Shown here one piece after another: positions 1 through 64,000 of a DNA stretch of 64,000 nucleotides. Every line of letters begins with the position of its first letter. Within the stretch, counting starts at the first letter, position 1. The translations under genes and the position numbers were made by a program. The DNA is from Falciphora oryzae (Eukaryota > Ascomycota > Sordariomycetes > Magnaporthales > Magnaporthaceae): positions 1,681,132 to 1,745,131 of the forward strand of contig JNVV01000005.1 of NCBI GenBank assembly GCA_000733355.1, in the 5' to 3' direction. The notes beneath the pieces were generated by a model. The model saw only the letters and a list, made by a program, of their open reading frames with translations. It was not told the DNA's origin and ran no database searches.

Positions 1-1
1 C

Positions 2-116
2 AACGCGCCCGCGGGCGCGATATCAGCCAGCCACGCTCACGCCCTCGCCCGCCAACGGCTTTGGCGATTAGCACCCGCCAACCCAACGCGACCGCGAGCA
101 CGATATCAGCCAGCCA
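2..116 (+). repeat. Two diverged copies of a GC-rich ~32-bp direct repeat
   Basis: Positions 2-33 and 86-116 share about 30 bp that ends in the same segment, cgatatcagccagcca, separated by about 52 bp. The second copy differs from the first mainly by C-to-A and G-to-A changes. No coding function is visible. The repeat may be the remnant of a larger tandem array that continues to the left of the window. Confidence 0.6.
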
Positions 117-167
117 ATAAGGTGGCGCATACGACGTGCTGTTTGAGAAGAGTCAGACCCAAAGGGT

Positions 168-479
168 TGTGACGCGCTGGGATCCTTACATGACACATCT
201 AAGCCCCGAAGCGTTGATTCGGGATAGAGCATATCCGGACCCGTACGGGCGCCGCGGAAAAAGGAGGCATGCCGACGGCAGGCCGACGGCAGCCGAAGGG
301 CTGTGTATAAGAAGGGCCCGAAGGACCTCCTGTAAAGGGGGTTTGGAGGGCAAGCAATCGTTTTCTGTTTCTCATCATTATACACTTGTCAAGCCTCGCA
401 CTGATAAACCGCTGAACCTCTGAGATCCCCTTTCCCTACAGGCGTGACCCTTTCCCTTAGGGGGCTACAGTCTGTTACA
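168..479 (+). repeat. LTR, plus orientation, diverged member of the 454-bp LTR family
   Basis: This segment begins tgtgacgcgctgggatcc and ends tctgttaca. It shares a central stretch with the solo LTR at 26926-27379: the ...gccgaaggg, tgtataagaagggcc and caagcaatcgtttt segments and the ...aacctctgagatcccc tail. It is shorter and more diverged than that copy. The left flank agggt and right flank tcctt do not match, so no intact target duplication remains. It lies in opposite orientation to the LTR at 2160-2671, so the two cannot be the two ends of one simple insertion. Confidence 0.6.
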
Positions 480-2159
480 TCCTTTCCGTCCTCCTCCCCT
501 TTTTTACGCTTTAAGGAGTTAACTTTAGCTTTTCCGTCCGGAAGGGGCTCGCTATCCTTAATTGAGGGCTTGGTAGCGGAAAAGGAGCTTTTGCAATCTT
601 TCGCTATATAATTAGGCTTGCTACACTTCATGCATACGTTTTTATCCCAACGTCGTTAGCGTTCGGTAGGTAAAAGTGTCGTGCGTCCGTTGCCCCTATT
701 GGGACGTTAATCGCGCCTTTCCTACCTACTTCGGGGTTTATACTTCCCGTCCTTATCCTTATTCGATTCTTTTTGGTCCTTTTAATTAAAGGATTTCTAA
801 GGATCCTTTTTCTCGTCGTACGGGGCGCGGGCACCCGTACCTAAGGTATCCTAAAGGATTTGGGCTGTAGCGATAAAATCCTCCAAAATCTCTACCTTAT
901 GGTGCATTCCACGGGTAATTTAGATTTTTAAAGCGGGGATTAAACGGACCACGTAGCCGTTAATATCTGCTGTTTATCCTACTTCGCCGCATACGCGTCG
1001 GTACCGTACTGCGAAAACACTGGGGTCTTCGTTATTTTTGTCACGGGGTAAGCCGAAGGCCTGTACGAGGTGATCACGATAATGCTAAACGGTAATTAGG
1101 GGGTAGAAGTCCTATATTGCTATAAGGTAGATACGATAACTTCAGCTTGGTTGTAGCAATCGCCGGATTGCTTCAACCAAGCCGCCTAAGTAGCGCGGCC
1201 CCCTAGGCCTCGTTACGTGCCTGGGTGCCTCAGGCCTCCACAGGGCACAGCCCCACCAGGGAGGCTGAAACCCTCCTTTGTGGCGGCCCTCTCTATCGCG
1301 ACGGGCCTTCTTACAATTTTTTTGCATAAATTGTTACAAATCGTTAGTAGCCTAAAAAAGTGAAAAATCTCCTCGCAATGTGGTATTACGAAGCCATCGC
1401 ATAAATTTGCGCCAATGCAGGCCCAAAATGGCGTTAGCCTTACGCGAGCCGTTATAAACGGAATTAAAGTCGCTATTAAAGGTTCCGACAGCGGCTGCGA
1501 TACGTAATCTGGCCGTAATAAAGCTGTTAAAGTTAGCTTCGAAGGTGAGGTCGAGCTTGCTTTCCCAATAATTAAAGTCTTGTATTAAGCTTGAAAGCTT
1601 TAATTCGGGCATTTTCTATAAGATTTTATAACTGCCTTTGTCCTTTTCGTACGAAAGAAAAGTATCGTTTTTTTCGTCGTCGTCCCTAACTAAGGAATGG
1701 TATGATGGTACCCGGGGTGCTAATTGGTTAGCAGGTTTTCCTAACGGGCGGTTAATCTCCTAGCCATGCTGCCAAAAGGTCGAAGCTCGAAAACGAGGCT
1801 AAGGCTGGGGCTAAAAGTGATCCGGATCGTCCGAATCGTTTGGGAAGCTAAGGGCCTCGCGCACTGCCTTCCGTTCGATTAAAGCTTTTTGGAATTGTAA
1901 TAGGATTTTAATGGGAACGCAATTACGTAAAACGTAATAAGCGAGCTAGGAACGGGTGTAGGAAGCAACGTTATGGATGCTAAACTCGGGGTAACCTTTG
2001 GGGTTGTTAGGGGTAAGTTGCTCGCGTCCTAAGGGCAGGGTGGATAACCTTGTCCTTAAATCCTCGTCCCGTCCGGCGTCGTTAACCTCGATAAAATCGC
2101 TAAAGTCGGATATGGTGCCTAATGAATGCTAAAGGTTTAAGCAAAGGAAGCAATCGAGT
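480..2159 (-). mobile_element. Decayed LTR-retrotransposon internal region with gag relic
   Basis: Read on the minus strand, this follows directly from the LTR at 2160-2671. A gag-like open stretch lies at 1352-1612. A zinc-knuckle relic of the form C-x2-C-x4-(Asn in place of His-type spacing)-x-C lies at about 590-631. No protease, reverse transcriptase or integrase motif was found, so the element is 3'-truncated. A purine-rich tract near 480-520 (minus strand) abuts the neighbouring LTR and could be a polypurine tract. Stops in all frames and the AT bias suggest RIP. Assignment to Ty3 rather than Copia is a guess. Confidence 0.5.
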
Positions 2160-2671
2160 TGTAACAAACGGCGGCCTCTTTAAGGAAAGGAGGTTACGTT
2201 TAAAGGGAAAAAGGGGATTTTAAAGGTTTAGCAACTTAACAGTTTGGTTTGTGCAAAGCTTAACAAGCTAATGATGACAAAAAACAAGAAACGATTGCTT
2301 GGCCTTCGAACTCCTTTTATAAAAGGTTTTGCAGGCCCTTTTTATGCACAGCCTCCTAGCTACCCCTCGGTTGCCGTCGGCAGAGTCTCCTCCTCCATAA
2401 TGCCCGTCCGGGCTGGCTGTGCTTTGGTGCGTTATGGTTTGGAACAATATGCCATTGACCTTTTGGTTTGGAACAACATGCCACTAATCCTTTGGTTTGG
2501 AACAATATGCCACTGATCCTTTGGTTTGGAATAACATGCCATTAACCTCCTGGTTTGGAACAACATGCCACTTTGGCGTACGCCCCTTTGGCCACTACCG
2601 GAGTCCCCCCTTGAGGCTACCGGTGGCGGTCCTTAAAGCTGCTGATCGTGGCTGCGGATCGGGGTGTTACA
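2160..2671 (-). repeat. LTR (512 bp), minus orientation, with expanded 29-bp internal repeat
   Basis: On the minus strand it starts tgtaacaccccgatccgcag and ends gccgccgtttgttaca, so it has the TG...CA ends of an LTR. It aligns end to end with the solo LTR at 26926-27379. It is 58 bp longer because it carries five instead of three copies of a 29-bp tandem unit (512 - 454 = 2 x 29). It is probably the 5' LTR of the gag relic to its left. Confidence 0.85.
2435..2579 (+). repeat. Five-copy 29-bp tandem repeat inside an LTR
   Basis: Unit starts fall at 2435, 2464, 2493, 2522 and 2551, exactly 29 bp apart. Each begins tggtttggaa(c/t)aa(c/t)atgcca. Differences between copies are mostly C/T transitions. 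The same unit is present three times, inverted, in the solo LTR near 27025-27110. Confidence 0.9.
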
Positions 2672-5600
2672 GCACATGGTCATTCACATTGCAAAAACGG
2701 CGAAAGGGGTCTGCTAAGAAGTGACTGGAAGATGACTTGGGACGTGGGATTTCGACAATGCTTCCCTTGTTACGGCGGCAGAAAAAAAACCTGTCATTCT
2801 CCTCGACGCCTTGTGCAGAGCTAAATAAGCCAATCCTCCCAGAAGACTCCTCCGCAACCTTGCGGTAGTAGCCTTAGGGCATAGACTCATCTAGTGCAGC
2901 CAGAAGCCCCCAAAGGCACGTTCAACTACCCGGAACCACCACTTCCAGCCCAAAAAAGGAAAACAGAAAACTTGATGGCGAAACGCCTGGAGCTTTACTC
3001 TCAGCCCATCTTTTCTTGAAAGTTTTTTTCTGTTTGTGAAGAGGCTCATGTTAGGCTCGATTTCTGATGGTCAATGGAGTTTGGAGTGGAAGAATGTTAC
3101 TCACTGTGGTCGCGGAGCTAAGAGGGGGTTGCTCATCTTCTTGGTTTGCGGGCAAGGAGGGTCGGTCTGGAAATTGATGCTAAGAAGTTGCTGCCAGTAA
3201 TTATGTGGGAATGGACATGGTCCAGGAGTGTCATCTTACCTCTTGCATGCGCCCGTCGAGTGTCGATGATTGCCTTGGACTGGTCAACCTGGCCAAATCG
3301 CCCCGCGTGCTTCTGAGGTAGGGTGGAGACCCCGGATGTACACATTCTTGTTGCTAGGGATGCGGTTGTCCAAGCACTGCTCCAGGAGTGTTCACATGGT
3401 CGGTGAACACAGCCGGCACAGCGCGAGGAATGGCCGGGGGATCCGTCAGGATCCGGCCGATCTCAGGATCATTAGCGGTGGTAGCCTTGACTGCGGAGGC
3501 CTGATATCTTAGTGTCAGCAGTTCTTGAGACGATGAGGGGTACTAGTGTTGCTGAGTTGGAGGGAAGAGATGACCAGGGAGAGGCTGTAGAAGGTGAAAA
3601 TTATGGCATGTATCAGGGAAAGAGTGAGTGGATGGACAGTGAAGACCTAGTAGGCGAGTATCACAAATGACGCCGATGCAGGAAGACGATAGAGCTAGAA
3701 GGTTGTGAGAAGGACGCAGAGGAGTTGTTGGCATGGTGGAATATGGAAGAGAGGGAGCGGCGAGGGCGCGAAGGTCTGGAGGATAGACGGGAGAGGGCAA
3801 GCCAGTAGGCCAGTGGGCGACTTGAAAGATGGGAGCGTAGACGGAGAGGCGGGAGGTAGATGGGCATACCTAAACCAAACGGAAAAAGGGTAAAGAAAAG
3901 AGCAAAAAAGTAAACAAGAGGTATGCTTGCGAACTGAAGTCCGCAAGTTGAGGTGCTCAGCCCTTTCGAGGACTCCCCTCGCCAGCACGTTGAGGTGCTC
4001 AGCCCTTTCGGGCGCCAACAGGCCTACCGACGACCGCACGTTGAGGTACTGCCGCTAGGATGAGGAAGAAAGAGAGAGAAAGAGTTCGGGTCTCCAAGAG
4101 GGAGGGGAGGAGGAGTTTATATAGGCTGGGGGAGACAGGGATCTAGGCAGTTGTGAGTCAACGACCTGCCCTTATCTCTGAGAATGGAACCCAATGGAAG
4201 ACTCTCCAGGCGAATAGCTCCGCTGGTCGTAGCTATTATGGGAGGAGGAGCTGATAGAGGCCGCGTGTATCTGGGGTGGGCCCTGCGGTCAAGGGTGTGG
4301 CCAGGCCTACTGTCCGGGAAACGTGATGGTCGAGCCGCGGGTGGCAGGGAAGGAAGGTGCGAGAGGTGGGCAGGGATGGGGGGAGGCAGAGGAGGGGCAG
4401 AGGGGGCGGGGAGCGAGATTATATGGTGGGCGGGCGGTAGAGGGATAAGGACAGACACGGGTGCTTCAATGGTCTAGATAGAGTCAAAGACGGCTGAAGC
4501 CCAGAGTAAGCTTCTTCCCGATCGATATGCAGGCTTCTAGGTTTATATATCTCCTTGTCTACATGCGTACAGCGTGGAGCCCTGTCCCGTTCTCTTAGTG
4601 GCAGTGGGAGATAGAGCGTTCGGAAGATCACCGAGACTCCATCATGCCACACTCAACTACGGACTCCGGTCTCTGGGCAGCTCTGATGCTCTTTGTATGA
4701 CATATCCTTTCCCTTGCCTCATCTACCCCGATTCTCCATGATAAACTGTCAATACTACATCTTTGGGTTTTGCATCGACGCCGCCTTTAAGCAAGGAAGA
4801 CTGGTGGGCGATGGCCTGTCAACGAGCAGATCGAGGTGCGAAAAAACGAACCGCATATAGGCGCCAGAGACATGAGCCAAGCGTCTGGAATACCCCTCGG
4901 TAAGGCAATCCTCTAGAAGGGCCAGCACACTCCAGCTAATCACTCGTCGTTGACGGTGTCGAATCCCCTGCTCACTCCCCACATGATCTCTATGTCACAG
5001 GCAGATTCCCGAGTCACCCGAGATTCGGAGGCCAAGAAAACTTTGCTACAACAAGCACTCTGGTCGCTAATGTCGGATCACAGACGCCACTGGCGGGGTG
5101 GGAAAGGATGTCACGCAAGCATGCCCGCGGAAGGATTCCCTCGCACCAGCCGCACCATCTCCCCATCTTGTGGAGCACGGCGACGAGACACATTGGCTGA
5201 GGGAAGCGTGAGCAGGCCGTGGGAGAGCTCCGGTGTGCCAAGCACGATATCTCAGCGGCCGAATCCTACTACCTACCTTGTCCATTATCGCAGAAGCCCA
5301 AGCCCCCGAGCATTGGGTGCGGATCTAGACACGCGCCTTTGCAAGATGAGAGAACTGTATCCTACCTGTTACTACCCGCTTGGAAGCAATGCTAATAGGT
5401 TCCATGGCGCTGGCAGGATTATCCACAGGAACACTCAGCCGTCAACGCGGCCACGGCGGCTCTACCATGGGACAGCCCGATTCTCATAAAGCGAATGCGC
5501 CACCGTGGCATCCCACAAGGAGGAATGTGCCCGTCAGCACGCAGAACTAGGACAATAGATGTGCCGCACGATACTCAAGGAATTGCTGGTTGCATACGGT

Positions 5601-6217
5601 TAGTGGATGTTCGGTACCTGCTCCTCGCTTCCCCCTCCATCGGGAAGGCTCAATTGGGATAGATCCATCGCAACGTCGCGACCCTTGACAGGCCATTTGG
5701 CAGCTATAAATAGGCACGCTCGCTTCTCGACCGATTCTCGTGAATGTTTGGTCACTCCGGCCATGGAATAGCGAACAATGTGGGATATACTGGTGCGTCT
5801 CCGTGCCAAGCCGCCCCATCGGGCCACGGGTTGGGCGACATCGTGGCCTTCGCGTGGTGAGGTTAATCTATGCCTCCAAATTGTTCCTGCCGCGGCTAAT
5901 ATCTCAACCAGGGTCGGCGCCAGACTGGATGGAGCTTCAGCTCCCAAGAATCCGTCCTCTGGGCCGTCTCGAACCGAGGAGCCGGTTTTGGCCACCTCGT
6001 GTTCTTTTTTAGGAACACCTCGCTGTCGTCATAAATGGCCTGTTGATGCCGTCTCCGACATGAGGTCCTTCGTCAAGTCTCCAGCCAAGCAGGTTCCATA
6101 CTATTGTTTGCCAACAAATTCCGGAAGCAGACGCAATACAATCCAGCAGCTTCTTCAGCTGACCGACCTTGATCGCCATCGTCTTGCTGGCGTTGATCCG
6201 CCCATCCCCGCGTCAAG
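2672..6217. other. 3.5 kb with no supportable gene
   Basis: Open frames here are short, overlap on both strands and have no recognisable domain. The segment holds a short direct repeat at 3945-4010 and a purine-rich, low-complexity stretch at about 4080-4480. The last few hundred bases must include the promoter of the secreted-protein gene at 6218. The 131-residue minus-strand frame at 5600-5995 and the 179-residue plus-strand frame at 4950-5489 could not be supported as genes. Confidence 0.5.
3945..4010 (+). repeat. Short direct repeat, gttgaggtgctcagcccttt
   Basis: A 24-bp unit with core gttgaggtgctcagccctttcg occurs at 3945-3968 and 3987-4010. A third, decayed copy starts near 4038 (acgttgaggtactgccg). 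It lies in non-coding sequence and its function is unknown. Confidence 0.7.
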
Positions 6218-7150
6218 ATGGGCTCCTTCTCCAAGCTCGCCTGCCTCATCGCCGTCGCGACGGCCGGCGCGGCTCAAGATCTCGTCGACCAGAGCACCGC
6301 TGCTCCCATCACATCCATCGAGATCAGCGCCCCGACAGAGCTCCCCACAGGCACGCTCAAATCTATAGACATAATCCCCTCCTCCGCCAGTACCGCCTCT
6401 GCGGAGACAACCGGCAACACTCCGTCATCCTCCACTACATCGTTGGCGCCCACGCCCACACCTACCACCGCGCCGCACACGCCCAGCGCCAACCTCACGT
6501 CCATCAGCTTCTCAGGCAACGGGTGTCCCCAGGGGACGCGCGTGCAGTTCACGGGCGACCTGAGCGCGGGTCTGGAGCTGAAGGTGCCCAACTTCACGGC
6601 CGTCAGCCGCGGCGCCGACTTTGACCCGCGGCAGCGCACCATCAACTGCCAGGCGCACCTGAGCATCGGCGCCGGCGAGAAGGGCTGGCAGGTCAGCCCG
6701 GACCTGATCGGATACCGCGGCTTCTCAGTGTTGGACAGCGCCGACACGAGCATTAACTTCTTCGTCACGAGCTACTGGAGCCAGGACGCTGGCGCTACTG
6801 TGAGCTGCTCTGTGCATCGAAAATCCTTCAAGGTTTTCCTAGATTATGCATTCCCCGCTAACAGTAGCATCCCGTTCATTTCTCAGGATTCCACCAGAAC
6901 CACCATCTCAAACCCCGATGGAAGACGGCTCGCCAAGTTCGTCGACACGGGCGTCCGCCACGAGGTCTGGTCGCCATGCGTCAGCAAGGACGGCGGCTCG
7001 GTCGGCATTCTGAACCTCAACTTCCGTGCCCAGGCCGCGAGCAGTAACGCTACCGCCCTGGCGTACTTTGGCCCGCTTGAGGTCCTGGGCCGGCCGGAGG
7101 TCGAAGTCTCGCAGACCATCACGTACAAGTGGCGCCGATGCCGGTCATAG
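6218..7150 (+). CDS. Secreted DUF4360-family protein, one intron
   Basis: The predicted product is a small secreted protein of 281 residues after removal of one intron at 6800-6886. That intron is 87 bp, starts gtgagc, has a gctaac branch site at about 6858 and ends tttctcag. It is a multiple of three and stop-free, so a naive frame reads through it and gives 310 residues. Residues 1-19 form a signal peptide (hydrophobic run ending near Ala-Ala-Gln), and residues 20-85 are a Ser/Thr/Pro-rich linker. The rest resembles the DUF4360 fold, with GNGCP, a central N-C-Q, a W-S-P-C and a final W-R-R-C supplying four cysteines. DUF4360 proteins are common in fungal secretomes, but their function is unknown. 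The start follows directly before the signal peptide. Confidence 0.8.
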   Translation: MGSFSKLACLIAVATAGAAQDLVDQSTAAPITSIEISAPTELPTGTLKSIDIIPSSASTASAETTGNTPSSSTTSLAPTPTPTTAPHTPSANLTSISFSGNGCPQGTRVQFTGDLSAGLELKVPNFTAVSRGADFDPRQRTINCQAHLSIGAGEKGWQVSPDLIGYRGFSVLDSADTSINFFVTSYWSQDAGATVSCSVHRKSFKVFLDYAFPANSSIPFISQDSTRTTISNPDGRRLAKFVDTGVRHEVWSPCVSKDGGSVGILNLNFRAQAASSNATALAYFGPLEVLGRPEVEVSQTITYKWRRCRS

Positions 7151-7375
7151 TTGGATGCTCCAGCAGGCAAGGGACTTGACTGGGCTTATCACTGCTTGAA
7201 TTATGGTGATTGATACGATTCGTTTGAAAAGTGAAAAGGGGGGTATTTTGCCCGCTAAATGTGTACTTAGAGAAGTAGGTTTTTCTATCAGTGTTCGTCC
7301 GAACGTATTTCTACTTTCGATTCTAGCTTCCACCCTATTATGAGAAACAGTCTGAGGCTTAACCTTCCACTTTCA

Positions 7376-10300
7376 TCACCGGACTCCCTCATGAGAGATC
7401 TGAGATAGCCTCTCATCAGAGACATGTGGAGGTTTGTGCTCACCACGTCCAGCTGCCACACCTGCTTTTGCGCCGCTTGCAGCATCCAAATCCGCAAGGC
7501 GAAGGTTAATTTCAATATCATTTTCCCCTTCCACAACGTCATACCGCCCGTCCTCCTCGTCATCCGTCTTATCCTCTTGTTTCGCGAGATTGTTTTCCTC
7601 GCCACCCCCGTAGATGCTCGTCGGGCTTTCAACTTTTGTTGACGATGGACGCGATGGCTCCTTTCTTCCCGCGTCCTGGGGCGACAAGTAATCACCTCGA
7701 TTCCGAAGATGATCCACCAGGCTTTGAGCAGCCGCAGTCCCTCCGGCCTTGTGCCCAAGGCTGCTCTCCCTTGGCTGAGCTTTCCCTTCATCGCCCCGTC
7801 CCGTTGCAGCTTCCACCCCGGCGTCTCTATTATGTGGGCCATGAGTCTCGTCTTGGGGGTTTGCGGTTGACTGTTGGTGTGTATCCTTTCTTTGATCAGT
7901 CTTGGAGGCGACGGACACGACTGATAGGCCTGATGATGATGATGAGGACGGCCAGTACAGCACTCTATCGCGAACAGTTGGCTCTTCTGGATGCTTCCCG
8001 CTGGGTCCGCTCGGACCCGGTCGCCACCTATCCGATTTGACTACATCCCACGCATTTGCAGCCTCTTCTTTGGTGTCATCAGCCGCCTCTTCGTTTTGCG
8101 GGGGTGTGGGCGCGCTCGGCGGCCCCCCTCCCCTTGGTCTCGCAGGATCAAAGTCTTTGAGGCCCGATGGCAGAGCACGCCGTGAGTCCCACCCATCGTC
8201 AGGCATTGCAAAGGGCCGCCTTGGTACCCCATGATAGTACTCGTACGGCTCCTGGGTGCGTTCCGGATCTCGCTCTGGCTGGTGATTTCGTCGAGATGGA
8301 GGAGGGTCGGGCGATCTGCCGCGATCGTTGCCCGCGCGTTCCGGAGGTACCCGCGCCGCATCGGACGGAAAATTAGGCACGGGTTCCTGTCGCGGGTATC
8401 TCCAGGGCATAGGGTGGTTGCGGACGCCCAAGGCAGTCGAGAGAGACGTTGATATTGCGTTGACAGCGTGGAACAGCTCAAAGTCGATGTCTGGCATGTT
8501 GCCTACTCGCTCTTGAAGCGCCGTCAGCTGCTCGAGGAGCTTCCTCCTCGAATCCCTGTCGTTGCAACCGATATACCGGCAAGCCAGTGTCTCTAGCTGG
8601 TCGTACCAGTCCCCTTGCTTTGACTGAAGATCTATGATTGCCCATAGCATCAGACTGGGGTCTGGATCTCGTAACGCAAGCAACTTGTAAGCGAGGATCT
8701 GAGTTGGGATGTCGTCCATCTCCTTGGCCATCTCCAGAGTCAAGAGGACCGCCCCGTTCCCTGCCGGCGGTGTCGGCAAGGGCTCCCAGAGTGGGACTTC
8801 GGTCCCAATCGGGGAGTAGACTGGAAGTGAAATCCATTCTGATCCACGGAGAAGTATTCTCCCTGGGCTGTTCCCGTAAGCCAGGCGGAGTGGGGCCGCT
8901 GAGGACTCCCTCCTGGCTTCCCTGTCAGCCTCACAACCTTCAGAGGCTGCTTCAAAAAGAAGCCATCGCAGATATGCCCGACTCCTCATGGCTTGAGGGT
9001 GGTCTTCCATGATGCGCCGAGCTAGAGAGGCCGCCAAGGGCCGGTTTTTCTTTGACGCCTGCTGGACGGTGGCCAGTGTGAGTGGCTCGTGAAGACACGA
9101 TTCCACGACCAGATTCAGACTTGCGAGGACGGCGGCCTCAGAGCTATGAGGGCCAGTATGCAGAGAGGCGGGGTCGAAGGCCTGAACTTTCGTCAACCCC
9201 AGCCACGTTATGTACTCCAGAAGTGAATCCGTCGCTGCGACGAAATCGCAAAGATCCCACTCCCGACCCTCGTTCACCAGGTTTTCCATGATGCCGTCCC
9301 ACTTGATCCAGCCCTGAATTTTGGACCAAAAGGGATCAGAGGGACGCCAGAAGAAGCGAAGCCGCTGGTTGCGCAGCTGCAGGATTCGAAAGACCAACAC
9401 CGCCAGCTGGAGCTGTTTCATATTTTCGTTCTCTCATTAGCCCTCATCTCCGTGCTTAGTCGGCCGCGACCCTAGGCTCTTTCGGCTACCGTAATTACGG
9501 GGAAAGCAAGGACAAACTTAGAATACCTCAAGATGTCCCAGTATTGGACCGAACCGGAAATAGTCCATCGCTTCTAGCGCTTCGTCGTCTGCGCTGTCTC
9601 TTTCGTCGGTGAAACTTCTTGCCAAGGCCCTGATGAGTCTCCAGCGCCAGGCAAGGAGGTCGCGTGTTGAATACTCGGTCAAGACTGGAGGTTCGGTTAG
9701 CTACTGGTCTGTTTCCTTCTCTTAATTATGTGAAGTGGAGCAGGTCCGGTTGGATGACGAAAAATTACCAGTGTGTTTTGCGGGAGACGTTGGCTCAAGA
9801 TGCTTGTGCTGCACAAGCGCGACAACGGCCTTGTAATCTCCCGTGTCCAGCAACATCTCCGCGTATTTGACAAAGACGTATAGGTCGTTGTGCATGTAGA
9901 CCTCGAGGTTATGATGGAAAAACTCGCGCGCTGCTCTCATGTCGCCGATGCGCCTCAGGCGCTCGAAGGTATCCAACTCTTTGTCTATACTCGCGGTGAT
10001 GGGAAGCTCAAGGCTGATCGTCACATCCGTTCGTTCATCTTGTTGATTTTGTCAGAATCTTTCTCGCCAGACGTGTATTCGGGTCCGGAAAATATTCTTG
10101 ATGGCTGATTTCTTTGCTTACTGGGGTCGCATGCGGACTGGAATAGGTAGTTGGGTTCGTAATCGCGGGATGCGTCGCGCCAGTTCAGGTCAGACTCCTG
10201 GTCCTGCTCATCACTCAGGTAGTAATCGTCCGTTTCCCGCCTTCGTGGGCTTCGTGGGCGGTTGACAATTCGAATTCGCTCGCGCTCTTGGGGGCCGGGG

Positions 10301-10542
10301 TGAGCATCATGACGCCACGACGAATGAGGCCGATACGGTGCGTCACGATGCCTGGCGTTGTTCTCTGGAGGGGCGCTCGCGGAATAGAAGTGTCGCTTGC
10401 CGGGGCCAGACGGCCCGCCGTTGCCGGAAGGGCCATTTGGTACCAGGTGCCCGGGTTGCCGTGGCCTGTCGTTGTGCGAACCCGAATCCCACCACCACGG
10501 CACCTGCTGTCCTTCTGTTGCGGTTCCCACCCTGTTCGCCAT
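7376..10542 (-). CDS. Large four-exon gene of unknown function (~961 aa)
   Basis: Four minus-strand exons join in frame: 10542-10122, 10038-9769, 9684-9527 and 9412-7376. The introns are 10039-10121 (GTAAGC...AAG), 9685-9768 (GTAATT...gctaac...CAG) and 9413-9526 (GTATTC...gctaat...CAG). The predicted product has about 961 residues. Residues 1-140 are Arg/Pro-rich and look disordered. From about residue 141 a helical region begins, with VTISLELPITASIDKELD and a stretch through YVFVKYAEMLLDTGDYK, which resembles a lineage-restricted family of Pezizomycotina hypotheticals. Residues after about 640 are low-complexity and disordered. No catalytic motif is visible. An in-frame ATG at 10671 would add 43 residues; 10542 is preferred because the added stretch looks like translated 5' UTR. 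Confidence 0.7.
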
Positions 10543-11292
10543 CCTGATACGCCGGATGTGCTCGAGCTGGACGAGTGCGAAGCGCTGGGAACTCGTCCGT
10601 CGCCGGATGAGAGCTAGGGTGGCGATGAAAATCATTTTAAAAAAGGGACCCGCGAAAACGCAAAGCACCACATGTCATGCCCTGCCGCTGGACTGCGCCG
10701 CTTTTCCGTGAACCAACATGCATATGCGGTGGAACGCTCGCCCTGCAACACACACCCGCAGCCCCCATCAGGCCCGAGGCCTCTACCCTCGACGGGTCTA
10801 CCCTTTGATGGGTCCCATGGAGAGTGCTACCCGTCGCCAGGACTTGGCAGTGGGACACACGACCGCTCTCCCCGTCGCTACGCGTGCTCGTTCCGACGAA
10901 AAAGATGGCACCCCATCGCCTCAATTCCTTTCCATTTTCCGTGTCCTTTCCTGTATATTCCTTGTTCTTGTACCCTAATGTTTTATTTCCTGTTCGCTGC
11001 TAAAATGCGAACATGACCCAGCTGGTGGAGTGTGATGGAGTGGCTGCCTTTTTGGTCGACTCGCCTGTCAACCCCTAGCCGCCTGTTTCCACTATGAATG
11101 TGACGGAGGCTGTGACGAGCGGGCGGACGCATGATGTTGTGCAAGCCGAGGCCTCCTTGGCTTAGCCAGGCTGCGGTTTTCTTCATTTGCAGCACTCGCC
11201 CACATTTTTGTTCCTCTCTCGCGTCCAGACGGCGCCCTCCAGCTAACAAAGTGCCATCCAATTCTTTTCGCGATCCCTTGGCCGTAAAATCG
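10543..11292. other. Divergent intergenic region
   Basis: This 750-bp stretch separates the minus-strand gene ending its 5' end at 10542 from the plus-strand gene starting at 11293, so it probably holds both promoters. Open frames exist on both strands but have no recognisable content. No clear TATA box was identified. Confidence 0.5.
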
Positions 11293-13085
11293 ATGGACCG
11301 TCCTATCCATCCTTCGCCTGGCTCGGTATCTCCGCCCCGTCCAGACAGGACGTGCCCTGAGCTGAAAACGGCAGAATGGGATCGAAAGAGGGGCACCTAC
11401 AGCTACCACCGGTTCGATGACAGAGTCCGCGGCCCGGCTTCTGTCGGAGGGGCATCGTTCGGAAATGTCCAGGTCGACCTGAAATGGAACTTTCGCCAGT
11501 CGCAATGGGGCTGCATAGACGGCGACCGGCCCGCGGGGATCCTGTATCTGGACATTGGCCTGCACCAGCAGACTGACTACAAGCTGGTTTCGATCATTGT
11601 GGAGGTGACGCTGGAGGATGTCCCAACGGAAGCCGGCGGCGACGGCTTCCGCGACCCTCACCATGAGATCCCAGTCCAAATGACCGACTGGTTCGGCCCA
11701 AAGCAAATCCTAGGGCGCGAGCACGTGCAGCACGTTAGCAAAGACTCCAAGTTCCAGCCAAGCTTCGAGGGCTTCGGGTTCGGAATGGGGGGCATCGGCA
11801 AGTCTTCCCAATCTGAGACTCTGGTTCGTTCGCGATGGGAGTTTGCTGGGCGACTCAAAAGGCCCAATCGCACCAAAACCGGGTCGGTTGGTGGGACACA
11901 CTACAGGGTAATTAGAGCACACTGGCGTATTCCATTATCCTCAGGCCCAACGCGACGCTGACACTGGTGCGATTGGTTCAGACTCTCCAGTGGACGGTCT
12001 CAGAGAACGAGCTGGAATCGGCTAGGAACAACACCATCCACGTTGCCTTCACTTTCGAGCACGGCGGCCAGCCATTCCACATGCATGCCAAGGTGGAAGG
12101 GACCCTGAGAAGAAAGCGCGACCGCTTTCTAAACGGCCTGAGGGATCTGCGGTTCGGTCCACGGCATGGCCGGCCAGAGGACGTATCGACCACATATATT
12201 GGGACATACACTGGCTATCGGATCCCGCTGGACGAGCTGGCGCAAGGCCTGGATCTCGCCATGCAGGAGAGGAACTGGAGAAGCAGGCCGACAGAGATTC
12301 CGGAGCCACAGCAGGCCACCTTTGAAGAGATACAGCCGCCGCCAGACACTTCCTCAACTACGTGGTCGCTCGCGCCCGAACAAGAACAAGACACTGGCAA
12401 TTCTGGGCAGCAAGACAGACCAGGTCAGCCCATCGCGGCACACATAGCATCGTCTCGGTTACCACAGCTTAATCAGGCGCCTGGCCGGGAAGCGACCTCG
12501 ACATCTACCCTAGCTCCTACCGATTCTTTCCAGTACATGGTTTCGACGCCCGAGAGCGAAATGCGACTGGCCTTGGAGAGGCTGGCAATGGCTGGACATC
12601 GCTTCGCAGCACCACGGACGGCTGAGACTGTACCCAACGATCGTTTGGGGATTCCAAGTATGTTTGCAGCGCCGGGGCAGTCAGACGCCGCCAGCCAGTC
12701 GCCTTCAGAAATGTCTTCTATGTTGCGCCCGTCTACCGCATCCGTCGTCTCCAAAGTGTCGTCTGCAGCGACTCTGGTGGACCATGCCGACCAGGCGGCC
12801 GCCGTGAGCCGCCTGCCCAGAGCCGCTACAAAAGCACCCTCACCGCCAGTCGAGCGCAAATCTGTGTCTGGGGTGGACATGGTGGCGCCGAAGCAGCGCA
12901 ATGCCGTACTTGGGGTATTACCTACGTGGGCAGTGGCAATATTCCGGCTTTACTTGCTGCTGTGGGTGGCAATCCCGCTTCGGTGTCTGCGAGCTCTCAT
13001 AGCGATAGTCGCGGCGACTCTCAGGCTGGTGGGTCGTGTCGAAAGGAGGATATCACAAGCGCTTGCGAAGCACGCCCAAATTTGA
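11293..13085 (+). CDS. Hypothetical protein with C-terminal membrane segment, one intron
   Basis: Exons 11293-11907 and 11982-13085 join in phase 0 to give about 572 residues. The intron at 11908-11981 starts GTAATT, has a CTGAC branch site and ends TTCAG. Splicing here restores a continuous HYR-TLQWTVSENEL segment, which matches the pattern of a Pezizomycotina hypothetical family that I recognise but cannot name. The first ~370 residues look globular, with many aromatic and acidic positions. Residues ~370-500 are Ser/Pro/Gln-rich. Near the C-terminus, residues ~515-560 form a hydrophobic stretch rich in Leu, Ile, Ala and Val, followed by a basic tail, which suggests a membrane anchor. The ATG at 11293 is chosen over the in-frame ATG at 11131 because the extra N-terminal 54 residues are low-quality sequence. 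Confidence 0.65.
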
Positions 13086-13335
13086 CTTCGTTGCCGCGGA
13101 CGGAAACTGTTACGTGGAGACATTGGCGCCCAAAGCTAGGCGTGTGTGGGATACCGATCGGCGTGGTATAATGTTGGGAGAGCGCGCGGAGCGGCTCTTC
13201 AAACTGCTGCATGTGCCAACGGCACCAAACGTTGACAACCGTGATTTCTAAGCGGATGCTTACGGTAATTACATCCCACCCGAACGACAATTTGTCAGCG
13301 GCGACGGGCCTTGTTGTGTAAAAGACGACCTCTGA

Positions 13336-13343
13336 TATATAAA
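13336..13343 (+). promoter_or_regulatory. TATA box of the GST-like gene
   Basis: The octamer tatataaa lies 92 bp upstream of the ATG at 13435, a normal spacing for a fungal core promoter with a short 5' UTR. It is an isolated match in otherwise GC-balanced sequence. Assignment to this gene is inference. Confidence 0.5.
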
Positions 13344-13434
13344 CACAGGTCACGAAACACAAGCCGAAAACACACCATGTCATCTCTCGGCCATCTACCA
13401 AAAGCGGCACCGTGGAACATTCTCCTACTTCACG

Positions 13435-14211
13435 ATGACCAAAATCACGTACTATCGTGGCGACAGCTCCGTCGCCACAGCAGGGCATCTGCTCCTGGCC
13501 TACCTCGGCGCCCCCTACGACTCGGTCCGCATGGTCCGCATGGCCCTGTCCAACGTCGACCAGAGCAAGGCCGCAAACACCGGCGGCTACGAGGCTGCAG
13601 ACGGCAGTCTCTCCCACGAGGAGTACCTCAAGATCAACCCAACTGGATTTGTGCCCGCCCTGAAGATCGAGGAGGAAGAGGAGGGACGTGCCACTATAAT
13701 CGCCGAGGTCCCGGGCGTCCTCACCTACCTCGCCTCGCTCGCCGACACCGTGCCGCACGCCACGGCATCCGGCGGCCCCAACTATCTGCTTGGACGCAAC
13801 GCTCTTGAGCGCGCCAAGGTGTACGAGTGGCTGGCGTGGCTGGCGGGCACGCTGCACGGCGTCGCGCTCGTCGAGATCTGGCGCCCGTACCGGCTCGTCG
13901 GCGACGGGGAGACTGCCGCTGCCGCAGCACTCAAGAAGAAGGGGATGGAGATTCTCGAGAAGTGCTTCGCCAGGATTGAGCAGCGGATCAAAGAGGGAGA
14001 TGCTGGCATTGGTGGCGGCAGGGACGGGTACTTCACGGCGGTTGACTTCAACCTGTACGTCTTCTGGAGGATCGGTGCTTTGATACTGGGGATGCTGAGC
14101 GAGGAATCGCATCCGCATTACGCCGGGTTGATGCGCAAGGTTGAGGCGCTGGAGGCGACGAGGAAGGTGTTGGAGGCAGAGGGGAACGCGGCTCTGTCAC
14201 TCAAGCCGTGA
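13435..14211 (+). CDS. Glutathione S-transferase-like protein
   Basis: The gene is intronless and encodes 258 residues. Residues 1-95 fit a GST N-terminal thioredoxin-like half: a beta-strand start (ITYYRGD), then N-P-T-G-F-V-P-A-L at 68-76 with the cis-proline at Pro74, then an acidic loop and a V-P-G-V-L-T-Y-L helix where GSTs bind the gamma-glutamyl group. Residues ~115-258 fit the all-helical C-terminal half. Candidate catalytic positions are Tyr6/Tyr7 or Ser11/Ser12; the class cannot be fixed by eye. The expected role is conjugation of glutathione to electrophiles in the cytosol. A poly-acidic stretch (EEEEE) at about residue 80 is unusual. Confidence 0.75.
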   Translation: MTKITYYRGDSSVATAGHLLLAYLGAPYDSVRMVRMALSNVDQSKAANTGGYEAADGSLSHEEYLKINPTGFVPALKIEEEEEGRATIIAEVPGVLTYLASLADTVPHATASGGPNYLLGRNALERAKVYEWLAWLAGTLHGVALVEIWRPYRLVGDGETAAAAALKKKGMEILEKCFARIEQRIKEGDAGIGGGRDGYFTAVDFNLYVFWRIGALILGMLSEESHPHYAGLMRKVEALEATRKVLEAEGNAALSLKP

Positions 14212-15427
14212 TGCGGTGAAGACATTGAGAAACACAATAGAGGCAATTCTATGCGGGGCTTACGCGGCGCTTGGAGGCGGTGTTAGAGGTGACATCCGAA
14301 CGAGGACAAATGTGCCTCCGGCAGCCCGCCTGATGGATATGGCTCTGCTCTCGAGTGCCACGGAACCTCCAGTGGCCTTGATAAGAAAAGATGAAGGTCT
14401 CTAGAAATTATGTTGGATAAAACACGTGGAGAGCTGAGAGGGGAAGATCCGCAGGCGTCACCTCGATGACACTGGGGCGGATACCTCTGGATGCAGGCTG
14501 ACTGGCCCCGGCTCCTGGCATGCAGGGGCGCGGGGTTGGGCGGCTTAGCATAACACTAAAACTGCGGCCAAAGGCCCTGGCGGCCTGGAGGCCCCAAGGC
14601 CAGGAAGATAACAAGGGTGGGAGGCGAGAGGCAGCAGGGCTGAGCACAATCCAAGGAAGCGGAGCGGGAGGAATGCAGACAGCAGAGTGGCCTGCTCTCT
14701 GCAAATTCGAGAAGAATGTATGGAGCTGAAAAGGAGAAGGAGTCTACGAGGTTTGTATCAATTGCTCATCCTGACGAATTTCCGCATTTGGAAACATCAA
14801 ATATGGTGCTCGGTTTTCCCCGCACACCCCAGAGTTCGAAGATGGCTGGAGCCTGGGTTATGTTTCGGCCCATGAGCCAGGCCAACGACAGCAAAAACGG
14901 TAAGCATGAAGCTACGAAGACCCCTATGGCCGGCCATTGGGCGTGCCGGGATTTGCTGTCGCGGAACATCGGCCAGCGCATTCCTGCCGTCAGCTTTCCG
15001 GCGGTGAGTCACTGCCGCCGTCAATGGCTGGTCTAGGGCTGGGTCCTGCATGCACCCTAGCTAGCCTGGTTTGGTGTATGCGCGTTCGGCGGTTTGTTCA
15101 GCTGCGGTGCGAGCTTCCGCACAAACACCAGACAGGCAGCAGCCCCGCCGCCCCAAACGGCGCTGCGGCTGGATGCCGACAGATCCATGCCTGTGCGCCA
15201 GGCAGACAGCCAGGCAGGGAGGCGGCGATGGAAGAAGAGAGCGAGCGTATCAAGACAAGACCCCGAGCGGGGGGTGTTTGTGCTTACAAAAGGTCGGCCT
15301 TCACCCGCGATATTGACTCCTCGTTCTTGTCCTCAGTATCATCCTGTTCCTGGAGCTTCAACATCACAGCCTCCATCCCGAAAACAACTGAATTACTCCT
15401 CAAATCTCCCCACCCCAGACCGCAGAC
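14212..15427. other. Intergenic region upstream of the AAA+ gene
   Basis: These 1.2 kb contain only short overlapping frames without domains. The last few hundred bases are probably promoter and 5' UTR of the gene at 15428. The sequence just before that ATG is C/A-rich and the start context, gacATGg, is good. Confidence 0.5.
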
Positions 15428-18271
15428 ATGGCTAGAACCAAGCAAACAGCCCGGAAGACGACCAAGAAGAACAGTCAGCAGCAGACCGCCGGTCAGCGTC
15501 GCTGGCGGTCAGCGTCCAGCGAAGAGGAGCTGTCCGCCATGCGCCGCGAGGCCGAGCGCCGCAAGCAGATCTTCGACGACCGTCGCCGCACCACCGCCAA
15601 ATGGAGGGCCAAGATCCCCCAGGTCCGCAGGGTCAACTTCGAGAACTTCAAGAACCGCCTCCAGCCGGTTGGGGAGCCCGACTATGCCATCGATGTCCTG
15701 ATGGCTGGCCCCGGCATCCAGTCCCAGATCCGCCGGGAGCAGGGCCGCCGCCGCCGTGAAGACGCCGCCATTCGCCGCCGGAACCTGCTGGTCTTCAAGG
15801 GCCTCCAAGAGGACAATCTCGACGACATCATCGCCGAGAGGCTCAAGGATGGCTCAGGCAAAAACGACAAGAAGCAGGCCGAGACGGTCTACGGGCCCGA
15901 ATCTGAGATTGCACGCGTTCGCATCCAGTCCCAGCCTGTCCTGGGTCACCTCACTGCCCTCACCAACGACACCGAGAAACGGTCTACCCCGCGCACCTTC
16001 ATGAGGCCCTTCCAGACCCTCGTCTACTTCCAGCCCAAGATGCGAGAGATCCTGGCCGCCCTTGAGGAGAAGTGGGGTGACTACGAAGAGCTCGACGAGC
16101 CTGAGACTTCCCCCGACACCCCTGTCGAGGTGGAGGCCGAACCTGAGACCGTCATCACCGCCGAGGACATTGCTTCCGAGAAGGGTGACGGCATAGAGAC
16201 TGACGAGGATGAGGATGAGTTCCCCGACAACGTATCTCTCAAGTCTGTCGACTCCAACGAGGACGAGGACTTTGAGGGCCTCATGGATAGCCCGGAGGCC
16301 CTGAACGACATGCGCTGCTACGTTGAGTTTGTCGACAAGGAGATCATGCCTCTGTACCAGCACTTCGACGGCAACACCGCGAGCACGGTCAAGTTCGAGG
16401 ATCTCTGGTCCCTGTACCGGCCCGGCGACCTCATCTACATGCCCACTGGCGGCGACCCCGGCGGTCGGTACCACGAGGTCTGGCGCATCTACCGCGTGCG
16501 GGTGCCTGACCCCAAGATTTCCTTCGAGGAGACCGGCTGGGACTTTTGGGCCGATGATATCATGCAGTCTGACGACAACAACACGTTCGAGATCTCGGCA
16601 TACTACATCGACCACGACGGCACCAACCTGGGCGCCGTCCGCAACGTGTTCAAAATCGACTCCTTCGTCGGCGAGCGCGCCATCGAGTCGCTGCAGGTCT
16701 ACCCGATCCGGTACCGCCACGACCACCAGAAGCTCATCGAGTCGCTCAAGGACCAGGGCCGTAAGTTCATGAAGTACCTGCAGGTCGAGGAGCGCCACCA
16801 GCAGTACAGCGCCTGGACCATCACGCGCAACCCTCCCAACGAGAACACGGCCATTGAGGACGAGATCCTCGTGGACGAGAACTACGACAAGATGTTCCAC
16901 CCCGAGTACGTCGAGAGCGACGTCATCGTGGACCTGACCGAGGCATACCTCAAGCAGCCCAACTGGCGGCCCTGCTTCCACCACGTGTCGACCCACGTCT
17001 CGGTCGAGTGCGAGGCCGAGACGGACGAGATGCCTATCCGCCACTGGGTTGACCGCTCCCGGGGCCTACTCGCCTACGCGCAGGAGGAGATCGTGCAGAA
17101 GAAGGACGGCATCGAGATGCGCCAGCGCCGCGAGAACCTGGCCCTCGACACTTTCCTGCGCGTACGCGCCCAGGGCTCGCGCACCTTCGAGACCAACCCC
17201 AAGGACCTCGAACTGCGCGAGGAGGACCTGGTGCTGCTGCCCAAGCGCATGTTCGCCTACGCCCTGCGTGAGCGCCAGTTCTGGCCCATTGACCTCAACT
17301 TCCTCAAGCCCATCCGCCGCGAGCCCGGCGTGTTCGAGAACCTCAAGATCCAACGCGACTACAAGGACGTCGTGCGCAGCCTCGTCATGTCGCACTTCCA
17401 GAAGAAGGCGCTCGAGCGCCGCTACGCCGACGCCGCCATCGAGGGGCCCGGCCAGGACGTGATCCAGGGCAAGGGGCGCGGCCTGGTCGTGCTGCTTCAT
17501 GGCGTGCCGGGAGTGGGCAAGACGGCGACGGCCGAGGCCGTAGCCATGGAGAACAAGAAGCCGCTGTTCGTCATCACGTGCGGCGACCTCGGCCTGACTC
17601 CCAGCGAGGTTGAGAACTCGCTCAAGAACGTGTTCCGGCTCGCGCACCTGTGGGACTGCGTGCTGCTGCTCGACGAGGCCGACGTGTTCCTGTCGCAGCG
17701 GTCCAAGAACGACATGAAGCGCAACGCGCTCGTGTCCGTCTTCCTCCGCGTGCTTGAGTACTACAACGGCCTGCTCTTCCTGACCACCAACCGCGTGGGC
17801 GCCATCGACGAGGCCTTCAAGTCGCGCATCAACCTGTCGCTCTACTACCCGCCCCTCGACAAGACCCAGACGCGCGACATCTTCCGGCTCAACGTCGCCA
17901 AGCTGCGCAAGATCGAGTCGGAGCGCTCGCGCATGACGGGCGAGCCGGCCCTGGTGATCAAGGAGGCCGAGATCGTCGAGTTCGCGTCCAAGCACTACGA
18001 GGACCTCGCCCGCTCCACGGGCTGCTGGAACGGCCGCCAGATCCGCAGCGCCTTCCAGATTGCGTCCAGCCTCGCGCTGCACTCGTACTCGCAGCTGGCC
18101 GAGGAGGCCCGCGCAAAGGGCGAACTGCCGCCCGGCCCGCCCGTCCTGGACAGGAGCCTGTTTGAGAAGGTGCAGATGTCGACGCAGAGCTTCGACCGCC
18201 ACATGCGCAAGGAGAACGGCACTTTTGAGTCGCAGCTGCCGCTGCGAGGCACCTTTGCTGAGGAGGATTGA
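15428..18271 (+). CDS. AAA+ ATPase (DUF7025-type) with a histone H3-like N-terminus
   Basis: This intronless gene encodes 947 residues. After the initiator Met the protein reads ARTKQTARKTTKKN. The first nine residues are identical to the mature histone H3 tail and position 11 also matches; Ser10 is replaced by Thr. A basic coiled-coil-like stretch follows to about residue 75. Residues ~217-290 are strongly acidic. Around residues 300-430 lies a DUF7025-like domain containing LWSLYRPGD. The AAA+ core has Walker A GVPGVGKT at 692-699, Walker B VLLLDEAD at 745-752, sensor 1 TTNR near 786-789 and a K-S-R-I-N at about 798-802. A C-terminal lid with W-N-G-R-Q-I-R follows. ATP-driven remodelling is expected, but the substrate is unknown. 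A link to chromatin is inference from the N-terminus only. Confidence 0.9.
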   Translation: MARTKQTARKTTKKNSQQQTAGQRRWRSASSEEELSAMRREAERRKQIFDDRRRTTAKWRAKIPQVRRVNFENFKNRLQPVGEPDYAIDVLMAGPGIQSQIRREQGRRRREDAAIRRRNLLVFKGLQEDNLDDIIAERLKDGSGKNDKKQAETVYGPESEIARVRIQSQPVLGHLTALTNDTEKRSTPRTFMRPFQTLVYFQPKMREILAALEEKWGDYEELDEPETSPDTPVEVEAEPETVITAEDIASEKGDGIETDEDEDEFPDNVSLKSVDSNEDEDFEGLMDSPEALNDMRCYVEFVDKEIMPLYQHFDGNTASTVKFEDLWSLYRPGDLIYMPTGGDPGGRYHEVWRIYRVRVPDPKISFEETGWDFWADDIMQSDDNNTFEISAYYIDHDGTNLGAVRNVFKIDSFVGERAIESLQVYPIRYRHDHQKLIESLKDQGRKFMKYLQVEERHQQYSAWTITRNPPNENTAIEDEILVDENYDKMFHPEYVESDVIVDLTEAYLKQPNWRPCFHHVSTHVSVECEAETDEMPIRHWVDRSRGLLAYAQEEIVQKKDGIEMRQRRENLALDTFLRVRAQGSRTFETNPKDLELREEDLVLLPKRMFAYALRERQFWPIDLNFLKPIRREPGVFENLKIQRDYKDVVRSLVMSHFQKKALERRYADAAIEGPGQDVIQGKGRGLVVLLHGVPGVGKTATAEAVAMENKKPLFVITCGDLGLTPSEVENSLKNVFRLAHLWDCVLLLDEADVFLSQRSKNDMKRNALVSVFLRVLEYYNGLLFLTTNRVGAIDEAFKSRINLSLYYPPLDKTQTRDIFRLNVAKLRKIESERSRMTGEPALVIKEAEIVEFASKHYEDLARSTGCWNGRQIRSAFQIASSLALHSYSQLAEEARAKGELPPGPPVLDRSLFEKVQMSTQSFDRHMRKENGTFESQLPLRGTFAEED

Positions 18272-18938
18272 GCCCCGATGTTTCTATTGTTATCCTGACG
18301 GGTACGAGTCTCTGTAGGCTGTTTTCCTTGTGGCTATGTATGGTGTTTAGGGCGTGATCGGCAGCAACGATCGTTACCGTCATTGTCGTTGCGGGCGCCA
18401 AGAGACAGGGGATTTTTATTTTATCTGGACACGCCTTGCCGTTTTTGGTAGGGGATCCGCACCAAAACAAGGGCATGACCGTCCGTAACGATGAGAGACG
18501 ACTGACAGGGGGCAAACCAAAGTACCAAGCTTGCAGGGAGTTGTTTTAGGCCAAAACTAAGCCTAATTTGTACTAGTTGCCCAGCCAAATTGGCTCATGC
18601 CCTTGTTCTTAGGTCGTTTTCGTCACGATTGAAAAAAAAGGAATACGGTCACGGCGGTGCGGGATCCCTATGCTGCAGAAGTTCGTGCTTCCTGCAAATT
18701 TATAAGCAAACAAGAAGCTATTCGCCATAGCAAACAACGCCCGCGATGGAAGCCGATCCCGACGAGCATATACGCACCGTAGCGGTGGTGGTGACTGTTA
18801 TTGCAATTCTCCGGAGGAAAAGGGTCGGCGCTAGTTGAGGTTACTCGAGTTTGCGATTGGGAGGCTATCTGGGAGTTGGGAATAGCTTCAAAAAGCACGT
18901 CGCCGGCCTCTGTTGCCTGGGTATCGAAGGGAAGTTAA

Positions 18939-19158
18939 TGTTACGGCCAGACTAATGGAAGCACGCTGGCCTTGCATTGGCGCTATAAACGAAGATTTTA
19001 CACTAAGGAAAGGGAAAGGAAAGGCGCTGGTCGCGCCGGTACGACACGCGCCTGAAGTTATCGCGATTTGTATGGCTTGCATGCTTGTATCTGCCCTACA
19101 GCTGCCCTACAGCTGTAGCGGTGCCACTGGACGTATAGCCTATGGCGGGACCGTTATA
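18939..19158 (-). repeat. 3' LTR of the 18.9-24.9 kb Ty3 element
   Basis: This 220-bp LTR begins tgttacggcc and ends gaccgttata on the plus strand; the terminal CA has become TA by mutation. Its differences from the partner at 24689-24908 are nearly all transitions, in both directions. Confidence 0.85.
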
Positions 19159-19557
19159 TTACCCCCTCCTAAACCTCGTATCGCGAATGCCACAAACGGT
19201 GCGAGCTGGCAGTTAATTATAGCGTACCAACCTGCTCCGTCTCCTTATCGTAGCCTTAACCGGCACGTTATCGTCAGGATAATCTAGGTCAAAACGGTTT
19301 TCGGCCGCTGCGCGCATCCATTCCGCCAATCGTTTCGGTAGGCCATCTGCCTCTGGATGTAACTTGTAAAAGTCATTTAAAGCTATTAGAAAGTTTTTAA
19401 AGTTCGCGGCGGGATACCAAATGTTATTTAGGTCGTAACCCCGCCAGGCTGTTTGGTATTGTAACTGGCGTCGTGATATACGTAAGCGTTCTATTCGTTC
19501 GACTTCGAATTCGGCCTTTCCGTTAACGTTTTTTGGCGGAAACGGAATCTAATGCTA

Positions 19558-22330
19558 CTAAAGCAGCGGGTTTATAAATGCTTTACGGAAGCGGTCGGCG
19601 TGGAACAGGTTTTTGATTTTGTAGTTGCCGGGCAAATCGAAAATATAACTGTACCCTTTCACCTCGAGGATACGGAAAGGTCCTGCGAACGGTAAATCTA
19701 ACCGGGCCGTCGGAACGGCCGTTAAAAAACCCTTTTTTTTAAGGAATACTAGGTCGTTAACGTTAAAATCCATTAGCCTGCGTTTTTTATTCGTTTGGTT
19801 CTTTTACCGTTTTTGTGCAGCTGTCGCGCGCTGCTTTGCCAAGTCCTAAATTCCTTTAATACGTTTAACGAGGTCGCATGCACGTTTTTTTAGGTCAAAG
19901 CTATCGGTTAATACGTCGAAATTAAACGAAAAGGGGTTTCTCGCATTTTTGCCCATTATTACCCGAATCGGGGCTATGCCGATCGTCGAATGCTACGACG
20001 AGTTGTAGGCAAAATCCAACGCGGGGATATGGTTGCTCCAATCCAATTAGTATTTGTTAACGTAAAAGCGTAGTTTTTAATCCAATTCCTAATTGGTGAT
20101 TTTTACGGCACCTTGCGTTTGCGGATGGAAAGCTAAGCCGTGACGATGTTTGGTGCTTGTTAATAAGTTAATTTTTGCCATAAACTTCGAAATAAATGGT
20201 TTTGCGTTATCGCTAATCCAAACGAACGGGATACTAAAGAAACGGTAAAGGTAGCGATAATACCGCGTTATTAACACTTCGGCCGTATCGGACTTTTTTT
20301 TTGCAAATGTAGCGATAATGCGGCTAAATTTGCAAATAAATACCCAAATATAATCGTACCTTCGCTCGTTTTGCGGTATATCCTTACCGTCCATTACCAC
20401 TTAATCCCAAATACTTAATAGGATTAGTAGTGGATAAAGCAAACCAGGTGTTTTGTTTCGGGGTACCTTATTGCGCCAGCAGTCGTAACAATTGCGGATA
20501 TAGCGTCGGATATCGACCTTTATATCCGGCTACCAATAGTCCTTTTATACGGCTTTAATGGTTTTATTTTGTCCCTTATATCCGAAAATTGGAAGTGTAT
20601 GCCTGTCCCGAATAAATGCTGTACGTAGGAATATTTTGCCGTCTTGTGTTTGTTTTGGTACAAATATTTTGCTATATTAAAAGCCCAATTGCTGGGCGGC
20701 GTTTTTTTTTCGAATAAGGTTAATAAAGTTGGCACTTTGCGGAATGTTTAGCTCGGTCCATGCTACCGCTGCAATCGTTAGCTAGATTTTCTTTAAAGGG
20801 ATTAAGGCTATAGTACGCTCCTCCAGCTCCCGGGCTTTAACTATTAGCAGCTTTATTATTTTACGGGATAATACGTTTGCACCAATATTTTGTTATCCTA
20901 GCCGGTAGGTAAAGGTAATATCGAAGTTCGATAGGAAATTTGCCTACCGGATTTGCCAAATTGAAAAGACCCTTTTTTGCGAGTAAAAGGCTAGGGCCTA
21001 ATAGTTTGTAACGACGAAAAACTTTATTCTAAAAAGTTCGGGATAATAGTGCTCTAATGTTTGCACTACTGCAAACAGTTTTCGGTTTTGGATCGGGTAT
21101 GCTCTTTTAGCACTGTTTATTAATTTGGAGAAATAGCCCACTAGCTTCCAATCCCCGTCGTTTTGCTCCTACTAAATCACACCACCTATCGCGTTGCGAA
21201 AAGCGTTAATTTCGATTCGTATGGGCTTTCCGGGGCGGAAAAATGCCAGAACTGGTGCTTTACAAGCCAATTATTTCAGCTTGTTAAACGCCTTAATTTA
21301 TTTAGGGCCGATGTCAAATGGCGCATCCTTTTTTAAAAGCCGGTTAAAGGGTTTAGCTGCATTGCTAGCGTAATAACAAAACATACGCACGTAATTACAC
21401 AATCCCAAAAAAAACCGGACAGCTGTTTTGCTATGTAGGTTTTTAACCTACCACTTCTAAATCGCTTTCGTTTTTTCCGGGTCGATGTTTACCCCTATTT
21501 AAGCTTCAAAAGTAATACCCAAATAGTTAACCTTTTTTACGTTAAATTTCGACTTTTTAATATCGCTTTAAAGCTTAGCCTTAAACAAACGGAATATAAC
21601 CTTTTCGATATACTGCTAATGCTCCTCCTTTATTTCCGAATAAATTAATACGTCGTTAGCGTAAGCGCTCGCAAAGTAATTTAGCAGTTCGTTAAATTGG
21701 CAATTAATATAATTTTGCCACCAAACTGGGCCGACTTTAAACCCGAATGGCAAAACCTTCCATTAAAAAGTGCCCTACCGCGTCCGAAAAGCTGTAAGGT
21801 ATTTGGAAACGTCGGCTAAACGAAAACGCCAAAAGGTTTGGATAATATCGATAATCGTAAAATGCTTGGCATCTTTGCATTTAAAAAATGTCCTTACGAG
21901 GTTTAGTGCTCGCACAATCCAGTCCTTAAGAAATCGGTTCCGCCAACGGTAATCGATGCAAAAACGACGTGCATTGGGATTTAGGTTATGCGGTTTCGGC
22001 ACGAACAACACCGACGCCGCTTTATTTCTTTCCAGCGTCCTTTTAATAAAGCCGAGCTTAAGTAGCTTATCGATTATTTCCTTTTCGAAGTCCAAAAACT
22101 GGATTAGGGTTCGAAATACCGGTAGTAAGCTTTCCTTAGGCTTGTTTTGGTCCAATTCCAATACCACGTCCTTTTTTAGCCGATAAAGTGGCAGGGTATT
22201 TGCTTATTTTTTCGAAAAAAAACTTTCCAAATGTTTTAGTTATAGCGGCAATTTTTCGCGTACGAATTCGATATATTCGGGATCCTCGTTTGGTAGGAAA
22301 GGAATGTATTCCCCGGTATATATTTTCCAA
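19558..22330 (-). pseudogene. Ty3 pol relic (reverse transcriptase and integrase)
   Basis: On the minus strand, 21775-22167 translates to a Ty3-type reverse transcriptase start: a LLKLGFIKRT motif, VLFVPKPH, RFCIDYRWRN and, near its end, TAFRTR. Fragment 20089-20400 carries an integrase core with WISDNAKPF and HRHGLAFHPQTQG-type motifs. Fragment 20520-20735 fits the region between RNase H and integrase. Fragment 19558-19773 (VNDLVFLKKKG...PFRILEVKG) fits the integrase C-terminus. Frames are interrupted by many TAA/TAG codons, so no product is expected. Confidence 0.8.
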
Positions 22331-23798
22331 TCCTTATCCGTTTTTCCTACCAAACCAATATTAATAATCGGCAAATCCTTAGGGCTATCGTTAAAAAAAA
22401 TTAGCTCGGTCGGCATACAATTAGCTATTTGGGTCCATCGCTTTCAACGGGGGTTTTTTTGCATTTATTGCACGATCGCGTTAATAATCGTTTACCTTTC
22501 CTTTTAACTTAGGCAATCGTTAGGCTTAGGTTCCTCGAACCTTACAATCTTCTTTTTTTTGGGTCCGGTAAGGTCGTTTTTTTTCCGCGACCGCTAAAGG
22601 ATTTAATATCGCTTATGGTTTTAATTAATAAAACGATCCCGCCGGTTTGCGTTTGCCTATACCTACGGATTGATTTTTTCGCCGATTTAGCAGGGCGGAG
22701 GCAATTTAATCGTTAGCGAGTATTTAGCTAAAGCGGGTCGGTCGTTTGGCCAAACTATTTCCCGGTTAAAACAATCTAGCAGGATATAATGTTTGGAAAG
22801 TTAATGGAAACCAATAAAAACGTTATACCTTGTGTTTGTAACCCAAAAAGTCTAATTTGGGAACCGTTTGCCATCGATTTTAAAGGTCGAAATTATTTTT
22901 ATCGTTACCCTCCCTACTATTTGGCGGCGATAATTTTAAAACTAAATCGGTTGTTTAAGCTTGACGATTCTGGCTTTTAATTTTCGTTAGGCCCTAGCAG
23001 CTACAGCTAAGCTAACTAATAAATTTGTATCTGTTCCTATATTATACAACCCTTTAACGCGGAAGCCAATCCCATTTATTTATACGAAAGCGGTTTTAAT
23101 AAACGAAAACATTAATTAACTTTTAATTCGGGCTAATATAAGCATAAAAACCACCGTAAAAATTTCCGGTAGTCCTACTTTTTTCCCGATTTATCCGACG
23201 AAAACGACTCGGTTTCCAATCCCTTTTTGCTTTACCTAATTCCAATTGCAGCAACTTTACTTCAGTTCGGGCAGTTTTTAAAAAGGTGCCGTTCGCTATA
23301 CGTAAAACATATACTAGCTTTAATATAAGCCTTACGCTTTACCGGAATTAAAACTTTGCTATCCTTCGAATTAGAAATAGTTAAATTGCTATCCCTATTT
23401 TTCCGCTAATCGTTTTATGCTTTATTTCGGGGTGGTAATTTGCTATCACTTTTAGGTTTATTGCGGTTACTCCGTTAACCAGCTTTGCGCTCGCTGGTTT
23501 TTTTGTAATATCGCTTTTGGCTATAAGCTGCGTTGGCGACGTTTTTGCTAAAAACTTTATAACTAATATCCGGGTTTTAAGCATCGGTAAGCAGCCGAAA
23601 GTTAAAGTTCGGTAAAATGTACTCCCATAAAGTCATTTTTATATCGGCTACGGCAATATTAGCTGTTTAGGCCAAATTATTAAAACTAGCTAAAAATACG
23701 TAAATATTTGTATTTTTTGCTAAGTCGTACTTTAGCTTTACAAATTTGGCTCGAGCGGCCGAAGTTTGGTTTGGGTTATAATAGGTCGCGCTTAAAAC

Positions 23799-24208
23799 CT
23801 AAACCATTTTAATAACAAACGAAAATAGGTTATTATCCGACAGGAATCGTAGTTGCAATACCTCCAATAGGCCGCCCTTAAAGTATTTTATCAATTTATT
23901 CATCCGGCTTTTTTCCGTCCGGAAGGTTTCGTCGTTTTCCTCAAATTTATTAGCTACGGTTTTAACCCATAAATTAAAAGTCTTTTTATCGCCCTTAAAA
24001 ATCTTAAGCGCGACGCCTCGTTTTTTAGCCTTATTGTTATAGCGGGGATTTGCGCTTTTTGCAATCGGTCCGTACGGTTTAAACACGGGGTTAGCGGTTT
24101 AACCAGTTGGAATGAACTGGGTACCCCCGAAAACATTATCGGCGGGCGTCGCCTCCCGGGTTTAGCGGCTTCCTCCACTATTAGCCAATTGCGCTTACAG
24201 CGCTGCAA
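23799..24208 (-). pseudogene. Ty3 gag relic
   Basis: Fragment 23799-24086 (minus) contains a retrotransposon gag-like core: FKGDKKTFNLWV, then an RTEKSRMNKLIKYFKG segment, then a leucine-rich end. This matches the position expected after the 5' LTR at 24689-24908. Stops lie between the fragments. No intact zinc knuckle was found. Confidence 0.6.
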
Positions 24209-24688
24209 TTATATCTTTTAATTTTTAAACCTCCGCAACGGAAATGCCAGCTGCGGTAGCGTTTTGCCTATTGTTACCTATCTTTTGCTCCGAACCGGGT
24301 TTTGGTTTAACGGTGGACGGGACGTTATCGGGTTTTTTGGAATTACTATAGTCGGCCGATAAGCTGCTATTACCGGCCACAGTAATTAATTCTGCGTAAG
24401 GCGCTATCTGGACCTCGGGGTTTTGGGGCGGCGCTATTTGGGCCGCGGTTCCTAAATAAAGTCGAACTAACTGGCGATTCGTGGAAAGATAGCGTTTTTA
24501 CTTGGACATTAGCTGGTCCGATCCTAATTTTAACGCTTAATTGAGCCCCGACGGTGTTTAGCGTCGGTTTGGTTTTGGGTTCTGGGTTTTGGATTGGCGA
24601 ATTGATTTGCGTCGCGCGCCGCCGCGACGTAAAGGAAAAGTGCCTATTTTTAAATCGCCGGCAAGCGATTCAAATGAATGTAAAATTG

Positions 24689-24908
24689 TGTTACGGCCAA
24701 ACTAATGGAGGCACGCTGGCTTTGCATTGGCGCTATAAACGAAGATTCTATACTAAGGAAAGGGAAAGGAAAGGCGCTGGTCGCGCCGGCACGACACGCG
24801 CCTGAAGTTATCGCGATCTGTGTGGCTTGCATGCTTGTATTTGCCCCATAGCTGCCCCACAGCTGTAGCGGTGCCATTGGACGTATGGCTTGTGGCGGGA
24901 CCGTCACA
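24689..24908 (-). repeat. 5' LTR of the 18.9-24.9 kb Ty3 element
   Basis: This 220-bp copy reads tgttacggcc...gaccgtcaca on the plus strand. It keeps the terminal inverted dinucleotides and a short inverted end (tgttacgg/ccgtcaca). Confidence 0.85.
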
Positions 24909-25152
24909 GTTGAGAAGACATTTTTTCGTAATAATTTGTGCTAATTTTGGCCTGCAAAAGCAGGTTCGTCATATTGTGTCTTGACGGCAACGATTTCTGT
25001 GCCCCTCCCCCTCCACCTCTGGACACAGCCCCTGTTTTTTGGCGGACGGCCGCTGACTGGGGGACCCTGACGGTACTTTTGGCCCCCCTGCAGCAACTCT
25101 TGTACCTCTGCAACGACAATGACGGTAACGATCGTTGCTGCCGATCACGCCC

Positions 25153-25638
25153 TTAACGAGCAATTGGATGATCCAACCTTTTCCTATATCACCAGTGGAC
25201 ATGTGGTATGAAAGTCAACGACCCGGCCCTGCTTGTTATGGTTCCTCAAGCTGCCGCACAACGAGGATTCCGACGCTCCAGTCCCCTGAAGCTCGTTATC
25301 GTAGCATACAGTAAAACGTAGAATGTCTCACAGGTGACCTGTTCCATTTTAGAGTAATAACACAACTATGACATGTAACCAAAACCCCATTAGATGTTTG
25401 ACACACTCATCCTGCCGGCTTTCAGGGCTGACTTTACAGTCAGTACTCATTACCGCATTATACTCTCCACCTTGACTTTCCCCTCTCGCAACCATTTTAT
25501 TGCCTGCATTCCCCTTTATATTTAACCGGAATCTTCCCTTCCTTTTTCTAGCAGATATCCGAAATATGAAAAATGTCTGTCTCCATATTAGTGCCCACCT
25601 CCTCCAGTGAACCCGAGGACAGACTTGGCGTTTCTGGG
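25153..25638. other. Short unique spacer between elements
   Basis: These ~490 bp separate the Harbinger-like element from a solo LTR. The sequence is of intermediate GC and there is no coding frame of note. Confidence 0.5.
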
Positions 25639-25872
25639 TGTTGATCCACGTGATCTAGCGCGTGCATCCAGGAAGGGCCCACGCCTTATGGAGCAGCAGG
25701 CCTAGGGGCCGTGCGCTCCCACGAGCCTATAAAAGGGGATTTTGCTATCCCCTTCCTGTAACTAGATTCCTTCTCCTTCATGCATCAATACAGACACCTT
25801 TCCAGATCTATAGATCTTTGTTCTTTCTCTTGGGAGATCTCCGAGCCTACAGGAGTAACACTCCTACCAACA
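25639..25872 (+). mobile_element. Solo LTR, Copia-like (234 bp)
   Basis: It begins tgttgatcc and ends ctcctaccaaca, and is flanked by a perfect 5-bp duplication, ctggg (25634-25638 and 25873-25877). A TATA box (tataaaagg, 25728) is followed by a pyrimidine-rich stretch. The last 42 bp (gggagatctccgagcc...caggagtaacactcctaccaaca) match the end of the solo LTR at 30488-30803. The TGTTGG...CCAACA-type ends suggest a Copia family; no internal region is present. Confidence 0.8.
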
Positions 25873-26074
25873 CTGGGGCTCATAACTTCTAAATCTCCAG
25901 TCCTTTTCCCTCACACTTGCAGTACTTACACACATCCCACCTTCTTTCCGTGTCCAACCGCTTAAGATCTTCCCTAGCATTTTGCATGCAGATAAGCTGG
26001 AAACTCGTCTTGACACTAATTACAGAGCATTGAATCATTCAGTAGCCATATATATATATATATATATATATATA
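25873..26074. other. Spacer ending in a TA microsatellite
   Basis: About 170 bp of non-coding sequence is followed by a (TA)n run at 26047-26074. The run provides the TA target of the first MITE. Confidence 0.7.
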
Positions 26075-26516
26075 ACGTGGTTCATCACCGAGTCGCCCAT
26101 ATCACCGAGTCGCCCACTTCAAAATCCCATACTAAACGCCGTTTTCGACCCCCCGGTTAAATCCACTAATTTTTTATAAAATTCTATGAAAATTTAATAT
26201 GTTATATTCAACTATATAATTGATTTTATGATTATTTTTCCACATTTTTATCATTGCTATTTAAAGTGATTTACTATTTATACACAGTGTTTTACACAGT
26301 GTTTTACATAGTGTTTAAAACTCTCCTAAAATAATGCTAATAAAAATCTGGAAAAATAATCATAAAATCAATTATATAGTTAAATATAACATATTAAATT
26401 TTCATAGAATTTTATAAAAAATTAGTGGATTTAACCGGGGGGTCGAAAACGGCGTATAGTATGGAATTTTGAAGTGGGCGACTCGGTGATATGGGCGACT
26501 CGGTGATGAACCACGT
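26075..26516. mobile_element. MITE 1: long-TIR pogo-type element, 442 bp
   Basis: The ends read acgtggttcat...atgaaccacgt and are flanked by TA on both sides. The arms are inverted repeats of about 190 bp around a ~50-bp centre, so the element is nearly a perfect palindrome. Each end carries two tandem copies of a 15-bp motif, atcaccgagtcgccc. It shares terminal acgtggttca with the Fot1/pogo elements at 27417 and 31613, so their transposase is the likely mobiliser. There is no coding capacity. Confidence 0.85.
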
Positions 26517-26534
26517 TATATATATATATATATA

Positions 26535-27414
26535 ACGTGGTTCATAAGCGAGTGGGACATATAAGCGAGTGGGACAGTTCAAAATCCCATACTAAACGCC
26601 GTTTTTTTAACTCTTTATAATTTTACCAATTTTGCTCCAAATTCGATGCAATTTTGTATACAACGTTTTAACCATGTAGCCGATTTTATATAATTATCTT
26701 CGATTTTATAACCTTAACCCGGGTAAGATATAAAGAAATGCGCTAAAATAATCCCTGCAAAAAAGTTTTTCTTTAATATCGTGCCCAATTTGGCGTTATA
26801 AAATCGAAAATAATTATATAAAATCGGCTACATGGTTAAAATGTTATATACAAAATTGCATCGAATTTGGAGCAAAATTGGTAAAGTTATAAAAAGTTAA
26901 AAAAACGGCGTTTAGTATGGGATTTTGTAACACCCCGATCCGCAGCCACGATCAGCAGCCCTAAGGACCGCCACCGGTATCTTCAAAGGGGGACTCCGGT
27001 AGTAGCCAAAGGGGTGTACGCCAAAGTGGCATGTTGTTCCAAACCAGGAGGTCAGTGGCATGTTGTTCCAAACCAAAGGGTTAGTGGCATATTATTCCAA
27101 ACCATAACGCACCAAAGCACAGCCAGCCCGGACGGGCATCATGGAAAAGGAGACTCTGCCGACGGCAGCCGAGGGGTGGCTGGGAGGCCGTGCATAAAAA
27201 GGGCCTGCAAAACCCCCTATGAAGGGAGTTCGAAAGCCAAGCAATCGTTTCTTGTTTCTTGTCATCATTAGCTTATCGAGCCTCGCACAAACCAGACTGT
27301 TAAGTTGCTAAACCTCTAAGATCCCCCTTTTCCCTTCAAACGTAACCTCCCTTCCCTAAAGAGGCCGCCGTTTGTTACAAATTTTGAACTGTCCCACTCG
27401 CTTATAAACCACGT
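26535..27414. mobile_element. MITE 2: long-TIR pogo-type element, interrupted by a solo LTR
   Basis: The left end at 26535 reads acgtggttcataagcgagtg and the right end at 27414 is its inverse (cttataaaccacgt), each flanked by TA. The 880-bp interval includes the solo LTR at 26926-27379; without it the element is about 420 bp, like MITE 1. The ends carry two copies of ataagcgagtgggac in place of MITE 1's atcaccgagtcgccc. Both MITEs share the next segment, ttcaaaatcccatactaaac. Confidence 0.85.
26926..27379 (+). mobile_element. Solo LTR (454 bp) inside MITE 2
   Basis: It starts tgtaacaccccgatcc and ends ccgtttgttaca. Flanks are gattt (26921-26925) and aattt (27380-27384), a 5-bp target duplication with one transition. 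It belongs to the same family as the LTR at 2160-2671 and has three copies of the 29-bp unit. It lies in the right arm of MITE 2 and so inserted after that element. Confidence 0.85.
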
Positions 27415-27416
27415 TA

Positions 27417-29277
27417 ACGTGGTTCACAAGTGAGTGGGATACACAAGCGAGTGGAACAAAACACGCGACAACGCGACGCATCATCTTTAGCAACCGATTC
27501 CTTTACCAAACAAAATGTCAAACAAAAGCGACGAAAGCCGGGTAATGCTTGCCCTTTAAGCTTTGCAATCCAACCTAAAACTAAGCATACGGGAAGCTGC
27601 GAAAATCTACTCGGTCGCGAATTCGACTTTAGCGCGTCGGAAACACGGCCAACCTGCTCGACGCGATATAATACCCAAATTACGGAAATTAACGGAATCC
27701 GAAAAGGAAGTGCTTATTAAGTACATATTCGAGCTGGATTTTCGCGCATTTCCTTCCCGGCCTTTTGGTGTTAAAGATATAGCCAACCGACTGCTTGCCG
27801 AACGTAACGCGCGCGCCGTTAGCAAAAACTGGGTCGCGAACTTCGTTAAACGCCGCGCAAAGTTCGGCACGCGTTAGATTCGAAAATACGACTACCAAAG
27901 GGCTAAATGCGAAAATCCCAAGCTTGTTTTTACGTAGTTCGATTTTATACGGAATACTATAGCTAAATATAGCATTTAAAATAACAACATTTATAATTTC
28001 GACGAAACCGGCTTTTTTATAGGCATAATCGCGGCCGTTATAGTTATTACAACGTTAGAAGGGCGAAGTAAAGCAAAATTGGTCCAGTTTAGCAACCGGA
28101 AATGGGCTACAATTATTTAAAGGGTTAATTATTGCGGTTAAGCGATCCCCTTTTTTATTATCGTTAAAAGGCAGTACCATTTAGCTAATTGGTATTCGGA
28201 AACCGACCTTTTACGCAATTAGGTTATCGCAATAAACGCTAATAGGTGGATTACGAACGAGCTCGGTTTGAAATGGATCCGGTATTTCGATAAACACATT
28301 GCAGCTCGTTTTACGGGGTCCTATCGTTTGTTAATGCTAAACGGATACGAAAGCTACCATTCGACGGATTTTGAACTTTATTATTAAAAATATAACATTA
28401 TTACGCTTTGCATGCTTCCGTATTCGTTTTATTTCATTTAACCGTTTAACGTTAGGTATTTTAGCCCAATAAAAAAAGCGTACGGTCGATAAATCAAGGA
28501 TTTAATAAAATCGCACGTTAATTACGTAATTAAAATCGAGTTCCTTTCGGCGTTTAAAGCGGTATTTTTTAACTTTATAACTAAAAAAAATATCCAAAAA
28601 GGCTTCCGAAAGGCTGGCTTTATTCTTTTCAATCCGGATTCGGTTTTGGAAAAGTTAAATGTAAAGCTACGGATTCCAACTCCCCTAAAAACGCTTTTAA
28701 ACGACCCCGAACTTTAAACCTCCAAAACGCCCCGGATAGTTAAAAAAGCAATTTCGCAATCCGAATACATTAAAATTCGGATTTCCAATTACTAAAGCAG
28801 CTTTCCAACTCCTATTTATACGGCTATGAACTAAATTGCAAAAAAGGCGAAAGCGATAATGCATAAAGTAGCCTTTTTTCAAACCGAGGTGTTTACGTTT
28901 AAAAAGGCGAACGAAGCATTAAACAAACGCCGGAAGGCCAAAAAAACACGTGTCCGATTTGGAAGGTTATTTACTATCGAAAAAGTACGAAATGTTTTAA
29001 ATTAGGAAAAGCTAGATAAATAGCTATAATAAAAAATGCGCGCTTATAAGGGTTAGGAAAGGAGGGCGACGACGACTCGTTAGCGATATAGCATTTGCGG
29101 CAAAACCGGACACAATGCGCGCATTTGTTAAAAAGAAGTAGAAATGTTTGATATATATAGTTCCAAATAGTTTGAATGGATTTTTGGCGTTGTTAGGTTA
29201 GCATGCGAATTAATTGTTTAAAGGTCGGGGTGGCGTGTCCCATTCGCTTATGTATCCTACTTATTTGTAAACTACGT
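27417..29277 (+). mobile_element. Fot1/pogo DNA transposon copy 1 (1861 bp)
   Basis: TIRs acgtggttcacaag... and ...tttgtaaactacgt are flanked by TA (27415-27416 and 29278-29279). Each end has two copies of a ~15-bp subterminal motif related to caagcgagtgggac. The length is typical of fungal Fot1-like elements. It abuts MITE 2, sharing a single TA dinucleotide with it. Confidence 0.9.
27514..29170 (+). pseudogene. Fot1/pogo transposase, broken by stops
   Basis: The start MSNKSDESRVML is followed by a TAA where copy 2 has CAA. The N-terminal region has a psq-type helix-turn-helix (SIREAAKIYSVANSTLARRKHG) and a CENP-B-like second HTH (NRLLAERNARAVSKNWVANFVKR). Downstream are DDE-domain fragments, including an F-D-E-T-G-F region near 28000 and an L-L-M-L-N-G-Y-E-S region near 28335. 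The C-terminus ends in a knuckle, CGKTGHNARIC, near 29093-29127. Many in-frame TAA/TAG codons and shifts make it non-functional. Confidence 0.85.
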
Positions 29278-29954
29278 TACTATTTTAAAAACCGCTTGTT
29301 TATCGGTTTGCGGATCCGTGCTAGGGGCTTTTTGGCCTTTGTGAAAATCATTTTAAAAACCCGCTAGAAGTATCTTTTTAACCAGGTTTACGAGTCGCGT
29401 TGGCACGGTTTTCGCCACCTTTTGTGCCACCTCCTATGCCACCTTTTTTGCCACCCCCTTTGCCACCTACCTAAGGACTTTAGCATAACTAATATATAAA
29501 GCTAAACACCTTCCCGCCTTTCGAAAAGCTTTTGCTTTAAAAAAAATTCGAACCCCGAAAGGGCCACCTGTTATGGCGTGGCGTGCCTTTTCGTGCAGCT
29601 TTGCTTTATAAAGGGTACTTGAGCTTCCAATTAAGCCAAAGTTTCGACTTTAGCTTAGTCGTCCTTTTGGTAGCAAGTGGGTGGAAGCTCCTATTGCCGA
29701 ACCGTAACACCACCCCTAAAAGGGCCCAGCACGCGCAGATAGGATTAAATAGTAATAAATGCATTTTTTTTTTTTGCCACCGCCCAAATAGGAAATTGGT
29801 TTGCAAATGTAACACCGGTAAAAATGGAGAAAAAAAAGGTACATTTTTTATTGCAAGGCCCTTAGTTACGCTTATTTCGGGAGTATCCGTGTGCAAAAAA
29901 CCGGTCCAGGGTTAAAAAACAAAAAACATGCTAGTAACAAACACGCCCTAAAAC
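29278..29954. other. AT-rich spacer with a hAT-like element end
   Basis: This stretch is non-coding. Near 29918-29950 it contains aaaaaacatgctagtaacaaacacgccct. A near-identical stretch occurs at about 40458-40494, just outside Fot1/pogo copy 2. Read inversely, these look like the right ends of a hAT-type non-autonomous element (agggcgtgtttgttact). Confidence 0.5.
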
Positions 29955-30433
29955 TTAGGGACTGTTTGATACTAAATGGTTTTTTTTTTTTTTTTTTGGT
30001 CTTTTAGTCGTTGAAAATGCCTTTATTGAAGGGTGTACGTAAAAACCTGGAAGGTTTGGTTAAAAAGGTACTTTTAGCTAGTTGAAATTTATTTTTATCA
30101 AGGGCCTGTTCTAAACTAACGGTTTTTCGGTTTTTTTGGGTTTTTGCTTAACTTTTTTTTAAAATATATTAACACTAAAGGCAGGATAGCAAAAACAAAT
30201 TAATATGGATGCGGTTTTAAATAATACAAATCTTTTTTATATGCTTCCTTTTTGCAAAGCTTTTAATCTTTAGAAAAAATTTAGCAAAAAACTAAAAAAC
30301 TAAAAACCGTTAGTTTAAGACAAGCCCTAAGTTTCGCAGAATTTATGCTTTGTTTAGTAGCACTAAAAGCCAGCGGTGTTTGGAATAGTATGGGAAAAAC
30401 CAAAAACACCATCTAGTGTTAAACAGCCCCTTA
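29955..30433. mobile_element. Possible hAT-like MITE (~480 bp)
   Basis: The left end ttagggactgtttgatacta and the inverse of the right end (taaggggctgtttaacacta, from ~30412-30433) form imperfect TIRs of about 25 bp ending in atgg. Both have the AGGG-CTGTTT character of hAT MITEs. A clear 8-bp target duplication was not found, so the exact ends are uncertain. The interior has a long T run near 29980-29998 and no coding frame. Confidence 0.45.
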
Positions 30434-30487
30434 GGTATAAGGCAATATGCCGTGGGGTGGCGATCAATTCCATGGAATTAGCCAAGT

Positions 30488-30803
30488 TGTTGGATTATTA
30501 TTCCAGCACTATTCCGGCGCATGCACTAAAGGGATCTGGAAGCCAGGAAGGCTTGGGAGGCCCGGGCCCTCCGGGGCCCATGGGGCCCACGGGGCCCATA
30601 GGGCCCCCGTGACCTGGAGGGCCAAGCCCTGTTGGCAATGTATATAAGGGGCTTCGTTGCCCTCCCTTCTAGCAGATAGATCCCTTTCCTCTTCACGCGC
30701 AATAGAGGATCCAACCAACCAGTAGGATCCGTGTTCGTCACTCCTGGGAGATCTCCGTGCCCGGCCCCCATTGGGGCCAACAGGAGTACCACTCCTACCA
30801 ACA
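30488..30803 (+). mobile_element. Solo LTR, Copia-like (316 bp)
   Basis: It begins tgttggattattattccagc and ends ctcctaccaaca, with a perfect 5-bp duplication, caagt (30483-30487 and 30804-30808). A TATA box (tatataagg, 30641) lies mid-element. A GC-rich run of four ~9-bp ggggcccay units (about 30560-30610) gives a spurious collagen-like frame. Its last ~40 bp match the solo LTR at 25639-25872. Confidence 0.85.
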
Positions 30804-31612
30804 CAAGTGGCTATTAATTTGCTTTCCTTTTTCAAGACAAAAACGAGCAGTCTAGAACCCTCTTATAACCATTCACCAGCATCCCCTTGCTGCATTTACA
30901 CTCCTAAAGGCCTTTATCTGTTTAGTTTTGCCCTTGGGGGTGGCTGTTTCACCATGCCCTTCGCTTTAGTAAGCACTTATCGCTTAGCTTTTTAGTAAGC
31001 CACGGGAGGGCGCCACTTTAACTTCCTGTAAAAGAAGGAGTGTAAGTTAATAAGCTTTTCCTTTTGCCTTCCGCTACGTATTTTTTCATATTTGTAGCTT
31101 TAAATTACTTACCTCCATTCCGGCTATGTTATAAAGTGCGCTTTTTAGGCACTGCTTCGTCTCGTAGCGGAGGTTTTTAAGCTCTCGGTGCCGGATATGC
31201 CAAATGTTCGCAACGCCCGACGAGAAACCATGTGGATAGTGGCGGCAAAGTCGACGTAATGCTGGTACGCCTACCACCTTTGGATAGTAAAGCTGTGCAT
31301 AGGCAAAGTCGACGGCCGGAGGGCGTCCGCCAGCTCGGCGGCTTCGAGGTGATAGGCAGGTGGTCAAGCGGGCCTAACGGCGGTTGCAGCACACCAAACA
31401 CCTCTATAAGCATCCTAGTTTGGGAAACCCGGGACTTTTTCCATAATAGGTGTCGCCGAACAGCAACCAGGCTAGGGCCTTGCAGGAAGGGAACGGACGG
31501 GCAATATAATCTACCGGAAGCGCTTCCGGTTATCGAAAGCGCTTTAGTTCGTAAAGTGGCAGGACAAAGTCGGGAGGGACGGAGATTATTATTATATATC
31601 AATATATATATA
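30804..31612. other. Spacer, no supportable gene
   Basis: This is mixed-composition sequence with overlapping frames on both strands (31177-31638 minus, 31232-31618 plus) that have no recognised motif. It ends in an AT-rich run at 31591-31612 that supplied the TA target of Fot1/pogo copy 2. Confidence 0.45.
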
Positions 31613-32351
31613 ACGTAGTTTATAAATAAGTGGGACACATAAGCGAATGGGATACGCTACCCCAACCTTTGGACAATTAATTCGCATACCAACCTAACAA
31701 CGCTAAAAATCCATTCAAACTATTCGGAACTATATATATCGGACATTTTTACTTTTTTTTAACAAGTGCGCGCATTATGTCCGGTTTTGCCGCAAATGCC
31801 ATATCGCTAACGAATCGTCGTCGCCTTCCTTTCCTAACCCCTATAAGCGCGCATTTTTTACTATAGCTATTTATCCAGCTCCTTTTAATTTAGAACATTT
31901 CGTACCTTTTCGATAGTAAATAACCTTCCAAATCGAATACGTGTTTTTTTAGCCCTCCGGCGTTTGTTTAATATTTCGTTCGCTTTTTTAAACGTGGACA
32001 CCTCGGCTCGAAAAAGGGCCACTTTATGCATTATCGCTTTCGCCCCTTTTGCAATTTGGTTTATAACCGTATAAATAAAAATTAAAAAGCTGCTTTAGTA
32101 ATTGGAAATCCGAATTTTGATATATTCGGATTGCGAAATTGCTTTTTTAATTATCCGGGGCGTTTTGAAGGTCCAAGGTTTAGGGTCGTTTAAAAGCGTT
32201 TTTAAAGGAGTTGGAATTTGTAGCTTTACATTCAGCTTTTCCAAAACCGAATCCGGATTAAAAGGAGTAAAGCCAGCTTTTCAAAAGCCTTTTTAAATGT
32301 TTTCTTTAATTATAAAGTTAAAAAATGCCGTTTTAAACGCCGAAAGGAATT

Positions 32352-32637
32352 TGTCACACGGAAGAACCTGTGGACTTACCTAATTGGCCCCACAGAAGGT
32401 CCGGGAACCGGTATAGGTGCCTAACGGCCCCGAGGCCCAAAGGCCGAAGGCCGGAGGGGCAGTGTGAATTATGTATTTAATATTTCGCACGGATTACAGG
32501 GTGGTTTATATAAACCCTGCCATCTCCTATGTCCTCCAGGAAAGATTCCTTTTTCCTCAAGCATTTTTTGAGCCCATAGAAAGATTATTTGCAATATAGA
32601 GATCCTTTTCCAAGCCGTTTTTGACCTTTTGTTACAA
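32352..32637 (+). repeat. 5' LTR of the chromodomain Ty3 element
   Basis: This is 286 bp with a TATA-like tttatataaa. At about a dozen sites where the two LTRs differ this copy has T and the 3' LTR has C, with very few changes the other way. Confidence 0.9.
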
Positions 32638-34389
32638 ATAATCTTTTTACGCTTTGCCCCCTGACGGAAGCCTTACTATTTTTTTTTTTAAGCTTTGGAA
32701 AGGCCCTGTTAGTCGGTACCCCCAAGCCCCAACTGTTGCCTTTTTTAGCGAATAAAACCTTGGGGCCATACCACAGACATTTTGACTGTTACCGGTGTTT
32801 TCGAACGGGTGAAAGCGAGAAGAATATATAGGAGGGTCGTTTTACCTTTTTAGTCGCTTTAGCGAAATTACGGGATTCCAAAGGAGGCAGGAAGATTTCC
32901 TTTGTACGTTTGGGACTTTTCGCTGCTTAGGAATATAGGGAACCGGACCCCCTCATTTCGTTTGTAACGACATTTCTTTCCCTACCAAGCGATTTTGGCA
33001 TGCCGGCCGTGGAATTAACGGAATCCCTTTTTTTGCCCAGCGATTCCGGTATACCTGCCGATACGATGCCGGCCTAATTTGAAAAAGCGGCCGGAAAAGC
33101 CCCCGAAGGCCCCTCCCGGTTTGCACCGGAAGAACGTTAAGATACCCTTATGCTTGACGATTAGGGGGCATTTATCCTTTATTTGGCACCCCCTTTTAAT
33201 ATGGCCTTCGAATAATAAGCCTTTATATCCGTGGGACGCTTTTAGGACCCTCCGGGCTGGATGACCGAAATCTAGCGGGAATTTATTAGTACGTACGAAG
33301 CAATTTCGGCCTTATCCCGAAGTGTGAGCTAGGAAATTTTCGCCGATCGGGAATAAATTCGCGAAATCGGGACCTATTACGACCGCATTACCTACGCGTA
33401 CTATACCGTCGTTTCTTTGTATAAGGAAGGCCTGATCGTTTCCGCCGACCAACAAAAGGCATTTCGGTAACGGATTATTGGAGAAAGCCAGGCATTTGCA
33501 TAACAAGTTTGGGTTACGGTTGCTACTTTGGCCGAAGAGCAATAGACCCGTTCGGAGGCCTTAATTTAGCTCCGGGATGTTATTCGGGCCCAATAAAACC
33601 ATTTGCAAAACTTATAAGCACGGCTTTCCACTTTCGAAAAGGGAGTTATTAATTGGGCCGCCGATAAGGATGCTTAAATCTAGGATTTCCTAACTAAGGA
33701 GCATGTTTCGTTTGAGGCCTTTACCGAAGCCGAACGACGCATATTAGCCTAAACTTACTAGCTTGTTAAGGATGCCGTACGGGAAAGCCGGCGGCTTATA
33801 GCATAAGGAAAACGGCCTAAAGCAGCTATTGTACTTTCGGCCTTGTAACGATCGTTTTAACAACCCGGATTAAACCGAAGCTTTCCTTAGGACGTACCCG
33901 TTCCTATTAAGGAAAATAGGGCCGAAGTTGATACCGATATATTTCCGTTTTCCGCTTTTAAACAAACAAGTTCGATGGCGCGGGAATAGATCGTCGGATC
34001 GAACGCCGGTTTGCTAGCCGCATAAATGGAAAGGATTTTAAGGGATTTACAAACCCGAGCAAACCAAGCCCGTATAAGTATTACGCCGGGACGGATATAG
34101 GGATAACCCGCTGGTAATCCGGACTTTTCGGACTTTTCGGAATCGGATGATAGCGATAATAATTTGCTACCGCGACCTTCTAACCGAAGGTTACGGCTGT
34201 TCCGATTACCTTTTCCGCCAAACGATAGGGTTTCGTAACCTTTTAGGGGAATTTCCTAAGGCACGGTTTTTATGGTCAACCCCGTGCAATTTAAAGCCCC
34301 TAGCGCTTTCGAAGGGGACCGCATTAAATTTAAAGATTGGTGGTTCGTGGTATAGGCTTATATGAACGCTTGCCTTTAAAGCTTTACGG

Positions 34390-35130
34390 GTGACCCGTAC
34401 CGTATTATTTGGGTCGGGTCCTTCCTAAAAGGAGCCGCTTTCCAATGGCATGTGGTTAGGGCACGTTTATTGGAATTTATGAACGTTTAAGATTTTTGGA
34501 AAGGATACGCTTCGTTGTTGGAGGAGCATTATAAGGACCTTAACGAGGAACGAACCGATGCTAAAAAGCTCCGGTTTCTAAAGTATAGCGGCGATATCGT
34601 CGGTTACTTAACGGAGTTAGGGTAGTATAATATTATTACCCGATGGACCGGTACGACCTTCCGGGATTTCGTCCGATCCTTGCTACCCGAGGGTATCGCC
34701 GATTTGGTATATGCCAATAAGGGTCGAATCTTTACGGACGACGCCGAATTCCTCGAAGTTTTCTAGGAGGCAGGGATTATTTACGAGCAAAAGCTCGCGG
34801 ATAGAGCTTCTATTAAAGCTTTGATGCAAGGAATAGGTTAAAAGGAAAAGGGAAAAGACGAGCCCGTTTCGAATTAGGAGCGTTCGAACGCGGGCCGTTG
34901 CCGCGGTAAGGGCTTTAAAGATAGGAACCCAAGTCTATTTTTAAGTTCCCGTTCCGGAAAGAAGGCTAATGATAAAAAGGCCGCCGATAAAAAGAACAAT
35001 ATTTGGATTACCACCAAATTGGCATTTGAAGGAATCGAATAACGCGATATCGACGTACGAAAGTTGGCTAAGGCCGATTGTTGGCGCTGCGGAAGAGAAG
35101 GGCACTACATTTTGGAATGCTACGTAAAAA
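34390..35130 (+). pseudogene. Ty3 gag relic with zinc knuckle
   Basis: A gag-like core (GAAFQWHV..., then EEHYKDLNEERTDAKKLRFLKYSGDI) is readable from about 34390 with stops between fragments. The knuckle CWRCGREGHYILEC at about 35079-35120 has the full C-x2-C-x4-H-x4-C spacing. Interspersed TAA/TAG codons break the frame. Confidence 0.75.
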
Positions 35131-35399
35131 AGGACACTAACGGCAAAGAGCTCCCTTCTATACTAGCAAAAACGGCCGGTTCCAAATCTATTTTTAAACG
35201 CCTTGCAACGGACGAATAGGAGGAATAGCCATAGGCAAAAAGGGCTAAAATCGCCGGCTTCGTTTCGGAAGCCCCGAGCGAACTACGAATTTTTGAACTA
35301 TCGGATTCGGAATCGGACGATAACTGTTGATAACCATCGACCGTCGCTATTGTACGAAGGCTTTTAACGGATAGGGAATTCGTAAGGCCAATCCTTCGC

Positions 35400-38300
35400 A
35401 TGTATATACGGGCGAAGGGCTCGAAAGAAATACTTGTCCGGGTTCTTTTAGACGGAGGTAGCGATACGAAGGTTATGTCGGATAAAATAGCTAAGCAATT
35501 TCCGGGTTACCTGGTTGATAGAGCTATCCCTCGCGTAATGACCTCCTTTTTAGGGAAAATCGAACTAGAGGCCGGAAAGTAACTAGTGGTTGACGTTACT
35601 TTCCGGTATAAAACGCACTATTTTACGGAAACGTTTGAAATTAGTTTTACGGATCTAGATTGCGATATTATCCTGCCTTTTGCATGGTAAAGGTAATACC
35701 TACCGTTGGGGTTATTGGATCGCGATTTTCGGGATATCCGGATGAATTCGAACAAATGCCGGAAGTGCAATAAGCCCCGGGCCCGGAAGCTATAGGACTT
35801 ACGGCCTTTAAAAGGCTTACGCTTTCGGGAGGATATGAAAACGGTCGAACCCGCAGTTATTGCGGCCATTAAGTACGGGCATGGTATTCCTTCCCTTAAG
35901 GAAATAGCTAAAGCAGATTCGGACGGTTTCGAATCGGTACTAGAGGAGTTTAGGGAGTTCCTTCCTATTATAACGGAAGCGGCCGCTACCCGTTTTCCCG
36001 ATTATTAGCCTTGGGACCACGAAATTTATTTAAAGGAAGGAGCCCAATTAACTTATGGCCCCCTATACCAAATGAGCCAAAGGGAGCTGGACGTTTTAAA
36101 GCTTTGGCTGGAAAAGTATGTGCGAACCGGCAAGGTTAGGCTATGCAAAATTGCTAACAGTTCGCCTTTTATGTTCGTAAAAAAAAAAAAACCCTTTCGA
36201 TCCTTTAAGGGTGGTGGTCGACTATAGGGACGTAAACGCTAAAACGATTTCGATTCGGTGCCTTATTCCGTTTATTACGGAACTTTAGGATCGATTTCGG
36301 AATGCCAAATGGAAAACGAAGATCGATTTTAAAACCGGGTTTAACCTAATTCGAATGAAAAAGGGTTACGAATGGTTTACAGCTTTCCGTTGTAAATACG
36401 GCGTTTTCGAGTTTACGGTTATGCCTATAGGCTTTATTAACGCCCCCGCTACCTTCTAAAGCATAATGAACCATATTTTTATGGATTTTATCGATGCCGG
36501 GCTCCTTGTGTATTTGGATGACCTTTTAATATACGCAAAGACTAAGGAATAATACGATAGTTTAGTAAAGGAGGTGCTTTGCCGCTTTACTAAATATAAC
36601 CTAGCCGTGGCCCCTCGCAAATGCGTTTGGGGGGTGCACGAGGTCGAATTCTTTGGTTACATAATAGAACCCGACGGTATCGCAATGTTTAAGGATAAAG
36701 TGGATGCTATTGTGCAATGGGAAGCCCCCAAATGCTTTAAGGACTCCCAATCCTTTATTAGCTTCGCCAACTTTTACAGAAGGTTTATTAAAGGGTTTTT
36801 TAAAATCGTTAGGCTTATAACGACGGCCAACGCCTTGCCTAAAAGCTAATGGCGATGGACCCCCGAGATGGACTAGGCCTTCGAAGCTTTTAAAGTCGCT
36901 TTCGTTTCGCTTCCGATATTCCGGCATTTCGACCCATTTTTTCCAGTACAAGTTGAAGTGGACGCTTCGGATTTTGCCTTTAAAGGGGTGTTATCCCAAA
37001 GGGACCCCGAAACCAATAAATTATACCCCGTTGCTTTCTATTTACGTAAAATGTCGCCCGCCGAAATCAACTATAAAATCCACGATAAGGAACTTTTGGC
37101 GGTCGTTAACTGCTTCGTTAGGTGGAAGCATTACCTCGAAGGGGCAAAGCACCGGATAAAGGTTTATACGGATTACCGGAACCTCGAATATTTCCTAACG
37201 GCCAAAGTTTTTAATCGAAAGCAAGTTAAATGGGCACAACAGCTGGCTGGTTATTGGTTTATAATTAACTACCGGTTAGGAAAGCAAAATAAAAAGGCCG
37301 ATGTGCTGTCGAAATTACCCTAGCATAAGCTTAAGAAAGGGGGGAGTAAGGATTAGCCGATTACGACGATCCTATAAAAAAAATACTTCCCAGCAAAAAT
37401 TTCGGCCTTGGAAGGATAAGGAAATAACCTTATGGAAAAAGCTTTACCGTAAGGAGCACCTTTTTTTCTCTTATCCCTAAGCCGGCTTTGCAGTATTTTA
37501 GTCCTAAAGTGGGCTACGGAATTTATTAACAAAGTTAAACAAGCTGGTATATCGGATCCCGATTACTAAAGCCGTTTCCGGAAGCCCGAAAAGGGTGAAA
37601 AAGTTGAGGATGGCCTTTTTTATTATAAAAAAAAATTGTGGGTGCCAACGGAAGCTTTGCAAAAGGAAGTCCTTAAGTCCGAATATGATATAAAAGTCGT
37701 TGGATATATGGGTATGGATAAAACCTTCGAATTAATTATTCGGCATTTTTAGTGGCCCAATATCGAAATAAAAGTTCGGGAATACGTAAGGGGATGTTTG
37801 AAGTGCTAACGTAATAAGGCTTTAAAGCATGCCCCTTTTGAACCCCTATAACCTATGGAACTGCATTACTAGCCCTAAAAGACGGTAGCTATGGACTTTA
37901 TTACGGACCTCCCTTTAAGCGATGGGTGCGATTTAATTTGGGTAATGGTAGACCCTTTTACTAAGATGGCGCATTTCGTCCCTTTTAAAGTCGAGGGTAA
38001 AAAATCGGATGACCTTATCCGCATTTTCGCTAAAAAATACTGGCGATTGCACGGTGTGCCTTTGGATATTATTTTTGATAAAAATTCCAAATTTACGAGC
38101 TACTTATGGAAAGATTTCTTCCGTTTGGTAGGTATTAAATTAAAAATAAGCATTGCTTTTTATTCCTAAACGGATGGATAAACCGAAAGGTTTAACCAAA
38201 GCTTGGAGGCCTACTTAAGGTTTTTCGTAAATTATAAAATGACCAATTGGGTCGAACTATTACCTACGGCGGAATTTGCCTATAATAATATATTTTCGGC

Positions 38301-38985
38301 AAGTACTTCCATTACTCCCTTTTTCGCTAACTACGGGTACCACCCAATTTCCAATAATCCCCTTTTCTTAGGACGAGTACGCAATTTAGCAAGCTAATTT
38401 TACCGGCATTGGATGACCCAAGTGCACGAAGAAGCCAAATAATACCTTGAGAAAGCCCGGGAACGAATGAAGTATTGGGCCGATAAAAGGAGAAGCCCTT
38501 CGCCGGTTTTTACCGAAGGACAGTTCGTTATGTTAAATGCCCGGTATATAAAGACCCGTCGCCTCGCTAAGAAACTTGATGCCAAAATGCTTGGGCCTTT
38601 CCGGATCTTTAAGGTTATTTTTCCTACGGCGGTACGATTGGCCCTGCTTAAAACTTGGAAAATCCATAACGTTTTCCACGTATCCCTTATCGAACCCTAC
38701 CGCTCTGGCATTTAAGCACGACCTGACCTTAACCAGGTATTGCGGGAGGCCCTTTCGGTTATAGGAGATTTCGTTGTAAAAAAAGGTTATGGATTTTATA
38801 GATATAGGCGGGAAGGTTCGTTACTTTGTCCGATGGGAAAATTACCTACGAAAAAAGGACTAAACGTAAGAACCTTGGGAGCATTTCGATACCAACGGGT
38901 TTAAGCAATACGTTGTTGCTTTTTATCGGTTTAACCCCGATAAGCTTAAGGACCCCCGCGTGCTACAAGATATAGGCACAGCCGC
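35400..38985 (+). pseudogene. Ty3 pol relic: protease, RT, RNase H, integrase, chromodomain
   Basis: The protease has a VLLDGGSDTKVMS motif near 35440-35480. The reverse transcriptase has VYLDDLLIYA near 36510-36540, the YxDD active site. RNase H is open at 36958-37323, with DASDFAFKGVLSQ and DKELLAVV. The integrase has MDFITDLP and FTKMAHFVPF near 37891-37990. The C-terminus at about 38805-38945 matches a chromodomain (VRYFVRWENY...EPWEHFD...FYRFNPDK). Stops interrupt most segments. Confidence 0.8.
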
Positions 38986-39041
38986 ATCCCTTAAGCGGGC
39001 TTTAAAAGGTTTCGAAACGCGCCCTAGGAAGAGGAGGATAG

Positions 39042-39326
39042 TGTCATACGGAAGAACCTGTGGACTCACCTAATCGGCCCCACAGAAGGTCCGGGAACCG
39101 GTATAGGTGCCCAACGGCCCCGAGGCCCAAAGGCCGAAGGCCGGAGGGGCAGTGTGAATTATGTATTCAATACTTCGCACGGATTACAGGGTGGTTTATA
39201 TAAACCCTGCCATCTCCTATGTCCTCCAGGAAAGATTCCTTCTTCCTCAAGCATCTCTTGAGCCCATAGAAAGATTATCTGCAATATAGAGATCCTTCTC
39301 CAAGCCGTCTTTGACCCCTTGTTACA
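39042..39326 (+). repeat. 3' LTR of the chromodomain Ty3 element
   Basis: This is 285 bp and less C-to-T mutated than the 5' LTR. It is followed by the gaatt target duplication and then by the remainder of Fot1/pogo copy 2. Confidence 0.9.
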
Positions 39327-40456
39327 GAATTCGACCTTAGTTACGTAATTAACGTACGACTTTATTAAATCCTCGATTTATTAACCGTACGCCTTTTTTA
39401 TTAGGCTAAAGCACTTAACGTTAAGCGGTTAAAAAAAAATAAAACGAATACGGAGGCATGCAAAACGTAATAATGTTATATTCCTAGCAATAAAGTTCGA
39501 AATCCGTTAAATAGTAGCTTTCGTATCCGTTTAGCACTAATAAACAATAGGACCCCGTAAAACGAGCTGCAATGTGTTTATTAAAATACCGGATCCATTC
39601 CAAACCGAGCTCGTTCGTAATCCACTTATTAGCGCTTATTGCGATAATTTAATTGCGTAAAAGGTCGGTTTCCGAATACCAATTAGCTAAATGGTACTGC
39701 CTTTTAACGATAATAAAAAGGGAAATCGCCTAACCGTAATAATTAACCCTTTGGATAATTATAACCTATTCCCGGTTGCTAAACTGGATTAGCTTTATTT
39801 TATTTCGCTTTTTTAACGTTGTAATAACTATAACGGCCGCGATTATGCCTATAAAAAAGCCGGTTTCGTCGAAATTGTAAATGTCGTTATTTTAAATGCT
39901 ATATTTGGCTATAGTATTCCGCATAAGGTCGAACTACGCAAAAACAAGCTTAGGATTTTCGCATTTGGCCCTTTAATAGTTGTATTTTCAAATCTAGCGC
40001 GTGCCGAGCTTTACGCGGCGTTTAACGAAGTTCGCGACCCAGTTTTTGCCAACGGCGCGCGCGTCGCGTTTGGCGAGCAATCGGTTGGCTATATTTTTAA
40101 CACCAGAAGGCCGGGGAGGAAATGCGCGAGAATCCAACTTAAGTATGTATTTAATAAGCGCCTCCTTTTCGGATTCCGTTAATTTCCGTAATTTGGGTAT
40201 TATATCGCGTCGAGCAGGTTGGCCGTGTTTCCGACGCGCTAAAGTCGAATTCGCGACCGAGTAGATTTTCGCAGCTTCCCGCATGCTTAGTTTTGGGTTG
40301 GATTGCAAAGCTTGAAGGGCAAGCATTACCCGGCTTTCGTCGCTTTTGTTTAACATTTTGTTTGGTAAAGGAATCGGTTGCTAAAGATGATGCGTCGCGT
40401 TGTCGCGTGTTTTGTCCCACTCGTTTGTGTGTCCCACTCACTTGTGAACCACGTTA

Positions 40457-42029
40457 TGGAAAAAACAAAAAACACCCTTAGTAACAAACACGCCCTTATA
40501 TATCAGTTTAACCCTAACTTCTTACGCGTACAGCGTATGCCGTTGCGGTAGCCTAGCGCGGCTGAACGCTTGTGTCGAAGCCATTAAGCTTTTCGGCTCG
40601 AAGTTCTAACTCCGCGCTCTGATGGCGAGGCTAAGTTGTGCGTTTTCCATTTGTTTAGCATCAACATCTCGCACCCCAGATGTTTGGTCTCACTTCAGCC
40701 GCAGCGACAGGGTCAGCATCGCGGGACAGAGCCCGAGACCAACTGGGGATCCCGCACTGCATCCAAGCGGGAAAATTGGACTTTTTCCGGGTTGACGGTG
40801 AATCTTACACGAGACTCTTTCCACGCGCGGCGCGAGCACCTGTTCAGATGTGCTCGAAGCCGAGGTGCACTATAACAAATCTAATTAAATAAAACCGGCC
40901 CCCGAAATGGCACATCCTTCTCCTGGCACTGCTCCGTCCCCTCCCAAGGAGTAGGAGCGTGAAAACCTGGCACAGCACAGACCAGGCAACGGAGGATCAG
41001 ACAATGTGCGTGGAAGGTGCCCCACTGGGATGGCTGAGCACATTTGATGCCATCGTAAGGCAGTACGATGCGAAGGGCCGACATGACTCCCATCTTGAGA
41101 ACGGCGATATGCTTTGGAGCTGTGCTCCTGGTCTGGGCCGGAGATATGGCAAGATGCCTTGTACTCGCCAAGGGGCTCATCCAACGGCCGCAGGTTGAGC
41201 AGCGCGTCGCCGCCCCACGACACGGGAGATCAGCCACGCACAGAACATCAGTCGCAAGCGACTGTCCGGGGGGTTCGGCGCGGTCGATGTCGCCCTCCCG
41301 AGAGCCATGATGCGAGAAGTCCTGGAGAACAAAAGCACGCGATGTCAGAGCTGCCGAGAAGGCGAGGCGACCGCATGGAGTGGAGTCCCGCAACCTCAAC
41401 AACAGCCGAAACTGACGGTGGCCAGCTACGGCACAAGCGTCTACGACACCGCCCACGGAGTAATCTTCCGGCTGGAGCACAACGCCGACAAGCTCGAGGA
41501 GACTGGAGCAGACACGGCGGCGGGCGACCAGCAACAGCGTCGCGACCGGGCGCGGCTGGCGCGTCGCTCAAGCTGGAGACGGAGCCGAAGGTCTACAAGA
41601 CGGCCGGCCCGCGGCAAACCCGTCGGTGCGAAACGCACCCGCGACGACGAGACCGAGCCATGGACGGCGACTCGCCGGTCCTGCGCAGGAATCCCCCGCC
41701 CTTCGACCCCCCACAACCTTGCATTTGCCGGTTCGGGCCGATGCGCGCTTGGCGACGGCACTGGCGACATTGCGTGCGTCCAGGTGGACTCTGAGCAAGG
41801 AGAGGGCAAGGCTTGTCCCATCAAAGGACACAATCTTGCAAGCTTGTGCCCGCCTCACAGGCCAAGACTACAACAAAATGCAACGCTGGCACGGGTGGGT
41901 GCTGTAGGGTGGGAGGTATAGAGACGCAACGATGATGGTTTAATAAAATATGGCGCTCCATCGTACAAGCAACAAAATATTTGTCCCGATTACCCGCCCT
42001 GTGCCACTTCCACGTTCGCATAGGCCGAA
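40457..42029. other. 1.6 kb with no supportable gene
   Basis: It begins with a hAT-like end (about 40458-40494) also seen near 29918-29950. From about 40900 GC content rises and long overlapping frames exist on both strands (40881-41534 minus; 41114-41794 and 41307-41921 plus), but none has a recognised motif and they mask one another. An unrecognised host gene cannot be excluded. Confidence 0.4.
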
Positions 42030-43592
42030 TTATGGCACTCTCCAGCCCGTCACGACATCGAACAATGTGTCTGTTGCACCGACGTTTCCGGGGAAAACAA
42101 TATAAGGGATTCCGGCCCACTTCGACTCCGGCTCGTCGCACCTCCATAGCGGCACGCCCGCAGCGGCCTGGCCTACGATCTCGGCTCGCTTGAACCGAAG
42201 GCCCTTTGTTGCCATATCGGACGACGTGATTCCTCCCTGTTGGGGGGAGATGTTAACGAAAGATGTTCCCCTAGTTGCGGGTAGGCAGGTGTGTGGGAGA
42301 GGCAGATAAACCTTTGCGATAACGTATCTTGGCCTTGTCTTCAGGTTAACCAGGAACGACACCAGCGCCGCGGCAACCGTGGACCCGATATCCAAACTCC
42401 TTGCGGCGTCTGATCCGACAACCAGCTTCCTGCTGGTCATGACAAGCACGTCCTGGCCCCTCGTGATCTCCTTCTCGGCCCGCTCGATCGCCCTCTTGAC
42501 CTCGCCCGAAACGCCCTCGCCCAGATCGCCACCCGACGCGTCCTTCTCCTCCAGCAGCTTCTCAACATCCAGCACGATCGCCGTCAGCGCATCCCCACTC
42601 CTCCTCGTTAGCGCCTCGAGCTGCGCCGTCGTCTTGGGCACGTACGAGCCGGCAATCACCAAGCCGCCCGCGTCCTTGGTAAACTTCAGCTGTGCCGCCG
42701 AGATGGGCGGGATGGGCGAGATGCCCAGCCGCGACGACACGAACGCCGCGCCCGTCCGGAAGAGGTATCTCCGGCCCTGCTCCGCAGCCCTTAGTAGCGC
42801 CAGCACAACGACGTCCACGTCCTCCTCGGCCGCCGCGTTGACGACGGCCACGCTGCCCTTGGATAGGGACAGGAGCTTCTTCAAGACCCGGTCCACGCCG
42901 TCTTGGGCGCGGATCTCGGAAGCCAACTCCAGGCTAGCGACGCGGTCGCGCGGGACGGCGGCGGCGCTCTTCTCGACGACGTACTCGCGCAAATTCGAGT
43001 TTGCGTAGCCAAAGGTTGCGTCGCGCGCAAAGGGCGTCTGCGCCGCGGGGACCAGCGTCTTCCCGTCTTCTGACGCGACGTAGTGGACGTCATCGAGGGT
43101 GTAGCGGCCGCCCTGCAGGAAAAAGGGGCACAGCAGGGTGGCGTCGGCCTCTCCCAGGACCTCGGACGCGACGTCGCACTCGAGCGGGAAGTGCCCCCGC
43201 AGCGTCGAGTCGCCGCGCAAGACGACCTCGAAGGACACGCCGGCGTCGGCGGCGGCGGCCTTGAGGTTGGTGCAGATCTCGCGGATCAGCGCCCGCGCCG
43301 GGCCCGGGTGCAGGGCGCGGCTGTTGGTCAGGATGAAGAAGCCGGAGCCGGGGGCGGTGCGCCGGAACTCGGCGGCGAGGGTGGTCTGGTCCCACACGGC
43401 CAGGACGGGGATGCCGTGGCAGGTCTGGGTGCCGGTCGGGTCGTCGTCCAGGCCGACCAGGATGGGGATCTTGGAGCCACCTGATGCGAGGACCTTGCGG
43501 ATCTCGGCGCGTGGGTTGGTTGTTGTCAGGGGTGGGAGCGCCGCCAGGGTGCTGGCTAGGTCCAGGGGCGGGGGGTCGCTGGGTGACGCCAT
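42030..43592 (-). CDS. Four-carbon acid sugar kinase family protein (DUF1537), one intron
   Basis: The predicted product has 495 residues after removal of an intron at 42237-42311. That intron is 75 bp (GTTTAT...CGTTAAC...CAACAG), a multiple of three, so it reads through as 25 extra codons. The N-terminal substrate-binding domain has DDDPTGTQ at 49-56 and LRGDSTLRGH at 125-134. The C-terminal nucleotide-binding domain, restored by splicing, reads YVIAK-GGITSSDMATKGL and ends with PYIVFPGNVGATDTLFD. Characterised bacterial members phosphorylate 3-oxo-tetronate or threonate-type acids for entry into central metabolism; the fungal substrate is unknown. The ATG at 43592 is preferred over an in-frame ATG at 43721. 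No aldolase or dehydrogenase partner is adjacent. Confidence 0.85.
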   Translation of the reverse strand: MASPSDPPPLDLASTLAALPPLTTTNPRAEIRKVLASGGSKIPILVGLDDDPTGTQTCHGIPVLAVWDQTTLAAEFRRTAPGSGFFILTNSRALHPGPARALIREICTNLKAAAADAGVSFEVVLRGDSTLRGHFPLECDVASEVLGEADATLLCPFFLQGGRYTLDDVHYVASEDGKTLVPAAQTPFARDATFGYANSNLREYVVEKSAAAVPRDRVASLELASEIRAQDGVDRVLKKLLSLSKGSVAVVNAAAEEDVDVVVLALLRAAEQGRRYLFRTGAAFVSSRLGISPIPPISAAQLKFTKDAGGLVIAGSYVPKTTAQLEALTRRSGDALTAIVLDVEKLLEEKDASGGDLGEGVSGEVKRAIERAEKEITRGQDVLVMTSRKLVVGSDAARSLDIGSTVAAALVSFLVNLKTRPRYVIAKVYLPLPHTCLPATRGTSFVNISPQQGGITSSDMATKGLRFKRAEIVGQAAAGVPLWRCDEPESKWAGIPYIVFPGNVGATDTLFDVVTGWRVP

Positions 43593-44924
43593 CTTGGTTG
43601 CAGGTGCGGGGTGGATTTTGGGGTGCCTGGGAGAAGGGTTACAGCTGCACCATCCGGTTGCAACGGGACTGTTCTGATGGGGGTTTCCTGGGGGTGCAAA
43701 GGAGTAGAATAGGTGATTCAACGGCTCCGATGAAGTTTAAGTCGTGTCACGAGAGTCGGCATCACGCTGGGAGCCGGAGGTCCACGCGGACTTCTCGCCG
43801 AAATCGCTCGCAGCCACCGAAGCCCGGAAAACTGTGGGGCCGCGCCGACAGTACTCCATGGTGCAGCCGGATTGTTTTGACTTCTTTGGTTTTCGTTGTT
43901 CTTCTGCTTTTTTCTGGACTAGCTTTCTGTTCTTCGCGATGCTTTTGTTGTATTTTCGGGTTGGCTAGTCTGTCCTTAGCCTTCCATGGACGATTTAACG
44001 TATCTGGGGCAGCCCCGACAATGCGTACTCAACCGTATGGGAAACGGCTCGGCAGGCACTCCACTGTGCCAAAGGAGATCCAGGCCGCGGAGTTGCCAGT
44101 CAACTCGTCCGCCGACATGCCGGAGACGGACGCAGTCTAAGAGATTTGCTGCAAATTTGCGATATGCGAGGGATGAGCTGACGTTTACAGAGCAGAGTAG
44201 CTCACGCTGGCACCAGATAGCGGGCCAGTCAGGATGATAACCGACGCGATGGCGCGAGCAACATGGAAAAGACAATGCGTGGGGAAGACATGGTTGGCGC
44301 GGATTTGGGCTCAAACCCGCCCGCTATTTCCCAGCTTGGGGTATCGTCCAGGTGGCTGCCAGCGAGCTGGCGCAACCGAACGCCGATCTGCAGGCTCCCA
44401 AGCCGAACCCCGGACGGCCAAGGTGCGGAGATGTGGTCGTCGACGGTGGGCACTGGAGACGACTACACTGCTGAGATCAGTCGTCATTTGTGGGACGGGA
44501 TTTGTCCAGCTTGGCTGGCAGGACGCCCAGGTGCTGAAACCCGGCGCACCACTCGGTTTTATTGAAGCTTCCCCCAAGCCCAGCAATCCATCGCAGTTAA
44601 GACTCCACTACCGCCCTTTGACGCGTTTGGCTCCTGGGCCTTGGAGAAATATCCCTAATCTCACGGGTCCCCTCGCACATCTCCCTCACACGTTGACAAT
44701 CCCGCCGAATCTTGCCAATGCTCCTCCCTGTCCCCATGGGGTAGCATGGTTGGTCCTCGACTAGAAGGAAGCTTGCCCGCTCCCACCTACAGAGTAGTAG
44801 TGCATGCCGCCCTCGGGCTTCATATCTCGGATGGCGGATATAAAACCTGCGCGGCCGCCCGCCACATTGCCAGCGGCCGTTCCCTTTGACCAACCTGTAT
44901 TACCGAGCAGGAACATCAACAGCC
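43593..44924. other. Divergent intergenic region
   Basis: These 1.3 kb lie between the minus-strand kinase gene and the plus-strand transporter gene. Frames on both strands overlap and have no domain. Confidence 0.5.
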
Positions 44925-46885
44925 ATGTCGTCCTTTCTGCAACGCGTCGTCAAGAACAACGCAATGCACGAGGATCCTCCAGAGATCTACGGATGGAGAG
45001 ACTACGCGCTTGCCTGCTCGGTGAGTCGCAGTCTTCCATAAACCGTTGTACGTAAAATTACTGACATGCTTCCAACAGGCGTGCTTTGGCGGGCTGATTT
45101 TCGGCATCGACACCAGCGTCATTGGTGGCGTCCTCCGCATGCCCGAGTTCCAGGAGTGAGACCCCTGTTATTTCTCGACACACGGAAACCACTATCTGCC
45201 GTTAGTTGCTAACACGGTTGCCATACCACCCAGGCTCTACAAGCTCACGGGTGAATACGTCACCGCGCTTGATAGGGCAAACCTCAGCGCCAACATCGTG
45301 TCTACGCTGCAGGCCGGCTGTTTCGTCGGAGCCCTGCTCGCTGCCGAGGCCGCCGATCGATGGGGCCGCCGGCCTGTGCTTATCTGGGCCGCCGGTGGAA
45401 TCAGCGCCATCGGTGTCATCCTCCAAGCTGCGGCTGCCGGTTCGCGCCCCTGACTACTACCCACAGAAGAAGAACGCTACTAACCCTGATCCAGGCCACC
45501 TTGCCCCCATGTATATCGGCCGCTTCGTCAGCGGCTTCGGCACCGGCTTCGCGTCCATGGCGAACCCGCTCTACATCGCCGAGAACGCGCCGCGCGCCAT
45601 TCGGGGCGGCCTAACGGGCATCCACCAGCTCTCCATCGTCTTCGGCATCTTCATCGCCTACTGGATCAACTACGGCTGCCTCCTGCACGTGGGCGGCACC
45701 GCGCGCTACATGATCCCGCTCGTATCCAGGGCGTGCCGCCGGCGCTGATCATGATCTCAACGCACTTTGTAACGAGAGCCCGCGCCACCTGGCCAAGCAG
45801 GACCGCTGGGAGGAGGCCCTGGAAGTTCTGGTTAAGATCCGCGGCCTGCCCATCGACCACCCGTACGTCGCGAGGGAGTTTGCCGACATCAGGCAGGCCA
45901 TCGAGGCCGAGAATGCGCTCTGGACGGCGCGGGGTGGCGCGGCCTAATGAAGGAGATGTGGACGATACCCGCCAATCGAAAGCGGGCGATCATTTCCATT
46001 GCTCTAATGTCCTTCCAGCAGATGACCGGTACGTTGTCCACGGCAGCCTGGTAGACACCGTAGTGCCGACAGCCTCCCGCTGAAGGGACCAACGCCATCA
46101 ACTACTACGCGCCGCGCATCTTTGCGTCGCTCGGTGTGACTGGCGCAAACAATGAGCTGTTTGCGACGGGCATCTATGGCCTGATTAAGCTGATTGCGGT
46201 CGCCGTCTTCCTCGTCTTCGTTGCCGACTCCCTGGGCCGCCGCCGATCCCTTTTGTGGACAGGCATCGGCATGGGCACGACCATGCTCTACATTGGTAAG
46301 AAAGCTTTCCAAACATGGCGCACGTCAGGCCCCTCGTCGTCCAACACCCCTCTCTCCGCCACAGCAGTCTTCACCGCCGTGGCCCGCCCGACCGAGAACA
46401 GCGGCCCACCCGGCGGTGCAGGCTGGGCCGCCCTCATCTGCGTGTTCCTGTTCGCGTCCATGTTACAGTTCGGCTGGGGCCCCGTGTGCTGGATCTACGT
46501 GTCCGAGATCGCGACGGCGCGGCTGCGCGCGACCAACGTGTCCTTTGCGGCCGCGACGCTGTGGCTCTTCGACCCTGTCATCAGCCGCGCCGTCCCGCCC
46601 ATGCTGGAGGAGCTGGGTCCCGGCGGCTACGGCACCTCCATCTTCTTCTCGGCCTGGTGCTTTCTGATGGTTGTCTTTGTCTGGTTCCTCATCCCCGAGA
46701 CCAAGGGGCCGAGTCTCGAGGCCATGAACGAGCTGCTTGGGTTCGAGGAGGTCTTGGGCCGCAGGAAGGACGCCGAGGCCGCGTCGGCGAACAGGGCTGT
46801 GGGTAACGAGGAGAAGACGGACAGCGATGGGGTGCCTGCGGTCACGGAGCCGGAGGGGTCGAGGAAGCCGGCCCAGTGGGGCTGA
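44925..46885 (+). pseudogene. MFS sugar-porter family transporter, frameshifted
   Basis: The exon plan is 44925-45020, 45079-45155, 45234-45439, 45495-46028, 46086-46295 and 46365-46885, with standard GT...AG introns of 55-78 bp. Readable hallmarks are [38 protein letters not shown], the ESPRHLAKQ-type segment, [23 protein letters not shown] and a C-terminal FLIPETKG. Exon 4 needs three one-base corrections to stay in frame: near 45721, near 45767 and near 45942. In each case a C or G appears to be missing. The quinate/hexose-type sugar porter is the closest recognisable class. It is either a young pseudogene or carries assembly indels. The intact product would be about 540 residues with 12 membrane segments. 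Confidence 0.75.
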
Positions 46886-47190
46886 GGTTGAGCCAAGTCG
46901 CAAGGCTTCAAAAGAATGGAAGCTCTCGGTGTTGGTCGGATAGGTGCCGGGAGATGCGTATGGAAATGGAATAACATAATAAACTAGTGCGGCACTCCAT
47001 CCCCATCTCGGCGGCAGGTGCGAATGCCTTCATGCTAACGACGAGGAAATAAGGTTAATTTGCCTTTGTGGCGCAAACACGGCGTCGAATAGGAGCGCTG
47101 AAAACAGTCTCGGTTGCCCGAATGGGACGGACGGACGATGCGGCTCGCAAACTACGTCCCTCTTCCAGGCCCAGCTCTTCGATATAGAGA
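46886..47190. other. Spacer between transporter gene and tRNA pair
   Basis: About 300 bp of non-coding sequence, probably the transporter 3' UTR and flanking DNA. Confidence 0.5.
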
Positions 47191-47212
47191 AGAAAAAAAA
47201 AAGAAAAAAAAG
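47191..47212 (-). terminator. T-rich tract downstream of tRNA-Lys
   Basis: On the minus strand the sequence downstream of tRNA-Lys contains runs of 8-10 T separated by C, about 45 bp past the tRNA 3' end. This is suitable as an RNA polymerase III termination region, although a nearer shorter T run could also serve. Confidence 0.45.
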
Positions 47213-47255
47213 ATAGGTTGATGGACCTGTGTGATCACAGGCGCACCGGGAATTG

Positions 47256-47328
47256 AGCCCGATGCGGGGGTCGAACCCGCAACCTTGAGATTAAGAGTCT
47301 CACGCTCTACCGATTGAGCTAACCGGGC
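47256..47328 (-). tRNA. tRNA-Lys (CUU)
   Basis: A 73-nt cloverleaf is read on the minus strand. The acceptor stem GCCCGGT pairs with ATCGGGC (one G-U). The D arm is TAGCTCAATCGGTAGA, the anticodon loop is ctCTTaa with anticodon CUU, and the T arm carries GGTTCGACC. The discriminator base is U. There is no intron. Confidence 0.93.
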
Positions 47329-47331
47329 GAA

Positions 47332-47428
47332 CTCCGATACGGGGAATCGAACCCCGGGCTCGACGGCGGCTCCGGAGGAGGGGACCTCACATGAGAGCGT
47401 CGGATGTTAGCCACTACACCATATCGGA
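47332..47428 (-). tRNA. tRNA-Glu (CUC) with intron
   Basis: This is 97 nt on the minus strand. The acceptor TCCGATA pairs with TATCGGA, the D arm is GGTGTAGTGGCTAAC, the anticodon stem CGACG pairs with CGTCG, and the loop has CTC. The T arm GGGGTTCGATTCCCC is canonical. About 25 nt of extra sequence follow the anticodon at the usual position of a tRNA intron. It lies 3 bp upstream of tRNA-Lys in the same orientation. Confidence 0.9.
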
Positions 47429-47949
47429 TGGTCGCTTGTATTTGTTGGCGGCAGGTCGCCGGAGCAGGCTGATATGTGCGCACCCGGCCCACTGCGGCGT
47501 GAGGGCTTGCCCTGGTCGTGGGTTGGAGTGACTCAGGCCCTGGGAGTGACTCGTGCGAGCTTGACATGCAGAATGGGCGCCGACGGGATGCTGCATCACA
47601 TCAGACTCTGGGTTGCTTTGTTGGGAAACGGGACGCTGCGGGTCGAACGGGAGGCCGGAGTCATTGTGCCTGAACGCAAATTCCCGGCTGGCAGAGGTGA
47701 GGGGGCGTGCTTGGATGCCCGGTTGAGGGTAGATGGATTTTTTCCTCTGCGCCTTGGTCTCATTCCTGGCGACATCTCTGGCGACGCAGCACTGTTGACC
47801 ACATGACTGATGACTAATTCGCAACCCCTTGCGGAGCGTCGCGAAAATTCGCGGTCGACATCGCATCCACGCCTCAACGAATCAAACAACACCCGGCACC
47901 ATGATGACTCCAGCCCAGGGCCCGCCGGCACAGCAGCCGCAGAGGGTAT
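47429..47949. other. Spacer upstream of the tRNA pair
   Basis: This is 520 bp between tRNA-Glu and the end of the STAND pseudogene. No gene is supported. Confidence 0.5.
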
Positions 47950-50900
47950 CTAGTCCTCCGGCGTCTCTGACCAAAAGCCTTTCCAATATGCCGCCCACCT
48001 CACCTCCAGCTCAGCCACCCACTGCTTGACCGGGATCTCCTTCTCCCCGATCCTCATCCTCCCCTCGCGGATGCCCCTCCACTCCTCGACGGGTCCCTTG
48101 ATGTGCGTGTGGCCCCTGGGGCAGACAACCCGCCAGTAAGGGTCCTTTTCCCCACGTTCCCCTGCCAGTTTGTCCTCCATGCACGCTTCGCATATTTCGG
48201 TATCAATTCATTGCACGCAGCGGTATGAAGCGCCCTCTTCCCAAATCTAGATGCCTTTTGGGCAAATGTCGCACGGGTAACGCCGCCTCATCGAGTTGGG
48301 GAGCAGCCCCTCGCGGATCTCGTCCTTGAGCGTTGTCGGTGCTTCGGTCGTCTTGTCTTCGTTGCTCGCGGCGGTAGGGGCTTTGTTTTCTGTTCGTCCC
48401 TCTCCTTTCTGTTCTTCCTTTACTTGTTGTTCTTCCTCTTCTTTTCGTTCTCCTTCTTCTTTCTGTTCCTCCTTTTGTGGCGGTGGCGAATACGGCAGAT
48501 TGTCGTCCTCGCCCTTAGCGCCGCCCGCGTCCGGGGACTGGGGTTCTGTTTCTGCCGCCTCCTTCGTCTGCTGCTCGTCCGCAGGTTCTGCCCCCTCGCC
48601 CCCGCCGTCAGAGCTTTTGGACTCGGCCTCCTCGCGACGAAAGATATCATCGTCGAGGATATACTCCTGGGCGGTGTATGCGATTTGGGCGTCGTGCTCA
48701 AGGCCGTCGACGCACATGAGCACTTTGGACAGCAGCCGGAGGCTTTGGAAGTCGTTAGCCCCGGTGTCATCTTTGAGTCCCTCGATGCAGGCGTTGAAAG
48801 TGGTCTGGAGCACGTCAGCGTAGTCGAGCGCCGGACCCAACTTGCGGAGCATTAGGCCCAGCAGCACCACCGTGTCTGATCTGACGGGGTCGAAATCTGG
48901 GACATCATTTTCCAGTCTGGTCCGACGCTCGCAGCTCCTCGAGAGCGGAATTTTTCGTATTTGGCACAGACGAGTGCCGAAACTGTTCGAAGAGCAGCTG
49001 CGCCAACAGGTCGGCCGCCTCGCTCATGTAGTAGCTCGGTATTTGAGGCTCGGCGAGAAGAGTGCGCAGTCGATTCTTGGCTTCTTCCCCCTGGCCCATC
49101 GCCGACCACGCGAACTGGGCTGCAACGTCGAGGGTCCGGGCTCGCGACCGATAGAGTTTCTCCCTCGCGGCGTACTGGCTGGTCGAGTCCAGTAGCTCGA
49201 GCATGGCCTCGCATTCGCCTTCTCGCTTTGCCGCGCGGAACATGGGGTCATAGAGGCTTGACGATGTAAAAAGGTTCATCCTGTCATCGTCACTGACCGA
49301 TCTGACCAGATCGAGTACCAGCGACGCCTTGCCGCCATCCACCATCGCACTGATTATTTCGTCCAGGAAGCCCAACGGGATCCCACCTTCTCCATACGCA
49401 GTGAATTGCTTGATGCTGGCAAGACTTGCCTCGAAGTTGCCTATTCCGGCGCAGGCAAGAGCATGGTTGCTCAGCACACTCCATACCCAACCGTCGGCGA
49501 ACGCGCCGTGTTTGGTAACGTCTGGGTTCTGCGATACTTGCGCGTCGCGGATCTTGATTGCCTCGGCCAATGTCTCGACCGCTTGCGCCATCAGCTCCTT
49601 GGAATGACTAGGGCCGAAGGCGCTCACGCTTTGGGCGAGGCTGAGGAAGGCGTCGCCTTTGCTGATGATTGCGTCGTATCGTTCCGCCTCCTTGTTTGCG
49701 CCCTCCTCCACCAGCGACAGGCTGAGGTCGAGCCGAGCAATGGCCGGCTCGAACATTTCTGCCACTGTCATCGCCCTGGCGATGCCCCGGTGGGAGGCTG
49801 CCGTCTTGACGATGTCCCAGAAGGCGTTGGCGACTACATCGAACGAGTCGACGGTCTCTTCGTCGCTGTCCGGGTGCTTCTCGAAATACTCACGCAAACT
49901 GGGATTCTGCCTCAGTTCGGGGAGGCGGGAACCTGCCCTGAGAGTGTTTTGTGCGACCTTAAAGGACACGAATGCCTCCTCTGTTGATTCGGCAGAGAAC
50001 CAGTTGTTGATATGGCTGCGCGCCAAAGTTATGGAAACACGCGTCGGCTCGGCCGCCAACGGGCGGTACCAGTCAGCAAGACCGTAGGGCAATATCCCAG
50101 GAGGCAACTTCAATGCTCTTCTTGCCCATGTCTGAAGGCAACTCATGACATCGGTGTCCTCTCCACCGAAAGCGTGGCTAGGTGCGTCGAGCACGGTGGT
50201 TGTGGGTGACAGGCCAAGCTCGATTTGCCTCAGCGCGTTGTTCTTGTTGCTCAGTAGGCTGTGTATCGACTCAAGCACTTCCGCAGCCTGCGCATCGCTG
50301 ATCTTGTCCATGTCAATGGCCAGGAAGTGGGAGTTCCAGTTCGCGGCGGAATATGTTGCCAGGTTCTCCGAATAGAGCTTTTCCTCGCTTGATGTCCTCA
50401 GGACGGCAATGCTCATCCGGAGTATGATAGCATGCGCATCGGACGGGCTGCATTTCAGCCCTTGCTCGTTCTCGCCCGCTTGCCGGAAGAAGGCTCGCAG
50501 CGACCCCTCCTGGAAGCCGAGGATGTTGTCGGCACCATGATCCTCGGTCACTCCATGCTCGTCAGTCTTGGAATCCGACTTGTCCGAGTCGCTGACATCC
50601 GAGTCCTGCGCCTTGGTGTCGTCGTCTTGGCTTCTTGAGATGCGGAGTAGGCGCGATGATCGCCCATCCAACCCTCTTCGATGCTGATTGAGTTCTCCTG
50701 GGCGACGATGGCGATGATCTTGGAGGCCTCGGCGATCGTCACTTCGTCGTTCGCGTACGCCAGCCAGGTAAAAAGGCTCCGCAGAACCTCCAGCTCGCCA
50801 GGCGTGCGGTTCCTTTTGCACTCGTTGATAAGCTGGAACATCTTGAAGGAGATTGTGGACCCGCCCATGCCGGGCTTCCCGGAAAGCCACAGCGACCGCG

Positions 50901-52014
50901 AACGCTCTTCGGCAACATCCTCGAAAAGAGGCTCTGCTTCGATCCACTGAAACATGCGCGGATTTATCAGCTCGAACTCGTCTAGGCGGGCCCGCATCGC
51001 CCCCTCGCCCTGGTTGAGAAGATACGCGCGCAGCTGCTCCAGGTTTGCGGTCTTGGTGGCGAGGCCGGGCTTCAGGCCCCAGCGTTTCTTGCCGCCCTGT
51101 ATCCTTTCGAGGCTGAGGCGGATCTGGTCGTGCTGCCGCAGTAGTGTCTGCCCCACCATCGCGCTTTTATGGCTGTTGACAAGTAGATCCCTGACCCCGG
51201 CGCCTGTTTCCATCGCGGCATTCATGGTGCGCTCGCTTAGCACCAGTGTCTGTTCTGTCATGGTCGTGTTTTTGTCCATGGACCCCTGGAGCTCCCTAAC
51301 GTGTCCTGACAGCGCCGAGACCCCTTCTTTGGTGGCCTTGGCCTCCTCGTGCGTTTCGATGGCGGTGCGCAGCGTCTGGATGAGCACGGCAGACTCGAGG
51401 CGCCGCAGATTCTCTTTGAGGTTATCGAGCGCGTCTTGCAGCTCTTCGTCCGTCCCATCAACAAGCGCCTTGGCCCACTTCATGAAGCGACCCTTGAGGC
51501 AGTAGGAGCGCGCAATGCCGGATACGCATAGCATGGACGAGAAGACTTCGACCACGAACTTCTGGAATTCTGGCAGCCGCGGCAGCTTGCCTTCCAGCAG
51601 GAACAGACGCTCGAGGAACGAGTTCATCAGGTCGAAGAAGTCCAAAATAACGTTGTAGTCGTCGCTGACATGCTTGCTGGCGTTCAGGATGTAGGTGAAG
51701 GCCGTCAGGATGGCTGAAGACGGCGGGAAGGCGCCGCTGGCAGCGTTCGCGACAAGCGCGGCCACGCTCTGGATCACGTCGGCGTTCCGCGCGATGACGG
51801 TCCGCAGCTTGTCGGCCTTCCCCTTGTTGTGGCGGAAGCCAACAAAGGCCTGGAGCTGTTGCTGCTGGTCCATCATGATGGAGTTGATGGACTTCTGCGG
51901 CTGCATCGCCTTGCGAATGTCCACCTTGGTCCGGTCTGAGTACGAGGTCAGCGCCTTGTCCCACAGCGCTGCCACGTCCGTCTGCTGCCCATCGCCGCCG
52001 TTGGCGGACTCCAT
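47950..52014 (-). pseudogene. Goodbye-domain STAND (NLR-like) protein, degenerate
   Basis: From the ATG at 52014 the N-terminal ~230 residues match the fungal STAND Goodbye domain (LWDKALTSYSDRT start, helical, FVGFRHNKGKADKLRTVI). At residues ~379-388 a P-loop reads GKPGMGGST; the lysine of GKS/T is Gly (codon 50860-50862). The NACHT middle appears deleted: soon after the P-loop comes RTPGELEVLRSLFTWLAYA, which normally follows the core. A one-base shift near 50670 changes frame. The next ~640 residues are helical and TPR-like. A second shift lies near 48915. The C-terminus encodes a ZZ-type zinc finger (CDIC...YRC...ICEAC) interrupted by TAG at 48247-48249 and TGA at 48208-48210. Intact relatives act as intracellular immune-type receptors; this copy is probably dead. 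Confidence 0.75.
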
Positions 52015-53553
52015 TGTCGCAGCCCCTCGTGTTCTTGGCCTGGTGGAGTGATGCTTGCGAGAAGGGAATTGCTTGTGGCGCGTTCCCGCGCAGCTTTGTG
52101 CTGTCAAGCTGCCATGGTGGAGGAGCTCCCGGCCACGACCGGCCCCGGGCGCGTTCCCAGATTATATGCCAGGTGAGCGGCAAGTCCGGACAAATCATGC
52201 CATTCTATTGGGCGGGGGCTTGCGAGCAGAATAAGCGAGTTCTAACCATGCTACCCCCCAATAGCCCACCGAATCGATCTCTAGGAGGCTGCTCTCTCTA
52301 GCCCCCAGCTTGAGGCCACCCATGATGGGGCGATGCCACGCTGGCTTATGGGTGGTGGGGCAGCTGAGTGCAGGGGAGGAAAGGCTTCCAGTCCCCAAGG
52401 ATGACGATTCGCTAAGGCTTGCAGCATTGTAGTGGTGCTGCTCCTCCGCTGGCGGTCGACGCATTGGAGAATTCCGGTTGGAAACCGTAAGGGAAAGGGT
52501 GATGATACATTGGGTTGGTCTGGACGAGTGACAAGTTTGGCCCTACCCCCACATGAAGGACAGCCATGTGACAGGTGACCACGTGATTACAAATCATGAC
52601 AAGCCCCAGGAAGATCCCCCATTTCCAACACATGCACAAAACAGATAGGCTGCCCAAGCTATGGAATCACGCCCTGCAGGGTCCTGCGGCACGGTGGTTT
52701 TTCCTAGATAATCATCAAACGCGCTCCTTCCATTCCCTTGATCCCTTTGACGCAATACGCCCCTTAACTCTTGCCGGGTGATGGCCAGTCACTCTTGCTG
52801 GTCACATGAGCGATTTGCTGGATGGCTGTACGGACTCAAGCTATTGATAAACATTCCCCCTTCTTACCGCAGCAAAAACGTGGTAATATGGGTGCCACCA
52901 TCTCTTTTGCTTCTTTTTGGTCGTGAACGAGCCAGACTAGACACTTTTCCCAGCTAATGCTCCCACACAGCCTCTACCTGTTAAATCACACCAGCGCTAC
53001 AACTACGGCCGGTCACGTGGCGTGTGCACCCGCTCGGCCAACCAATTCCGATCCAAACATTTTGACGAGGGACAATGACATTTCGAGTTCCTTTTAGTGA
53101 AACCATTGGCTACATTGGAATGGCCTTTATTGCGGCAGGATCTCCCATGTGATCCGGGCACATCAATTCGGGTCTCTGAGGACAGACGATTGCTGTTGTG
53201 TTTTGTGCGCCATCGAGTGACGTTGTCCAAATTTGAAAGCAAACCCACAAGTGCCCCCTTTCCATTGTTGAGCACCGCTCAATATTCTTTTAGACGGGAG
53301 GCATCAAGGAATGATTCACCAAGTAATGCTCCTACTCTATTTAGCAACACGTCTCTCTTTTCCTTACATCAGTAACGCTCGGCCTCCCAGTCACTCGAGT
53401 TCTTGCCCTGGCTATTTTAACCAAGTAGCCATGGAGCTTTCATGCCTCCGCTGCTTGTCTGCTGCTCGAATTCGTATCTTTCCGCGGTTAAGCATTAGGC
53501 CTCGACAGAGTCAAACCTGAACAACGCACAGTTCCCAAAGCCCCTATCTTGCC
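52015..53553. other. 1.5 kb intergenic region
   Basis: It contains the presumed promoter of the STAND gene (right of 52014) and of the gene at 53554. No long frame with a recognisable domain was found on either strand. Confidence 0.5.
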
Positions 53554-54210
53554 ATGGACCAAGAAAACCTGATGCCGGGATCGTATCCTCGCTCCATCGC
53601 CGAAGATGATTTCCCACCCATCACCAAACGTGTCCGCTTCTCGGACCAGACCTTCGACTGGGACAACCCGCCGTCCTTGGTCGACGACGAAAGCATCGCG
53701 GCGGAGAACGGCTCGCTATCCGAGCTGTCAGTCGAAGACGGTGCTTCGCGGTCCTCAAATACCGACGAGGAAATTCGGAACCTGATGCGCACCCAGTTGG
53801 AGCTGGCCCAGGCGGCCGTGGACAGGGGTGACATACAAGCCTGCCACGAGCACAGGCGCGCCGCCTGGTGGTACTTCCGCACCTTCGAGACGCGAGATGT
53901 GGCGGTCGTGGTCTGCCCGATGCCCGGCTGCGACTGGAAGTTCCCGAGCTTCACCGGGCTGTCGAGGCCCCAGCAGCGCCACTTCCTCGCCCGCCATATG
54001 CCCCTTACGCCTGCTGACCTCGAGGAGCTGGAGCGGGCACCGCCGTGTATGGTGGGCAAGTATTGGGCCGTTGCCAAGGTCGCCGGTTGGTCCCTATACA
54101 ACCACGGCGCGGACATTCAGCATATCAAGGCTTTATTCCCGCGCGACATGGAGCCCAAGGACTTGCGTTGGACTCCGTTCCAGGGCGCCGACAGCAAGTC
54201 AGGTACATAA
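53554..54210 (+). CDS. Hypothetical protein with a C2H2-like motif (218 aa)
   Basis: A single open frame starts MDQENLMPGSYPRS. Residues ~40-75 are acidic and Ser-rich and residues ~76-100 are helical. A C2H2-like pattern, V-V-C-P-M-P-G-C-D-W-K-F-P, followed by H-F-L-A-R-H, lies at about 120-150. No known domain could be named. Just before the stop the sequence tcag|gtacataag could be a splice donor, so the true C-terminus may be longer. Confidence 0.55.
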   Translation: MDQENLMPGSYPRSIAEDDFPPITKRVRFSDQTFDWDNPPSLVDDESIAAENGSLSELSVEDGASRSSNTDEEIRNLMRTQLELAQAAVDRGDIQACHEHRRAAWWYFRTFETRDVAVVVCPMPGCDWKFPSFTGLSRPQQRHFLARHMPLTPADLEELERAPPCMVGKYWAVAKVAGWSLYNHGADIQHIKALFPRDMEPKDLRWTPFQGADSKSGT

Positions 54211-55030
54211 GTAGCATCTGTTCCAGCCCGAAGCCTTGGATTGTTCTTAGTACACCGGGGTCCCTTATCTGGGGCCGGGGAATGTCTTCGTAGGAGTTAG
54301 CTAGGTAGGTGCCTGAATGACGACAATAAGGAAATAGGGGGATAACGGTATCTTCATTTGGGGATGTTTGTAGGGCGGAAAAGGCTCACCGTGGAAAAAA
54401 GATGTTATTTTGTATTTTCCCATTCCCTTTGCTCTTGCATTCCCTTCACAAACGCAGGGCAATAGCCAAATCTTTCCCCTAAGGTCTTTGTGCTCATTGT
54501 TTATTTCCGTAGCTCTCATCTTGAGCCCCATCTAATCCTCTGTGGTGTGTACAACTTTCCCTAGTGTTAATTGGGGCTCATCTAGAAATTCCGAAGTATT
54601 AGGTATGATCTCAATCATCATGCCTCCCCCATACATATCGCCTCCTGCTTGTGGTGTACTATTTTCTCCAGTCCAGTAGGGTACTCTGACCCTGACTGAA
54701 GAGCGCTGTCCAGATATTTCCTCCTCTCTCGTCTCAGACATATGTGGCCCATTGCCTGCTGATGTGATCAATAATAACAAGAATACTAGGTAAAAGGTCG
54801 GTAGTCGTAATGCGCAAAAAGTATAAAAAGACAAAAAGACAGGTAGCGAAAAAGCCCCAGTTCTGTTTCTGGAGATTAAATATAGGTCAGGCCGTGTCTC
54901 GGCCGCTTTCCGTGAGCGTTCGCAGTGTCTGGTTTGCCTCGTGCCAGCGAGAGGTGCGCAAGCCTGGTTGACTTGACCATGGATGACCGAGCTCTCTCCT
55001 TGACGGCTGCCTGGCAGAGGTGCTCAGGCC
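54211..55030. other. AT-richer intergenic region
   Basis: These 0.8 kb separate convergent genes and have no supported coding frame. Confidence 0.5.
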
Positions 55031-56563
55031 TCAGTTCTGGGAGACGCAGTACTTGTGCCACATGTCATCCCACGACAGGGCAGAGTCATTCTCGGGAGCC
55101 AGCTCGCCAGCCCAGTCGCCGGTAAAGGGACCACCGGGTTCGGGGTCGAGCACGTGTTCCTGCTTGTCGAACTCAGCTACGCGCAGCTCCGTGGCAAGGT
55201 CAACCATGTCGCCAGGTGAGAGCTCGCTCATGCGCATCTCGAAGGGGAGGAGGCCCGACCAGCCCTCGTCGCCGAGGTTGTGTCCGACCTGGTACTCCTG
55301 CCACTGCTTCTTCTCGCGCGGCGGGAACATCGGCGGCTCGGCAACGTCACCAGAGAACCGATGTCCGTCGATGCGCAGCAGCTCGCGAGCATAGCACAGC
55401 CTGAGAGAGGGCAAGTTCTGCGCCTCGAGTGAGTGACTGCAGGTGTCTTGCTGCGGCAGGGAATGCTCGTGCGAGTTCTCTCCCGACTGGATGCCCATCA
55501 TCTCCATGTCCTGCTCCAAGAGTCGGCGAAGGTACTCCTGCGACACGGCAGGGAACTCTTCGTCGGAGTCATCATCACCGCCCGCCGACATGCTCAGACG
55601 GGAGATGCGGCCGTCTTGACCAAAGACCTCGTCGTGGGGGTCAAGGACGAACTCAGAGGACTGGTAGGAATGCTCGCTATTCGTGTCCGAGTGGTGGGTG
55701 AGGTCATCCTGAGGCAGAGCAGCAGGAGGAAGATGCGCGATAACGTCTGGGGGTATGGCGTCAGCTATGATGGTCTGGCCAGGGAACGGAGAGTGGGGTG
55801 GAGGAAGCTCACCATCGTTCTTAGGGGCACAATCGGCGACGATCATGATCCCCGACATGGACAGTACAGGCGGCGGAGGTGCGGTCGCGTGGGTAATGCC
55901 TTGAGGCGACGAGTTCTCCACAACCATGACGGGGCTGATGGACAGGCACTGCCTAGCCCCATGTTGCGCGCCGCGGGAGACTAGCTTGTCTGTCTCTGAC
56001 GAAGTAGTCGCGGTCGCCGGTGAGGAGGGTGGCGAAGAGCAAGTCGTGGCCGTCTGAGGGGACCGCGGGCTAGCCTGCAGCGATGATCCCGGCGCGTTGG
56101 AGCTACCACCCCGCGCGGTAGAGGGCAGGGCAGATGCGGTGGTGTCCTGCGGGGGCTCATCGAAGGAGGTATCCTAGATCTCTCCGATGGCGTGGCGCGG
56201 GATGGTCACGCTGATGCTCTGCCGAGGAGATCTGTCGCTAGCGTCGGCTGTGCTCGATCCAGACTGGCAAGTCGACAGCCGCCGGTTGATGTCTGGGTGC
56301 GGCAGAACAATCAGGCCCCAGTCTGTGGAGCGGATTGATGCCGTGGCGCGAGAGGCCTTGTTCTTGATCTTAGATGGCAGGGAACTGGTCGCTAGAATCA
56401 TCTTGATGGAAAGGGCGCCGCAGCGATCCCGAGCGCGCACTCCCAGTGATGGCTTGGAAGGGGCCTTTGCCACGGAGCGTGTGGCGGCATGGTACTCGTT
56501 GCCATTGGCCGACCCGTCGCGCGAGGCAGGGTGATTGGCCGAGAGCCGCTTGCGAAGAGGCAT
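55031..56563 (-). pseudogene. Array paralogue 1, one in-frame stop
   Basis: Reading from MPLRKRLS at 56563, the frame stays open to the stop before 55031 except for a single TAG at 56174-56176, between ...RHAIGEI and DTSFDEPP.... Without it the product would be about 510 residues. The N-terminal half is basic and Ser/Thr-rich and looks disordered. The C-terminal ~130 residues look folded, with ARELLRIDGHRF, QEYQV, DEGWSGLLPF and a terminal DSALSWDDMWHKY. The last motif recurs in the two genes to the right. The function is unknown. The stop could be a CAG-to-TAG change or mark a missed intron. If translation starts at the ATG at 55927, a 298-residue protein remains. Confidence 0.55.
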
Positions 56564-57661
56564 CGTGGAGTAGACTTGATGCAAAGTAATGATGGCTTCG
56601 CGTAGAGATGTATTCAAAGAAGAGGCAGTATGGGTTTCAGGCTAGGCCGGACAAGCAGATTTATGATGTCGCGATGCTGGCGCGATGGTGTAGATGATGG
56701 TTGGGTTGGATGCAGCCGTTGGTGCCCAAATGCCCAAAAGTGACTCTGGTTAGAGGAGGCCAACGTGGACCAATGATAAGGGGGGCTGACTCTGATGCAG
56801 GACCAAGACCAAGATTCTTGAGTGAAAGGGATACTGAGAAATGGTGCTTTGGGCGTGAGGCGGCTTCTGGTCAAGGTCAACTCGAGGAGAAGTCTCGCGC
56901 AGAGTTGTTGTTGCGGGGAGAGTTTTGTGAGAGGAAATGCAGACAAGGGAGGGAGAATTAGCCTGGGGGCAACGGCACAGTCTGCGTCCACACGTTTCTA
57001 CTGTTATGAGCGGGGATCTCCTCCTGTTGTAGGGGAGAGTCGCGTTCGCTTCGGGCTACGGGGCGCAGTGGACGCGTCCGGTGTAGAGCAAACAAACACG
57101 CGCCATCCACGAGATGGCGGCGAGTGAGGCGCAAGATATCTTCAACGACTGCTCTCGAGAGTCTCGGGCACAAAAGTGGTTCTGTCACCATTTCGATCAA
57201 ACAACCCCCCCAACCTCAGGTGAAGTACTGGAAGGCGAAGGCCCGCCTGGGTTTTGCTTGGGGTCGACTTCGCAGCCCAGCTACCTCTCTGCCTGAGGAC
57301 ATCAGCCCTCATCCAGCACCACAGACAGCACCACAGAGCCATCTAGGAGTGCAAGAAGCCCTGGAGTGCCAGCTAAGTATGGCTGTGTGTGTCTGGCCTT
57401 CTTTCACGGTAAGTCAGGTGTGTATTGTCTCCGGGAGCAAGCTTTTCCCCAGCCAAACAAAGACACCCACTTCCCTAGTACAAAGACAATTAGCCCTGTC
57501 CTTGGCTTGAGACTTGACAGACACGAATCTAGGAACAAAGGATACATATTATGCGACTATCAAAGGTGCTTGCGGAAGCAACGTAGCAAGAAAGGAGCGG
57601 ACGAGTAGTCCCGTGGGGCCAACCTTTAGCGGAGGATTAGTTCAGTGATACCTTTCTCGTT
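56564..57661. other. Intergenic region
   Basis: These 1.1 kb are non-coding and include the promoter side of paralogue 1. No motif was recognised. Confidence 0.5.
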
Positions 57662-58022
57662 TTAGAAGAACCTTCCCCCCGTCCTCTCGTGGATGTGGTG
57701 GATTGACGACAAATTGAGGATTTTGGCTGAATGGTTGCTGACGCCCTCGTCCTCAACCGGAATCTGAACCGGCTCGAACTCGGGCTGACGTGGCTCGTGC
57801 GTGTTGTAGAAGCCCTCAAACTCTTGAACTCTAAGCAAGAGTGTCCTTGGAGACAATGTCGTACTCCTCAATCTCGTGCCCCGTGATACTCTTCTGGTTG
57901 CAACTATCGCAGTGGAGTTTTTGAAGCACAAAGATACGTTGTTCCCGTTCGTAGTGTGTGCTAAGCCATGTAACTTTTCCAGCTGAGACGTATAAAACTC
58001 CCGAACTGCTCACGGCGGCCAT
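57662..58022 (-). pseudogene. Small decayed coding unit of unknown function
   Basis: From MAAVSSSGVLYVSAGK at 58022 a coherent frame runs to about 57834. After a one-base shift near 57832 it continues with LRVQEFEGFYNTHEPRQPEF to a stop at 57662, giving about 120 residues. A C-D-S-C-N motif and acidic C-terminal part are visible. No family is recognised and it is not obviously related to the neighbouring paralogues. Confidence 0.35.
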
Positions 58023-58338
58023 GTAAAGCAAAACGTCAAGGTTCGGATTCCTCGCCTGGAAAAGCGACGTCACTACCGCAGCCCGTTAGACGGAACCGTG
58101 GCGGACGGCTCCCTGGGCAGCGAAGGCGTTCGGAAGGGGTTGGGAGTGAGAGCGTGTATTGCCCCAAGCTCCAATAAAGACGCCAGTGGACGGTAGGGAA
58201 AGGATAGTCGAAAATAAAAGAAAACAAGTGGAAAACAGGGTGTATACAGAGTGAAAGCCACCGAAGCAGGCCTGCAACGGCTGTCGCGATGTGAGTAACT
58301 TCAGTGGCTAGCAAGACGTCTATGATGGCCAGCAAGAT
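58023..58338. other. Short spacer
   Basis: About 316 bp between two decayed genes, with no feature seen. Confidence 0.5.
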
Positions 58339-59203
58339 CTACTCGTAGTCCTCCGCACAGCTGTCCTTCTTCCAGAGGTCGGCAAAGATAGGTCTGAGTC
58401 CGGCACAGTGGCCGACTGTGCAAGCTTGTCCTCGTGCTTGTTTTCCTCCACGTGCCCTAATGAGCTCTCGTCTGGTTGTTGCCACTCTCCGACGGCAATA
58501 TATGCAGCACTGCAGTCAGGCATCTCGACGAGAGAGTACTCCGCCATGCGCCCATAAAATGTGCGCGGGACAAGCTTATCCCAGTCTCCTTCAGCCCCTG
58601 CCGGGATCACCCAGTCGACGACCTTGTAACGGGGATAGTGCCGAGGGGCCAGCTTCCACGTGGAATTCGGCTCGGTGGTACCCTTCTCCTCAGACTCGAA
58701 CCTGTCCATGTCCCTGCGTATGATCAGGTGAATCATCGACACAGTGACGCCGGATGGGTAGCGCTGGACTGGCTCTGGGGTCTTCGTCAACTCCTGGTTG
58801 CTCCACTGGTTATCTCCCAGCGCAGCAGCAGTGTTCTGTTCGGCTTCCGCCATCTCGAGCGAGGTGTAAACTTCCCAAGCTTATCGATTCCAAATCGAGC
58901 GAGAGTTTCGTCGCGGATGGTGCGGCACTCCTCAGCCTCAAAGATCTCGCGAGAAGTCGTGCTGGTGTCTCTGATCTCCTGGTTGTTGATGGCAGCCGTG
59001 ATTTTTTGGAGGGGACTCTTCTTCTCCTCATCGTTCAGCCCCTCATCGTTGTTAGGGGCGAGGTAGCTCCCGAGACCTGAGCTGACAATCAGCTGTCTCG
59101 GCTCGGGGGCTCGTCGGGTGGCAAGGGTCGGCGTAGAACTCCTCAGTCCCGTTGTCACTGACTCCGTCGCGATAGGAAGAGGAGCGTGTCTTTTCGAAGG
59201 CAT
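58339..59203 (-). pseudogene. Array paralogue 2, two one-base frameshifts
   Basis: The start MPSKRHAPLPIATES lies at 59203. The frame shifts near 58870, between ...FGIDKLGK and VYTSLEMAEAEQN, and again near 58385, after ...VPDSDLS. Each shift is explained by one missing base. After the second shift the C-terminus reads FADLWKKDSCAEDYE and stops at 58339-58341, restoring the array's C-terminal motif (DSDLSFADLWKKD). The segment YPRYKV...EGDWDKLVP...RMAEYSLVEMPD aligns with EYQV...DEGWSGLLP...RMSELSPGDM of paralogue 1. The expected length is about 287 residues. The function is unknown. Confidence 0.6.
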
Positions 59204-59549
59204 CGCTCTCGACAACGATGATGCATCCGCAATCGCAGTCTTCGTAGTGCGGCTCTCTGTTTGGCTTGTGCTTGGGGATGCACGTCGCCAGGAATTTGGC
59301 CCGCAGCCCAGATCAGCAGGTGGTATATCTACCAGGAAAATGATTGGGCTGAGCGTCAGCTGCAAGATAGGTGAGGCTGCCCCGGCGGCGGCGGACCCAG
59401 GCCTGAGGTTCATCCAAGTCGAAATTGGAGATATCGACAGAACTTTTCTCTTGGTGATGGAGAGATCGACGACGCCGGTCTCCTGAACGTTGGCAACGTT
59501 CCTCTCGGTCTTGAAAGTGGAACCGTAGCTGTGACATTGCTTAGATGCG
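59204..59549. other. Spacer upstream of paralogue 2
   Basis: The frame of paralogue 2 remains open further upstream to 59575, into the neighbouring mobile element, so the true start is uncertain. No other feature is seen. Confidence 0.4.
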
Positions 59550-59557
59550 TTGAAAAA

Positions 59558-60090
59558 GAGGCCCTTTCGGTGCACACCCCTAAATCTCTATCCGCACCCA
59601 GTGGGTCCCCGATATCGGCCGCCATGCAGCTTTCTGTGGCGCGCCCACACAAATGCTCTGGGTGCACCTCCAGGGCGCATTTCCAGCGTGCACCAGCCTC
59701 TCTAGGCGCACTTCCAGGGCGCACCTCCAACGTGCACTTCGTGCTCTGGGCGCACCTCTCTAGGCGCACCTCCAGGGCGCACCTTTTTGCATGCCTCTTT
59801 GCGTGCACCTTTTTGCGTGCACCTCCTTACGTAAATTTCCTTGCGTGCATTTCCTTGCGTGCACCTCCTTGCGCGCATCTCCAGGACGCACCTCCATTGA
59901 AAGCGGCCAATCAAAGAAATTCAGTGGCTGAATGCTTGAGCTGGGTGGCTTTGCTGCATATGCGCGACCAATGGTATCAAGTTTTAATTGCGGGCCAAAT
60001 TTAATAAGCAGCGAAGCCGGCGTGCACAGGCGGTGCACGGGCCAAACTGGGTGCAAATAGAGAAATAGGGGTGTGCACCGAAAGGGCCTC
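59558..60090. mobile_element. 533-bp non-autonomous TIR element with 8-bp target duplication
   Basis: The ends gaggccctttcggtgcacac and its inverse extend to imperfect TIRs of about 50 bp. The flanks are a perfect 8-bp duplication, ttgaaaaa (59550-59557 and 60091-60098). The interior at about 59640-59900 is a degenerate minisatellite of 16-17-bp units resembling ccttgcgtgcacctcc. An 8-bp duplication points to hAT or a similar superfamily. There is no transposase. Confidence 0.8.
59640..59900 (+). repeat. GCAC-rich minisatellite inside the 533-bp element
   Basis: About 15 variable units of 11-17 bp built on gcgtgcacctcc and gcgcacctccagg follow one another. The minus strand therefore shows a spurious repetitive frame (EVHAK, RCTQ). 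Unit variation is too high for exact borders. Confidence 0.75.
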
Positions 60091-60098
60091 TTGAAAAA

Positions 60099-61969
60099 GG
60101 CGATGCGTGTGCCAATCTCCGTACGCATGAGCCATCGATAGCTAAGCTTCGAAAGCTGCGCGGTCGGTGGCTTGACGGGGGATCCTAGACCACACTCACA
60201 GCCCTTCCCGCGAGTCTCGACACGGTCCCGGACACCGGTACAAGTAGCAGCACTAGGGGCTGTTAGCGTTTGGAGTGACTTGGGAAGGGAGAATCTAGAG
60301 GAGACTAACGGGATCGGATGCTCTACTGTGTTGGCAACGTTCCAGTTGGCGAGCTTCCCTGCCCAGCCGGCCTGGCCTCGGTTCGTCTTTCTGGTAGAGC
60401 CGATGTTTCGCCGCACTGGTCGGCAGTCTTCGGATGTCCAAGGTGAGACAGGCTCGGCAACGTGCGTAGGGCGGTGACATGTCGGTTGCACATAGGTGCG
60501 CTTATTGTTCAAGATAATGCTTGCGACCACAGCTTGCGCTGTCGTCGAGAACAGGTGGGAGAGGCGCATCTCGGCTTGACCTATCAGGAAATACATAAAT
60601 CAGTACAGGGAGCCGGCAGACTGGCATGCAAGGGCCACGTACATTCTGTCTGATCCCTTTCGGCATGATTAGACGAGATGGTGACGCGTCTGGTTTAGTC
60701 AGACGGGGGCGAAGGCGAACGGAGACGGAGACAGCTGCTAGCTGGGTAATCGATTGACCTCGCGGAGTCGCTAAAAGAATTTCGCAAAACGTAGGCTCCG
60801 CGGGTAGACTGCAGGAGATGATGACACAAGAAGAAGTTCGATGGAAAGGCGTTTCTCCCGAGGCGGTCGATCAAGATCCTTGCGATCAGGATCCTTGACC
60901 AAGAAGAAGAGAGTCTCTATGGGAAGCGAATTTGGAACAGGAATCGAGGTTAAAATTCCAGACTACGCCCGCCGGAGGCATTCCGTGCTGCCAGTCTCGG
61001 AGCATCATACAACCGTAGCTCTACACTTGATAATTGTAAATTAGATACGCGGCATTCGTCTAAACTCGCGAAGCAGACGTCCCTTAAATTCTTCTAATTA
61101 CATGACAACGTGTCCAGAAATCCGGTTCCTGTGCAGATGCCAGGAACAGCTGAGCTCCGCAGGCTTTGCTTAGTGTGCGATGGCGGCATTGGGGAAGGAA
61201 ACCAAGCATTCCCGACTCTGGATATGGGTCGCTGGGATGCACTATGCTATCAAGCTCCCAGCCAACGTCGCGCGATGTGATGATCGAGCCGGAGCAGCCG
61301 CCGCAGCTCATCTTGACTTGGTGCTCCTTCCTAGTGTGCGTCTGGCCCATCTTCGCCGATCCAGACTCTCCGAGACGTCGTTCAGTCGGCAGTGTTGCGG
61401 GAGGAAAGACATATAACTATATATATATATATATATATACATGTACCCTTCATGGACCGACGAGACGGTTGGGAGTTTGATATGGATGTTTATGTAGAAA
61501 TGGATTTGCGGAGCTACTTTGTATCAGTTCCGCAGTGCTGGGGTGAATGAGGGTTTATATGCTACCACAAGGGAGGATTACAGATGACTCCCGATACACA
61601 GAATTGCGTGCAACGTCTTGGTGGTGTATGCTTTAAAAATGCAGAGGAGGCTTTCCCCTCGGTGAGGTCAGGTTCGAAGCTGGGCACTCATGTGGAATCA
61701 GCTTGAAAGACGCAAACGGGAAATCTCAATGACAGAGTATACCACACCAAGACAGACAAACACGAAGACATATAATTTATTAAAGAGGACAGTGACACGA
61801 ACTGACGTATATAAGCTAAGAGATGTGAGAATAGAGAAGAGAAGCAAACTCCTAACCATGTATCCATCCCATAACTACAGTCAGTTTGACTCCATTCTTG
61901 TTTTTTCGACATCCGTTGGTCACAAACGCACCGTGCAGGCAGGTGTGATTCTGCGACTGCTCCGCGCAC
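60099..61969. other. 1.9 kb without a supported gene
   Basis: It holds a TA microsatellite at about 61416-61439. A short minus-strand stretch near 61240-61300 (ITSRDVGWELDSIVHP) resembles motif V of the helicase fragment at 61970-62307. The long minus-strand frame at 59760-60596 depends on the minisatellite and is not credible. Confidence 0.45.
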
Positions 61970-62307
61970 CGACTCGACCGGTACGGCCTCGTTCAGGAAC
62001 GTTTTGTAGAAGTCCCGCTTCAGAGCCGGCGGCATCAACACGCCGCGACCGCGGCCGTCCTTTCCCGGGCAGAGCCTCTTGCCGAACACCTGGAGCACGT
62101 CGCTGATGGGATAATCGACCCAGCGGTGTCCCACCTTTCGGAATACTGCATGCCCATCACGATCACCAGGTGCACAATGCTATCGGGCTCCTAGCAAACC
62201 TCGCGAGATGCGATAAGCACTTGGATCGCCCCCTTGTCGTACAGATGCTTAACGATACGCCGGTCTATCTGGCTGAGGGCCTGATGGTCGGCGCCCACCA
62301 GTTTACC
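61970..62307 (-). pseudogene. Brr2/Ski2-like helicase fragment
   Basis: From about 62307 the minus strand reads a helicase core piece: GADHQALSQIDRRIVKHLYD, then a KGAIQVLIASREVC segment followed by TAG (62191-62193) where Trp is expected, then SIVHLVIVMGMQY. After a frameshift near 62140 it continues with GHRWVDYPISDVLQVFGKR, GRGRGVLM, KRDFYKTFLNEAVPVES. This order and wording match the RecA2/winged-helix junction of the U5 snRNP helicase Brr2 and its Ski2 relatives. The fragment is about 110 residues against >2000 in Brr2, so it is a truncated relic. Confidence 0.75.
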
Positions 62308-63204
62308 CGCCCGTAAGCAAGCTTCTTAACCGCCACGACGACGATTGCCTCCAGACGAAGAATCCGAGCGGCGTGACGCGCGCTGTCACAGACAACGGCC
62401 TTCTGATGCTACTTCCTTGGCCCCAAACAAGAATATTTTCCGAAATCTGTTCGCTCGGTTCGCTCGCTTGCGTCGCTAGAAGCTCGTTTATCGGCGCGGA
62501 GGCGGCTGGAAGCCAGGCTGGCTTGGCCACGTCCAAAACCGGGGGCACCGGTAGGAGCTGGAATCCCGGAGGGAAACTGGCAGTAGAAGGGAAGCCGGGT
62601 GCTGAACCGGTGTCAGTTTAATCAACACCATTCTCTGGAATTGCGTCAGTTGTCGGCGGCGGCGGAAGTGATTCGCGTATTGTGGTTTCGACACGCGCGG
62701 GGTTAAATCCTTCCCTGTTGACGTAGACTCGCCAAAAGACCGGCGAAACCCTGTGGACCAGAGCCCCCGCGAGCGCCTTGTTGAGCCGGAGCTCCAGCGC
62801 TAACGAGTCGATTAGGTCTGACGACTTGATCGGGCTAGCCGAACGAGGTCGGGGCCGAGGAGGCACTGCTCCATCCTTCGAGATGGGGACAGCAAGCTTC
62901 ACAGTCTGAGGCTGGTGAGAGGAAGGTAGCTCCTCCTGGAGACCCGGAAGGGCTGGCCAGCCTCAGGTCTCCTGACGTCTTCGCGACGGCCGTAACAGAC
63001 TTGCTCTCGCTACTTTCGCATCCACAATCGCTTGCGCGAGGTGAACACTACGCCACCTGAAGATGGTGACGTGCGTATGTCCGGCAACGCACACCTGAAA
63101 ATGGTGATGACGTGTAGCCGGCGCCGCCCACGTGAAGATGGTGACGTGCGCATCACCGAAAGCCCGGTAAGCTTATCAGCGAGCTAGTAGTCAAGTTTCG
63201 ACCA
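62308..63204. other. Spacer with a 94-residue frame and a short tandem repeat
   Basis: The minus-strand frame 62618-62902 (DLIDSLALELRLNKALAGAL...) looks coding-like but has no recognised family and no partner exons. A ~39-bp tandem repeat lies at 63053-63155. Confidence 0.4.
63053..63155 (+). repeat. Imperfect ~39-bp tandem repeat, three copies
   Basis: Units starting cacctgaagatggtgacgtg (63054), cacctgaaaatggtgatgac (63092) and cgtgaagatggtgacgtg (63131) follow one another. It lies just downstream of paralogue 3 in non-coding sequence. Confidence 0.7.
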
Positions 63205-64000
63205 CTACTCCTCCTCACCGCTGCCGTACTTAGACCACAGGTCGTCAAACGAAAGCCTGGAGTCGGCCTGGGGGTCGGGATGGGAGGGAGGACCGGTAGA
63301 CAGTGCGTCTGTCTCCACGGCGCCATCCTCGGCGCGGAGGAGCTTAACTCGCTCGCGGAACGATTTAAGCGGCTTCCGATGGCGTGCCAGGCTCTCCTTG
63401 AGCTTGCTGGAGCAGACTGGCCGTGTGGTGTTGGCGTTGTGGGCCTCCCCACCGATCACCCCAGTGCTGCTGTCCCGACCTTCTGCGGCCAGATCCTCGG
63501 CGGAGTAGGTTTGCATTCGCTGCTGGAACGGCCTAAACGGCTTGCCGAACTGGCCCAGGCCTGGGCGGAACTTGACCGAGTGGTCGACAGACCTGTTGGC
63601 GCACAGCCAAGTCGGGTACGGCTCCATGGTGAGCGAGCCAGGCGACGAGTAGAAGCGGTTGTCGCCCCAGTACTTCCGACTTTCAAGCTCCATCAGGCCC
63701 TGGATTGGCGCCGGGTAATGGCCCCACCAGTGCTGCCACTCTTTTGGCACACCCTTCTGCCAGGGCTCGGGGATGCGCCCGGTCTTGCCTCGCGAGAGCC
63801 GCCTCTCCTTCTGGCGCGGAGTCTCGAGCTGTCGTCCGTCGATGCGTGGTCTTGCGATATATGTCGATTTGGACGCAAGCCGCACAGGCAGGGTGCCGAC
63901 GTCGAGATTGCACAGTAATTTGTCTCTGGCTAGGCCGAGAAACAGCTGAGGCTCGTCGAATTGCAGGGTCTTCATATTTGGAGGACAGAACCGATGCGCG
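63205..64000 (-). CDS. Array paralogue 3, 5' part beyond the window
   Basis: A minus-strand frame is open from the window edge to the stop at 63205, with an internal ATG at 63975. At least 256 residues are present. The other two paralogues have an N-terminal part of 150 residues or more before the matching region, so the gene probably starts outside the window. Visible segments are LGLARDKLLCNLD (compare CYARELLRID in paralogue 1), then a tryptophan-rich stretch with KEWQHWWGHYP, then the shared C-terminus DSRLSFDDLWSKY followed by an acidic tail. No stop or shift is present, so this is the best-preserved member. The function is unknown. Confidence 0.6.
   Translation of the reverse strand, partial: AHRFCPPNMKTLQFDEPQLFLGLARDKLLCNLDVGTLPVRLASKSTYIARPRIDGRQLETPRQKERRLSRGKTGRIPEPWQKGVPKEWQHWWGHYPAPIQGLMELESRKYWGDNRFYSSPGSLTMEPYPTWLCANRSVDHSVKFRPGLGQFGKPFRPFQQRMQTYSAEDLAAEGRDSSTGVIGGEAHNANTTRPVCSSKLKESLARHRKPLKSFRERVKLLRAEDGAVETDALSTGPPSHPDPQADSRLSFDDLWSKYGSGEEE

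Follow-up and report, generated by a model that had tools for sequence, protein, structure and literature searches.

A histone H3-like N-terminus on a DUF7025-type AAA+ ATPase of Falciphora oryzae and its lysine-less counterpart in a distant paralogue

The H3-like start and the ATPase that carries it

A DUF7025-type fungal AAA+ ATPase, recognized by its open reading frame and Pfam matches as a single-exon ORF of 947 amino acids (947 codons and a stop; 15428..18271, + strand), begins with what looks, judged from the sequence, like a real copy of the tip of histone H3. It lies in the window, by which the whole 64,000-nucleotide stretch of DNA analysed here is meant. The ORF starts MARTKQTARKTT, and a longer piece of the same start reads MARTKQTARKTTKKNSQQQTAGQRRWRS. 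From the ATG at 15428, nucleotides 15431-15457 encode ARTKQTARK and 15458-15463 encode TT, which together make up the H3-tail-like N-terminus defined by alignment to H3 (15431..15463, + strand). Residues 2-10 of the protein are identical to H3 residues 1-9 at all nine positions; Ser10 of H3 is replaced by Thr, Thr11 is kept, and the likeness ends after residue 11 of the mature chain. Removal of the initiator Met is expected where Ala follows, and H3 residues 1-9 would then be exposed in the window protein. A phmmer search of the PDB with the first 21 residues gave 116 matches at E<=10 (best E 0.033), the best 60 of which are without exception annotated as histone H3 or H3 peptides, and in the alignment to H3 residues 1-10 are identical, Met included. 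The exact copy of H3 residues 1-9 claimed in the original prediction is borne out by this identity and by the names of the matches.

The rest of the protein is an ATPase. An acidic stretch at residues 226-300 (16103..16327, + strand), with net charges of -8, -9 and -8 per 25 residues, precedes the DUF7025 domain at residues 316-430 (16373..16717, + strand; Pfam E 4e-22), and an AAA ATPase domain at residues 688-806 (17489..17845, + strand; E 1e-18) is followed by the fungal AAA+ lid domain AAA_lid_13 at residues 810-929 (17855..18214, + strand; E 9.4e-8). All three domains score above their curated cut-offs (78.8 bits against 27, 68.5 against 21.2 and 32.8 against 27, respectively). Six weaker Pfam matches were found besides these at E<=1, and neither a histone domain (PF00125) nor a bromodomain is among the matches at that threshold. 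The ATPase motifs are intact, with GVPGVGKT at residue 692, VLLLDEAD at 745, TTNR at 786 and FKSRI at 797, which we take to be the Walker A, Walker B, sensor 1 and arginine-finger-like motifs. Thus the protein is, as had been proposed, a complete AAA+ ATPase without a histone fold. Its best relatives in the PDB are NVL, a VCP-like ATPase and Rix7, and no relatives were found in the bacterial/archaeal and viral contigs searched, as expected for a fungal family. A structure prediction made without an alignment gave a mean pLDDT of 34.9 and was set aside.

A second carrier and the position of the motif

A distant DUF7025-AAA+ paralogue, G000:C4:834404 (locus L031, position 2405), starts MARTHQTARR, and its full start is MARTHQTARRAKPQDEPDSDYTGDEDE. 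It is a true member of the family, with DUF7025 in its first exon (E 8e-27), AAA in its second (E 7e-17) and intact ATPase motifs. The paralogue keeps A1, R2, T3, Q5, T6, A7 and R8, whereas K4 is replaced by His and K9 by Arg. The two starts agree in 8 of the first 10 residues, and in 8 of 11 when the first 11 are aligned. Elsewhere the proteins have diverged: identity is 42% over 269 columns of the AAA domain and falls to 19% across 155 aligned columns around DUF7025. Different codons are used at four of the seven shared non-Met residues, amounting to five synonymous nucleotide differences, and the distance between the carriers together with these codon differences makes the second start neither a recent copy nor the product of a recent conversion. 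The earlier claim that the motif is not a simple recent exon capture is upheld on this ground, since the shared residues are written in different codons. The upstream DNA of the two carriers shares short matches only (best 26 nt, 85%, E 0.011), and a shared promoter or recent conversion, considered as an explanation, was rejected on that account.

K4 and K9 are two of the classical methylation sites of H3. His and Arg at these positions fit poorly with a tag that serves solely for K4/K9 methylation, and the suggestion that modification of these lysines is the general function of the motif is therefore not supported, although, with two sequences to compare, the lysines of the paralogue may have been lost by simple decay. 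On their own, the paralogue's first 21 residues gave no match to any PDB chain at E<=10, not even to H3, which counts against calling its start an H3 mimic by similarity alone. After the motif, the paralogue has a strongly acidic stretch with a net charge of -10 over residues 26-50.

In both genes the arrangement is the same: an in-frame stop, then an ATG, then the motif. In the window, the stop at 15389-15391 (+ strand) is separated from the ATG at 15428 by 12 sense codons without an in-frame ATG, and this ATG has G at -3 and G at +4. Since two genes carry the motif exactly at the ATG, a true start is the simplest reading, and the original placement of the copy at the very start of the ORF agrees with 15428 being the first in-frame ATG after the stop. 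Three out-of-frame ATGs are present in the 300 nt upstream (15173, 15187 and 15228); the frames from the last two extend past 15428, and these ATGs would hinder initiation there if they lay within the transcript. The motif would be internal if an upstream exon were spliced in frame, for example from a donor at 14900 to an acceptor ending at 15425. A donor-like site GTAAGC does exist at 14900 in an ORF from ATG 14842, as do an acceptor-like site and a short upstream ORF beginning MAGAWVMFRPMSQANDSKN. However, such an exon would require an intron of 526 nt, against a family intron span of about 55 to 89 nt obtained from four clean exon breaks (L037, L040, L041 and L043), and in the second carrier, too, the motif starts right at an ATG that closely follows an in-frame stop, so that internal placement is highly improbable.

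The DUF7025/AAA+ family looks much expanded in this genome, with at least 57 matching stretches when counted exon by exon (48 of 88 candidates scored). Twenty further family loci, a part of the family (L028-L047), were read, and among their 1240 scored ATG-started peptides the motif was found at one locus only, that of the second carrier. The second-best score (28 against 51) belonged to MPRKRQTARASN at L032:438, which lies about 3.6 kb upstream of the AAA match of its locus and was not counted. In an unrooted AAA tree of 21 rows including the window gene (L018 and L038 dropped at 114 columns each, L045 giving no row), the window gene groups with L041 at a support of 0.995. The likely start of L041, this closest relative in the tree, reads MAEVKPPETQ by eye. 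The second carrier joins L024, L033, L034, L036, L039 and L047, a group supported at 0.921 without it and 0.875 with it, and the two carriers are thus non-sisters. The motif would then be either old and lost in most members or arisen twice, and we infer from these sequences that both histories point to selection.

Searches of the genome gave the same two genes. The pattern M[AP]RTxQTARx, with VAN codons at position 4, was drawn up after MARTHQTARR had been seen in the second carrier among the 20 loci read for codon background; an earlier pattern, allowing up to two mismatches, had missed that start. It covered the unmasked, unspliced part of the 50.2 Mb genome (123 contigs), where masked or intron-split starts escape, and found two zero-mismatch places, the window gene and the second carrier. 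With two mismatches, two more places appeared, against one match each for the forward and reverse controls. A looser pattern (any codon at position 4, looser Arg and Thr) returned the same two places only, with controls of 0 and 0. The genome's own H3 start was expected to match these patterns, yet it was not found in the unmasked, unspliced DNA.

Coincidence, capture and codon usage

The chance of ARTKQTARK at a gene start was estimated as about 1-2e-11 per gene, given the residue composition found in 54 other ORFs of the genome, which are mechanical ORFs, some perhaps not real gene starts, with the window gene left out and the second carrier left in. The value rises to 3e-9 if the window gene's own basic first 70 residues are used. 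For 12,000 genes, an assumed number, the expectation is about 1e-7 to 4e-5 before correction for the windows and motifs scanned. The sample for composition and codon usage was the window plus 24 loci (192,893 bases, ORFs below 200 amino acids left out), and for both the ARTKQTARK chance and the codon usage 2 of the 57 ORFs were dropped for low GC3. Because many windows and motifs were scanned, the single-gene values alone leave chance unsettled. Their look-elsewhere effect is large, and the composition model may underestimate how often basic, Thr- and Gln-rich starts occur; the motif could in that case be a coincidence drawn from very many windows and motifs. Against this stand not only the per-gene values of about 1e-11 to 3e-9 but an independent second match, whose presence within the same family means that the motif is no one-gene coincidence. 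The chance that one of 40 relatives, an assumed family size, starts M-A-R-T-x-Q-T-A-R is about 3e-7, or about 4e-5 with all seven residue frequencies doubled, on a composition without both carriers (55 of 57 ORFs kept). Coincidence is accordingly regarded as very unlikely.

The codons of the motif had been cited as unusual and as evidence on its origin. Within the window gene some are indeed rare (GCT 3/60, AGA 0/83, CAA 2/42 and ACA 0/43), and that part of the claim stands. For the genome they are unremarkable: by rarity of codons 2-8 the window start ranks 8 of 55 ORFs, and synonymous draws gave an equally rare or rarer start in 1027 of 10000 cases with body usage and 1702 of 10000 with start usage. 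Odd codons as evidence on origin are ruled out by this result.

The motif could also be a functionless relic, left when an ancestral member of the family acquired a piece of an H3 gene at its 5' end, as the exactness of the window start and the presence of degenerate H3-like fragments elsewhere in the genome, one of them beside a repeat, might suggest. Seven residues have nevertheless been kept in two distant genes despite changed synonymous sites, the likeness to H3 extends no further than residue 11 of the mature protein, and the fragments seen (L004 and L005) are of the H3 core and not of the tail, all of which makes a relic quite unlikely. The genome's five PF00125 places do not include a canonical H3 gene. 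Read from their translations, they are a CENP-A-like gene (L002), an NF-YC-like gene (L003), the two degenerate H3-like fragments (L004 and L005) and a fragment beside masked letters (L006). The degenerate core fragments lie at L004:1501-1683 and L005:1501-1677, and the former overlaps a repeat edge. With L004:1300-1800 as query, at least 42 further matches were found, and 39 of them stop at query base 228-235.

Proposed function and relation to known systems

A model is proposed in which the first nine or ten residues make up a true short linear motif imitating the H3 tip and docking to a chromatin protein, a tentative reading drawn from the two starts to which we give a probability of about 0.45. 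Removal of Met would free the A-R-T-x-Q-T-A-R end of the window protein, and the freed end would dock into a chromatin protein whose usual ligand is the N-terminus of H3, either bringing the AAA+ ATPase to chromatin or letting it compete with H3. Recognition would probably depend on the shared A1, R2, T3, Q5, T6, A7 and R8, since the divergent second carrier keeps these but has His and Arg for K4 and K9. Methylation of K4 and K9 or phosphorylation of T3, T10 and T11 would be optional regulation, confined to the window protein. Candidate partners are, for R2, the pocket of a WD40 protein of the WDR5/Swd3 type; a demethylase of the LSD1 type, to which SNAG domains bind; a PHD finger specific for unmodified K4; and a BIR protein. 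Domain matches to putative readers and writers in the genome include 22 places for SET, 4 for SWIRM and 3 for BIR. Chromodomain places number at least 150 (150 of 287 candidates scored), and many lie in short frames with stop codons, which suggests broken chromodomain transposons. Several considerations weigh against docking: a motif carried by only one of the 20 further family loci, and missing from the likely start of L041, is sparsely distributed; the second carrier has neither key lysine, and its start gave no PDB match; and N-terminal acetylation of Ala is common and would shut out readers that depend on a free amino terminus.

Alternatively, the motif may have been selected or inherited in some DUF7025 AAA+ proteins for a job unrelated to H3 readers, such as nuclear import, N-terminal processing or partner binding within the family, and its H3 likeness would be convergent. 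The second carrier, which is without K4 and K9 and whose start alone matches no H3 chain, suits such a job. The window carrier, however, reproduces H3 1-9 without one difference, an exactness that a loosely basic signal would not require, and a mitochondrial presequence is unlikely because the first 31 residues hold no Leu, Ile, Val or Phe. A job unrelated to H3 readers is therefore deemed a serious but somewhat unlikely reading. Helical moments near the start peak at 0.36 and 0.26, which likewise makes such a presequence unlikely.

A bolder extension of the docking model is that N-terminal decoys of H3 evolved in the AAA+ family, perhaps repeatedly, with the window protein as a substrate-like copy open to H3-like methylation and phosphorylation and the second carrier, unmethylatable at positions 4 and 9, as a pseudo-substrate for an H3-tail enzyme. 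On the two sequences this seems unlikely, and if it were true, ATP-driven remodelling or inhibition would be brought to H3-reading enzymes.

Histone mimicry is a known kind of phenomenon, and histone mimics are mostly short, partial and internal. The window protein resembles the H3 tail in residues 1-9, in T11 and in the position at the very start, and differs from histone H3 in the lack of a histone match, in Thr for S10, in the lack of likeness from residue 12 onward and in the attached AAA+ ATPase. SNAG-type mimics that bind LSD1 are likewise short N-terminal peptides imitating the H3 tip, but they are loosely H3-like and sit on zinc-finger repressors, whereas the copy described here is exact and sits on an AAA+ ATPase. 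ARKS/ARKT mimics such as those of G9a and influenza NS1 have a parallel in ARKT at mature residues 7-10 of the window protein; they are internal or C-terminal and span a few residues, in contrast to nine residues at the start. Domain order and ATPase motifs are those of the DUF7025/AAA/AAA_lid_13 fungal ATPases, of which only two with an H3-like start were found in the unmasked, unspliced DNA of this genome. The AAA+ histone chaperones Yta7, Abo1 and ATAD2, which handle the H3 tail, also combine AAA+ with an acidic stretch, but the window protein has its nearest PDB relatives in NVL, the VCP-like ATPase and Rix7 and shows no bromodomain match. An exact nine-residue N-terminal H3 copy on an AAA+ ATPase, together with a lysine-less distant paralogue, would, as far as is known, be new. 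Comparison of the two carriers offers a natural way to learn which residues of H3 a reader requires. Furthermore, if the copy is exposed as proposed, antibodies against the H3 N-terminus used in such fungi for ChIP or blots could detect a non-histone protein.

As for its surroundings, about 1 kb separates the end of the gene from an AT-rich block at 19200-40000 of the window (GC 0.42, TA/AT 1.17, (CA+TG)/(AC+GT) 0.83), in which no ATG-started ORF of at least 150 amino acids was found. By the usual thresholds, the block looks like DNA affected by repeat-induced point mutation (RIP). Beyond it, 42033-43592 (- strand) encodes a protein that has a sugar-binding domain, SBD_N, and a nucleotide-binding one, NBD_C, and 50551-52014 (- strand) encodes the N-terminus of a fungal STAND protein, with a Goodbye domain at E 4e-18 and an NPHP3_N match below the cut-off.
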